Source: Chytriomyces cf. hyalinus JEL632 (taxonomy: Eukaryota > Chytridiomycota > Chytridiomycetes > Chytridiales > Chytriomycetaceae). Taken from it: 64,000 bases of DNA. Positions within the stretch are counted from its first letter, which is position 1, and each line of letters opens with the position of its first letter. Below, piece by piece: positions 1 to 64,000 of this stretch. The notes below the pieces were generated by a model. It did not search any database and was not told the origin of the DNA. It saw only the letters and a program-made list of their open reading frames with translations. The stretch spans positions 186,001-250,000 of the forward strand of contig JAIWWG010000005.1 of NCBI GenBank assembly GCA_025435555.1, read 5' to 3'. Both the position numbers and the translations under genes were made by a program.

Positions 1-368
1 CGGTGACGTACGTTGCCTTGGTTTGCCTCTCGGCCGTTTCAACGCTGGTCTCGCTCATGCTGTACTCAAGACTCAAGCACATCAACCAACTGCAGTCCAT
101 GCAGTCATCCTCCGCTGCTAAATCATTGACCTTGTCAAGTGCCACAGCTCGAGCTACCGTTGTACCATTCCCCTTTCATACGCACAAGCAATCCGACATT
201 CCTTCGAATGCAATCACGGCCCGCTCAAAGCCCAAGCTGACCATGTCCATTTACATGGGCGACGAGGAAGTCGTGTTCAACCGCAGCGCATTCCGCCCTT
301 CCCACACAAGAGCATCAACCCCTTCATTCTCGTCAAAGGAAACAGTGCTCAGTGAAAGAGATATCTGA
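1..368 (+). CDS. C-terminal part of a single-pass membrane protein (5' end outside window)
   Basis: An open frame enters from the left edge and stops at 366-368 (TGA). Near the edge it encodes a hydrophobic segment of about 20 residues (VALVCLSAVSTLVSLMLYS), followed by a basic, Ser/Thr-rich tail of about 95 residues with no domain I recognise. The membrane segment followed by a cytoplasmic tail resembles the SH3 membrane proteins at 2.6-5.7 kb, but I see no SH3 domain here. The true start and any upstream exons are not in the window. It lies 75 bases before the FERM gene on the same strand. Function unknown. Confidence 0.5.
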   Translation, partial: VTYVALVCLSAVSTLVSLMLYSRLKHINQLQSMQSSSAAKSLTLSSATARATVVPFPFHTHKQSDIPSNAITARSKPKLTMSIYMGDEEVVFNRSAFRPSHTRASTPSFSSKETVLSERDI

Positions 369-443
369 AAAGTCTTGTTCCCTTTTTTTTTTTTGAAATC
401 AATAATAAAAAACCTGACAATTCCTCCCTGTTTACTCTCGACC

Positions 444-2491
444 ATGTTCCACATCCAAAACGTAGCCCTTCCTCAGAAATGCGTTACAGCTCAAAGCATC
501 TCACATCATCCGAAAGAATGGCAGCCTGCCGTGCAAGAAAACATTGACCCCATCAGTAACGAAGTAACCCACACAAGTGTCAAAGTTCGTCTGCTGCTTG
601 GAGACTCGTTCTTGGACGTACATCAGCGGTACCCATCGGGTCCAATTTACTGCGAGGACGTGTGTGCGAGCGTTGTTGAAAGACAAGGCATTTCGCAGGT
701 GATACTGGTGGTCATGTACCCATTGTAAAGATAGAAGTCTTCCTATTGACCCAGTGGCCTACAACAGGATGCTGCAGGACTGTTTGCGTTATGGATTGTT
801 GGCAAGGATTTGGGTGAGGGAATGATACATCGACTTGATGGGAAGGGATGCTTTACTGATGGTGTGCTTGTCAGAAATTCAAATCCGACCCAAAGCCAAT
901 ATTCTTAAAGTTGTGCAGGACTGGAACGCACTGGTTGTCAAGTACACTCATTACCCACAGGCAGTGGATCCGGACCACATGTTTAACCGGTACTGGCTCA
1001 TCTTTCGACGCGAGGCAAGCGTCTGCAAAAAGGTTGAGCGGGATATTTCATTGAAAGATGGGATTGCGCTCAAGATGCTGTTTGGAGAGGTTTATTATTC
1101 GTTTCTCTGAAGCCTTTGTTTCTTTCAAGACTGGCACTGATTGCTAACGTTTCTCAGGCTAAACGCAACATTCTCACGGGGCGGTATCCTTGCACTGTAA
1201 AAGATGCTGCCAATTTGGCTGCACTGCAACTTCAGGCATCCATCGGGAACTATGATCCACTCCGATGCCCTCGCGGATACATTTCGTAAGTTCATGCATC
1301 TTCCCAGCAGCACTTCACCCCCAACCACCCAATCTCTGAAGCTCTGACCCCCATTGAACATTCCTTCAACAACAGAAAGAATAAAGCACTCATGACTTCT
1401 CTCCTCTCTTCCCGAATAATCCGCAAAAAGTCTGCCGGCACTTGGGAACGCATCATTATGGCTGAGCATCAACGACTGGACCAAGTTTCGTGCCGAAGGG
1501 CACAAATCTGTTTTTTGGATTACGTGCGGCAATGGCGGTGCTACGGGTGTTCGTTTTTCCCGGTTTCAAGGGACCAACCACCGGCCGGGTTTTTCGAATT
1601 TCGCGTGCAGAAATGGATGGCGGGAGTTGGACCAGATGGAATCGTTGTATTTGAGCGGGACAGAACGGTGAGTTGGAAAGCGTATTGTTTATTTTTTTTA
1701 TGTGTTCATACTGACACACGTTTCAGTCAAGCTACAAATTCATTGACATCTGGCCAAACATCCAATGGATCCACGGCCAAGACACGTTCATCATCTACGA
1801 CGCTTTCAGCAACAACCACCAGTTCAAACTCATTACCCCTCAAGCCGAACTGATGCATAATCTGGCAGCTAGAATCGCGCACCTCGTGCGCAAGGGAACC
1901 ATGAAGGCAGTCAGTTCCAGCGCTGTCTGGAGACCATTGGACGATTTGGCTGCGATATTGAGGCTACACCCTGCAGCGAGTGTGCAGCTAAAGAATTCGA
2001 ATGGTTCCAAAAGCATTTTGTCGCTTGGCTCCAGAAGCGTGTTGGCTTTGGACGAATCCAAAAAGAATCAGGAATTCGATACAATCAAAAAGGATGATTT
2101 TAACGTCGGCAGTGGGTCCACAGTGTTCTTGTCCGAAGCAGGAAAACAGTCGAAATCATCCATACGACAGATTGAAGTCACACTGGAAGATGAGGCGGGA
2201 ACGACGGTGTTGGATGATGTTGCATCCAAGAATGAGGATCAAAAGGCATCGCAGGAAGTTGTGACGCCGATTGTTGCTGCTGCTGACGCGTGTGAAGCTG
2301 TGCCTGCTGTTACTCTGGACAGTCCAGCTTTACAGGATGTTCAGAAGGAAGCAGAGCGAGATGGGTCAAAGACGGAACGGATGTATCTTCCCTCAAAGAC
2401 GCGCTCACGAGCACCGTCCGCCCTTTCAAGCTTCCAGTCAGCGAGTATTCAGACGGATCGGGGACGGAAAAACTCAAACACTCCGAAATAA
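444..2491 (+). CDS. FERM-domain protein, six exons, 566 aa
   Basis: Exons read as 444-698, 768-813, 875-1089, 1158-1285, 1376-1667 and 1727-2491. All borders are GT..AG, phases agree, and the sum is 1701 nt. The spliced product starts with a ubiquitin-like F1 lobe (SVKVRLLLGDSFLDVHQRYP, about residues 45-105). A helical F2 lobe follows, containing RYWLIFRRE, LKMLFGEAKRNILTGRYPC and LAALQLQASIGNYD. An F3 (PH/PTB-like) lobe then has FFEFRVQKW, GIVVFERD and FIDIWPNIQWIHG. The last 190 or so residues are low-complexity and acidic/Ser-rich. FERM lobes link membranes or receptors to the cytoskeleton or small GTPases; the F2 motif recalls KRIT1/FRMD8-type FERMs, but assignment to a subfamily is a guess. 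FERM proteins are rare in fungi. The neighbours are membrane proteins with cytoplasmic SH3 domains. Confidence 0.72.
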
Positions 2492-2629
2492 TTGATACGA
2501 ATATAAAGAGACAATGGCGATGATGATGATGATGTATTTATTATTTGAGCAAGTGCAGCCTCAGAAGGGCGAGAAACATGAACGGAAAACCAAAGAAAGA
2601 AATAGAATGACAGCCTCCATAGTCCAAAC

Positions 2630-3115
2630 TTATGCTGTCAAATAGTTGCTGGGACACAGCCCTTGCTTCCCCGTTCGCGCATTGTGGCCCATAATCCATC
2701 CATCATCAAACCATTTCTCAACCATGATTACGTCCCCCACATGAATCTCGAGTTCGTCTGGATTCACAGGCATATACCCTGCAATAACTGTCGCTTTCGT
2801 CCCCGGTTCTATTAGAGGTACAGTGTCCGTGATGACCGAACCCTTGCTCCGACTCCACACTGTCAGCGACCTCTGAAACACGCTGAACCGATCGCTGGCT
2901 GTATTGGAGGCTATCGAAGTACGCCGCGAGTCGTTTAGTAGTTGTCTCTCCGCATCTGAACCAGTGAAGTTTGAATTGTAGTTGGGAGTCTTCAAGCTCT
3001 GCTGGACGGCATGCGAGCGACTGATCAGCACCGACAGGACAATTGAGATGGACGCCAGAACTCCAAACACAGCGAAGCCAGCAATGTGGGACGGGGGCAG
3101 CAGGGGAGTGGACAT
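2630..3115 (-). CDS. Single-pass membrane protein with C-terminal SH3 domain, 161 aa
   Basis: The first ATG is at 3115; the frame extends upstream without an ATG. Residues about 10-32 form a transmembrane segment (AGFAVFGVLASISIVLSVLI). A Ser/Asn-rich linker follows, then an SH3 domain from about residue 107 to the end: ATVIAGYMPVNPDELEIHVG, then WFDDGWIMGHN and a closing GLCPSNYLTA. The Asp/Glu-rich RT loop, the Trp of the binding surface and the terminal SNY are present, so it should bind proline-rich ligands on the cytoplasmic side. It is convergent with the FERM gene, whose stop is 139 bases away. It belongs to the local family with the genes at 4252 and 5187. No ectodomain is visible, so an unseen 5' exon is possible. 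Confidence 0.65.
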   Translation of the reverse strand: MSTPLLPPSHIAGFAVFGVLASISIVLSVLISRSHAVQQSLKTPNYNSNFTGSDAERQLLNDSRRTSIASNTASDRFSVFQRSLTVWSRSKGSVITDTVPLIEPGTKATVIAGYMPVNPDELEIHVGDVIMVEKWFDDGWIMGHNARTGKQGLCPSNYLTA

Positions 3116-3830
3116 GTTAAGGCTCGCTGGCGTGAACAAATGCAAAAAATGTGAGCAGTTGCAAATTCAGCCTGTTGAACACCAAAGAAAGGTTCGATTG
3201 GTGCGCGAAGTGTCTCACTCTCCTTTTTCGCGCTCTTACTTAACGCAGCAGCAGCACGGAGACTGAGGCAGATGGTCCCATTGGCCGTCTTTCTTAGCAA
3301 GTAGTCGTCGATGGAGTCGACCTTCATGGCCACCAACTGTGCACAGAGGGGTGGACGAGTGTCTCTCCCTCACAGCAACGTGCCAAGCATTTGGATAGTG
3401 AACAGTGCTCTCCTGTTACGTGCTGTGGCTGTGAGCCTTTAAGTTGATGCGCTTGGTCTTAAGATCAGGCCGCGGCTTTGTGTGTGCAGCTGTTTCTGAT
3501 TCAGAACCTGGGTTCATCCAGAAGAGAAGATGGGCCTGAGTGGGGCGGGGCAGTGCAGTGATGAATGGATTCGAACCCTGTTGCCGTGTTCAACTGCCTG
3601 GATGTTGAACCTTGTTGTGTTCACTCGCGCACCCTCATTCACACTTGCATCGAAAACAAAGATATCCGCGCCTTTCTGACACTCCTCTCCGTGTTTGCAC
3701 ATCTTGCCACGCCGCCTGCTTGCAGTGTATCTCAGAGAGCTTCCAGATCTAACTTTTCTCCCTTCATTCTCACCACAATCTGTGAAAGATGTTGGACGTT
3801 ATACAAACATCGAAAATCCATCTACTATCA
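3116..3830. other. Intergenic stretch, about 715 bases
   Basis: No convincing gene seen. It holds the 5' side of the SH3 gene at 2630-3115 (minus) and leads into the SH3 relic that begins near 3830. Short frames on both strands lack motifs and good starts. Confidence 0.4.
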
Positions 3831-4010
3831 CCCGAGGTGGTCAAAATCCTGTGGGCCAAGAAGGTGTCAGCTTCACTGCAGCAGTTTCTGATGAGTTGGA
3901 CCTTGTTGAGGAGACTTGCTGAATATGCAGGAAACTTTTGATGACGGCTGGATAATGAGGCTGGATGAGAGTGAAATGGGGCGTCTGGACTGTTTTCTTG
4001 TAGCGTGTTT
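3831..4010 (+). pseudogene. Decayed SH3-domain fragment
   Basis: One frame reads GVSFTAAVSDELDLVEETC then stops (TGA at about 3920). The next frame resumes with ETFDDGWIMRLDE and GRLDCFLVACL. Laid against the intact neighbours (PDELEIHVGD..WFDDGWIMGHN..GLCPSNYL), the two halves form one SH3 domain broken by a stop and a frame change. The order DELxL, FDDGWIM, then hydrophobic closing strand is preserved. No transmembrane segment is attached in a readable frame. It lies between the intact SH3 genes at 2630 and 4252, so it is most simply a dead tandem copy. A hidden intron inside the SH3 domain is the alternative explanation. Confidence 0.55.
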
Positions 4011-4251
4011 AAGAAACATGCACTTTCGCCGACAAGGAAAGACGGGCGTTAATAGAACGTGTAAAACTGACAAGCAGCCAGCTGCCAAGTATGCATGCAG
4101 CCATCTGCGCTTACGCGTTAAGCATGCGTGGCTGTGAATCGGCAATGTCCGCGTTTCTGTCGGTACAACCCTTTCGAACACGGCAACGGCGAACAGCTGA
4201 TTCGGCGTTGAAGCAAAAAAGAATTTCATCCCATTCAAAAAAAAAAAAAAC

Positions 4252-5037
4252 ATGAAAGTGCAAACAACTCCGCTTCTCATCCACATCTTCATCTGTCTCA
4301 GTCGTGCAAGCATCCAAGAAAAGGCCCAGCGCATACTTCAGCACAATCCGCAACTCCTTGTTGGCCCGGCGGACCCCCTCAACGCCAATCCCGCTACCGG
4401 ACCACCAGCACTCAAAGGCAATGCTCAAGTCAAAGCTGCCTTGATTGACTTCCTGCAGGTCTCCACTGCTTCACTTGCATCCACAGCCGCTCCGGCAACA
4501 TCAAGCACTGCATCCGTGCCTGCACCTTCAACCTCAGCAACAACCACAACATCTGCCGCAAACCCACCAACAAATGCCAATGGTGAAAACCTTGGTTCAT
4601 CACCCACACCGACTGCATCTTCTCCATCTGTTTCTACTACTTCACTCAGCCCATTCATTATTGGAATCATTGTCTTTGCAAGTGTTGCATTCATCGGAAT
4701 CATAACGGCGGTTATTTACTACCACCGCCGTCGGTCATCTCCGAGCCAATTCTCTCAACTCCATGCAGTCGACTCGTCTGTCGAACCCATGATTCCCGCG
4801 CCCAAAGCGGAGGGATACCGTGGAGTGCCGTATTTGCCGCTGATGAACCCAATGAAGGTGCTCAAAGCCAAAAAGGTGGTGTTTCAATACACTGCTGCGA
4901 ATGAAGACGAGTTGAGTTTGGAGATTGGAGAACTGGTGGATGTGACGGAGGTGGTGGATGAAAACTTTGCGCGTGGAGTTGTGTTGCGCAGTGGGAAGGA
5001 AGGAGTGTTTCCGCGCATTTGCGTGGAGAAGTTTTGA
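4252..5037 (+). CDS. Type I membrane protein with cytoplasmic SH3 domain, 261 aa
   Basis: The start ATG at 4252 follows a 14-A run. Residues 1-20 are a probable signal peptide (VQTTPLLIHIFICLS). The ectodomain is short, then strongly Ser/Thr/Ala/Pro-rich (about residues 70-130), typical of O-glycosylated stalks. A transmembrane helix spans about 132-155 (FIIGIIVFASVAFIGIITAV) and is followed by YYHRRR. An SH3 domain closes the protein (about 205-258): VVFQYTAANEDELSLEIGE, VDENFARGVVLRSGKEGVFP. The layout (signal, mucin-like stalk, single pass, SH3) suggests a surface sensor or scaffold that recruits proline-rich partners; it loosely recalls Sho1, which has four passes. The canonical DDGW in the n-Src/beta-c region is NFARG here, so ligand binding may differ from its paralogues. 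Confidence 0.72.
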   Translation: MKVQTTPLLIHIFICLSRASIQEKAQRILQHNPQLLVGPADPLNANPATGPPALKGNAQVKAALIDFLQVSTASLASTAAPATSSTASVPAPSTSATTTTSAANPPTNANGENLGSSPTPTASSPSVSTTSLSPFIIGIIVFASVAFIGIITAVIYYHRRRSSPSQFSQLHAVDSSVEPMIPAPKAEGYRGVPYLPLMNPMKVLKAKKVVFQYTAANEDELSLEIGELVDVTEVVDENFARGVVLRSGKEGVFPRICVEKF

Positions 5038-5186
5038 GAGCGTTTTCAAAAGGAGGTGGTGTTCATAATAAGCCGCGCTGACTGTTTTTGGTTGAACTCT
5101 GTTTCCCTTGTTCAACGATTGAACAAGAATCTGCTCTGCTTTCAACCAACCGAACAAACTGAACAAGAAAGAACACCAACAATCAC

Positions 5187-5744
5187 ATGCAACTGCCGCT
5201 CTTCCTGGCCGCTCTTCTCGTGGCCTGTGTCTCTGCCAACATCAGCAACGTCGTCGTGCGAAAGTCTTCACTGCCACCACACAACAACCATCCCTTTGCC
5301 AACTTTGGCGCAAAGCTGGCAGCGCTTCAAGGACCGAATGATCCTGCCGCTTCGAACTCATCCGCTCCTTCAACTCCGTCATCAGGTCTCGGCGGTGGTG
5401 CTATCGCGGGAATCGCCGTCGGCGGAGTCGTTGCTATTGTAGCTGTAGTTGGTGGTGTCTATGCCCTTCGACGCAGGAGCATGAAGAAATTCAATAATGG
5501 AGTAACGGGTATCGAGGGCGGGTATGTGAAAGTGAGTGGAAGCACTGGCGGTCAGGGAGCGCCACTGTCATCTCTTCGTTCAGTGGTGAAAGGATTCAAC
5601 CCGACGCGTGACGATGAGCTGACATTGTTCTTGGGAGACCAGGTCCGGGTAGTGGAGCGCCATGACGATGGATGGGGAAGAGGAATCGTGAAACGAACTG
5701 AGGGCGAGGGTTACTTCCCGCTGAGCGTTGTCGGCGAGAGGTGA
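5187..5744 (+). CDS. Type I membrane protein with cytoplasmic SH3 domain, 185 aa
   Basis: It is a single-exon gene with ATG at 5187. A clear signal peptide comes first (MQLPLFLAALLVACVSA). The ectodomain is only about 50 residues and ends in a Ser/Pro stretch. A Gly/Ala/Val-rich transmembrane helix spans about 71-94 and is followed by RRRSMKK. The SH3 domain fills the C-terminus (about 131-183): VVKGFNPTRDDELTLFLGDQ, VVERHDDGWGRGI, EGYFPLSVV. All usual SH3 landmarks (acidic RT loop, DDGW, GYFPxxxV) are intact. It is tandem with the 4252 gene (149 bases between). Probably an adaptor-like surface receptor; ligand and partner unknown. Confidence 0.75.
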   Translation: MQLPLFLAALLVACVSANISNVVVRKSSLPPHNNHPFANFGAKLAALQGPNDPAASNSSAPSTPSSGLGGGAIAGIAVGGVVAIVAVVGGVYALRRRSMKKFNNGVTGIEGGYVKVSGSTGGQGAPLSSLRSVVKGFNPTRDDELTLFLGDQVRVVERHDDGWGRGIVKRTEGEGYFPLSVVGER

Positions 5745-5952
5745 GAAAGCACAATAAATGTCATTTACACACCGTCCGTTTTGTTTTGGCCGCTTTGGCA
5801 AATGTTCGTCTCGGCCCACACCGAGCTCGCGCGCTTTGGCAGTATCGTGTTCTTCAACCTCAATCGACTCAAAGCATTCAGCGCATCAGATGTGTTGATG
5901 CAGTATCTCTTTATTTATTAACAAACAGCGACTCGAGATTGGTATAAGGAAA

Positions 5953-6952
<1,000 letters not shown>

Positions 6953-7405
6953 GACGGCAGCGCACTTTTAGCTAAATAAACCTTTACATATACCAACGAC
7001 ATTCAATGCTTTGAAAATATACTGGCGACTTGTTGAAGCAGCAGGAACGTTCCTTGTGAATGAGTGCTGCCGCTCGGCTGAAGGTGGTCTTATTGTGGAA
7101 TGACTCTGAGGTGATTCTCAGCAGTTCAAGGAAAACTCTGACGACTGGGAGGGCGATTGCAACGCCGTTCATTCACTTGAAACCCGCATCTGTTTGGTCT
7201 TTTTTCAACTCATACGAGACGCAGATGTAACTGACACACAACCAAAAAAAAGGAGCAGCTTTTCCACTGATGATGTCGTCCACACAATGCCTTTCTTGTC
7301 TGATGAGCGTGCTACTCCAGGGGTTTCGACCCGGGTGATATCGCTTTGTCGCCTGTTGGGAAAAGAAAAGAAACTGTCGATCTTGTTAGAGAAAGAAGAT
7401 GAGTG
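6953..7405. other. Duplicated spacer between H4 and tRNA-Lys
   Basis: No gene seen in these 450 bases. The stretch is nearly identical to 40971-41423 in the third cassette. Small frames here have alternative starts only. Confidence 0.5.
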
Positions 7406-7479
7406 AGCCCAATGCGGGGATCGAACCCGCGACCACCCGCTTAAAAGGCGGGTGCTCTAAACCACTGAGCTAATCGGGC
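7406..7479 (-). tRNA. tRNA-Lys (anticodon UUU), copy A
   Basis: On the minus strand the sequence folds as a cloverleaf: acceptor GCCCGAT/ATTGGGC (one G-U pair), D stem GCTC/GAGC, anticodon stem CCCGC/GCGGG with loop CTTTTAA (U33, anticodon TTT), T arm GCGGG-TTCGATC-CCCGC, discriminator T. It has no intron. A second identical-looking copy is at 41424-41497. Confidence 0.93.
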
Positions 7480-8194
7480 TGTTACTTTATTACAGAATAA
7501 GCGCATTAGATTTTTGGCCTAGTTTCTTAGTGTTCTTTTTGTTTCAATTCATTTTTCGCATGGTTCAACTTTCCTTATCGCTGAAGCTTCCAGAAACTTC
7601 CCTTGAAAACAAACTATAAAAACTCCACCTTCTCAATAAAGAACCAACAGAATCTTCCACATCCTGAATAACTGAGCCCAATTCCGTGTCATATTTACAA
7701 AAATTAAAGGGGATAAAGAAAAGAACAATGCAGGTTCTGTCAGTGTGCTGTTCACTGATTTCCTTCACAGTTGCACATGATCCTGTTTTGTTGCCAATAG
7801 GAAGAGCATCTCTGCGTAAAATCGCTGTATTCTGTATGTTGTATCTGTGTGCATTCACGTTTTTGCCAAATTTAGCATTTAGCATGGCATTCACGCTTTT
7901 GAAAGGGGGTCTAAAACCACGCTGTCTGCAGAGACTGGTACAGGGCATCCAACGGCCTACATTCCCTCTCACCTTCCACAACGTGGGAAGCATTACCCAT
8001 TTTGCTGAGGGACAAACGATTCTTTGCTTGAGACACAGGATCGGCGCATTGGGATCAACGAAGATGAGCTGTCCCTGCAAAATGCTGGGCTGCAAAGGTT
8101 GCTGTTTTGAAAGAGGTGTGGTCTTGATACATGCGGTAGTGGGCTGCCATTTGCTGTGCATGCATTTTAAATCGTTGGTCTGTTTTACCGTCAG
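7480..8194. other. Possible 5' part of the LRR gene
   Basis: No complete exon could be fixed. Two things stand out. Around 7809-7880 a frame encodes a signal-peptide-like run (FCMLYLCAFTFLPNLAF). Around 7937 another frame reads DWYRASNGLHSLSPSTTWE, which resembles the N-terminal cap of plant/fungal-type LRR proteins (xxFYxATNGxxWTxNTxW). These could be leading exons of the LRR gene that starts in earnest at 8195. The 7806-7870 part also resembles 41629-41695 downstream of the third histone cassette. Confidence 0.35.
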
Positions 8195-9033
8195 CTCAAA
8201 AATGTCCGAATGGAACTTTCCTCCAATACAGAAACGAAACTTCCAGAGGCCATCATTCACCTGACTGCGGTTGAGGAAGTCAGAATTTCTCACTGCAAAC
8301 TCACAGGCAACATTCCAGATGGAATTGGTGCACTGCAAAACTTGGCGCGTCTGAAATTGAGTCACAATTCTTTGACGGGAATGCTTCCAAGCTCGTTCAA
8401 TCTGCTGTCTGGACTACAATGGCTTAATCTATCCTTTAATCAACTGAGTGGAGACTTTCCCGCCTTGCCAAATTTGCAGGCGCTCGACTTTCTGTACATT
8501 GACAGCAATCGGTTCACAGGTCCCATTCCAACCGTGTTTGGCAATCCTCGTGCGTTGACATGGTATTCTCTGCGAGAAACCTCTTCAATGCCATCCCTGC
8601 AACCATCAGTCAGCTCACAAGTGTGTACTTTCTGCACATTAGCGATAACCCGATTGCAAGCGAAATACCTCCTGAACTTTGGACCCTGACAACCCTGACG
8701 AGCTTGGAGATGAGCAACTGCAAGTTGTTTGGATCGCTTGTGGGTGTGGGAAACTTGCGCAATCTTGGGTCTCTGGACGTGACAAACAATCAATTAAGTG
8801 GAGAGCTACCGTCCCGCGAAATTTGTAGCTTGCAGCTGGAATCTTTGCATTTGCGTCGAAATCGGTTCTCTGCCGGCGAAATACTGGACATGACGGGGAC
8901 TAACTTGGATGAAATGTGTTTGGATCCTGAAAACCAAAGATATCTTGTGATAGAGGAAGATGACCTTCTGTGCCAAGTTGACTATATGTGTGATTCGGTA
9001 CACAAAGTGTTCCCTCACATTGGAGACTCCTGA
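8195..9033 (+). pseudogene. Leucine-rich-repeat protein interrupted by a one-base frameshift
   Basis: After an acceptor-like TTTTACCGTCAG, the frame encodes tandem 23-24 residue plant-type LRRs (LKLSHNSLTGMLPSSFNLLS, LQWLNLSFNQLSGDFPALPN, LDFLYIDSNRFTGPIPTVFG). At 8576-8580 the reading breaks: LRRs continue in another frame (NLFNAIPATISQLTSVYFLH, LEMSNCKLFGSL, LGSLDVTNNQLSGELP) to a stop at 9031-9033. One extra A in GAGAAACC would restore the repeat without loss, so the break is either a true inactivating deletion or a sequencing error in a short A run. No transmembrane or kinase domain follows. LRR ectodomains of this kind usually act in recognition at the cell surface. Confidence 0.65.
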
Positions 9034-9623
9034 GAATCCCACCTTCAAAATCTGAAGCTGACTCTGAATTTGATTGACAGAATATCCGTGCGAGGGGAAG
9101 TTTGGTTTTATCACGGGAGTGGGGATGTCGTCCGTATTCGAGGAAGGAGAGTGTTTGAACAAATTATTTTCTTCTTGTCTCTTGTGTCGAATTCACGACA
9201 ACCGTGTTGAGAAAAGACAATCATTTAAGTTCGTTAGCCAACAGCCAAGCACAAATGAGAACATAGATGCACAAGTCCATGTAAAATTTACGCATTTATT
9301 GCATGTGCCAGAGGTGCACCATTGTTAAGACAGCTGGTAGAGAGGTAATGACAGGATAAACATAAAAAAAAAACATCTAACAGCCTGCTTTCTATCCAAG
9401 AAACGTCCAGTTTTATGAGGCAACTTCCTTCCCTCTCCCCAAACCGGGTGGTCGAACTCTATCAGCACCAACTTCTGGCTTTGGAAGCCCAACCAGACGA
9501 TCTTCAAACCCGGTGTGATTGCTTGCAAGCCATCCAGGAGACAGCGGTGGAAGAGGTTCATATGGCTTTTTCCCACTTGCAATTTCGGACGAGATTGATG
9601 ATGTGTCAAAATTGTCCTTTTCA
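9034..9623. other. Intergenic stretch, about 590 bases
   Basis: It lies between two convergent genes (LRR plus strand, NIPA minus strand). Nothing convincing was seen beyond probable 3' UTRs; short frames lack motifs. Confidence 0.4.
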
Positions 9624-11756
9624 TCATCCCGAACAGCTGTTGACGGGGGTAGCAGTTGAAGGCGGTGCCAGCGGTGGAATTTGATAGGATCCTTTCGAGT
9701 TCTTCCTTCCGGTAACATTACTAGATGCCACATCACTGAAGCGGCTAGAAAGCAGAAGTGACGTGCCGGGTCTAATAAATGCTCCTGATTGCGTTGAAAT
9801 TGAGCTTTCACATATTGACGATGGGTTGTTTTCCCCTGCCCATTCTGATAGCGACGCATTTTTTTGTGGAACGGGAGGACTTGGTTGAGACGACATGTCA
9901 ACTGCTACGCTTTCACTTTTTCTCCTTCCCCAAGATATCACAGACTGAGAGTATGCATGTCCTTCACCAAATGAAGCGCTTCGCTGTGAAAGGCCTTTTG
10001 ACGGCGGCTGCTTGTACAATGAAGTGCCACTGAGCAGTGACGGCATCATTTTGATTAATTTGAGTCCCGGAACAGCTGCATGAGATATGGACGTGACTTC
10101 GTCTGATTCGTCTACACCGTCTCCGTCAATAACAAATGAACTGCGGATTGTTCGTGATGCGGAGTCTGGTAAAGTCGTGCGTGGCTCAATAATGGTGACA
10201 TGTGCTGGAGCTGTAAGGCTGCCTTTCCTTTGAGTATCGCTATTCGGACCATTGGCATGCATCGCTTTTCGAAGGAAGCTGGAGTGTCCGTATTTCTCAA
10301 CTTCGTCAATGACGTGCGTCCCATCCGTGTGGCTGGTCTCCAAGTCCGCATCAGAACCTGCAGCAACCCTAGATTTAACTCTCTCAACGAGTCCCGCATC
10401 ACTTGGTCGTCCGCTACGAATTCCACCAGCGCCACCAACATAGCTGCCCACTCTTCCGCCTCCCACGCTTCCATTACGAACACTGGCACCATCCTCACGA
10501 ACACTTCCAGCCATACGAGCTACTGTTTCGCTCGCATCTTTTGCAATCTGTTGCAGTTTCAAACTGTACTGGAACAAGAGAGCCACGCCTCCAACAATCG
10601 TCAAGAACCCGAAAAGAATGCTGACGCCACCAACGGCGTCACCCACAGGAAACCCTTGAAAAAGGAAAGCTGTGCTGATCATGGTTGCAGTCGTAAAGAA
10701 AACGTAGTAGATGGGTGTGACTATTGCTGCACTGAATGAGCTCAGAGCCTTGTTCAAGAAATGAACTTGGAAGAGGATAAAGAAGACCACAAAAGCGAGC
10801 AGCGGGTACATGGGCCACTGAAGGAACTGGTTGTCGTCTTTCCAATGACGGATGGAATACACGAGCGCTGTTCCAAAACCTGTTCCAAGACACAAGATTT
10901 AACTAAAAGAATTGGATCAAGAAGACTATCCGCCCCCTCCCTACCTTGCGTACTCAGCACGAGATATGATCCTCCAAGAGAACTAATGCTGATGTAAATG
11001 ACGGGGCTCTTTTGCGCGTAGCGAGGCTGAAGGTAGAAGATGAGGTAGCAGAGCGCACCAGCGACAAAGGCCGAATAGACGAGGAACACAGGCTGCACGA
11101 CTAGGTGCATGAACTGCGGAATGGTTTCGGTAATGTGCGATGCCGGTGCGTGAAGTACGATGATCACGGCCCCAATCAAACACTGAGCGCACCCAATTAT
11201 ACCACTGAAGTTGAGCTTTTCATTGAGAAAGACGGCCGAGAGGACAGCGCTGCAGTAATGGAGGACAGTCGGGCTCAATTTGCATTCTTGTCGCATCGAA
11301 GAGATTGATGAACACCCACCTTATCACAACTGAAATGGCTCCCAGGGGAGTAACCAAGATAGCAGGGACAAAAGCGTACGCACCAAAGTTGGCTATTTCG
11401 CCAAGGGCGGCTTTACATTGAAAGGGGAAGAGGAGAGAATCATCGTTAGTAAGCGCCATTCAGATTTGACGTATGCAACAGACAACTCACTCAGAGTCAT
11501 GCCAATCCACCACATGCCGCTTTTGAGATACTCATGACTGCCTGCTGTCACGTCGTGGCCCTTTGCTTTAAGGTCCAATAGAGCCCGCTTCGTGAACACG
11601 ACGGATGCGCCGATGAAGGCACCGGACAGCAGCGCAAGGGATATACCGACTGTTGGTTGGATGGTTCAAGAACGGGGAGAGGGAGAGGTCAACACACAGA
11701 CGGGGGGGCATGTCGCTCGTTCGAGGGCAGTTACCTCCTTGCTCCCACGAGGCCAT
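9624..11756 (-). CDS. NIPA-type magnesium transporter with long C-terminal tail
   Basis: The start ATG is at 11756. Exon 1 is only 22 nt (MASWEQG) and joins, phase-correct, to GISLALLSGAFIGASVVFTK. Later exons give the NIPA core: WWIGMTLMALGEIANFGAYA, AILVTPLGAISVV, LNEKLNFSGIIGCAQCLIGA, then FLVYSAFVAGALCYLIFY, PVIYISISSLGGSYLV, MYPLLAFVVFFILFQVHFLN and PIYYVFFTTATMISTAFLFQ. About nine transmembrane segments are expected, as in the DUF803/NIPA family of Mg2+ transporters at the plasma membrane or endosomes. A Ser-rich cytoplasmic tail of about 300 residues follows, much longer than the animal proteins have. A second, diverged family member is at 20569. Internal exon borders were not all fixed. 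Confidence 0.82.
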
Positions 11757-12133
11757 GTTCCTGTTTAAGACGGTGCGGTGATTGATTAAACTGAAATAAA
11801 ATAAAAATATATTGAACATGCATGCAAGAAATATATTTTATTTTCTGCCCTCTTTCGTGCCTCCCTTGCCCCACGTCTGTTTGGCCGTCTGAATGCGCAG
11901 ATTCGGTGTTCAGTGCAGCGACCGGGACTTGGTGCTGGGTCTGGCAGGCTGCTCATGCCTGGTCCTTTGCGTCTGTTTGGCGTCTTCGCTGCTGCCTCAA
12001 ACCCGTAACACGCCCGTCTCCCATGCGCGGATCCGGGGCTTGTACCAAGTGGAAAGACCGGTGGGTAATTGTTGATCAATGTGCGATCGTTAAAGAAAAA
12101 GGGATTGTCGCTTTGTAAATCTTCAAAACCACC
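11757..12133. other. Divergent promoter region, about 375 bases
   Basis: It separates the start codons of the NIPA gene (minus) and the unknown helical protein (plus). It contains an A/T-rich patch (about 11793-11838) and no gene I can support. Confidence 0.4.
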
Positions 12134-14253
12134 ATGCACGGTACGTCAAATCCGCCGACTGTTTAAACGGCATGTGCGATGACAAGTGTCCGCCAACTCA
12201 ACGCCTGCGTTTTATTCATCAGAACCACTGTTACCGAACAACAAAGCCAAAGCGTCAAAGATAACTCCCTTGCCAGCCAGCGAAGCTTCAAAAGAGAAGG
12301 CTGCCGATGATGACGAAAGCGCCTCAAGCAGCTCCACCATCTCGAGCATCTCAGCAAAAGGCGCGTCAGTCTCGGAGAATCTTCCGCAATTACCAGCGAA
12401 ACGACGAAGCTTTCGCGACTTTTTTATTGTGCGCTTCAACGCGAGATTCAACCTGCCCTGGGTCGTTGAAACAGAGGCTCTCAATTCTGAAGCTGTGATT
12501 CGGCTAACGTCGCCGTGCAGACTCATCACCTCAACAATCATTGGCTTCTTTCAGAATCTGCTGCTTAAAGACAGTCAGTGGAAAAAGTGGAAGAAGGAGT
12601 GGCTTTCCTCACATCCAGAGGAAATCCTCAATTGGCGCGCGGATCCTCAGTTTCTCAACAAAATCGCCATTCATTCCTTGTCACCTGACCAAAGCAGCGA
12701 TTCCCTGGCCTCCATCAATCCTGATCTGACCGATGAAGATATTCTCAAACGTATCATACTGAAAGTGGAAGCGGCGCGTTTGAAGCACATGGCAACCAAA
12801 ACTCCGATGCCCGAAAGCCTCATCCGATACATAAATCTTCTTGGGACGTTTCAGCTGCCAACCTTGACGTGGCTCACAGAATCCGAAACAGTCACGGTGA
12901 AAAAGTGGACACGTTTCCTGAAGGAAGCAAAATCCAGCAATGCCTCGTTGTCAAAAAACTTGACAACGCTTGTTATACAGGGAACAAAAACCAAATTCGA
13001 CGCGTTTAAATTCGATCAGTGGGTGTTGAGCACCACAATCTGCGACGTGTTTAAATCCATGGGGGCCCTGATTTCCGCTGTCCTGACTCCAAAAGTGCCG
13101 AACGAGATCTGCGTTTTGTTTGACGTGTTTGGATCCTGTGTGGATGTGGGCTTACTTCAAAACGCAATCCTGTTGGACGCCATGTTTGGGATTGTGCGAG
13201 AAGCGGCGGAATTCATTCAGACCATCATACCCATCCATGCCACCTTGGACTCCATTGATTCAACACGCGCACAACTTGAGATCCAACAAACTGCCGCGTC
13301 ACATCTGAAGCTGACGAACGATGAAGCTATCGTAAACTACGCGTACAAACTGGATGAAACCAACAAGCTGCTCACTACATGGCCGCAGCGCCGCCGTCTA
13401 CCTTGCATTATAGCCTCTTGCGCCACAGTTTTAAATTCGCTGAAGGAAATTCGAAGCGAGCTGACAACCGGTGTGATGGTGTTTGATCGAACTTGCGCAT
13501 CGACAACGTTGCAAGGAATCTATGAGCATTTTGGTATGGCGCATATGCTTCGGTCGAGCCAAAAACAGTTGGAACGAGATTTGCGGATTCTTTTGGAGGA
13601 GAAAGACGCTGTAGAGTCTGCTAAACTGCGTTTGGACGCAGAGGCCTTGGAATTGAAACGGCACAAGACAGTGGTTGATATCGAACGAACGGCGTTGGTG
13701 AAGGAAGTAAAGGGCCTGCGGGCAGAGAAAAGTAAGCGACCGTGGATTAATACTCCTCAGCCATCTTAACCGTGTCATTTCGCCACACCCCTACACACTC
13801 ATATATATATATATAGACGCTTACGCCACCATTTGCAAACTCCAGCGAGAAGTGCACCATCTCTCATCCTCAATCCGAAACGCGCTTGTTTCGAAGGGCG
13901 ACACCCACCGCATCTTTGTCCGTAGCCTCTTCCATGGCGTCATAATTTACAATGTCGCAAAATCCGAGCTCAAGAAGGCAATCTCAAGCATCACTCAAAT
14001 CCACGACTTGAGCGTCCGATTTGGAATCTCGTTCGACCCGGAAGTGTTTCATGAGTTTGATTGGCGGCACGATATGTTGCGAGTCACGTTCCGATTTCCA
14101 AATGATGAGAGCGCTGATACTTGGAATTTAAGGTTTAATTCTGATTTGACCCAGTTGACTGGGGAATCCATGACGCGGATTGCGCCCATCAAATTGCTAG
14201 GCCTGCACAAGGAGAAAATGTCTCTTCCGCCGCGATTTTTCGGGAGCGGATGA
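12134..14253 (+). CDS. Unknown helical protein with coiled coil, 662 aa
   Basis: Exons 12134-12140 (ATGCACG), 12187-13731 and 13817-14253 sum to 1989 nt in consistent phase. The N-terminal 80 residues are Ser/Lys-rich and disordered. About 85-430 is predominantly helical with no motif I recognise (WVVETEALNSEAVIRL, LPTLTWLTESETVTVKKW). About 440-525 is a heptad-rich coiled coil (QKQLERDLRILLEEKDAVES), and the last 140 residues are a mixed alpha/beta region (DMLRVTFRFPNDESADTW). No signal peptide or membrane segment is present. The coiled coil suggests an oligomeric scaffold. The intron before the last exon ends in a TATATATATATAG run. Confidence 0.7.
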
Positions 14254-14475
14254 ATGCGACAGGATTATGCGACAGCTGGTATTTATTGATTCCGTGTATT
14301 TCAGAGGCCAACAGGGGGAACATTCTTGATGGGGAAAGAGCGCATTATTGTTGAAGTAAAAAAAAAAAAAAAAAGCAGTTACGTTGCATAATCCAAAAAG
14401 TAGAAGGGTTGACTGTATTGACAATGCTCGGTCTGAAGCGCCCGCCAGTATTTATCGGCAGAAAAACTCCCCGTT

Positions 14476-16296
14476 CTACTCCCCGTGCGTCGGACATGCT
14501 TTCGGTTCCTTTTTCTTTTCCTTTGTCTGGAACCAGTCCTTGATGCCTGCGTCCATCACAAAAATAAATGTCATAAGAAAAGATTAGAAAATAAAAAAGA
14601 CCAGGAAGGAGAAAACTTACATTGTTCGTGGTAAACGCAGAAGCAGTTCAAAATGGCGACAGAGTCCGATAATTCAAATTCTTCCATGCAAATTTGGCAT
14701 TCATCCCCAGCTTTTGTGCATTTTCGAACTTAAAAGAAAAAAAGCGAGTAAGCTACAACTCTGTGTGTCTCTACCCTGGAAAAAATATAAGGAACATACC
14801 AACAAAAGTGTTGCCAACAAGTTTTAAAGGCGGTGGAGCGGCAGGGCGAGCATCTTTCGACTTTGTCATTCCTTGCACGGATTCATTCTTCGAACCGCGC
14901 AACCTCTTGGAAACATGTTTCACATCCACCACGGGGACTGGTAAAGGTTCAGGCTCTTCATCTCCAAAGCAAATTCGCAAATGTCGCTCTTCGTCCATTT
15001 TCGAAAGAACGCCAACAATTTTGACACCGCATACGGGGCAGTTATCGTCTGGGTTGTCATCCGCTTTAAAAGGGATGCCTGATGTCATGGGAAAAGGTGG
15101 TTGAAATGCAGGGTTGCTGGCAAGAGCATGCAATCTATTCATGGCAGCTTGGTCGGCTGGAAGTCCCTGCATGGTTCTCAAATAGTCACTAAAAGGATGA
15201 GAATAATCCGCCGGCTGGTTGAAATATGTGTGGGCTGGAGGTAAAGGTGCGACAGGTAAAGAAGTAGCTGGAGGATGTGCCGCGGAAATAGTTTTCTTGG
15301 CGCGCGAAGTGGATGCCTTCGCTTCCTGCCGAACTCCTGAAGCAACATTTTGATAGGGGCCCGGCCTGTGGCGGATTGCATTGGGGGCACTTGCTGCGCC
15401 GCCAAAAACTGAGTATTGCCGAAGTGGTTCGACGCGTTGCATATGCGGAGGATGCGTTGCTCGGCCAGGTAGCAATGGTGTGGATGAATATGGTGAAATA
15501 TGTGGGTTTGAGGAAGGCCAGTTCATTGCTCCCATGGAAGGAGCAGGCACATTCCCTGGCCTCACGCCCAGTCCGTGAGCTCCTGCATTCGCAATTGGTG
15601 GTAGCGAAAACGAGCCAGGAAAATAAGTATGATTTGGAATGATTACAGGTGGTGGTGGTGGCAGCGCTGCAGGTTTTGGTGCTGTTTTTGGTCTCGAAAC
15701 GTCAACATGTTTCCGATGGACTGGAGTAACACCGTCTGGACGGCCAGGGAAGAAAAACCGACCATTCACATAGAGTTTAAGTCCACCTCTTTTGTTTTCC
15801 ATGAACACATCAACAAACCTGAGTGTCGCACGCCCACCGTCTCTTCAAACAAGTTGACGAATTTTGCGATTTTTGGGTCTCTCTCAATCGGAACAAGTGC
15901 GGGAGCAGTAGCGCCTGAAGAGCTGCTGGGTCCTCCGAAACGAGGCAGGTGGCGGTCATGCACATGTGTCTTGCTGGTTGTTGAGGTGGGGCTGATGACG
16001 ATTGGCATGGGTGTTTTGCACTTCCCAGGAGGAGAGGTTGATGGGGGCTTAAAATAATGACGAGGTTGAAACTGGCACGTATTTGAGGGGGAAAGCGACA
16101 GCGTTGAGGAGGGAGGGGGTGAGTCGGAGATGGTGATGGGCTGGTTGTTGTTCAGTCTGGGCCAGGATGATATCCGGTTTGATGAGCGGAGTGTATGGCC
16201 GACTACAGTGACTTCGTCGTCATCTTCAGTTTGCCTTCGTCTCTTTGTGTGGTGAATTGGGCTGTCCTGAGTGAGATCAATCACACGGCGTCGCAT
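14476..16296 (-). CDS. RING E3 ubiquitin ligase (Znf1/ZNRF-like) with N-terminal SUMO-interaction-like motifs
   Basis: The start at 16296 gives MRRRVIDLTQDSP, which contains a textbook SIM core (VIDLT). EVTVVG and PITISDSPP further on are weaker SIM-like cores. A long Pro/Ser-rich middle follows. Near 15045-14965 a C2HC zinc knuckle reads CPVCG..(about 15)..HLRIC, close to the UBZ4 ubiquitin-binding type. The last exons (ending 14476) encode CQICMEEFELSDSVAIL, CFCVYHEQC, IKDWF and a final CPTHGE, matching the ZNRF-style RING whose last ligands are C-P-x-H. A zinc knuckle plus this RING is known from fungal Znf1 proteins; the SIM-bearing N-terminus suggests recognition of SUMO-modified targets. 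The join near 15,800 needs a one-base frame change that I could not assign to a normal intron. Confidence 0.72.
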
Positions 16297-16392
16297 GTGG
16301 AGCGCTTTTCAACTTTTATTTTAAATGCCCTTTGCTACATCATTACGCTAAGCATCTGAGGACGGAACACGGTCTTTACTTTTTATTCCTGA

Positions 16393-17808
16393 TCACAACA
16401 AAAGCATTGCAAAGAAAACAAGAAGCAGCGACGTCGCCAGAAGCGGGACTCCACCGCTGTCTTTCATGTTTTTCGCAGGAGAAACTACTTGCACAGCTGA
16501 TACGTTGGGTGGCGGCATCGATGTAACGATGGCGCTCGGTGACTGAGCAGCTTTAACAGTAGAGGACGGCTGAGAAACTGCACCTGCATTAGGGTCTGAG
16601 GGCAGTTTGACTGGCTCGGAAGAACTTATTTCAACTTTTGGTTTTGCTTCTGAAGCAGTGTTTGGCAATAACGCTACGCCAGATCCTTCAACCAAGTTTC
16701 CCGTAATCAGGTCTAGCACCTTGAGTTTTCCAGATACGCTACTGAACTGTATCAAGCTTTGAGAAGTTGCTGCGTAACGGAAGTTGGGCCCGCTTTCACC
16801 GAATCCAGAGATGGCATTTGTAGTGTTGACTGAAGTGTCCACCAGGAGGACTTGGTGGCCGTCATCCGGAATGTCTGTCAAATGATATCATGTTAAATAC
16901 ATGAAACTCAAGATGTACCGTTCGATCTCATACATGCAAATTTTGGTGGAGCTTTAGTTCCAAAAGGGATGTACACGCTTTGTCCGGGAAGCTGTGGGAA
17001 AGATCCATACGACTGCTGCGTCGGTTGCCACCATGCATAATGCACAACGAATACCCACGCCTCCCCTTCTTTCAGTCCAGGAGCATTGAAGAAGTGTAGA
17101 TGATTTGTTCCTTGACCGAACACGGGTTTAGTGTATCCGGAGCAGTCAAAAGGTTGAGGAGTGACAGTAAATTGAGACAGCCAATAGAGAGACAGCTTCC
17201 CATTAGCTGACAGCTGCGAGAGATTGTCCTTGTCGGCATCACCGATGCAGAAAATCTGCTTATGCCATCAGTCATCTCAATGCTTTTCAAAAGCTACTTC
17301 TAATCTCACCTTTCCGTTCGAATACGCGTAAATCACATTAGTGTCATGATCCAAAGTTGCTACCAAGTCGTCTCCCCCGGGAAACTCGGGCTCTGCAGTC
17401 AACGGAACAAGATTCCAAACTCTCGCGTTTAGGTCAAACACATGCAGTGCCTTCACGCCAGAAGACTTGTCCGCGTTCAAGGCAACAATCAGGTTCAAGA
17501 AGGGGGCAAACATGCACGTGGGATTGCTAGTGTCGAAGGAGGGTCGGTTCGCCAAGGAAACGGGAATCTGGGACTGCCCCGCAGGGGCTGATGATGATGT
17601 CCAGTCGGACTGAGATGGGCCAAGGGACACGTCTCCATACGGAGCACCGAAGATGTAGAGGTTGGAATCGCTGTCTGCGGTAAACGTCAAAATGCTGGTG
17701 TGAGAATGCAAGGAGTGGAATATCACGTCTCCCACCTGTGATAGTGCAGCCAATCCCATGAGCGTAGTAAAGTGCCTCAGAAAGAAGAAGCGCCAGCAGA
17801 AGCAGCAT
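16393..17808 (-). CDS. Secreted, probably GPI-anchored protein, paralogue 1
   Basis: Start ATG 17808; the signal peptide is LLLLALLLSEALYYAHG. Exon 1 ends in GCTIT and joins to DSDSNLYIFGAPYGD. Further exons carry LHVFDLNARVWNLVPL, GGDDLVATLDHDTNVIYAYS, VFGQGTNHLHFFNAPGL, FVVHYAWWQPTQQSYGSFPQ and GPNFRYAATSQSLIQF. A Ser/Pro stalk and a terminal hydrophobic run (LLATSLLLVFFAMLLL) suggest GPI anchoring. The repeating hydrophobic strands hint at a beta-rich fold (propeller-like, kelch-like at a stretch), but no family is recognised. It is head to head with its paralogue at 18048, only 239 bases between start codons, so the two probably share a promoter. Confidence 0.72.
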
Positions 17809-18047
17809 AGTTTTAGTCAAGTTTATACCGGCTATTTAAAGAAGCGGAATAAGCGGGACACTACGCGTATAAATAACGACCCGCCGCGAAGACAGCAACG
17901 AAGCACGCGTTTGCCTGACGGAGCTGACACAGACGACGACCCAGCCAATGCCAATGCCAATGCAACAGTAACCAGACTTGACAAGTCCGTGCTCGCAACT
18001 GGGCTTTGAGCGCCACTCTTCCTTCAACTCTCAATTTAATCAAAAAT

Positions 18048-19358
18048 ATGCTGGCTCACTTCGCAATCGGCTGCGCCCTTGCTCGCAGCGTTGCGGCACT
18101 TGGTTGCGCCGTTGCTGGTGCGTTAATTCTTCTTCCTCCCAACTCCGGCGCTCCTCTGTAACTTCCCTCTGTGTCCAGACAAGTCCGCGCAAGTCTTTGT
18201 CTTTGGGGCACCCTACGGCGACGCCAACCTCGGTGCCTCCTCGTCTGAATGGGGCTCAGGCGCGGGGCTGGCCCCGTTGAACAATCTGCCTCTCAGACCC
18301 GCCTTTGACACTGCAAATCCGTTTTGCGCATACGCTCCGTACTTGGACTACTTTGTCTTCTTGAACGTCGACAGCAGCGCCGGCCTCAGCGCTCTCCACA
18401 TCTTCGACGTCACTGCGAAAGCCTGGACGGTTGTGCCGCTTACTGGCGCTGATCTGCCCAGCGGCGACGATCTGGTTGCAACGGTGGATCATGATACCAA
18501 CGTGATTTACGCCTACTCAAAGGGACAGGTACCAGCCGCTTCCATGTTCGCATTGCTTTTGAGTCTGACAGCGAGCCGAAGGTTTACAGAATTGGAGACG
18601 CCGGGGACATTAATCTTTCAAAGCTGGCTTCTACGCCACGTCTCACTATGAATTGGCTGTCCCAGTTCGCAGTGACTCCACAGCCCTTTGACGGAGCAAA
18701 CTATAAGGCTGTCTTTGGACAAGGAACCAACCACTTGCATTTCTTTAACGCTCCAGGGCTTGCCGCTGGTGAAGCGTGGATTTTTGTCGTGCATTACGCT
18801 TGGTGGCAACCTACTGCGCAGTCTTACGGATCATTCCCACAACTTCCGGGTCAAAGCGTTTATATCCCCGTTGCGACTGGCGGCGCTCCGCCAGTGTTTG
18901 CCTGTAAGTTTGTTTTTTTACAGGTTTTCGTTGGCACACCATCATTTTCCTCACGAGGTGGTTTCTTCTCAGATATCCCTGACAATGGCCAAGCTACCCT
19001 CTTTGTCGACACCAAGGCAAACGCGACAACGACCCAAGCTGGATTCGGCCAAAGCGGACCCACATTTAGATACGCGGCCACGGCTGAGCAGCTCATTCAG
19101 TACGACGGAACAACAGGCAATCTGAATGTCATGCAGCTTGCGAGTGGTGCTGTTACAAAAGGCACCGGGTTGGCATCGTTGCCAAAAGTCTCTGGCTCTG
19201 CGCCTGTTGCGACAAGCACTGGTTCAGGTGTGGCCAGAACAGTAAGCGCTCAAGCCGGTTCTACTTCTGCTGTTGCAGCGGCATCAAGTAAGAGTGGCGC
19301 TTCTAAAGCTGCGTTCGTGGGGATGTCTGCCGTACTCGTTGGCCTCTTCCTCTTGTGA
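18048..19358 (+). CDS. Secreted, probably GPI-anchored protein, paralogue 2
   Basis: Start ATG 18048; the signal peptide HFAIGCALARSVAALG is followed by a conserved GCAVA, an intron and DKSAQVFVFGAPYGD. The rest tracks the minus-strand paralogue closely: LHIFDVTAKAWTVVPL, GDDLVATVDHDTNVIYAYSK, QFAVTPQPFDGANYKAVFGQ, TNHLHFFNAPGLAAGEAW, VVHYAWWQPTAQSYGSFPQL, GPTFRYAATAEQLIQY. Intron positions also match (after the signal-peptide exon, after the AYSxGx motif and before the IPDxGQ/IPDDGH motif). It ends in a Ser/Ala stalk and hydrophobic tail (AFVGMSAVLVGLFLL). Probably a cell-wall or surface protein; molecular function unknown. Confidence 0.72.
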
Positions 19359-19502
19359 TGAAAAAAAGTTTCTGCGCATTGGGAGACATTCAGTCTATTA
19401 TATGTCTTTGGTTTTTTTCATTTTGGTGGGGGAGAAGCGCTATTGTCAAGTAAACAACCGGGGAGGGGGCTATGAGATAGTTCATTTTAAATCATTTTGG
19501 AA

Positions 19503-20257
19503 ATGTTCTCCCGTGCACTCCTTGGCCGATCCACCCGCTTCGTTGGCGTCGCTCAGCCATCCATCAACGCATTCACTGGTGCAAAGCGTTTCCTCTCAGA
19601 CGATCTTCGTGGACGGATCGATAAGGTGCGCCCCCCCCCCCCCCCCTCCCGAAACTCTCGACATGTCGAACCATTTTCATCTGACACCTTGCTTGACTAA
19701 CTTTGCCAACAAACAATAACATAACAGGCCATCAACTCGCACGATGTTCTTGTGTTTATGAAAGGATCAAAGGAGGCACCTCAGGTTTCCCTTGTCTCTT
19801 TTGTAAAACACTGCGCTTGTCAAAAAACACTGAAAAGTGGAAAAAAACAACAAACACAACAACCAGTGCGGATTCAGTCGTGCCGTTGTTCAATTGTTAA
19901 ACTCGCACGGTTCGAGCACTGTTCTCAATTACCTATAATTGCCGCTGTTTTCTCATCAGTTTTTTTCGCATTTCAGGCGTCAAGTACTCCACCGTGAATG
20001 TTCTTGCCGATGAATCTGTGCGCAACGGAATCAAGGAATACAGCTCATGGCCCACGATTCCACAGGTTTACGTGAAGGGTGAATTTGTTGGAGGTGAGAG
20101 AGTTCCATCTGTTAAAAAGCATGTACTCATGTGGCGATTTTGTTTAATGTGACGTGCAGGATGTGATATTCTCGTCAAGATGGACAAGGACGGAGACTTG
20201 AGCAAACTGCTTCTCGAGAAGGGGCTCCTGAAGCAAGACGGAACTGCCGGAATCTGA
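19503..20257 (+). CDS. GRX5: Mitochondrial monothiol glutaredoxin (CGFS type)
   Basis: Five exons: 19503-19625, 19728-19784, 19867-19909, 19977-20093 and 20160-20257. They total 438 nt and give 145 aa. The N-terminus ([18 protein letters not shown]..) is basic and Arg/Ser-rich like a mitochondrial presequence. The active site is assembled across an intron: MKGSKEAPQ, then [15 protein letters not shown]. Later motifs are [38 protein letters not shown] and CDILVKM, with the TIP cis-Pro and GGCD glutathione site. Grx5 transfers 2Fe-2S clusters in mitochondria. Intron 1 carries a 17-C run. Length and motif order match the family; the donor after exon 3 (GTTCGA) is weak. Confidence 0.92.
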
Positions 20258-20568
20258 GTTGCGGCTGAGAAATAAAAATCCAAACAGTAAAAAGCTGGCT
20301 CTCTTGCAAAAGTACGGGCAAACTGTCCATGGCAATGCAAATAACCAGAGGCATTGTATCGGTGTATGCATGACGCTCCCCAGATAATGGACAGGACAGC
20401 AAGCGCGGAAACTCCAAAGCTCGCGACTGAGCAACTCAACGACTGTGGGACTCCCGCAACAAACAGCGCAGGGAGTCCTCGTACGAAGAGCACGCATTCA
20501 AGTCCCAATCCGCGGACAGTTGAAACGTGTAAAAAAGAGTGATTGGAAAACAAAAATAACAACGCAAA
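20258..20568. other. Intergenic stretch, about 310 bases
   Basis: It lies between Grx5 and the NIPA-like gene. It contains an AATAAA-type signal just after the Grx5 stop (about 20271) and otherwise nothing I can name. Confidence 0.4.
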
Positions 20569-22194
20569 ATGCTCGCCGACCCACCGCCCACCTCCACAAC
20601 ATCGCTCGTCGTCGGCGTTCTCATCTGCATCCTTATGAATGCGTGCTCGTCATTTGGCGTCAATCTGCAGGCGTTGGGCCTGCGGAAAGTCTCCACCGAA
20701 CAACCGCTCGTGTTTGACAACGCGGAGACTGACTTGGACTCGGCAGAGGAGAACACTCCGCTGCTTATTCGCTCTTCAACGGGCAGTGACCGTATCCGGC
20801 AATGGGTCGGAGACCATTTGTGGCATATTGGTGCGCGGGGGGCGTTTTTTTTTTGTTCTTTTGATTTGTTGTGTGGTGCTTACTTGTGTTTTCCGCAGGC
20901 TTCATTTGTTACATCATTCCTCAGCTGTTTGGATCTATTATTGCTCTCAACTTCATCAGTCCGATTCTCCTTGCCCCGCTGGGCTCTTCAGGCCTGCTGT
21001 TCAATGTTTTCTTCAGCAGCCTCCTTATTGGAACGAAAGTGGGCGTGTGGGACTGGGTCGCAACCGGTCTGATTATTGCAGGCGGAACCGTTGTGAGCGT
21101 TTTCGGGAATGTGGACGTGTTGATCAAAGGTTTCGTATCTTATATTTCCAACATCGTATCAGAAATAAGCGCGGCGACTTTTTTTTTTAAAAAAATGTGT
21201 CCCTCTCCTCTTTGACACAGACTTTCCAACACTGTTGAAAACAATGGCGTCTACTCTGTTCATCGTCTACTTTTCCGTTATTGGAATTCTGCTCATTTTC
21301 TGCTTTGGTCTCGCGCTGACGCTCGAAATTCGGAAATCGAAAATGTTGTCTGTCGTGCTTGGATCAGACGAAGATGTTCAGCAGCAGTCTGTTCAGTATG
21401 AGGAAGGACGGTTGGAAGATGCTGAAACGGATGATGCCGCCATGCAAAGAGCAGAGGGGCTCAGTCATCCAGGGACGGGAGCTGTGAATGGAAGAGTCGC
21501 TGATGCTACCAAATTTGACAACCATATTGGGTTCTTGTTTGCGTCTGCTGGAGGAATTTCAGGTACTTGTCCTGATGTATTTGGTTTAAAAAAAATTTTT
21601 TTTTTATTCAACCTTTTTTTCGCAAACGCCAGCATCCATGACCCTGGCGCTTGTTAAATGTGGGCTGAACTTGCTTGCTATGAGTGATGAGCTTTCGTCG
21701 GAAGAAATTGTGACGTCGGTTGCTCTTTTTGTTTGCCTGGCGATTTCTGTTGTTCTTCAGGTGAGGCGCTTTTAAATTTGACGCGATTTTGCTCACAGAT
21801 GTCCAACTTACTTACTCGCCGCCCGTACGTAACTCCCTTCTCTGATGCATTGAAAGTTGGTTACCTTGAACAAGGGTGGGTGCTTCTCACTTTTTTTTTT
21901 TTTTTTTTTTTTTTGGTCTTCAAGCGCAATTATCCGATGATGGCTAAATCTTTTCTCCACCTCCCCTCAAAAGCAATCGTGTTTATTTCGCCTTTAATTG
22001 CAATCCCTGTGTTTTACACATTCTTCACCACGCTGAGCGTCAGTAACACGCTGGTTGTGATGTACTCCATCCCAGATCTGGAGCTTCCTGCCGAAATCGC
22101 CTTTACAATTCAGATGGCGATCCTTGGTGTCAGTGTGATTGTGGGAGGAGTCTGGGTGCTCAGTTATTCGTCGTTTGTGGGAGATAAAAAGTAG
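20569..22194 (+). CDS. Second NIPA-like (DUF803-type) membrane transporter
   Basis: Start ATG 20569. Exons read as several hydrophobic blocks: TSLVVGVLICILMNACSSFG with the NIPA-like first helix, FICYIIPQLFGSIIALNFIS, PILLAPLGSSGLLFNVFFSS, VWDWVATGLIIAGGTVVSVF, STLFIVYFSVIGILLIFCFG, SVALFVCLAISVVLQ, and a final pair AIVFISPLIAIPVFYTFFTT and MAILGVSVIVGGVWVLSYSS. An acidic loop inserted after helix 1 and another after the central helices are not seen in the copy at 9624. The signature ISPILLAPLGSSGLLFN parallels FVPAILVTPLGAISVV of that copy. Mg2+ transport is inferred from family only. One intron includes a 24-T run (21891-21914). Confidence 0.68.
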
Positions 22195-22432
22195 CAAAAG
22201 CTGTTTAATAATGTAGATTTTTTCCAGTTTCCATTTGGGGGAGGTCTTTTTTTTGAAGTTTGTTTTGGGTTTTTTATGAGCTAATTTGTTCACATTTTTT
22301 TCTGAAGTAATGAAAGGAGCACCGTGAAACAAATGGTTTCCTGAAACATTTGCAACAGCTGCTTGACACGAGCAAACAAAAAAAGGTCTTCAACTTCCAA
22401 ATACCTACCTACCACACTACCCTTCAAGCATC

Positions 22433-23422
22433 ATGACCGACGTGACGATGGCACTGAATTACAGCACCTTTGGGAACTTTCTTCTGGCCATGGCCTTTGA
22501 AAACAACATTCGCGGAAGTTTGACGGCGGTAGAAAAGCTGATGCAGAACGGAGGTGGTGCCCAGAGCAAGACAACGGCTGCCATGATTCTCTTTTGCAAC
22601 ATTGTCTCGATGGGTACCATTGCTACGTTTGCATGTCTGCGGCCATTCAACCCGCTCAACTGTGTCCTACTGGGAGAGTTGACCAACATCTTCTTTCACA
22701 TTTACATGGTTTCTTTCTGTAAGTTTCCTTTTCGTTTACTTGGGGCGGGCTGGGATGAAAAGATTCACGTCAACTGACACGCTACCACATGTTTAGCTGC
22801 ATTTTTGTTGTTCAAAACATGGATCATTACTTCAAAAAATGTATGGTTCTTGGGCCTCAGCATCATTCTCTTGCTTCTACGAACAGCGTTTGCACTGTTT
22901 GATTTGCGCGTATCATACTACCAAGTCGTTGCCGGCACAAGCACTTGCACACTCACATCGGATACAACGAGCCCAATCGCATACGTGAGCACCGACATTC
23001 TCGCCGACCTGATTTGTACCATTGCTGCATGCATCATGGCCTACACACACCAAACAAACTTGGATTTACGCAACGTGTTTGCCGTTTTCGCCACTGAAAA
23101 TGTTCTCCGATCCGGATTCATGCTCGCAGACAATTTGTTAAACTTGTACTTGTACACTGTGGGGAGTATGAACCCGGCCATTTACTTTTGTTATGGGTTG
23201 CAAATGTATGTGACGGCGCAGGCGCTTAATTCCGAGTTTAACTGGGTGGGTGCACGTACGCGGGCTGTTATGGGTGCGATGGCGAGGATGGATGAGGAGA
23301 ACAAGGGACGGCGGGATGCTGAGAGGATGGCGACTGTTGGGTCCGAGTCGAGTTATGCCGTGGATGGGCAGATGACGTCGCAGAATAGCGGGTTTCGTGT
23401 GATGAAGATTTACAATCATTGA
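22433..23422 (+). CDS. Seven-pass membrane protein, unknown family, paralogue 1
   Basis: Start ATG 22433, one clear intron (about 22719-22797). The hydrophobic plot gives about seven segments: FGNFLLAMAF, AAMILFCNIVSMGTIATFAC, VLLGELTNIFFHIYMVSF, FLGLSIILLLLRTAFALFDL, STDILADLICTIAACIMAY, VLRSGFMLADNLLNLYLYTV and NPAIYFCYGLQMYVTAQAL. A basic/acidic cytoplasmic tail of about 60 residues follows. The last helix begins NPAIYF, reminiscent of the GPCR NPxxY, but the other rhodopsin-type landmarks are missing, so I do not call it a GPCR. The gene at 23792 shares topology and motifs (TWxxxSxNxxxxG, RxxxAxxDLxxS, AxxxYxxxLNSEF). Confidence 0.65.
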
Positions 23423-23513
23423 GAGAGGTTGTTTTGTGTTTGTTTTTGTAAAAGTAAACTGTTGTTGTTTAACGCATGAAGACGATGAGTTTACTTTTCC
23501 TAGCACCTTCTCC

Positions 23514-23650
23514 CCACGCATCCACGGCATATCCACGCATCCATCCACGCATCCACCCACGGTCTCTCGACGGTCTCTCCACGGCATATCCAGTCTCTCC
23601 ACCGTGATATCCACCGTGGTATTCGGCATCGACATTCGGCATTCGATCCG
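23514..23650. repeat. Degenerate minisatellite (CCACGCAT / CCACGGCATAT units)
   Basis: About 135 bases of overlapping short units: CACGCATCCACGGCATATC, CACGCATCCATCCACGCATC, then GGTCTCTC repeated four times with CGACG or CACGG spacers, then ATATCCACCGTG twice and ATTCGGCATCGAC/ATTCGGCATTCGA. It lies in the spacer between the two seven-pass paralogues and is not coding in any convincing frame. Confidence 0.75.
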
Positions 23651-23791
23651 AGTCAAACACGTCAAACGCAAATGCGCAGCTGATGAAATAAATGTTCCCC
23701 AAACTGTTTTTTTGAGTATAAAAAATTAATAGTGGCACCCTTCAAGCCTGTTCATTCAATTCCCATTTTGGTTTTTACACAATCTTTCAAA

Positions 23792-24867
23792 ATGTCCGTG
23801 ACACACACCGTCGCGCTCGTCGTGTTTGGCATGGCCCTCGAGAGCAGCGCACGCGGTCTCATTGCTGCCACGCAACGCATCTTCACCGCATCCACGGGCC
23901 ACCTCTTCACACGGCTCATTGCTGCGTGCAACCTGTTTCTCATCGTCCAGATCAGCTTCAACGTTGTCGGATACTTTACTTCCTCGGTAGCCTTCTGCGC
24001 AGTCGTCGGCATGGTCAGCACTACGGCATTCCATGCTGCCATGACCACATTTGGTACGGTGACCTTGTTTGTTGCGGTGGTGGTGGTGTCTTCGCCGATA
24101 TCTGAAAAATCTTGTGGGCTTTCATTTTCAATTTCCAAAAACAGACGCATACTTGCTGCACAAGACATGGGTGATGAGCACCAACCGTTACTTGACTGGA
24201 GGCATTGCGATCCTTCTCCTTCTGAGCAGAGCGTGCTGGGCTGTTGCGGATCTTGCCCTGTCGCGGGCGTACATTGACGACAGCAACACATGCATGGGCT
24301 GGAACCAGAACCAGCTGACGGCAGTAGGGTACGTGTAGTTGTTTAGCCTGGATGTTGGTGTTGGATGGGGGGGCGGGGGGGGGGGGGGGGGGGGGAGGGT
24401 GGCCATGTGGGGGATCCTTGTCTAATTGTCATTTTAATCGCGCAACCTCAAATTGGCAGTTTCACAACGGTCGAGGTCGTTTGCGACGTCATCTGCACAG
24501 CCTTTGCCGTCATTGTCGGTCTGTCGCTGTGGCAGAGCGATAACGCAAAGCCGCTTGGCGCCATTCTTGTCTCAGAGAACGGTGAGTCTGCTTCTTTGGC
24601 TGTCTTGCCTGTGCCTGACTGACTCTACTCTCTCTATCGGCAGTCGTTCGCTCCTTTGTCATTCTCGTCATCCAGACGGTCTTTCTTCTGCTCTACTGCA
24701 ACGTCATCAGTCTCGGCAGCGGAGAGGGAAACTTCTGGGTCCTGAACGCGGCACAGGTTTACATATACTCGCTTGCCTTAAACTCAGAGTTCTTTTTGGT
24801 CAAGGCGAGGTCAAAGGCGGTTGGCATTGCCCAAGCTGATGATGCTGAGAGTGTTTATGACAACTAA
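23792..24867 (+). CDS. Seven-pass membrane protein, unknown family, paralogue 2
   Basis: Start ATG 23792. Exons are joined over introns near 24052-24145, 24328-24458 and 24582-24643. Membrane segments include VALVVFGMALESSARGLIA, LIAACNLFLIVQISFNVVGY, VAFCAVVGMVSTTAFHAAM, LTGGIAILLLLSRACWAVAD, VEVVCDVICTAFAVIVGLSL, SFVILVIQTVFLLLYCNVIS and AAQVYIYSLALNSEFFLVK. Shared motifs with the upstream gene (HKTWVMSTNRYLTGG vs FKTWIITSKNVWFLG; SLALNSEFFLV vs AQALNSEFNWV) show tandem duplication. The second intron contains a 29-base G run (24367-24395). Function unknown; the paralogues have diverged strongly outside the helices. Confidence 0.65.
24367..24395 (+). repeat. Poly-G tract in an intron
   Basis: A run of 29 bases, all G except one C and at most one other break, within an intron of the second seven-pass gene. 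Such runs are prone to slippage and to sequencing error. Confidence 0.85.
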
Positions 24868-24979
24868 GCCGCGGTTTCTTTTGCACGGAATTTTGGAAGA
24901 CAGTTGTATGTAATAAAGGAATTGGTCGTTTGTTTGAGTTTGACTTTATTTAAATTACATGCTAAAGTGCGCTGCGGTC

Positions 24980-25979
<1,000 letters not shown>

Positions 25980-25980
25980 G

Positions 25981-26669
25981 AGTCTGTTCATATAAAGCAA
26001 TGTTATCGTAAATAAAGAATAATTCGGGAATGTTTGAACATTGCTGCACTGTTATCACACACGAGACGTTCGAATGCCTGTCAGGAGGGTTGTTCTGACA
26101 GGATAGATTCTAGGTGCTCCCAGCTGGGTGTATGGGCGAAGACAAAGCTGCACCAAGCAGAAAATGTGGCGGTCATTGTCTGCGTTGACGCACTGGACAT
26201 TGACAGTTCTGCTTTCTCACTCTTGCACCCCTGTTTCTGATCAACTGCACCGCGCCTGACCTTTCTTATCAGTCAAGTGTGCGGGTGACAACTTGTGAAC
26301 TGTATGCACACACGTGAGTCCACAATTGGACCACTGGCACAAATCTGAATGCTGTTACGTTTTCGCGCAAAGTTTCGATTTGAGCTGCCCCTTCCAACAC
26401 AGGCGCCCAGGTTCGAGGATAACTGCAACGAGACAGGTCGCAAATTTGCACTGGGTTTACCTCGGCGGTTGTTTTGTCTTAATTGTGAGTGCCGCATTGT
26501 TGGTGTATGCGTGGCAACAGATGTGCGTATATCGGTCTGTGAATTGCGCGTGGACATTACTTGGAACGAGTTTCAGTTTTGGATCAAACGATGCCTTTTA
26601 ATTCTAAAGAATTGCAAAGCGACTTCGCGATACTGTGTGAGGGCAGAGACGCTGTTGCGGAGGCGCAGA
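25981..26669. other. Intergenic stretch, about 690 bases
   Basis: It lies between H3 copy B and the 3' end of the dynein light chain (convergent). It contains the H3 polyadenylation signal near 26010 and no gene I can support; open frames here have no motif and no homologous neighbour. Confidence 0.4.
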
Positions 26670-27155
26670 CTACGTATGATGTGGATTCTGAAGGACGATG
26701 AGAATATAATCCTTGTCTGCGGAATAGTTTCGAGTGAGATTGACAGGGAATCGATTTCAGTGAAACAAGTACGAAACCTGGCGCCACCATGATTTCGTGT
26801 TTCTTTGATCTTATTCTGAGGAACGTCAGGTCGTTCTGCGCGTCATCGCAAGTGCGCCTCAGTAAACTCTCCGAATCACGGCCCGTAACTGCACGAGAGG
26901 TTTACCTGTGGATCCAGGTCCCGCACGACGCTCCGTGCCTTCGCCGCCAACTGAGTGATCAGCGCAGCGTGCTGGATTGTCTTGTCTGGCTCGAGCGTGG
27001 TTCTGATGGGGATGCCTTCCATGTTGACAATGACGATGCCTTCGACGCCCTTGTGCGATGACAGGCGTTTGATTGTCTCTTCCACTTCGCTCTAAGAGAG
27101 CACCGAGAGTGAGCGTGTGTGTGTGTGTTGTGTCAGCGGGGAGGTTCCTTACCAT
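26670..27155 (-). CDS. DYNLRB: Dynein light chain, roadblock type
   Basis: Four exons: 27155-27153 (just the ATG), 27091-26906, 26835-26778 and 26716-26670. They sum to 294 nt, 97 aa, the usual family length. The spliced product reads [83 protein letters not shown]. This matches the roadblock/LC7 fold throughout. It dimerises on the dynein intermediate chain and serves cytoplasmic and intraflagellar dynein. Intron 1 splits the start codon exon from everything else and contains a GT-dinucleotide run. Yeasts lack this gene; flagellated fungi keep it. Confidence 0.93.
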
Positions 27156-27278
27156 TGTTTTGCGAGTTGGTTATTGGACAATCACATCACAACTTGTTCG
27201 TAAATATTTAAATAAATCCAACTGGTCCTTTATAGCAACAACAGCTGTCGTAACCGTTTTTTGGCATTGAACGGCGCC

Positions 27279-30200
27279 TTAAACTTTGAATTTGTGAAAG
27301 AAAGACGCAACCTTCCCCTCCTCTCTCTCAGGTATAAATCCACTCACGTGGACTTGCCGCGACTTGGTCTTCCCGATGCACGCTAACAACAGAATCAGCT
27401 GCGCGTTACTATTAGTCCGAAAAGGTATTCTTACATTTCAGGATGGTAAGTGCTGCGTCCACAGGGTCTGCTTCCACCGGCAGGTCCGCTGGAATCCAAC
27501 GTCATGTTCAGCATTCAACATAACTCTACCGATATAGAAAGAGCAGCAACGAACCTGGTCCATCTGCGTATCCATTCCGAACGAGAATTTGGAGCATTTT
27601 AGGCGCAAATTCAGTGCTCATGACAATGACGTTGCTAATGTTGTGCCATTCTTCGTCCGTGATTGCGTTGGAGACGCTCAACTCACTAAACTGGACAACT
27701 GTTCGTTTGAAAGCAAAAGAGCAACATTAAGAAACAAAAACAAACAACTCGCGCATCAAACAATACACGTACGTTTGATTTCAACGTCCTTGCTTACAAC
27801 ACTCCAAACTGGTTTCATGTACTTTTCGACAAGTTTCGGCGGTTCTTTTTCGAATCGATCCACCAAGCACAACACTTTACGCGAGATTGCCTTTTCCGGG
27901 GAAACTACAAAAAAAAAGGATGGGTCTGGGTCTTCGTTTTTTGGAAAAGCATCGTTGAGTAAGTTGTGCGTACCTGCTCCATAAACAAGCTTCATGAGAC
28001 CCTCTACCCACGCCTTTGCTTTCTCTGGCGCTCCTTCCAAAGTGAACTCAAGTTCTCTGAACTTGGAACCGGACTTTCCCTTTTCTCGAGGAACGCACGC
28101 ATAAACTTTGACGTCCGTTTTCCCGGCTGTACATTCGGCTTTAACAATTCGGCGAAGTTCCAGTTGCGGGAACACTGGCTTGTTTGCTGAAGGTTGTAGT
28201 TTGCGTTAGTGCTGTTTGATATTTCCGTTTCATGAATGGGGAATTTACATTTCTTGTCCACACACGCCAATTGCATGTTGTCTAAGCGCAGCTGGCATTT
28301 TGACTTTTCATGAACTGCATCGACCAACATCTGTTCATCAACACACGGCGTGGTTAGTTACCATCTCGGCAAATGCTTTACCTCCCCTACCTCTTCTGCT
28401 GAAGGCATTGCCACCTTGGCGGCTTGTTCATCCGGCTTCTTTTTAACTTGAGTGGCGGAATCTGTGGATACATTCTGATTGGCTACCGCGGTCACAGTTT
28501 CTGTCTTTGCTTTTTCCTGAAGTCTCAGTTTTTCTTTTTCGGCGGGCGTCGGTTGCAGCGTCACGCCGGAGACAGCCTCTACCTTCGCGGGGGTAACAGT
28601 GACAGGAACGACCGAGCTTTTACCAACAGTTGACGTAATACTGGACCTACTCTTTTCCTGCCCAAGAGCCGCCGTAAGGTTATGATTGGAGCTGCGGAAA
28701 GCGCCTGGTTGAGCGGCCCAGAGTTCCTTGGGGCTGACTGCCTCTTCGTGTACCCCACTTTCTCTTGATTTGCTTAGCACGCTGTTTTGTGTGTTGATGG
28801 TGGGTTGTCGGGCGGATGCCGCCAATTCGTCGGCTTTCATTTGATCCATCGCGTTCATAAATTTGGATTTCTTTGGCGCTGGGTCAACGGCTGTGGGGTT
28901 CACATTTGGAAGCACTGCTGTCGCTGTTGCTTGCGCTTTGGGTGGTTCTGATAAACCTGTATTTTGTTCGAGTTTTATCGACGACGCTTCTGTGGGCGTC
29001 GCCATGGACTGCGGTTTGTCAATAGGTACAGCTGCCATAACTTCTGAAGCCTTCGAAACAGACTGGTCTTGACCTCCGACAGAATTCGCTGAAACTGCAG
29101 TGTTTGCTCCTGATGGAAGAACAGCCTCGGATGAGGCCGACTTCTTCTGTGGAGTTTCTTTTTTCTCTTGGGCCATATTAAGAAGACTCTTTTTGGAGTC
29201 CGAGCTTATGCTCGCTGCTTTCGAATCCACCGCTTTGTTAATCGGCACGGTCGTGAGCGCATCTTTCGCGAGGCTGTCTTTTGATTTCGACTGTTCACCT
29301 GCATGTTTGGGGTCATCTGCTTTTGGAACAGACACTGCGACCATTTCAGTGCGACTTGTCCGAGTGTCTTTTCCGAGACCTTCTGTTGATGCCGGTTTCA
29401 GAACTTGTATCACATGGTTGGCTGTGGAGATTGGTGTTTTGATTTCTTCCACAGTTGCAACAGGTGCCGCATGCACATTTTCTTCGCTTTTTAGCTTCGT
29501 CGGGTTGTTGAAGTCCTTGGAAAGGGATGCGACTGAGGCTTTCATGGAAACAGGCCGACTGCCTTGTCGTGAGTTTAGAGAAAGTTTTGAACTCAATGAA
29601 GGTTTTGAGCTCGCATCAGGTGTTGGTGGAGCTGCTGTGCTTGGTAGCGGAGCGACCTTTGACGATGTGGGTGCTGTGACTGGCACTTGGTCTGCGGACA
29701 TCACACTCCTTGACTTTTGTGAAGCAATCGACTCGTTGGAGGTTTGCTCGCGCGGTTTGATATCATGCGTGGCAGTTTGGGTAGTCATGGGTGTACTGGC
29801 ATTTACGCTATTCTCGGGTTCTTGAGCAGTGCTCGCGGTAGGAAGAATGCCGGTATTTGTTGGTGTTTCGGGTTTTCGATCCACCGCAGACTCTTTTAGA
29901 GATGATTTCGATGTCAAAGCATCGCTGCTTGCCTTGCGCGATTCGTTGGCATGTGGGTTGTGAATTGGACTTTCATTGTCGGTTACCGCTGGTTTTTCAG
30001 CCAACGGTTTCAAGGATTGCCTGCTTGACTTTGCCGATTTTGACTCTGGTTCCCTTTGAATCGAGTTGTCCATGTCGGAACGGGAAGGTTTTACCGACTT
30101 TTGCGATTCTGCGGAAATGCTGTGATGCGATGATCCAGTCATTTTTTCAACAACAGCTTTCATCCCCAACGTGAGCGACTTGGCGGACATGTGCTTCTTT

Positions 30201-33023
30201 TGAGAAGTCCCAGAAGAATGGTCGGTGTCTTCTTCTTGAAGACGATCCATCGACGGTTTTAGCGATGCTGGCTTTGATTCATTCAAACTAGACTTGAGGA
30301 CTTCATCCGAGGCTCTGGTTTCTGAATTTGAATTTGTTTTGCTGTCTTGATCACGGTCGTGACCGCTTCTTAGTTTTAGAAACAATGAAGATGAACTTGT
30401 AGATGCGGATTTGCTGCTGGAATTGAAGATTTTTGAACTTTTCCGTTCTCCGGTCGATGCATCACGTGGTGCGCTGGTAACTGACTCTCGGCTATGATTC
30501 GCGGAGGTTGGGCTTATGGAAGCATCCTGAGTTGCCTTTTTCCGAGGGGATGACTCTCGCTGCGAGTGGATACTTTCTTCAACTGCTTTGGAAGGTGTGG
30601 AACGAGTCTCTGCAAGGATAACAGTTTCCGACGGCGCAAGAGGATAAGAAGCGGTAGTCACCATCTCTTTGGATTCAGCTGCCCAGGCATTCATCAAAAT
30701 ATCCGTTTCTGCAACGATTGAGCCTTTTTGTAACACTGCAGCTTGTTTCAATGAATCTTGGCTGGTACGAGATGATTTTGGTGTTTGCTGCTGCGAAACA
30801 GACTCGGGTAATACTTTATCTGTAGTTTGACCCGTGTTTTCCGACGCGGAGGGTTTCGATTCAAAGACGTGTACAGGTTCAGCTACTGGCATTATCACTG
30901 GCTCGCCCCAATTGGGCTCCTCTAAACCGTCAATAGCAAGGGCTGCAATCGGAGTAAGAGATCTTACGACAGGCAGCGAAGCAGTTTCGGATGAAAGACT
31001 TTTTGTTGACGCAGCCAGTTCCTCTCTGGACTTGGACAGCATAGTTTTGAAAGAATCCAGAATGGGGTTCGAGTCCATTTCTGACGGTTCTGTGTCTGGT
31101 TCTGTGACCATTGATTGTCGTTCGAGCAGTTTAAGGTATGATGCCTCTTTTTTGTCTTCCTTCGTTGGCGCAAGCGAGCTTTCGCCTGGCGGCTCGAATG
31201 TCTTGGCGTCCATGTCACGTACTGGAATGGATTCACTGGCCATGTCAGGTTGCCGCGTGGACGCGTCAGAACCTCGCCGACCCCACTCGTTGTACAACTG
31301 CTTCTTTTCTGCAGCAAGCCATTCGTCACTATCAGTTAATGGCTGACTCTGTTGAATGCTGTCCAGCGAAGTCTGTTCTTCGTTTGCAATGTTCCTAGCT
31401 GAAGATGGGGTTTTTGGCGCAGCATCAGCCGCTGAAGCCCAAGCATCCACTTCCTCGCCCAAATCCAGCGTTGGAATCACTTTTACCCTGCTAGGACTTG
31501 GCTCCGCCTTTGCCGGCGAATCAGCCGGTATATCAGCAAACATTGGACTCTTGAAGCCTAAATTCGACAAATCGGGAGATTGATTTGCGCTGTCCTTTCG
31601 GAATCGCCGACGCTCAGCCGCGCTCATCATCATTGTCCCTTTGACGGGCGATGATACCATGGACAGCCCTTCAAACGCAGCTAGTCCGCTTTCTGAGTTG
31701 AAAACGCGTTCTTTTTCAATGGCTTTTGAAAACTGGGAGACCATCTTGGATTGGGCTCCCATCCCCGGGACAAGCCCCTTTTGCGCGTTCCGTTCGAGGA
31801 CACCTCTACCGCGGAAACTGAGACCACTGCGCCGGATGACGTTAGCAGTGGCGGTCAAGTTTGGATCGGTGGTTGCTGGTTGGTGTGTTGGTTTCTGGTA
31901 GCGAAGAGTGTATTCTTTGGAAAGACGCAGCGTTTTCGAGTTCATGGCAATGCAGGACGCGTGGGCCGAGTGAATCACATCTTGGCTCGAAACTGCGAGC
32001 GTGTTTTTCCATGTCGCCATTCGGACTGAATTATAGAAGAGATGTGTACGCTTTAGCAATGGTTTTTTGCTTTGCGGAAGAAGGAAGTACGCACCAGTTC
32101 GCGGGAACACACGCGCCAGCGCCTTATGACGGCCCAGGCAGTGTACGGGATCATCAGCTGGATTCGCAATGTTTGCCTTGTTCAAGGGCGGAACCGTTGC
32201 TACATACACTGGCGCAATAATTTCTAACCCCAGCTCCGTAAGCACCACTTGTCTCCCATCTTCTGGATCCATGCCATCGTCAAAAGTTTCGAATTCATTG
32301 TAAGATGAACCGCCAAAGAGATACTCGTCAGAATTTTGCGGTGTCGCTTTGTAAGCTGTCGGAGCCCCCTTCAGTTTCTGAGATTCGAAAGTTGAGTTTT
32401 CGAGTCCTGGAATCAAGATTTCACAACTTGCAAAAAGTCACCTGCTGAAGCGGCTTTAATGATCCCGCCCTTGAATGTGACCTTGAAATAGTTGGAGTGG
32501 AAGATTGCGAGGCCATGTACCCATTGAAGCGTGAAACCACCGGTTCGACTCGCTCTCGCGGCTTGCGGACACGTCCTGATGCACCTTCCTCCCGCAAAAG
32601 AAGTTCTTCGACGGGATTATTGTAGATTGCTCGAGGGATGTAGTCAAGGTCATAGTCGTTGCTGTGTGTAGCGATCTGGGGAGTTTTCAAGGTTAGGATG
32701 GGTTTGCGATCGCATGAGGGGGAGCAAGTACCGCTGCAATTTCAGAGATTGACTTGGAGAGTTGCGCTGCTGATGCAGTTGCGGAAAAGTTGGGCGCGGG
32801 TTCCTTCTTGGTTGCCTTGTTCATGTTGTCTCTGTGAAATATGTACGACGCGTTCTAGAACAAAAAAAGGTGCAAGCATATTTATATTATTTACAGGCAG
32901 ACGTTGTTATTACGCTGTAGTTTCTTTGAATTGGAGATCGGCGGGAATGGGTGTGACGGATACGACTGGTGTGGTTGCTAATGCGGCCGGCTCATGTTGG
33001 TGAACGTCGGTCGGCTTGTCCAT
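27279..33023 (-). CDS. Very long disordered protein, C-terminus resembling a degenerate sphingosine kinase
   Basis: The probable start is ATG 33023; 32824 is an alternative. The central exon (about 32416-28370) alone encodes about 1350 residues, overwhelmingly Ser/Thr/Lys/Ala-rich and disordered. The exception is its first 170 residues, which include TELGLEIIAPVYVATVPP and MATWKNTLAVSSQDVIHSAH. Downstream exons give CQLRLDNMQLACVDKK, PVFPQLELRRIVKAECTAG, FRELEFTLEGAPEKAKAWV and ISRKVLCLVDRFEKEPPKLV, followed by NVIVMSTEFAPKMLQILV. This order resembles the N-terminal PH-like part and first lobe of sphingosine kinases, where NPxxGKG and SGDG should stand; here they are DRFEKEP and MSTE. The large exon joins phase 0 to these exons, but a separate gene starting at 28330 is possible. 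The last ~60 residues are uncertain. Confidence 0.5.
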
Positions 33024-33906
33024 CTATGGTCCTGTCACAGCAAATACAGGATTGGTACTGAAGCGTAAGCATCAGATGCAGACTTCAATTTGCCGCTCGG
33101 TGCATATAAAAAAACTGCTGGTGGGATTTTGGTGACACAAAAAGTGCCGGTGCTTTGTACCCGTGTACATGGGAAACAGACGATTACTGGCACTGCCACC
33201 GAGGTATTGATCCACCTAGAGCATGTTGGATGTTAAGTAAACTGAGAATCCTTATGACCATTTGTACTAAGCAGGACACGGGCAACTAGGTAGTGGACAA
33301 ACTGATCTGTAATGAGATGGAACCTTACGACACTGTCCGAGGAATCGGGCAAGCAAACGTATCAACCGGCGGTCGATGGTGCTCAGACTACGCACACAGA
33401 GTCTGTGAAAGACAAACACGCGCTTGAAGCCCACAACGCGTGACCCAAGAGAGGAAGAAGAAAGAAGGAAAGGACATCACGAAGACATGTTCAACATTCT
33501 CTGTTAACTCGTTTCATCCGCACCTGCTCTCGTGCCAGTCACACGTCCAGGCGCCAATCAATCAGTGCGGCATGTTTTGATATCCAAACACAAAAATTTC
33601 TTCAATTTTGAAACCACCGACACATGCTTTGAATCCTTCGAGTCCACAACACCACGCAGCGCATCGCAGCGCATCACGAGCCTGGGCCGTGTTAAGAGTG
33701 CACAGAGTCCTTCGCCAGAGTCGGTGGGTTGTGCGTGGGAGCAGGTCTGGGAAGTGCGCAATGTTGCGGCAAACACGTCGGCATTTATTAGCTAAAGCTT
33801 AGTAAAGAACGACAAACCCTTCCTTTTCTGGAAGCAATTTCGAATCACTTTTGCCCATTTATATTCACTCGGCGAACAAACAACCCCCAGAATCAAACAC
33901 ACACAC
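33024..33906. other. Intergenic stretch, about 880 bases
   Basis: Divergent spacer between the long disordered protein (minus) and the dehydrogenase (plus). A tract of short frames at 33530-33800 lacks support. No repeat or RNA gene recognised. Confidence 0.4.
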
Positions 33907-34881
33907 ATGTCATCCACACTCACAGCTGCCAGCACCGCCGAGCAAGTCGCTGCCCTCTTCTCCGCCAATGCACGCGGTAAAACTATACTCGTCACCGGAT
34001 CCAACACGGGTCTGGGTTTCGAGACGGCCCGTGTTCTTGCCTCGGTCGGTGCCAACGTGATCATTGCGTGTCGCAGTGTTGAGAAGGGCACCACAGCGCT
34101 CAATAGTATCAAAGCCGATCAGCCAGACGCGAACGTCTCGCTCTTGCAGCTGGATTTGAACGAGCTTGCCCAGGTCAAATCAGCCGCACAAACGTTCATC
34201 TCCACGCACAAGAAACTCGACATCCTCATCAACAACGCTGGTGTCATGGCTTGTCCTAAGTCTTTCACCAAGGACGGTTTTGAGTCTCAGTTTGGAGTGA
34301 ACCATCTTGCCCACTTCTACCTCACCACGCTGCTGCTTCCGCTTCTGATTGCGTCTGGATCGAAAGAGTCTCCATCGCGCGTCGTTAATTTGTCCTCCAT
34401 GGGCCAGTTTCTCTATGGTCCTCCCGAAGGGATTATTTTTGACGATCTTAACGGCGAAAAGAACTACAACGAATGGGTCCGCTACGGTCAAGCGAAGCTC
34501 GCGAACGTTCTCTTCTCCAAGGAGCTTCAAGCAAGATACTCCTCAAAGAATGTGATCAGCATCGCTGTTCACCCCGGCGTGATTGCATCCACCGAACTGA
34601 CCCGCCACATGGGCATCATGACAACCCTTGATACACTATATCAAGCTTTCTGCAAGCCTGGAGGTTTATCTCTTGTTATGCAGCAGAGAAACAAGTCGAT
34701 TCCGGAAGGAGCTGCCACGTCAGTTCTTGCCGCGTTGGACCCAGCTGCTGTCGGCGGAGGATACTACTATGACTGCAAGCTGAGTCAAGGTGAAGGACTT
34801 CATCCCAAGGCAACTGACGCGGACTTGGCCAAGAAGCTGTGGGAAGAAAGTGAGAAGCTGGTCGCAAAGACAGTTGCATGA
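33907..34881 (+). CDS. Short-chain dehydrogenase/reductase (retinol-dehydrogenase-like), 324 aa
   Basis: A single-exon frame with ATG 33907. Classical Rossmann motifs are all present: TGSNTGLG cofactor loop (30-37), ACRS at 54-57 after the second strand, NNAG at 109-112, catalytic Ser in NLSSM (163-164) and YGQAK (Tyr193, Lys197). The HPGVIAST motif follows the active site. The ACRS/Arg after strand 2 suggests NADP(H). The family oxidises or reduces hydroxyl/carbonyl groups on lipids, retinoids or protochlorophyllide-like substrates; the actual substrate cannot be read. No targeting signal is visible. Length is normal. It is unusual here in having no introns. Confidence 0.9.
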   Translation: MSSTLTAASTAEQVAALFSANARGKTILVTGSNTGLGFETARVLASVGANVIIACRSVEKGTTALNSIKADQPDANVSLLQLDLNELAQVKSAAQTFISTHKKLDILINNAGVMACPKSFTKDGFESQFGVNHLAHFYLTTLLLPLLIASGSKESPSRVVNLSSMGQFLYGPPEGIIFDDLNGEKNYNEWVRYGQAKLANVLFSKELQARYSSKNVISIAVHPGVIASTELTRHMGIMTTLDTLYQAFCKPGGLSLVMQQRNKSIPEGAATSVLAALDPAAVGGGYYYDCKLSQGEGLHPKATDADLAKKLWEESEKLVAKTVA

Positions 34882-35232
34882 GCTGTCCCTGACAATGTTT
34901 TCTCATCTTGTTCTTCATTTCCTTCTTTCTCCATTGTTTTTCCAACAAAGCCACGTACTCGCGAATAAAATGACTCTTCTGCTATATCCTTATTCTTATA
35001 ATCTGAAAAGAAAAACCGCATCACGTCCGAGTTTTTATGGAAGCGTTAGTTCGCGCATTCACTCGAAGTTGCAGTGAAATGAACGCGAGTTTGAGCTGTC
35101 GCGTAGATTTATAGTATTATTGTCGGCTGTGGGCCTATCAGCCGTGGCCGACTGGTGTTGCTTGTTATTTCCTACCAAGTAACTTTGGTTCTTTCAAGGT
35201 GAAATATATTCAGCGGAACAATACATGTTTAC
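34882..35232. other. Intergenic stretch, about 350 bases
   Basis: Convergent spacer between the dehydrogenase and the 1128-aa disordered protein. AATAAA-type signal near 34963; nothing else recognised. Confidence 0.4.
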
Positions 35233-38200
35233 TCATCGCCTTCTCGTTTTAAAAGCCCCAACAACTTTACACCACAAGTCCTGAAACCATTTCTTGATCA
35301 TGCCCTGATTTCTTTTCCGCCTGCCTAAACCAACTCCAACTTCCTGATGACTGTTTATCCGCGGCAGCGATGGAAAACTTCGTTTTCCCTCGAGAATCTC
35401 CACGCCGTCCGCCTCTGCATTCTCATTCATGTCCTCAACCTGGACTGGACCTGAATATTCTATCCGTTTATCTGCCACACTATCCCCAAATCCATCCACG
35501 CCAGGATTACTCTCAAAGCTTGACACTGAGCGAGTACCAGCTGGGAAACTTTTTATCCCACCCTCATCTACCAAAATGCCACTTCCACCCCCTCCACGAT
35601 TCCTCACACTTCGAAGAGAACTCGTCGTACTCGCAAACGAGATTCGGCGGTAATGCTTTCGCGGGGTACCCACCAAAACACCCGTGCTGCTCATGGAAAC
35701 TCCACAAAGACTGCTCATGCTGCCATTGGATGGTGTTAAAGGCGTTGTGGCTCTGGAACTGTTGACACTGTTGGGTGGAGCTGTGATGAAACTGCGGAAG
35801 GGCCGCAGTCGGGTTGTCGAGGACCGAAGTAATGTTGGGTTTGTGGCATTGGTAGTGGGGCTTTTGGGGTGTGCCGAAGAAGATGGTTGAGTTTTGCCGA
35901 GATGCGCATTGTCAGCATAAAACGGTTTTGCGTGCTTGATTTTGGAATCAACAGGCAGAGTTCGTGTTGAATTTGCAGCCGCCCATCGTTTCTGGATCTC
36001 GGGGTTCATGAGAAGCGCAGACTGGCTTTTGTATGGTTGGTCATAGTTCATTGCGGTGTATGATGGTGAGTTGAGTGAGTATTGGCGGTAAGATGACGGG
36101 TGGTTTGATCGTCTTGGAGATGAGTAAGGGTGTTTGGATTTGTCCCGATGGATTGAGAGATAGTGCTCGCGGAACTGCTGTCGGTATTGTGCTGTATTTT
36201 GTGCATAGATATAATCGGGCTCATGTTCGGAACTTGCGTTGGCGCTTTGGTATGGGCTTACAGAACTGGATCGACCCACGCCGGCTGAAGGACTACTTTC
36301 AGCATGATGCATGTTTTCATTGGAAGGAAGTTGATTTTTTGCAGTCCTTTCATGGTCAAGCGGGATAAAGTTGCTCTTGAGCGTCTTCTGTGAGACCCTC
36401 TCCCTTTCGACATTAACCAGCGTTGCGCTCGAATCGCGGTTGGTGTTTTGAAGCAGGTCATCACTGTTGTCTTTCAATTTAGCCTTGTCTGGATGTGCAG
36501 TCATTTTCACAACCACAATCGGCACTTCAAACTCTTCTTCAACAGCCAGTCGTTGCTCTTTGCTTGACTTTGAGTCGCCGCTTTTTAAATAAGGTGGCGC
36601 TTTTTTTGTTTTCCGTTTTGATGCGGCGTTTAAAACGGATCTTGGCGAGTCGGCAGAATCTGGATTTTTGATCCATGCATCCGAGACTGTTGATCGTGGA
36701 GTGATCGCCTGTGATGACAAAGACTGCGGAGCGACATTCACCAGAATTGGCGCAGCATAGCTGATGGGTTTCGAGCCTTTGAAATTACCTACAATTTCTT
36801 TGGTTCAACTTTCACCGCGACTTGTGTTGAAAACAGAAGGGGGGAGTGGGCAAGGGGTATGAGGTCTCACCTGAATCTTCCGTCGGTTTCGTCTTATCCA
36901 CCGGGATGAAAAATGCGGATGAAACCTTCTCGCCCGTTCCCGGACGTATACTTTCAAGAACAATTTCCTCTTCTTCCAAGTTCAGAGAGTCTGAACTCAG
37001 GTTAGATTTGACGGGAAGTTTTCTTGCCGGAACTGGCTGGTCCGTTTGCGATTCCCCTGCAAGACTTTCTAAACTCCCCTCATCCATTTCAAGCTTTACA
37101 GAAGAAGGTTCAGCTTCGTGAAGGAGCGGAAGATTCAGTGTCACTGCTGCGGTTAAGCTTGCCGAGTATGCAGGCTTTGACGTAGCAAATTCTTCGGGAC
37201 TTGCAAGAGACGCTCGCTTTATCCACGGAGAAGAAGAAGATGGCGCAGGAGTTTCGCCAGACTCGAAACATTTGTCCCATCGAATATCGTTTGAATCAAT
37301 GTCGTTGAAAATCGAGCGGGTTGGAGCTTGTGAATTGCCAGAACGCATCAGGATTGGAGAAATGCCCGTTTCTTTTGCGGGAAGCATTTCAGATCTTTTC
37401 GCGTGTGCAAAGTCGGTCGTGTAAATAGGATTGGCGGTTGTTGGCGACGGGAACTTGGACGCAGATGCAGCAGGCTTTTGTTCTGAATCATTCTCGCTTT
37501 TTCCTTTCGAGTTGGATGAACGCGTTAAATTTGATTTCAGTGGATCGTCTGAAGATGTAGATGTGAAGCCAGTGTGGTCTCTGGATGCTGACGGGTTTGA
37601 AGACGATTTTTGCTGTGTAAACAAGGGACTCGCTGGCACCTCGTTCATAAGATTCTGAGGTTGAATGAATTTGTGGATAGGAGAAGTACTGAATGAAATC
37701 CTGTTGAGCGTGACAGGCGGGGCACTGTTAACTGTCTGGCTGGTTCCTGGCATCCTTGTTTGGCGCGGTGGAAGATCCTCGTCGTCCATTGGCAAGGACA
37801 TTATATTCAAACCGTCCACAATTGCTTCAAACTCGTCCTTCTTTGGCCAGTCATTGCCTTCATCTGAGTACAGTGTATCATCTTCATTTTCATCGTCCGT
37901 CCAAATATCCGACACCACCGCGTTGATTTGTCGATCAAGAATATCCTTCGCATCTTCCAGCGCCAAATGTGAGATTGACCGGTACATGACCTTTTCTGAA
38001 AACGAGATGGTCTTTTTTTTGGATTGAGCTCCAAACGACGACCCCGCTGACGCATCAGCACGGATCCTCTCGATGGATGCATCGGCGCTTTTTGTCTTTT
38101 CAGCCGCTACCGAGTTTGCAGTGCTTGTTGGAGACTTCATCATCTCGTTCCACCGCTTGTTGATATCGGAGATATTTGTCCCACGTCCCTGCGCTGAAGC

Positions 38201-38701
38201 AACGTTGTGCTGGCGCGCTTCTTCCAATTGAAACGCTTCCGAATTACTTGCGGATGACGCTGAGTCGCTGTCTCCATCTGTAAAATTGCGGCTGTTGTTT
38301 GGTACGCCAAAGTTTTCGTGTATATCAGAAATTGCGTTGGATCTCGGGATTCGACTGGCGATAGCGGCGTTGTTGTTGGGATTGAGCGTGACTAAACTTT
38401 CGCGTTTCATTCCGTTAAAATGGCCTTGTTCCAAACTGGGTTCGTGCATCAAAGTGCTGCTATTTCCCAACTCTTGTGGACAGCATTCAGCTGCCACAGC
38501 CGCTGTGCAATTGATTCTTCCGGAACCCAGGCCAGGCCGCACGACCCAGACAGAAGTAGTTGGCAGCTGAAGTCCTGACGAAATTCCAGGTGGCGTTGAG
38601 AAAGGGTCTTGTTCGCGATCCTCGCACAGTTTGGAAGGGTCGTGAGATACAGAGTAGCTGTCAAGGTGGCCCGTCGCTTGGCTGCTGTCCTGAACAAACA
38701 T
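35233..38701 (-). CDS. Disordered 1128-aa protein with basic C-terminus and possible PP1-docking motif
   Basis: Two exons, 38701-36871 and 36788-35233, joined across an 82-nt GT..AG intron; the total of 3387 nt is in phase. Nearly the whole product is Ser/Asn/Pro-rich and disordered. Two islands look ordered or functional. One is the segment KKKTISFSEKVMYRSISHLA (about residue 228 on), where KTISF fits the RVxF consensus for protein phosphatase 1 binding; it is followed by an acidic helix-forming run (DAKDILDRQINAVVSDIW). The other is the C-terminus, RKRNQGMIKKWFQDLWCKVV, a basic amphipathic stretch that may bind membrane. No enzyme domain is seen. A regulatory scaffold is plausible but inferred. 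Confidence 0.65.
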
Positions 38702-38916
38702 GGGGGAGGGGGGGAATGCTGATGGCAGATACTTGAACCCAACTCACACACTCTGTTCAGTTCCCGTGTGCAGTTAGCAGTCGGCACTCTTTGTCGACAA
38801 AAGAGAATGGGAAGATTTACACAAATTCGCGTGTCTATGATTTTAACTTTAACAGCCGTAAATAAAAACATATTCTGCTGCCACTTTCTCAATAATTTCA
38901 TTCATCCCAAAACATC

Positions 38917-39603
38917 ATGGCCAGCAACAGCAAAGTCAACACCGTCCAGAAGCAGGTCGATGAGGTTTGTGCGCGTGTCCACTCTGGTTCCCACCGATGC
39001 AACGTGTTACGGGATGCATCGGAGCGACGAGGAGTGCGGGGACTGGTGATGACTTCTTATCAGCCAAGGAGGGCTGTGTCTTGGCACGAGCATTGCGGGC
39101 TCTAGGGTCAGGCGCTGCTGTCGAATGTGGTTTATGATGCTTACACTGGACTGGACCATGCTGGCCATGGCATCTTGTTCATTGCGGTGGCAGATTGGCC
39201 CCATTGGTCGTCTATATTTGGATATTCCCAATTTGAATCCAGTTCACAAACACAATGCAACTCAACTAAACACCTTTCGTCTCCCAGGTGGTGAATCTGA
39301 TGACCGACAACATTGCGAAAGTAGTCCAACGAGGCGAAAACTTGGAGCAGCTCCAAAACAAGACGGACGATCTTCAGCAAAGCGCCATGCAATTTAAAAA
39401 GGGCGCTTCTGCAGTCAGGAAGGAAATGTGGTGGAAAGACATGAAAATGAAGATGATCCTGGGAGGAGTCCTCGGCGTCATTGTCATAATCATTATCTGT
39501 GAGTGCTTCTTCACTCTCTGTGTCTCGCCCATGATCTACATCTTACTCCCACCTCTCATCGCTTCTGAATGCAGTGTCTGTCGTCCTGACCAAGAAGGAA
39601 TGA
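38917..39603 (+). CDS. Synaptobrevin/VAMP-type R-SNARE
   Basis: Three exons, 38917-38964, 39288-39498 and 39575-39603, give 288 nt, 95 aa. The SNARE motif is complete: VQKQVDEVVNLMTDNIAKVV, QRGENLEQLQNKTDDLQQSA, QFKKGASAVRKEMWWKDMK. The zero-layer Arg sits in VVQRGENL. A single C-terminal membrane anchor follows (MILGGVLGVIVIIII) with a short lumenal tail (TKKE). It fuses secretory vesicles with the plasma membrane (Snc1-like). The first intron is 323 nt, long for this genome, and falls inside the SNARE helix. Its stop is 368 bases from the H3 stop of cassette C. Confidence 0.93.
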
Positions 39604-39970
39604 ATGAAAGCTCACCTTTCGTTTTTACTCTGCATTCTTTGTTCACTGGCCAATGTAATAATAATGGACTCAGTTCCCTCCGATCTTTTGCGCAATGCAC
39701 CTTTCATTCTATGACCACCCCCTCGAAGTCTGTTTTCCAGTGGAAGTGGATTCTTATACGAGCAAATTCAACAGACGCTCATCTCGTTCGATATTCAGTA
39801 GATCAGTCCACAACTGTACAGGCAAATTGCCTGCCATTGTATGCAGGGACAGAATGGCCATTAGAAATCGATCTCGCTGTACTCAACAACAGAGATAAAA
39901 GAACGTCCAGTGCGAGTAATGGTATAGTTTATTGAACAATGAATTGACAGCATGCGATGGTATCAGGCAA
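39604..39970. other. Intergenic stretch, about 365 bases
   Basis: It lies between VAMP (plus) and H3 copy C (minus), convergent. Nothing recognised except likely 3' UTRs. Confidence 0.4.
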
Positions 39971-40970
<1,000 letters not shown>

Positions 40971-41423
40971 GACCGCAGCGCACTTTTAGCTCAATAAACC
41001 TTTACATATACCAACGACATTCAATGCTTTGAAAATATACTGGCGATTTGTTGAAGCAGCAGGAACGTTCCTTGTGAATGAGTGCTGCCGCTCGGCTGAA
41101 GGTGGTCTCATTGTGGAATGACTCTGAGGTGATTCTCAGCAGTTCAAGGAAAACTCTGACGACTGGGAGGGCGATTGCAACGCCGTTCATTCACTTGAAA
41201 CCCGCATCTGTTTGGTCTTTTTTCAACTCATACGAGACGCAGATGTAACTGACACACAACCAAAAAAAAGGAGCAGCTTTTCCACTGATGATGTCGTCCA
41301 CACAATGCCTTTCTTGTCTGATGAGCGTGCTACTCCAGGGGTTTCGACCCGGGTGATATCGCTTTGTCGCCTGTTGGGAAAAGAAAAGAAACTGTCGATC
41401 TTGTTAGAGAAAGAAGATGTGTG
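40971..41423. other. Duplicated spacer between H4 and tRNA-Lys
   Basis: No gene seen. Near-identical to 6953-7405. Confidence 0.5.
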
Positions 41424-41497
41424 AGCCCAATGCGGGGATCGAACCCGCGACCACCCGCTTAAAAGGCGGGTGCTCTAAACCACTGAGCTAATCGGGC
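41424..41497 (-). tRNA. tRNA-Lys (anticodon UUU), copy C
   Basis: Same cloverleaf as the copy at 7406-7479: acceptor GCCCGAT/ATTGGGC, anticodon loop CTTTTAA, T arm TTCGATC, no intron. All 74 bases look identical; the flank just outside the discriminator differs (GTGTGAG vs GAGTGAG). Confidence 0.93.
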
Positions 41498-41628
41498 CAT
41501 GATTACTGAAAAGATAAAACCTATTATATTGGTGACGTGTGTTGACACCATTCGGTGCGCAGCTCCCTGAAATTGACACTTGAATTCACACATGCGCACT
41601 GTTTCACTACTGAGTCTCCATGGTCGGA

Positions 41629-41700
41629 GAGTACTTCTGCGTAAAATCACAGCATCCTGCATATTTATCTGCATTCACGGTTTGGCGAATTTTTTTTACA
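41629..41700. repeat. Remnant matching the LRR upstream region (7806-7870)
   Basis: TCTGCGTAAAATC, a CTG-rich middle and ATCTGCATTCACG occur in the same order here and at about 7809-7860, with substitutions and a small indel. Both lie downstream of a tRNA-Lys copy. It looks like an older, decayed continuation of the A/C duplication. Confidence 0.45.
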
Positions 41701-41741
41701 CGGCAAACACGCAAACCCAGGCGACAACGACGGCAACAAAG

Positions 41742-43865
41742 ATGGCTGACCCACCTGCATCGGTGCCGTCCAAGCGACAAAGCACAGCTTCTAATTTCTC
41801 GCAGAGCACTGGCTCAGGAGGAAACGTGCTGGTTGAAGCGCGCCTTCCGTCCCGCATGACTCTGCCGCCGCGCACAGCCACAGCAGCGGTATCTTTCTCC
41901 TTCTTATCTTCTCCGTCTTGTCTTGAATGTACGTGAAGCAGTAAACTGTCTTGCTGACCTTTCTCTGCCAGGTCCTTCACACACACGCGCAGTGTCGCTT
42001 CAGACCGTCTCAGCTGATCCTCGACCTGCGCTCTTCGTCCACGCCGCTTTCTTCTTCTTCCTCTTCTTCTTCTTCGTCTTCTTCAGTGTCTGGACGTGAC
42101 TCGGTGTCGCTGTCGCGTAAATCAACTGGGCAGTCCATGTCTCAATCGTCCTCAACGTCCATGCCCCAGTCCACTGTCTTGCCATTTGACGCTGCGCGGT
42201 CAACTTCATCCTTCTCTCAAATTCACAGCCACGGACCAGCATCCACTCTGCGTACTGGCCGTGCTTTAAAACCGGCCGCAAGCGCTGCACATGGGAGCAC
42301 CAATGCTTCTTCGAGATGGATCCAGGGGGTGCTTGTTAAAGACGCAGGTTTCATTCTCTTCCCATATTTAATATCTGTATTCGCTCTTGGCGTCTCCCTT
42401 TTTCATGCTCTCCCTGTCTTTGCTGCTTGTTCTCGTGCTGGCTGGTTTTTCCCAAGTGCTTGGCACAATTTCCATTTTCGGCAGAACGCGACCATTTTCA
42501 AATTGGTTCATTCCAATATCCTAAAACGCTTGAAAGGGGCGCGTTGCCCACGCACTACCCCGTCCTTTGCTTCGTTACTTTGTTTACCCAGTGTTCGGTT
42601 TTCACTCACAAAATTTATTCATCACATGACAACACACGAAAAACCTAGCGTGCCAAACCAGAGACCCGTTTGTGCCTGAAAACTACAACTCAGTCGACTG
42701 GTCGTTTTTGCAATCTGCCAGCCCCCATGGGAACTATGCTCACTCGGACAGCGGCTCCGACGCGTCGTCTAACCGAGATGAGGACATTGCTGATGAAATC
42801 CGCCAACTTCGACTGCATGCAAATTCCAAGGGACTTTCTCATGAACCATTCTCCCTACCAAATCATGAGTTTGATGACCGCGTGGCAACAACTCTCCTTC
42901 AAAAGTCTCTCTCAGCAGTCTCTTCAAGTCGTCTGCCCTCGAGCAATAGCTGGGTATCCGGGGTTGAACGGGAATATCCTCGTGCGAGTGGTCCAGATGC
43001 AGATATCCTTTTGGCAAGTCGCACCCATCCTAACGATTCCGTGTTTGGCGCTGGTCGTGCATTGTCCAAGCATCGTCATCCTGAAGCGACTGAAACCTAC
43101 AAGTACGCGCATTTGGACCAAGAGTATAGTGATCTTGGGAATGACTCAGCAGATGGCAAAAGCCGAGCAATGGTAGCATGGATGGAGCAAGTGGCAGCAA
43201 ACACTCGGCTTGTCCGACCCATACCACAGCGTCCCTCAATGAGCGGACAGATGGACGGAAAAACTGGATTGCCTGCGCCACGAATGTCTTCGGTTCCGGA
43301 TGATGAGACTCTGAAGGAACATACTTCAGCTGAAAAAGTGATGGCAAAGACGAAACAAAACAATGCCCCAGTGAGACGTGCTGGGAGCACATCTTCCGCA
43401 AGTGAAAGCTCAAGTGCTTCGTTTTACCAATATCATCGGTCGGTCACTCTTAAAACCCAGCATCGGGCGTCCCCCTCCCACGTGGGTGTGGCTCCTCACA
43501 CGCCAGCCAGCAGCATTCACCATTCCAACTCAGCCCGCCACTGCACGAGTCGAAGCAGCATTGCCGGCAGCAGTGAGGATGAAAATAGCAGTGTTGCCAG
43601 CAGTTTTCAGACACTACCAAGCAGTTTGGGAAGTCCCGAAAATGCTGTCGCTTTCCAAGTTTCGGATCTTCCTCCTGATCGGTTCGGAAATGGACCGCTG
43701 TTTGGATCGATGGATGGGAGTGTAAAATACAATCTGGGGCGAAGGGGCGGGTTTGCGAGCGTTTCATCTGCCACAGCTGGAAGTGGGCTTGTTGCTGGGA
43801 AAGCGTTTCGCAGTGGGGCTTTTGTCGCTGGACGCGGATTTGGAGCAGGATCCAGACTGGGGTGA
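41742..43865 (+). CDS. Ser-rich protein of unknown function, 574 aa
   Basis: Exons 41742-41888, 41972-42347 and 42664-43865 join in phase (1725 nt). The N-terminus is Ser/Thr/Pro-rich (SKRQSTASNFSQSTGSGGN). Exon 2 holds an uninterrupted 12-Ser run coded by TCT/TCC. Exon 3 begins DPFVPENYNSVDWSFLQSAS and continues with Ser/His-rich disorder. It ends in a Gly/Ala/Phe-rich tail (GSGLVAGKAFRSGAFVAGRG). No domain, signal or membrane segment recognised. The conserved-looking stretch EDIADEIRQLRLHA may be a short helix. The 316-nt intron 2 is long for this region, so an extra small exon may be missed. Confidence 0.6.
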
Positions 43866-44446
43866 TGGGTATTAACTTTTTCAAGGCTACCGCATGGCTT
43901 GTCACAGTTTTTGTGGTTTCTTCAGAGTTGAGTGTATTGAGTTGAGGTTGTTATGTATTTTTTATTTTTATTTTTATTTAAGCGGGATTTGGGAGGCCTC
44001 CTTGGAGAGGTTCATACTGTTTACCCTTGTGCCATACTTGTGACATTGTTGTGATTTTAAGGATATACTTATTTGACATGGCATTCTTACGTGTCTCCAA
44101 TTATCGTCTCTTTCGACAGGCCAAGGAGATAGATGCAACTGGAGGACGGGTTGCCTATTGAAGAGAGTGGTGCCGTTTCGTCAAACATGAGACGAGGGTA
44201 TTATCGTGATTCGTGAGCATTCTCCTTCCGTTCAGTGTCAGAGATGACGAGGGAGGAGGTACTTGCTCATTCCCGATGTCATTTATATACTTGTCTCCGC
44301 CAGTGATGCACTCATTTTCTCCATTCAAGCAAGAACTTAACAAACGATGCACGTAAATATTTGGTACAAGGAAGTGAACGTAAGGAATCAGAAAAAAAAA
44401 CGGCGAGAGGCAGAGAGTGTGAGACCAAGAAAAAGGACAAGTGAAA
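43866..44446. other. Intergenic stretch, about 580 bases
   Basis: Convergent spacer between the Ser-rich gene and the Sds3-like gene. It contains an A/T-rich run TTTTTATTTTTATTTTTATTTA (about 43957-43980). No gene recognised. Confidence 0.4.
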
Positions 44447-45346
44447 TCAATACAGCTTTCGCTTCAGTTCCGCAAAATCCTCGTTGACTTCCTGATCTTT
44501 CAGCGTGACTGGAAGGGTGGGTCCGTTCTTGTCTTTTCCCTTTGGTTTCCCTCGGCCGTACCCATTTTTGTCGTCCGGTTGCTTTGCAGCTTGTGCGCGT
44601 GTCGTTTTCCGCGTATACATCGTTTTCTGAGCGTCTGATGCCACTTCTAAGGGAAAAGACAGTTAAGTCAGATGATGAGTAAGGAAGGAAGATGGCATTG
44701 TTCGGTACCGTGTGTCAGGTCAAAGTTTTCGCGATCTTCTTTCAGCTTTTTCCGCCGTTCTTCGAGCTGATGAAGAATCTTGTCTCGGAGGCCTTGCTTC
44801 TCTGCCTGGAAGGGGACGACAACGGAATTTGGCGCATGAGGAAGGCAAAACAGTTTAGAACAAAGCATCTCAGGCATCATCGATGTCAATAAGGATAGTC
44901 ACCAGATACTCCTGATCGTAGGCTTCCTTTTCCGCCTGGTACATACTGTTTGCACATTCCAACTGATAGTTCCGAAGCAGTTCGGCCCGCTTGATTGCGG
45001 CTTTCCGCTCGAATTCCAGCAGAGCAACTCGCTCTTCAAATTCCTGGTGCGTGCCTGGATGGTGGACTACATGTCAGAGGGCCGGCCAGCAAGAGGCTTA
45101 TGAGCAAGTTGAGGACAAACCATCTTGCACATCTCGGAGCTCCTGCTTAAAGGCGGCCAGCTTCTCAAAGTAGATTCTGTTGAGGGGGATGTGAGACCAA
45201 CTTCGCCGCCAGGAAGGCCCTCACCTCTCTTTGCCCTCCTGGAATTCCCTTCCGATCAAGTCAATTCTGTCCGTAAAGTCTCTCGTCCGCTTATCCTTTT
45301 TGGAGAGCGCGGCGGGAGGCATGTCGTCTCTCTCACGTTCGTCCAT
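44447..45346 (-). CDS. Sds3/BRMS1-like subunit of a Sin3 histone deacetylase complex
   Basis: Start ATG 45346 (MDERERDDMPPAALSKKDK). Five or so exons; the first junction (AAAGAGAG to AATCTAC) is in phase and gives EGKERIYFEKLAAFKQELRD. Next come THQEFEERVALLEFERKAA, AELLRNYQLECANSMYQAE and KILHQLEERRKKLKEDRENF, followed by KTMYTRKTTRAQ. This order matches the Sds3-like family: the xFxEKLxxLKxEL helix, the long coiled coil and the TRKxRR basic element. Sds3 bridges Sin3 and Rpd3-type deacetylase. The C-terminus is basic. No other family fits as well; BRMS1-like versus Sds3 cannot be separated here. Confidence 0.78.
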
Positions 45347-45408
45347 GGTTGGAGTTGTTTCACTGAATCGATAAAATATTTATTGCCTTCACCAACTGCC
45401 TCCGCAAA

Positions 45409-47196
45409 ATGATGTTTGGCTTTGTCAAGAAGAAGACCCCGCTGGACCTTGTCAAGAGCATCAAAGAAGCGCTGGGAAAGTTGGGCAGTGCAGACAGCAG
45501 GCGCAAGGTGCGTTGGGGCAGCAGTACCCTTGGAACGCTCGTTGCACTTTGCTCTGTTGTAACTCCTTACCTTCAACATTACATGGCGGTGTCTTGTATG
45601 ACAGGCAAACGAGGATATCTCAAAGAACTTGGTCTCTGTAAAAGGAATTCTATACGGCGACGGAGGTTTGCGCTGTTGCCGCTTTGCTGGTGAATGGTCC
45701 ACTGAAAGACTATTTTCGACACTGATTGTAGTCACGGATCCCAGCCCAGAACTTGTGGCGCAGCTATCCCATGAAATTTACAATTCAGATGTTATGCCGT
45801 TGCTGGTTGCGAATATCTCAAAGCTGGAGTTTGAGGTGCAGTGATTGTTGCTCCGATATATGCCGCCATGGTTCCCACTTCTCTCCGTGTGTTATCCACC
45901 TGCTTTAAAAAGGGACCAATTCGATGTCTAATGCTGAGTGTGCGCTTTGTATCTCTGATGGATGTGAACGACGGGCATCTTTGACATTTTGACCGGGTTC
46001 CTTAAATTTCAACTCCCTCGCCTGCATTCTCACGTGTTTCCACGACTCAACTTACTAACGCGGTCTCCGTATTTTGAAACCAGGCCAAAAAGGATGTGTC
46101 GCAAATTTTCAACAATCTCTTGCGAAGACAAATTGGAACCCGATTTCCGACTGCTGAATATATTGCGGCCCGGCCTGATGTGATGCGGATACTTCTGTCT
46201 GGGTAAGCGTTCAATAATTATCCACATGTGGATGTTGCTGACGCTTGGTTTGTTGTACCGTCTGGTTTCAGCTACGAAAATCAAGATATTGCTTTAAATT
46301 GCGGCATGATTCTCCGAGAATGTATTCGGCATGAAGTGCTAGCGCAGCAGCTACTGGAATCTCCCAATTTCTGGAAGTTTTTTAGTTACGTTGAACTGAG
46401 CACTTTTGATGTCGCATCGGATGCGTTCGCAACGTTTAAAGTGAGATTTGACACGGCGTGTTGGGCCAGTATTACCTCAGTTCCGGCTTTCTAATACTCT
46501 CCACTCAGGATTTGCTCACTAAGCACAAGTCTATTGTGGCCCCCTTTCTGAGCAGCAAATACGATGAGGTTCGAAGAGGATATTCGTTTCTCTTTCTATA
46601 TCTGATGGATACCTCCTCGCTAGTTCTTTGCCAAATATACGGATCTGCTCAACTCGACAAATTACGTGACGAAGCGGCAATCTTTAAAGGTGCTTGAACT
46701 CGAACCACTGTACTTTCGATTTGCAAACTCATCACCTCTTTTGCTCAGTTGCTCGGCGAGCTTCTTTTAGACCGCACGAATTATGCCGTCATGCTGAAAT
46801 ACATTAGTAACCCGGATAACCTCAAACTGATGATGAACCTCCTCCGAGACAAGAGTCGAAATATCCAGTTTGAAGCATTTCATGTGTTCAAGGTGGACCA
46901 CTTGCGAAAGTGTAAATCACATGCTTTTTAAAATGTTTTAAAAATACAGGCGTTCGTTGCGAACCCAAACAAAGCAAGACCAATCACCGATATTCTTGTC
47001 AAAAATAAGGAAAAGCTTGTCGCATATTTGAGCTCATTTCACAACGACCGCGCAGGTAAACATGCGTGTTATCATCTCAAGTGACGATGGTGTTTGGGAC
47101 TTTGAAATGCTAAAAAAAAGCGCCACTGTCACTCCAGACGATGAAACATTTGCGGACGAAAAAGCCTTTCTCATTAAGGCTATTCAAGATCTGTAG
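45409..47196 (+). CDS. HYM1: Mo25/CAB39 (Hym1) scaffold protein
   Basis: ATG at 45409 or 45412; exon 1 is 45409-45507 ([20 protein letters not shown]). Later exons, each in phase, give [119 protein letters not shown] and [11 protein letters not shown], and end in FLIKAIQDL. These are the diagnostic Mo25 armadillo-like repeats. Mo25 binds and activates STE20/GCK-family kinases (with STRAD/LKB1 in animals, Kic1-Cbk1 in the yeast RAM pathway), linking polarity and cell separation. It has at least eight exons, several introns being 60-90 nt. Nothing abnormal. Confidence 0.92.
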
Positions 47197-47524
47197 CTGT
47201 TGCTTTTTCTCTCCTTTTATGTGTGGTGGTGGGGTGCGGTGCGGATACCAAGTTCGATTGGAACGGATATCATTTTCTCGCGCATTTGCTCTGTCGGAGG
47301 CTGCGGTTTCCGCTTTTGAAAAGGGGGGATGCAAACATCATTAAACAACAAATGCAGCATGATAATCAGTTCCTCGCGGAATGAACAGGGTCGACACGTT
47401 AAGAGCAGACATCTGTGTGTGAGGGCTGTAACTTGATGTTTCAATTGTCTTTGTGCTCGATCATTGAATCCATACTGACGGAATGGATGTTCACCCAATT
47501 CGTAAATAAAAACATTTTGTAAAA
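47197..47524. other. Intergenic stretch, about 330 bases
   Basis: Between Mo25 and profilin, same strand. No gene recognised. Confidence 0.4.
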
Positions 47525-48458
47525 ATGAGTTGGCAGGTGCGTCACCCTTGCTTTGACTTGCCGTGGCAGAGGTTAACAAGTCAGCGTCCCGGCGTAAACC
47601 ACAGGCATACGTTGACAACAACCTCGTTGGAACCCAGAAGGTGAGAGACCGTTTCTTGATCTCCATTTGTTATTATTGGCAATGAATGTCTCTGATCACG
47701 CCCGCACTGCCACCTTTTTTAAATATAACAGATCCAGAAGGCTGCAATCCACGGTCACGATGGGTCTCTGTGGGCCACATCCGCCGGATTCTCTGTGCGT
47801 GAATGAAGTTCATTTTTATGTCCCCGTGACTGTTGTTTCTAACACTTGGCCCATTTACAAGCTATCAGCCCCTGAAATCACGGCCTTGGTCGGAGCATTC
47901 AAGGACGCCAGCGGTATCCGTGCGAACGGCCTCCACTTGGGCGGAGTCAAGTACTTCACCTTGCGTGCCGATGACCGCAGCGTTTACGGAAAGCAGGTAC
48001 ACAATTTACTACTCAGTCAAGTGCAATCGCTGCATGAAGAACATACTTACCTGTTGGTTGTGGGATCTAATTGCCAATTTTCAGGGTGCCGGTGGTGTTG
48101 TTTGCGTGAAGTCGAAGCAGGCAATTTTGATTGGTGTTTACGGAGACCCAACTCAGCCGGGCGAAGCCACCAAAGTTGTTGAGGCGCTTGCGGACTACTT
48201 GATCAGCGTTGGCTACGTAAGTGCTGATTTTCTGGGGGGTTTTTGAATTCCCTGTTCTTTCAGGCGCTGATGTAACATGGCTTGATACAGTAAACGGATG
48301 CTTTCAGTCCGTTATCCAACCGGAGCAGTTTCTCAACTTTTACTTTTTTCTTTCTTTGTCGTTGTCATCGATTGCTGAGTAAATGACGGGATGTTACATG
48401 ATGAACTTGCTCTTGCTAACACCCCTCTGGATATATGCAGGAGCTTCAACAGAGATAG
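47525..48458 (+). CDS. Profilin
   Basis: Six exons: 47525-47536, 47605-47640, 47732-47794, 47862-47996, 48085-48216 and 48441-48458. They sum to 396 nt, 131 aa. The product reads [115 protein letters not shown]. The N-terminal SWQxYVD (polyproline site), the central actin-binding strands and the C-terminal ADYL helix are all present. It delivers ATP-actin to formins. The first exon is 12 nt and the last 18 nt, so automated annotation could easily lose both ends. Confidence 0.96.
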
Positions 48459-49100
48459 GTCCTCACATCCCAACGACATCATAATTGGTTTTTGAAACAG
48501 CTGGTTCCTTCACAATCGATCTAAATATTCGCCAGTCAATCCATGAACGCGCTTTGCAATGTCCACTGGTTATTTGATCATTGCATCGCTGGTTTCCACA
48601 CACCTGACAACCTTGATGTTAAGAAGCACTTGCAAACGAAGGCGGGTGAATATTGTCTGTCAAATGGCGAGCAGACTCCATCTCCCACTCCTCAAGAACG
48701 CATACGGAAGAACTCCATTTCTGCTCCTTTCCTGGGTCGATCCCAACACTGACAGCAACTATAGAGAGCGACAGAGATAGCTGATAGAGCAAGTCAGAGG
48801 ATGGTCGCCGACGTCGCGTTTTATCCAAAATCACAGTGTCGGATTGGTAAGTAAAACCCACCATTTTATGCACGAACTATAAAATCAAGAAATCGACCTG
48901 CGGTGGGTTCAATAGGTTACCAACGTGCAGTTCCTGCTCCCTTCTCCGCTTCCTTTCAAAGAGAACAAATGCCTCCCTCACTGCGCCGATTGAGGAGACT
49001 TGTTTTAACGCGTTAAAGACTCGGCGTGCCGTCCATAAAATGCTCTTTTATTTTTGTTTTTTTTTTGTTTTGACAGGCGCTGTCTCCAAAAAATGATGAT
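48459..49100. other. Intergenic stretch, about 640 bases
   Basis: Convergent spacer between profilin and the GGA gene. It includes a T-rich run at about 49048-49074. No gene recognised; the short frames at 48543-48873 look fortuitous. Confidence 0.4.
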
Positions 49101-51989
49101 TCAAAAAACGTGTTCTCCGGATTCTTCAACAAGGGCTCCATTCAAATCATACGAAACGCGAAATCGCAATTTGAGCGCCTCCTGCGTGTGGTGCAAAGGT
49201 CGGTTCAGTTTCTGCAGGTTATACATGCTTGTAAAACTCACATTTGAAGGATTCACTATGCTCATTGTCTGTGTCACTTGCGACTGGTTCAATGGAGCCA
49301 CAGTCGTTCCAGTTAAAGGCAGTAGCTTAACCTGCATCACTTTGGGAACGGCTACTTGGAAATTAAGTTGATCAAACGCGACTGGAGTCGTGTTGATGAA
49401 TATGGCTTGACCCTGCCAGACGTTGGATGCATCGATCGAATATTTCATTTTGATTTGAAGTCCGTTTTTGTTGAAGATTCGAGCTAAATGATTTGCGTTC
49501 GCGCGGAGAAACGGCAGTTTATAATGTGTTGCAAAATAGTGAGCATAAGCCAATTGACTGAGTGTCGCAAGAAATCCATACCTTCTTTGGGTTCGTTGGA
49601 GATTTTCATATTTTGCATCGGTGCAGAAACACTTGCGATGACTGAAAAATTGACCAAGAGTCAGGCACGCCAAAAGACTTCCAAAAAAACTGAGTAAGAA
49701 AAAACCGCACCAGGGGAAGTTGCCTTGGGCGTATTTAGAGACTGATTCAATAAATCAAACGAAGTATCCAGTAAATTGGAAGATGTCGGTTGAACTGGCT
49801 GCGACTTCTGAGGTGTGGCAATAGCTTGCGTATGAGCTGGAATGTCGCGGGAAATTTTTAAAAACACTTCTGGACTTGATTGACAAGCAACTCACATGCT
49901 CCCATCCCGAGGTTTCCTCCACCCAAACCCATTCCATACTGTGGCATCATTCCAACCCCACGTGCCGGAATTGAAGTGAACGGTTGGACCGCTTTTAAGC
50001 TGGACTGTTGTGGGACACTTCCAAAAAAGTCTAAACCCGTCAAATCATTCAAGGTGGATCCTGCGGATGATGAAGTTGAAGGGGCGTTTGAAGCATTGTT
50101 GGACGGCAATTGACTGCCGGCCATCGCGGACATTTGGAAATTTTCGGCAGCAAAAGGTGATGACGATGGGATCGTCGAGTCATCGAAATCGATTAAACTG
50201 ATGGCTCCTGTGGCTGGAGAAGTGGCGTTTGCGCTACTTTGGGAATGCTGGACCGATGCATTCGATGAGGATGGCATGAATGACACTGACGTAATCGGCT
50301 GTCCAGCCCGGAATCTTTGGTAGTTTTCGAGTGTTGTGTTGATATCGTCATTGAGCTGGAGTAAGCGTTCTATGTATGTCCGGATCAACAAGCTTATGAG
50401 TCAGTGTAATTCGCCAAAAGTGGAATCGCTTTACCAATTCGATCCTCCTGTTCTCCATTCGAAATAATTGTTTGAATGCGTCCTTGCGCTGTTTTCATGG
50501 CTCCCATCAGTTCCTTAAGCATGAAAGAAGATATGTTGGTCTTGCGATACGTTGGGGGAAGCGCGACTATATCTCACATCAATCTCGCGTTTTGATGGAT
50601 TGGGCTGCTGAAACAGAATATTAAGGGCAGATGCTTTTGCTTCGATGCGCTCCAATTCATCGGCCACCGTTTTTGAATAATCCGGTTTTCCCTCGGATTC
50701 CTGTCATGCATGCGTTGGCATCAGCTTTCAAGACAAGAACTGAGAATCAAAAGCAACTAACGTATCCGGATAAAACTTTCATAAGCTCATTCGCTTGTTC
50801 AAGAGAGGCAGGCGTTCCAAGCCTGAGAAGCTCTTGCAGTTTCTGAAAAAACGAGAGCGAGGTTTCTTTAAGTTTTGAAAACACCTCATCCTTTTCAGGA
50901 AAATCCTTACAGCTCCTTGAGCGACACGATCTTCCTCTTCTAGTTCTACCTCGGATTTCAGAGCCTGTCATTTGATGGGCGCCTGTTAAGCCCAACAAGA
51001 AACAAAAGGGCGGCGTAAAATGCTCCTCACATTCGAGACGGACAAAACTGCCGCAGAGTCGCTCGAAACACCAGGAAACCGATATCCTTCATTGTGAAAT
51101 GGTGTCATTGTTGGAAATTCAAGCTGAACTCCACTCACCTTTGTATGACAGAAGTCGGTACATGTCTGTAATGCTTCGGAAGTCTTCCTTGTAGCGTGAG
51201 TTTACGCACAATGTCGAATTCCATTGCTGAATTAGCTCCAAAATTCGAAACTGCACTACATTGCCAGCCTAATAAAAAAAACAAGCATAAACCCGGACGA
51301 ATTTCAACTATGGCATCACGTTACGCTTACACTAGGCTTTTCAGGGAATCGCTTCACCAGCTCATTGAGAAATTCCTTGGAGCTTACAGTGAGTTGGAAG
51401 GGATACCCGCAATTTTTGACGAGCATATCGAGGAGCTGTGACAGAGTTTTCCGTCAGGACTGCGCAATGCTTGCGAAATCAAGGCATGATTACCTGGAGA
51501 GCATTTAGTGCCGATGTTTCATATCTCGCAGCCGTGTTTCCATTTCTGTGATCAGCGTCAATCATCTAGACACCATATTGGGGAGTGGTCAGATGACACT
51601 AGAAATCCCTCGCTTTTAGCAGAAAGTTACCCCGATGCTGTTTAGTGCGGCTATTGTATCATGGCGAGAATTGACGTACTTCACAAGCGTGAAGGCAACC
51701 TCTCTCGGACTGGAAAACATGAAGCAAGTTCAAAACCAACTCTGGGTAAGAGGAGATCAATCTTCCCAAGGAAACACCCGACTTACTATGAATTGCCCTT
51801 GTCGTTGACCAGGTCGCAGACACGTAAGGCCGCGTCCAAGTTGAGCGAGTGACCGTTGAGACAGGCCTCGTCAACGAGCGATTGGACGCGGGCAGAGACC
51901 GTGCGAGAAGCGGCTGGTGCTGGCAGAGGAGACACGGCAGAGACGGCGCTGTCGATGGACGCGGCAACGGAGTGGAGCAGTTTGTTCAT
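49101..51989 (-). CDS. GGA: GGA-type clathrin adaptor (VHS-GAT-GAE)
   Basis: Start ATG 51989. The VHS domain comes first: VDEACLNGHSLNLDAALRVC, PREVAFTLVKYVNSRHDTIA, LLDMLVKNCGYPFQLT, KEFLNELV. It is followed by YRFP and the GAT helices (LQELLRLGTPASLEQANELM, LKELMGAMKTAQGRIQ, ERLLQLNDDINTTLENYQRF). A Ser/Asn-rich hinge follows with LIDFDD, a plausible clathrin-box-like motif. The gamma-ear (GAE) domain closes it (LQIKMKYSIDASNVWQGQAI, then LKLRFRVSYDLNG), with a last intron 49241-49182. It sorts cargo at the trans-Golgi with Arf1. About ten introns. It is divergent from Sec66, with only 60 bases between the two ATGs. Confidence 0.9.
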
Positions 51990-52049
51990 TTTATATATTT
52001 ACGATATATTTTACGGCTGCTATTGTATGTATATTTAAAGAAGTTCAAA

Positions 52050-52884
52050 ATGTCCACCTACTTTGGCGACCACATGCCAAAGCGCCAGTACGTCGAACTG
52101 GCCGAGATGTACGAAATCGGAGACGAGTGGGGCGCAAAGATCCTGACTCAGGCGCTCATGAGACGTGCCATGATGGATGTGCAGCGCATCATGCAGGTAA
52201 TTGGCTGTTGTTATTTTATCGCCTTCTCGCTGCGCTGCCTCCAGCTGTCGAGATGATAAAGGCTTCTTGCGTGGAGATGCATTGTATCCTCTCATATCTG
52301 ATCTGCTCTCTTTGTATGTGGCCCATCAGATCAGGGAGGAGAAACCGAGTCTGCAGAACTTGGTGCGAAGCGGTGTTGTCGGTGAAGCAATGCTCGAAAA
52401 CATCAATGCTGCGGAGAGCGAGTTGGAGCTCGAATGTCAGGACGTGAGACATAATTCATTTTCAACAGCTCGGATTATTTTGCATCCGTTCTGATCACAC
52501 ATTTTGACATGCCAGCTCATTGCGGAGGCTGATCTTTTCCGTGACGGCTGGGGAAAAACCATCCTTCAAGAGGCGGGCTCGTTTATTCAGCTTCAAAATC
52601 AACAAAATCAACAAAAAGCCCAGGCTCAGGCTGCCACGGAACCCCAATCTCACGCCGGGCATTCTCACGACCACAGCGATCCCAATCACTCACACTCGCA
52701 TGATTCAACCGCAGAAGCCAACCCGAATATCACGGAAATTGAAGAAACGGCAGATGACGTTCCTGAATTGCTGACAAAGGAGGAGCAGGCTGAGCGTGCT
52801 GCGAAAGAACTGCTGGCGGAGGAGGAAGTGAACAAAAAGAAAAATGGCGGTAAAGGAAGCAAAGGTGGAAAGAAGAAGAAGTAA
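52050..52884 (+). CDS. SEC66: Sec66/Sec71-like translocon subunit, 209 aa
   Basis: Exons 52050-52196, 52330-52443 and 52516-52884 join in phase. The core matches Sec66: LTQALMRRAMMDVQRIMQIR, EEKPSLQNLVRSGVVGEAML, ELELECQDLIAEADLF, DGWGKTILQEAGSFIQ. A His-rich insert (HAGHSHDHSDPNHSHSHD) and a Lys-rich end follow. Sec66 belongs to the Sec62/Sec63 complex for post-translational import into the ER. The family normally has an N-terminal membrane anchor; the ATG here lies just after where that should be. The in-frame sequence upstream (FIYLRYILRLLLYVYLKKFK) is hydrophobic but has no ATG before it reaches the start codon of the divergent GGA gene. Either the anchor is missing or a start lies upstream by an unseen splice. 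Confidence 0.8.
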
Positions 52885-52964
52885 GGATGATGTATAGCCG
52901 GGCCTGGTGTACGTAGTTTGCGCCAGCACTAAACGAATTGAGGTTCCAAAAATTAAAAAGCGGT

Positions 52965-55338
52965 TTATTCGGCATCTCGGCTCTTTTCGTCGTTTTCTTC
53001 ATCGGCCGCACTTTTTTCTTTTTCCAAGGGCGTCTGTTCGGCGAAAGGACTTCTCGCATCCAGCAAGTTTTGCAATTGCAAATACAGGGCGTTGTCCTTG
53101 CTTATGTTGTTTTCCTAAGATGAGGGAGAACCGTCTTAAATACAGCGCTGGCAATACCAACCCATGCTACCAACCAGGATAGCAACTCGAAACAGCCCAA
53201 GCATCCCCTCTGGTGTAGCCTCGTCTGACAGATCCTGTTCGGCCAATACTTCGATCAAGAGTTTCAGACTGGTCTCGGTGATCCCATTTTGACGCATGTT
53301 TATGTTGTTCAAAGTCCGGTTACCAATGACGTACCATTGGCCATTGTTTTCAAAAACTGGCTCGTTCAAGGATCCAAGCTCGTTACTCTGTTGCGAGTTC
53401 AATCAGACGCGTTTATACCTCTTATAGAATTAAACTAACCTCCTCCACTTCCTCCTTTGTCTCTTCAACTTTAGCTCCCTTCTTCCCGGCAGCACCCTTT
53501 GCAGCAGGAGCGGCAGCGGCAACAGCAGCCCCGCCTGCCTTCTTGTCCTTCCCAGTCTTGTCCGTTGCTGCGGGGGTAGCTGCCGGTGCACCTTTTTTCA
53601 CGGTAGCGGCCGCGGCGGCCGGCGCTTCGGGGGTCTTTTTCGCAGCGGTCGGCGCGCCGCCTTTCGCGTTCACGGCGGCTTTGCCCCCCGCAATTGCTGC
53701 AGAAGAAACGTTTGCCGCGCCCCCTGCCATGCCGCCACCTCCTTTCTTGGCTCCAGCACCGATTTTGGGGTCCAAGTTTGTGGTCGTTTTGGACAGATTC
53801 TCTTCGCTTTTTCTGCCGTTTTTTCCATCTTGAGTTATTTGATTTGATGATGAGAATGAATGGAAAGTGGTCCACTTACTTTCCGTTGAAATTTCTTCCA
53901 AACCCGTTTCCAACGCGGCTTTTTGCCTTTTTGATCATTGGATCCTGCGTGTGGGGGCATTCAGTCAGAGTTCTAAAGACAATGATAGGATGAAATGCAG
54001 CGCTGCCTAACCTCCTCTTGCTCTCTCCGCAGCTTGTCAAGATCAGCAACAGCCTTCTTCCGAGCCACAAGTTCCTCGTTCTGAAGCGGAATATTCGAAA
54101 GCACCTTCGCAAACGCAGCCACGCCTTCATCGCCAATCATGTTTTTTGCAAGCGAAAGTGACGACAGAGTTTGGTTGAACTTCAGCGCCTGTGAATGCAA
54201 GAATGGAGTTTGTTACCCAGCGTTTTCAAAAAATTGATTCAGGCAAAACGAAAACAAACCTCGGCCAACTCCGCTGCACCATCTTTTCCAATCGAATTGC
54301 ACCAAAAATTCAAGCTGACGATTACGCGGCTCAGCTTTAACGTGCTGGCAATTGCCTTCGCCCCTGCACATGTGATTCGGTTCATGCGCAGACTTAGATG
54401 CTTTACGAGAGAGTCTTCGCTCAGCAAAAGCGCGTACAAATGTTCGGGAATGGCTGGGTTCTGATCCAGAGCAAGCGTTTTTATATTTGCTGTTAGAACG
54501 GCGGACAGGATGGAGGGAAAATGGCATTCGCTGAGATTGCAGTTCCAAAGGCTGCAAGTGAGAGGAATATTCATTTTAATACAATGGTAGGGATGGAATT
54601 ACGCGGTATATACTGTTAAGAAGCAGATATATGGACTCACACCAAGTTCGTAATTGTTGAGCATGATGTCAAAGATAGACTCAGAATTTCCAACACTTTG
54701 GTACTCGTCTTCCATCCGCGTACTTCGACTTTGTAAATCTCTTCGTCTTCATCTCCTTCTCGGGATTCGATGCAGACTGTTGGTTGGAATTTGTATCGAG
54801 AGAAATACTTGTCAGGTGCATTCGTGCTCGCTTCGACAGCTTCACCCAGCGTAGCGGAAGATATCAGTGCTGAAACTGATGGAATACTCGGGATACTCGT
54901 TATCGGAAGTGCGGACGAAGATCCAAGGCTCTGCTCGAGAGGTACGGATGCGAGCCCAGACTTATCCTCCACAGTTTCAGTGGAAGAGGCGGGATGAATC
55001 GTAACGGTGAATTCTGCAGCGGCACTTGCGGCTGCAATCATATTTGTGAATGACGTATTTCCGATGAGGGGTTGAGACGCGCTCTGGCTATCTGATCGCG
55101 CCAGATTTGATTGTACTGGATTCTCTATGACAGGTGCTGGAACGGAAGCTTGAATTTGCTGATCGGATGCATGCTTCGTAAGTTCGACGGGCATAGGAAG
55201 AGGCGGTAGTGGGTAGCCAATCCGCCGTAACTTGGGCCATTCTGCGCTAGAAAGTTGGTAGTGTCGACATAGATCTGTGTAGTCGGATTCAAAGTTTCCC
55301 GTCATTGTCGGAGTGTCGAGCGGTGTGATGTCGGTCAT
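52965..55338 (-). CDS. LRRC71-like leucine-rich-repeat protein (flagellar)
   Basis: Start ATG 55338 (MTDITPLDTPTMTGNFESDY); a probable N-terminal disordered exon of about 230 residues follows. LRR exons then read LWNCNLSECHFPSILSAVLT, IKTLALDQNPAIPEHLYAL, VKHLSLRMNRITCAGAKAIA, VSLNFWCNSIGKDGAAELAE and LSSLSLAKNMIGDEGVAAFA. A charged helix QNEELVARKKAVADLDKLRR is followed by an Ala/Lys/Gly-rich linker. A last block has NRTLNNINMRQNGITETSLK and DNALYLQLQNLLDARSPF, ending at 52965. The split LRR, the charged helix and Lys/Ala linker, and the return to LRR are the layout I know from LRRC71, a protein of motile-cilium-bearing organisms. Its exact axonemal role is not established to my knowledge. 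Confidence 0.72.
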
Positions 55339-55532
55339 TTTGCCTTGTTTATGATGCAATGTTTGTCAAAGTCACGGATATTTATTTTACCAATTTCGTC
55401 AGGTAGAGTTGCTAGCGTGTACAGTGAGGCAGTAGCTTGCTTTGGGGTTAACCACCTCACTGCCAGCCTGACTGCTTGAAACCTAGATCGCCAGATGAAA
55501 CAAAATAGATAATCAGGAATCTGTCACAAAAA

Positions 55533-56667
55533 ATGGCCCCAACTCTGCAACCAATTCAAGCGCTCAACAACGCCGTATCCCACGCATCCCGCCTAAAAAC
55601 ACCGACATCTGCAACCGCACCCCTTAGCGCAGTACCACTCACTGTTGGCTGTGTTCCCGAGCATTTCTCAATCCCTTTCTTCCACACCAAAACCTCCCAA
55701 TCAAACCCATTCAAAATCACCTCATGCCCCAGCGGGACCGGCCAGATGATAAAGATGATGCAATCTGGCGAGATTGACATTTGCGTTGGCCTCACAGAAG
55801 GTCTTGTTGCGGCACTTGCAAAAGATTCCCAGGCTGCTGGTTTCAAGATAGTGGGCAGCTTGACGAAATCAAGTCTGACTTGGTCCGTGGCAGTCTCTCC
55901 GGAGCAGATGCAAGCGGGCGGTATCTTTGATGCCGAAGGCGCTATCGTGGGCGATGATCAGGCTCCCCGCATTCGAGGCAAGACCATCGGAATATCTGTG
56001 AGTTGTCCCATTTTTCTTTGGGCGTTATGACGCCAGTTTTCACAGATAAACTCATCCGCAACATTAGCGATTTGGCTCAGGGTCTCACCTTATCCCCTTC
56101 GTAATCCCCTCCGCATCCAACACCACTACCCTGCAAGAGTACAAGTTTGTTCAGCTGCACGATATCGCCGGACTGCGTAACGGAATCTCATCTGGCCAGG
56201 CAGACGCATTCCTTTGGGAACGCTTTACAACCAAAAAGTATGTCGACTCTGGCGAATTGGCCGTCCTTGGATCCGTAACACCCCCTTGGCCTGCATTCAT
56301 GTTTGCTTGTCGAACCGCCGTTCTCGAAACTGCTGAGGGTGAGCAAAGGGTGCAAGAATTCTTGGACGGAGTGTCGAAGGCCATCAATGGGAGTGTTTAT
56401 GCCACTGGGGCGGAATCAGAGAGTCATGAGCGAAGTGTTGTGCGGGATGGAATCATTCCAGAAATTTGTGAAAAGTTTGGATACGCTACCGGGGATGTCG
56501 CATCGTGGTTTGATACTGTGGAGTTTTCCCGCGACTGTCGGGAAGTGGATGTGTCTGCGGTCGAGCGTTGCTTAGGGGCACTTAAAAGTGCGGGGGTGTT
56601 GGACGCGTCTTCAGTTGTGGCCAAAGATGTCTTTTTCGCATCTGCAACCACTCGCCTTGTTTTATAA
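55533..56667 (+). CDS. Substrate-binding-like protein (Ca3427/NMT1-type periplasmic-binding fold), 354 aa
   Basis: Two exons, 55533-55997 and 56068-56667 (1065 nt). The product has the two-lobe type 2 binding-protein look: VPLTVGCVPEHFSIPFFH, PSGTGQMIKMMQSGEIDICV, LTEGLVAALAKDSQAAGFKI, RIRGKTIGISRFGSGSHLI, QEYKFVQLHDIAGLRNGISS, QADAFLWERFTTKKYVDSGE, LGSVTPPWPAFMFACR. This matches the fungal Ca3427-like family, related to bacterial nitrate/taurine/thiamine-precursor binding proteins. No signal peptide or membrane segment is present, so it probably acts inside the cell; ligand unknown. The family probably came from bacteria, but the intron shows it is settled here. Confidence 0.82.
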
Positions 56668-56922
56668 GTGTTGTAAGTGTTGGCGCCTCGAGTTTGTGAC
56701 GTTTAATTTTGTTTCTGTATCTCGGTCACAAAAAAATGAAAGTACATTGCAGGCTCGCATGAAGGTATGAATATCCATCCAAAAAAGCCCTGTACATAAA
56801 TTCAAAATTCGCAAGTTGGAAAATGATTTCCGCTTGGGTTCTGTCGATTTTTTTCAAGGAATGCTTTCCACAATGCTAGACTTAGACAATCCCTTTGTTC
56901 TGAAAACGAAGCGATTTACGAA

Positions 56923-58722
56923 ATGCTACCAACACGCCCTCCTCTCCCTGCAGCCCCTTCAAAGCAGTCGTCGGTCCAGCCATCTTTCCACGCTGCGAAA
57001 GCAAATGTCCTGTCAGAGTTTGACTTCAAAACAATCAACAATAGCTTCATAGCCGCGAAACCTACAACAACGCCGCGTGCAATTGCTTCCACAAGTCGCG
57101 GACCAGTGCTTAAAAAGGACGCGCACGATGCAAGATCCAATAACATAATTTCAATTTCGCGTGGCCCGCCCCAAGATCCGCAGTTTTTCTATTCAACAAT
57201 CTACTCAACAACACACAAGGCGTACCATAACCCGTTGTTGAGCAATCCGATTAACGGTATTCATGCAAGCGATTTGCGCGATATCAAGGTCAAGCAACGG
57301 TCAGGATACTCAAAGAACTTGGCGCCGTGTGTCGATTATGACAAGGCCGTCGATGAAAGCGATACATTTAGGTACTCTTTCTTTTTGTCACTATCCTCAA
57401 GCGCTCATAATCTTGTTGCGGCGAATGGCGCAGAATCACGGATCCGTATCTGACGGCAACTTCGGATCATTACACACCGCCTCCAAAGTCGAAAGATTAC
57501 CTTGCCAATCCGAAAGCGGGGCTGGCGCCAATGGTTGACTCAGGATTCACCAGGCGTCCACTGTACAACGTGACCCAGGATGGAAGCTCAAAAGTAAAAC
57601 TTGATCGTTCTCCCACGAGGGCCCAGAAATGATGACGCTGAAACGGAATTTCTTTTACTAGTTCAACAGGGACAAACGAACGCTCATGAAGGCCAGCTAT
57701 CCAGATGGTCATCTCATATTCAAGCCGTCGAAAGTTACAAAGTCAACTATTTTACCATCGGCAACCGCGTATATCAGCGACGAGGGCGAAATTAAGACTC
57801 TTGGAAACGTTCAAGAGGTTCCAGAAACTGAGAGATTTGCAGTTGAGTTTCAAAAGCACCTGTTCGAATCTTGGCATACTTAACGATGCCCCACAATAGC
57901 CCGACCCACTGTATCCTCCAAAATCGAATAAACCTCCGTGGGAATGCACTATGCCTGAAATCATGAGGCTTGACGGGTACTCTCGCTCAACACGTCCAAA
58001 AGATCCACTTCAGACAGACCACGGCATCATGCCTGAAATTGATTCGCGCCTCCTGGAACATGCAAGCCTTGACAAGCTAAAACACGTTAATCTTGCTGAG
58101 TGGGTGCACCGAGTGGATATCAAAGCGGAAGAAAGCTTCTCCAGGTGAGCCTCCACTCAATCCTTGTGCAGAGATGTAGCGTCAATATTGATTGCTTATT
58201 GTTTTCAGAGTCGTTCATCCTCCCATGGATCACAAAGCTCACATGAAATGCATCTCGGAAAAGAACGTTCGTATTGGCCTCAAAGAACCAACAGGCGGCG
58301 TTCAGAACAATCCCAAATTCGTGTTCAATCCTGAGCCAGATCCAAAAGAGCGTTTTCTGACAGAAACAGCGAGAAGGTTGTCGCGTATTGAACTGCTCTA
58401 CCGTTATAAAGTTGCTGAAACTTGGGTTCTACCGTAGATTTCAGTCTCCTATCAAGCCTAATCAAGAGCCGGTCTGCAACACTCTGGTGAAGTCGGGATT
58501 TTCAGATGGAAACCGTTACGCTTACGTGCATACACTGCCAACCGATGGACAAATTGTAAGTCGCTTCATCTTTCAGTGTATGGGCCCACTAACATTGATG
58601 CTACATGTCAGTATTCAAAAATGCACCCAACTGTCGCCAAGTACAACTGGCTCAGTGAGAAGGGGCTTCACACCAATCGCCCGAACAAGATGCACGCAGC
58701 TTACACGCTTAAAGTGGAATAA
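56923..58722 (+). CDS. SAXO4/PPP1R32-like axonemal protein
   Basis: ATG 56923 gives MLPTRPPLPAAPSKQSSVQP. Exon 1 includes QFFYSTIYSTTHKAYHNPL and ends DESDTFR. The second exon reads ITDPYLTATSDHYTPPPKSK and VDSGFTRRPLYNVTQDGSSK. The third starts FNRDKRTLMKASYPDGHLI. Later exons give PLYPPKSNKPPWECTMPEIM, HVNLAEWVHRVDIKAEESFS, MDHKAHMKCISEKNVRIGLK and the end NWLSEKGLHTNRPNKMHAAY. The spaced aromatic FYSTxYxxxH and SGFTR boxes are typical of PPP1R32 (SAXO4) and related microtubule-inner or surface proteins of cilia. At least six exons; not all borders are fixed. It supports a flagellated zoospore stage. The paralogue-level name is an inference from motif look. Confidence 0.62.
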
Positions 58723-58832
58723 GTGCATCACATTTTATGTTCAATCGCTTTGCAATAAACTTCCAACAACTCTGTTTTATTCATTCTAAATTTTATCGAC
58801 AATCCATCAACACACACACACCCACATCTGAA

Positions 58833-59316
58833 ATGAGCCTCCTTACTCGCGTTGGACTCTTTGCGAACATTGGCATCTCTGGAATTGTCGGAGTGTCGCA
58901 TCTTTTGTCTCGTAGGACCCTTGTCGCCGCAGCTGGCGCCGCATGCGCAGCCGGATCACCGCCCGTTCACATGACCGGAATCGTGGGATCCTTCCTGCTC
59001 TTCAACGCTTCTCTCTCACTCTACGCTGTGAAGGAAACTGAAGCTGACAAACCAGTGACGCGTGCCCTGGTGCACTCGTAAGTGACCATCAACACCATGC
59101 TTCAGTATCTTCCAGCTCTTCATCAACACTTCCTCTCTCGTTTGCAGGCAAGTTCTCTTGTACGCCGCTACCTTGTTTGTTCAGTTCTATGCTCCAGTCA
59201 GCGGTACTGCCAAGCTGTCCAACCGAAACGTTATTCTCAACATTGTCATGTTGGGACTGGCCTCTGGTAGCGCGTATGCGCTGTACCAAGATAGCAAAGC
59301 TGTGAAAAAGCACTGA
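58833..59316 (+). CDS. Small four-pass membrane protein, 137 aa
   Basis: Exons 58833-59077 and 59148-59316 (414 nt) in phase. Four hydrophobic segments: VGLFANIGISGIVGVSHLLS, MTGIVGSFLLFNASLSLYAV, ALVHSQVLLYAATLFVQFYA and VILNIVMLGLASGSAYALYQ. A short basic tail (DSKAVKKH) follows. The topology recalls small DoxX- or DUF-type membrane proteins, but no residue pattern confirms a family. Intron at the start of helix 3. Function unknown. Confidence 0.68.
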
Positions 59317-59507
59317 TTGAAATGGTCAACAGTGGCAGCAGCAAGGTGTGAGTGAAGCGGTGAAGAGCGACACTTTTCGATTGCAATTCATTTGGTATCG
59401 ACGGCTTTTCCTGACATTCGCACGCGTTTATGCACAACAATAAACCGTCTGTTAAGCGGAAGGGAATGCTACCAAAGTGCTGACAATATGGGCAATGCGT
59501 ACTGTAC

Positions 59508-59730
59508 TCAGTTCTGACGTGGGGTGGACTGACCGCCTATGTCAGCTGCGCAGCACATGGTCTGAAACAGTACAATGAAAGACGTAAGCTTTCTTTAACT
59601 GACTTACATCAAACGGCATTCGAGCTTCCAACTCAGTCGGCGGGGCCGGAACAGAAGAAAAGGGTTGGCTTTTCGAAGATGATTCACGGAACAGGAGGTA
59701 TTCATCCACGTTAAAAGCAAGAGCCCACAT
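59508..59730 (-). CDS. Tiny unknown protein, 58 aa, two exons
   Basis: ATG 59730 gives ALAFNVDEYLLFRESSSKSQ and continues to RMPFD. A perfect donor GTAAGT and an acceptor TTTCAG join this to TMCCAADIGGQSTPRQN and TGA at 59508. The 48-nt intron is short but normal for this genome. No family recognised. It occupies the gap between two well-supported genes, which slightly favours it being real; it could instead be a fragment of a longer untranslated exon. Confidence 0.4.
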
Positions 59731-59815
59731 TCAATTATCCGACAGCCAATTTCTGGTTCATGCACATGCATAGTATTTTTATGGAGGACGAGCGCATTTG
59801 AAGCAACTCGTTGCT

Positions 59816-61217
59816 TTACTCAACAGTCACTTCGCAAAGAACATCCACGTCTAAAGTTCCCCCCTTTCCATCCAACACACGTAATCCAGTCACTTTTTGC
59901 ACGCCACTTAAAAGCGGGAAAAAGTCGATGGAAAAGTCTATGTACGACTCAGGCGCGACCACTCCAACAGCTCTTTCAGATGGCCCCAGCAACAATACCG
60001 AGCTCATCCGGCTTTTAACAAACAAAACAGTTGCATCGATAGTATCTGACGCGCTATTGTTCCACAAACGACACGGCAACGTGAAGGGCGCCTCCACACA
60101 AACAAGCTTGGGCAATTCACGCACCTCCACCCGAACAGCCTCTCCACCCGCTGCAGCATTCATTTTGCGAGACAGCTGAGATGTTTGGAGACGGCCCTGT
60201 TGTCCAAGAGTTGTCCGCCATTGAATGTCGAGTTTCCCGAGAGTTGGGGTCACTTTTGCGATGGGATCGTTTGGTTTCGTGGATGTGAGAGCGAAAAGGT
60301 ATTGTCGCGAATCGCGATCATTGAGCAAATTTGTGTCTGAAAACACGCTTTGTTTTCTGGTTTCGAGTGCAATGAGATGGTTAGCATATCATGCAAGATT
60401 GCATAAAACCAAAATTACCCACTTTGTTGATTTGCCATCTCCCGCTTCCTCTTCAAACTCCAAGCTCATATCCACAAACTGGAACAAGTCATGCGGCTCA
60501 AACCTCATTGTTTCCAAAAACATGGGGATGCCCGCCACATTCTGCACCTGCGCCTCCAAAAAGATTCGAGTTCCATCTCCTGTATTCGATTCACCCGCAA
60601 CAGATCCAGATTCCACCAATGTATGCACTTTTGTTTTGACAGAAAGGGGATTCAGGACTTGGAATTTGTAAAACTTGCGGAACGATTTTGATTCGCCTGC
60701 CGGTGTTGCATAGTGTACGGAGCATACGAGGATATGAACGCCGAGTTCCTTTATTTCGTGATGGATGAGAAATTCGGCGGATTTGGATGGGGCCAGTGTA
60801 CAGTCTGCGTGACAAGAGACGGTCAGTTGAGATTGGCGGAAAGAGATTTGAGAGAAAATAAAAACAACCTGCGGATAAAGTATCGGCGAGCGTGAATCTC
60901 TGAGTCTGAGTCTGCAGCTCAGCCCGAATTGCGGCGTGCGATACTTTTGCATTTGACTCGTTGACGATGCACAAGTACGAAGAAAACGTTTCGCCGAGAA
61001 ATATGGTTCCAAACGATGGCGGAAGAGACAGTGAGTCCGAAAGTGATATTGGTGTGGTTTGGAGCGAGTCGGAGAGAATGTTTTGGGTGTTTGATTCGAC
61101 AGACAGCGCTTGCGAGAAACTGAGCGATGAGAGGGACGGGCGCGACAAGCGCATGACTTTGAGAGACAGCGGATGCTTCTCACTGGAGGCAGCGGTGGGC
61201 TCTGGACGGGAAGTCAT
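59816..61217 (-). CDS. TRAPPC13: TRAPP complex subunit TRAPPC13
   Basis: Start ATG 61217 (MTSRPEPTAASSEKHPLSLK); stop at 59816. Exons give the family landmarks in order: HPLSLKVMRLSRPSL, SLPPSFGTIFLGETFSSYLC, ESNAKVSHAAIRAELQTQTQ, HHEIKELGVHILVCSVHYAT, FRKFYKFQVLNPLSVKTKVH, RIFLEAQVQNVAGIPMFLET, DTNLLNDRDSRQYLFALTS, LGKLDIQWRTTLGQQGRLQT, FTLPCRLWNNSASDTIDATV and LRVLDGKGGTLDVDVLCEVT. The first exons are in the normal arrangement (Ig-like/beta-sandwich TRAPPC13/DUF974). It belongs to metazoan-type TRAPPIII, acting on Rab1 in early secretion and autophagy; budding yeast lacks it. About five exons. Confidence 0.92.
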
Positions 61218-61282
61218 TCGATGGACACCCCCACTTTATTGAATGTTATAACTGAGAATGTGCACCTTTATTTTTAGTCTGG

Positions 61283-61663
61283 TCAATCAACAACAACAGT
61301 GGTAGGTTCCGTCTTGACCGATACAGACGGCTGGCTGGTCAGCAGCTGCAGCTCAAGGGACGCGTTTTCTATTTGCTTGGACAGAGTGCGCAGTTGCGAG
61401 AGACCCGTCATGTTCTGAGCAACACGGTGGCTGAGCTGTTCCAGAGCGGCATGAGACAAGTGCCAATCAACACGCACACGTTTAAAACTAGAAACCTCTT
61501 CTGCCGCTGACTCTGCGGATTCTTTCATTCGCTGACACTCTGGTATCCCGTCAAGTTAGGAACTGCGCAGGTCAATGGTCTCGTCACTGTTACCTGCTGT
61601 CAGTCTGGCCACGCTCTGCAAGTCCGCTGAAAGATCGGCTGAGGAGTAGTTCAGAGAAGTCAT
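61283..61663 (-). CDS. Small coiled-coil protein, about 107 aa
   Basis: ATG 61663 gives MTSLNYSSADLSADLQSVAR, then an intron whose acceptor (ACCAG) joins phase-correct to ECQRMKESAESAAEEVSSFK. The rest is helical (DWHLSHAALEQLSHRVAQNM, LSKQIENASLELQLLT) with a short tail VKTEPTTVVVD. Size and helix pattern resemble small subunits of complexes such as BLOC-1/BORC or kinetochore complexes, but nothing decides between them. The C-terminal VKTEP fits a sumoylation consensus (psi-K-x-E), which may be chance. Confidence 0.55.
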
Positions 61664-61802
61664 TCAAAACACAGGCTTGTAATGCGTGCCGTTTTCGGAC
61701 AAAACCTTTTTTTTGTCATCCAAACCATAAAAAGAAAAATGAGAGGCAACCCATGTAGCTCAATTCCAAGTCACTGTCCACCCCCTCGCTTCCATCAGCG
61801 GC

Positions 61803-63475
61803 TTACATGACGATTTGGGGTTCCAGGATGCTGTCTTTCAGGGTCTTAAAAGTGCAAAAGTAGGCAGGCATCAGTGTTCTTTTCTGGGTGAGACGTGAAC
61901 TACATACCTTGTGAGGAAGAACAGATCCGCCATTTACAAACACTTCATCTGAGACATGCACGTCTTCACCAAGAACTGTTGTGTTATCGAGTCGAGCCTG
62001 AGTGGATTGAGACGGTTAGTGATTGAAGACAGCAACAGCTCATGGCACAACTGACCCATCGCCCAACGGTCGAGTACCACCCAATGATGGAGCGATGCAC
62101 CCAAGCATACTTTCGCAGATTTTAGCAAACGATGATGATACAAAAAATACAATTGCTGAGACTCACATCTTTCACGACAGTGTTCTTCATCAACACGCAT
62201 TTGCTCATTCGCACACCGTTTCCTACTTTTGCACCAGGTCCAATGGTAACATCCGGTCCAATCCTGCATCCTTCACCAATAACAGCAGTCTCGTGAATCA
62301 GCACATTGCCAACGATATGGGTTCCCTTCGCCAAAAGTGGGCTTTCTTGCGCAGCAAGAGAGTTCAGGTAGAGACCAGTGCCAATCAAGAAGTCTTTGGG
62401 TTGACCAACGTCGGCCCAGAAACCTTGCAAAGGAATGGTGTGAAGTTCACCATCGCGAGCCATGAAGGGGAAGACGTCCTTTTCAATCGACATGGGTCGG
62501 TTCTATCGACGCATTAAGTGTGGTTAGACAAAAAGCGAGCAAAGATTGACTGAAAGAATGAAGAATGAGAGAGCATATACCTCAATTCGATTCAGAATCT
62601 TTGTACTGAAGATGTAAATCCCCGCGTTAATCTGGTCACCGACCCACTCGGTTGGCTTTTCAACAAATCGGGCAATTTGGGTTGAGCCTGGCTTTGTCAA
62701 AATGACACCAAACTTGGAAGGATCCTGTACGCGTGTTGTCATGAGTGTTCCCTCGCAGCCGTGGGAACGGTGGAACGCAAGAAGCCCTTCGAACGGGAAT
62801 TCGCAGATCACGTCGGAGTTGAGGACAAAGAAAGGCTCGTTGTCTTTTTCGAGAATCGCACGAGCGAGGGCGAGCGGACCAGCTGATTGGCGGTTTCATT
62901 TTTTTTTTAAAAAATAGTTGGATTGTTAAAGCGGCGAGTGTAAAAGGCGCAGTTGTTCGCGATCTCCGACGAGGAAGAGAGAGGTATGATTGAGGGTGCA
63001 TCGAACGCTCACCCGTGCCGAGAGGCTCTGGCTCGATGGAAAAGTGGATCGTGACACCAAACTGCTCCTCGACTTTATGCATGGCTTCGACCATGACATC
63101 TGGCTGGTAGTTCACGGCCAAAATGATGTCCTTCACGCCCACCTTCAATCAAAACGTCAAAAAATAAAAAAAACGTGTTGGTAAATTGGGTTCGCCGTAA
63201 ACAAGACAGCATTGAAAGAAGCTGGGGCACCTTGGCAAGGGCCTCGATTTGATGCAGGATCATGTGCTTGTTTGCAAACTCGACCAGCGGCTTTGGCTTT
63301 GAGAACGTGAGTGGGCGCAGACGGGTCCCGAAACCTGTTCAACGGAGATGCAAGTCAGCGAACCAGGGCCACAGTCTGAGCAGGTATCTTCACTCCGCGT
63401 TCCCATCGCGGAAGATGCTCTGCAGAGTCAGTGCACGGTGCCGGACTCACCTCCGACAAGAATGAGCGCCTTCAT
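61803..63475 (-). CDS. MPG1: Mannose-1-phosphate guanylyltransferase (GDP-mannose pyrophosphorylase)
   Basis: Start ATG 63475: exon 1 MKALILVGG joins to [20 protein letters not shown], the nucleotidyltransferase signature GGxGTRLxPLT...K. Then [40 protein letters not shown] with the metal-binding [39 protein letters not shown] and [20 protein letters not shown]. The C-terminal left-handed beta-helix hexapeptides follow ([40 protein letters not shown]), ending LEPQIVM. It makes GDP-mannose from mannose-1-phosphate and GTP for glycosylation and cell-wall mannan. Length and motifs are normal. Around seven exons. Located in the cytosol. Confidence 0.96.
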
Positions 63476-63596
63476 ATTATTTTAGGGATTTATTTTTGAG
63501 TGTTGAACTCTTGAGGCAACATCGCACACACAAATCGCTTCATCATTATTTCACTTGGCGCACGGCAGGACAGAAACTCGGCCAAAAACAATCATT

Positions 63597-64000
63597 TTAT
63601 TTTTCCTGTTTTTTGGCTCGCTTTTTGGCGCGCTGTTTCTCCTTTTGCAGCCGCCTCTCCTTTTCATCAGGTGTTTCTTCCACTTCCGTTCGTTCTCTGT
63701 TCAGTGCCACCATTCGGTTGTAGAGAATTTCGCAGCGCTTTCTAAGCTTCATGAATGACTCCATTTCCTCTGGCGTTACTGACTCATTATTCTGATGATC
63801 AGACATTTGCAGAGGAGATGTCCAGGCCTCGTACTGCTTATTTGTTTGCACAATGGATGAGGAGCCCTCGACTGACGCTGGCAGACGTCCGATTGGATTC
63901 CCTTTCAGTTTTTTTCCAACGATGGAAGCGTGCCTGAAGGCTGTCATCAATTGCAGAGAAGCTTGACGACAGACTTGAATCTCTGTGGAATGGAGCGAAT
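63597..64000 (-). CDS. C-terminal part of an unknown protein (5' end outside window)
   Basis: The minus-strand frame is open to the window edge and stops at 63597. It encodes STEIQVCRQASLQLMTAFRH, GNPIGRLPASVEGSSSIVQT, then a charged helix EEMESFMKLRKRCEILYNRM and a Lys/Arg-rich end (RLQKEKQRAKKRAKKQEK). The basic coiled tail suggests nucleic-acid or ribosome contact, but there is no domain to name. The start lies beyond the window. Its 3' end is about 120 bases from the MPG1 start codon. Confidence 0.45.
   Translation of the reverse strand, partial: SLHSTEIQVCRQASLQLMTAFRHASIVGKKLKGNPIGRLPASVEGSSSIVQTNKQYEAWTSPLQMSDHQNNESVTPEEMESFMKLRKRCEILYNRMVALNRERTEVEETPDEKERRLQKEKQRAKKRAKKQEK

Follow-up and report, generated by a model that had tools for sequence, protein, structure and literature searches.

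Introduction

KRIT1 and FRMD8 (iTAP) are FERM-domain proteins described from animals. Loss of KRIT1 is reported to cause cerebral cavernous malformations (PMC11263069), and FRMD8, an animal iRhom partner, is described as binding the iRhom N-terminus and stabilising the iRhom/ADAM17 complex, which sheds TNF (PMC6042961). Within KRIT1, Lys475, Lys720 and Lys724 are described as essential for HEG1 binding (PMC10644391), and in another study R452E was used to weaken Rap1 binding while W688 was placed in the NPxY cleft (PMC8917353). A review places the FERM domain of KRIT1 at the C-terminus and dates FERM to the ancestor of Amorphea (PMC10830384). Among chytrid fungi, a talin has been described from Spizellomyces (PMC5042518), and S. 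punctatus is known to have myosin XXII (PMC3942036). A survey of fungal NUDIX proteins, judging by the Nudix domain, considers it probable that human KRIT1 lacks a fungal orthologue (PMC12210691), and in the open-licence literature, covered partly through the best-ranked papers only, we found no discussion of a fungal KRIT1/FRMD8 member. Here we compare with these systems a gene from a stretch of 64,000 nucleotides (the window) of the chytrid Chytriomyces cf. hyalinus JEL632.

A six-exon gene for a complete FERM domain

The window lies on the contig labelled C188 of the genome that we searched (37.8 Mb, 242 contigs). An earlier note on this DNA had proposed a six-exon gene with a 566-aa product containing a complete FERM domain, and both proposals were borne out. 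The introns are GT-AG, the exons join in frame, and the product matches a homologue from Chytriomyces confervae (P0001) over its full length at 97% identity. Pfam FERM_M scored 80.3 bits on the window protein against a cut-off of 23.8, the sequences of solved FERM structures were also matched, and the structure predicted for P0001 displayed the complete three-lobed F1–F2–F3 fold. The limits of F1 and F3 (Table 1) are approximate, as they were transferred from the P0001 model with an offset of 126 residues. FERM lies near the N-terminus with a tail behind it; the tail, from about residue 376 onward, was predicted with low confidence in the P0001 model and is probably disordered.

Table 1 Features at the FERM locus and related places in the genome. 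Positions are those of the window unless a contig is named; residues are those of the window FERM protein.
Feature	Position	Strand	Description
FERM gene (KRIT1/FRMD8-type)	444..2491	+	566 aa
FERM gene exons	444-698, 768-813, 875-1089, 1158-1285, 1376-1667, 1727-2491	+	six exons
FERM domain	residues about 36-376		F1 about 42-132, F2 159-276, F3 about 275-371; limits of F1 and F3 from P0001 model
Tail motif	residues 545-548		in window protein
Gene A	C188:184952-185688 (L006 8452-9188), upstream of window		198 aa, one predicted span, no SH3
Gene B	1..368	+	124 aa, one predicted membrane span, no SH3
SH3 neighbour 1	2630..3115	-	161 aa, N-terminal hydrophobic span, SH3 at residues 111-160; SH3_9 41.6 bits
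Possible frame-broken SH3 remnant	3877..4120	+	frames read by eye; no Pfam match
SH3 neighbour 2	4201..5037	+	open frame of 278 aa (5' end provisional), hydrophobic span (hydropathy), C-terminal SH3; SH3_2 34.4 bits
SH3 neighbour 3	5187..5744	+	185 aa, signal-like N-terminus, hydrophobic span (hydropathy), C-terminal SH3; SH3_1 36.8 bits
Double MyTH4-FERM protein and talin	C46:297358-299644 and C52:22311-22689 (L008, L009)		other FERM proteins of the genome

No other convincing Pfam family, Nudix and ankyrin included, was found in the window protein or in the 18 proteins of the homologue set A1, and three proteins tried against NCBIfam gave no match. The window protein was also searched for the NPx[YF] motif, which it does not contain; homologues P0002 and P0004 have one each, inside or near FERM.

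The gene is apparently single-copy. FERM_M matched at five places in the genome, accounted for by the window gene, a locus with two MyTH4–FERM units and a talin carrying middle and I/LWEQ domains. The two-unit locus presumably encodes a myosin of the myosin XXII type. The talin and the double MyTH4–FERM protein are FERM proteins of the same chytrid, but they belong to other FERM families and carry rod or MyTH4 parts. Given these genes and the published Spizellomyces proteins, to say that fungi largely lack FERM domains overstates the case as far as chytrids are concerned.

KRIT1 and FRMD8 are the nearest known relatives

By sequence, fold and profile comparisons, the nearest FERM relatives of the chytrid protein are KRIT1 and FRMD8. 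Searched as a single sequence against solved structures, the window protein found KRIT1 first (E = 4e-16, 62 bits, residues 76–357), with talin (31 bits), myosin VII (25 bits) and ezrin (23 bits) further down. A profile built from 14 named chytrid proteins and one jgi protein, with the fish sequence excluded (A3), scored KRIT1 at 94.6 bits; moesin (80.1) and merlin (77.6) fell below it, as did vertebrate talin chains (about 57). With the A1 profile, which includes the fish protein P0018, KRIT1 reached 130 bits and was covered through F3, compared with 84 bits for moesin. The ERM C-terminal family was absent from the Pfam matches of the window protein. The window FERM is of the KRIT1/FRMD8 type, and not of the ERM, talin or myosin type.

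FRMD8 is represented here by P0018, which on our own reading is FRMD8 and which we call FRMD8-like. Scored with a profile of 10 named chytrid proteins, P0018 reached 103 bits, compared with 97 bits for a KRIT1 fragment of 275 residues. With P0018 as the query, KRIT1 was matched at 86 bits, and the only others among the matches listed had E values of 0.089 and 0.29; the same query gave no match in the chytrid genome.

Other results fit the KRIT1/FRMD8 reading less well. On KRIT1, the best stretch of the A3 profile extends over F1 and F2 alone, and PF24522, the C-lobe of KRIT1/FRMD8, scored 19.4 bits on the window protein, under its cut-off of 29. At E <= 0.01, PF24522 was detected in 10 of the 18 A1 proteins, the fish protein among them. 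Its six-frame scan of the genome returned no match, although the spliced protein matches weakly.

The overall layout is closer to that of FRMD8. In KRIT1, the nearest solved FERM by both sequence and fold, Nudix, ankyrin repeats and NPxY/F precede the FERM domain; the window protein has none of these, and the chytrid FERM stands near the N-terminus. In FRMD8, as in the chytrid protein, the FERM domain comes first and is followed by a tail. P0018 further shares with the chytrids a YGC-x-FF plus P-x-x-G signature at the F2–F3 border, whereas the THYPEA...NRHWFVYRREA stretch between F1 and F2 is a chytrid feature, and the tail of P0018 is unlike the chytrid tails.

Groove residues and a putative membrane-tail clamp

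We examined the places equivalent to the ligand-binding residues of KRIT1, counting at each the sequences that cover it, window and jgi proteins included. The K475 equivalent is basic in 17 of 18 sequences, and the W487 equivalent, which we take to line the HEG1 groove of KRIT1, is Trp in all 18. At the K724 equivalent, which lies one residue past the printed A1-profile/KRIT1 alignment, 16 of 17 sequences have Arg. The K720 equivalent, its place taken from the same alignment, is Asn in 17/17, which argues against a KRIT1-like tail clamp. Trp occupies the W688 equivalent in 10/16, and only one of 18 sequences has Arg at the R452 equivalent, where the window protein has Gly. To judge from these residues, the chytrids retain part of the groove in altered detail: they resemble KRIT1 at the W487, K475 and K724 places and differ at K720 and R452. 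Such altered detail would be expected for a different ligand. R452 was the sole Rap1-contact residue tested, and it lends a Rap1 link no support.

The tails share a short motif. The pattern [LI]-[STAG]-[ST]-F occurs in 10 of the 14 chytrid tails examined (shuffle mean 0.65, maximum 5), followed by PS in 4 of the 10 motif-bearing tails. We treat it as a lead, because the pattern was picked post hoc and the sequences share descent.

With moderate confidence, we read the gene as encoding a cytosolic FERM adaptor, a chytrid co-orthologue of KRIT1 and FRMD8, that would act as a clamp for membrane-protein tails at the cell cortex. Five parts of this reading are observed, namely the gene, its complete FERM fold, its closeness to KRIT1 and FRMD8, its conservation over chytrid orders and its FERM-first layout. 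The proposed mechanism goes further. The FERM domain would sit beneath the plasma membrane, on its cytoplasmic side, where the groove between F1 and F3 may clamp a short peptide from the cytoplasmic tail of a membrane protein, as KRIT1 does with HEG1. The protein's own tail, with its conserved [LI]-x-S-F type motif, might then recruit something else or be regulated by it. The best candidates for the partner would be the two short single-pass proteins whose genes lie immediately upstream. If the chytrid gene is indeed a co-orthologue, it dates this adaptor branch before animals and offers a simpler system, without Nudix and ankyrin parts, for learning the original ligand of the FERM domain.

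The FRMD8-like layout, together with the slightly higher profile score of P0018 than of the KRIT1 fragment and the published binding of FRMD8 to the iRhom N-terminus (PMC6042961), is compatible with another function: in place of a receptor-tail clamp, the protein may be a chaperone of the FRMD8 kind that serves a rhomboid pseudoprotease and a sheddase. We consider this unlikely. The genome contains two rhomboid-family places, but the iRhom N-terminal family found no match in it, in a search of intron-split genes run without a positive control. The chytrid tail motif, moreover, fits the P0018 tail no better than it fits shuffles, 1336 of 2000 of which reach the same score. Partners from the CCM complex were looked for as well: CCM2_C, PDC10_C and NUDIX_5 likewise found no match in the genome in a six-frame search, again across intron-split genes and without a positive control.

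SH3 genes downstream

The earlier note had described four or five adjoining genes for single-pass SH3 proteins and had suggested that these and the FERM protein form a receptor-to-cytoskeleton module. The gene and its FERM domain stand, and so does the SH3 neighbourhood, but it comprises three intact genes and, in addition, a possible frame-broken remnant. We regard the module as quite unlikely. Three intact SH3 membrane genes do lie within 3.3 kb downstream, and adjacency to an SH3 gene is not trivial, because only about 0.5% of the genome is at most 1 kb away from any of the listed SH3 matches. SH3 genes are nonetheless numerous and clustered (SH3_9 gave at least 149 matches in 52 clusters, with 150 of 220 candidates scored), and the module rests on one locus. 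It is not supported because the nearest SH3 protein, neighbour 1, has no relative outside its own 90% cluster in a protein search of 86 candidates. Direct binding through PxxP was also considered and rejected: 7 of 20 other homologues have a class I or class II SH3-binding motif, but the window FERM protein has neither. The SH3 genes beside the FERM gene look incidental.

Elsewhere in the genome, C2:476-506 kb, C13:159-186 kb and C198:131-159 kb appear to be copies of one long SH3-gene array. Their scores and spacing are near-equal, and they may represent recent duplication or separated haplotypes.

Distribution and age of the chytrid gene

Other chytrids carry the gene, with relatives in five orders: Chytridiales, Spizellomycetales, Rhizophlyctidales, Rhizophydiales and Synchytriales. 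The first homologue search (7997 candidates scored) returned 18 proteins, comprising 16 named chytrids, one jgi protein and one fish protein. A search with an alignment as the query (7994 candidates scored) added Chytridium lagenaria, Chytriomyces sp. MP71 and a second jgi protein. Some database entries of these relatives are already labelled KRIT1 or FERM domain-containing protein 8. Orders were looked up for seven genera, and part of the order assignments used for the tree are presumed.

A maximum-likelihood tree was computed from 20 sequences over 346 columns (LG+G4, ultrafast bootstrap; unrooted, without outgroup). It comprised KRIT1, P0018, the window protein, 15 named chytrids and two jgi proteins; P0009, P0016, P0022 and the pieces of the genome's own talin and MyTH4–FERM protein were omitted. 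KRIT1 and P0018, each a single, long-branched sequence, pair at 95%, separate from the 18 others. This animal pair attaches to the chytrids next to Synchytrium at a support of 54%, and further nodes are weak (38, 53). The chytrid sequences are diverse and cluster largely by order: support is 100 for Geranomyces with Powellomyces and Spizellomyces, 96 for Rhizophlyctis with Borealophlyctis, and 78 for the split between the Chytridiales set and the remainder. Because the KRIT1/P0018 pair stands apart from the chytrids, the chytrid gene is likely a co-orthologue of animal KRIT1 and FRMD8. This is the best reading and not proof, since the tree is unrooted, the animal pair is placed at 54 and other nodes are weak. 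The KRIT1/FRMD8 branch of the FERM family is probably older than animals. Of the earlier interpretation, a module retained from the opisthokont ancestor, the complete FERM domain holds and an origin in a common ancestor of chytrids and animals is retained as the best reading, while the link to SH3 proteins finds no support.

Horizontal acquisition of the gene from an animal would account for the fact that the only named relatives outside chytrids are animal ones, among about 8000 candidates scored and with an animal-rich structure library. We hold it to be very unlikely: the chytrid sequences span five orders, and they are diverse and cluster largely by order, so that a transfer, if there was one, would have to be older than the diversification of the phylum.

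Upstream genes A and B as candidate partners

Two genes for single-pass proteins precede the FERM gene, gene B starting with an ATG 7 bases upstream of the window (C188:185994). The product of gene A is short, has one predicted membrane span and a conserved cytoplasmic tail, and matches no Pfam family. A 395-aa model from Podochytrium (P0005) starts with a gene A homologue joined to FERM and ends within F2, so the two genes seem to be adjacent in Podochytrium as well. Gene A matched P0005 at 85 bits and 36% identity, and the cytoplasmic parts alone scored 153, whereas the best of 500 shuffles reached 67. The match of gene B to P0005 is weaker (58, with the best shuffle at 54), and genes A and B resemble each other hardly more than shuffles do (5 of 500 as high). 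No convincing second copy of gene A or gene B was found in the genome. The gene A and gene B proteins are better candidates for partners of the FERM protein than its SH3 neighbours. Against this, the adjacency of gene A is known from one other genus only, and its conservation is shallow, because Podochytrium and Chytriomyces belong to the same family. In the P0001 model, a short strand at 84–88 might suggest docking of the gene B tail on the FERM domain; this is not evidence, as the surrounding block has a mean pLDDT of 43.

A more specific version of the tail-clamp reading is a receptor–adaptor pair that predates animals. Here, the single ancestor of KRIT1 and FRMD8 would live on in chytrids beside a membrane ligand of its own, the gene A/B proteins, with the ligand's cytoplasmic tail docking between F1 and F3 as HEG1 does in KRIT1, and the Nudix and ankyrin parts of KRIT1 would be later animal additions. 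We think this version rather doubtful. That the FERM gene instead shares one reading frame with the single-pass gene before it and encodes a membrane-anchored FERM protein, as models P0001 and P0005 suggest by joining a membrane span to FERM, is highly improbable and is rejected for the window, where the gene B stop at 366–368 precedes the FERM ATG at 444; P0002, P0004 and P0012 begin with MYRV/MFHV and then A[LM]PRK (compare MFHI...ALPQK in the window protein), the P0001 junction, read by eye, has no AG acceptor and continues in letters out of frame with the ATG, and the join in P0001 looks like an annotation error.

Other features of the window

Histone H3/H4 regions at 5953-6952, 24980-25906 and 40044-40970 are near-identical, and the three dispersed places show almost no letter differences in their 308-aa open frames, which contain H4. 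Leucine-rich-repeat frames at 8171-9033 possibly belong to one intron-split gene. On the minus strand, 28358-32437 holds an open frame of 1359 aa that is Ser-rich and, read by eye, apparently largely disordered.
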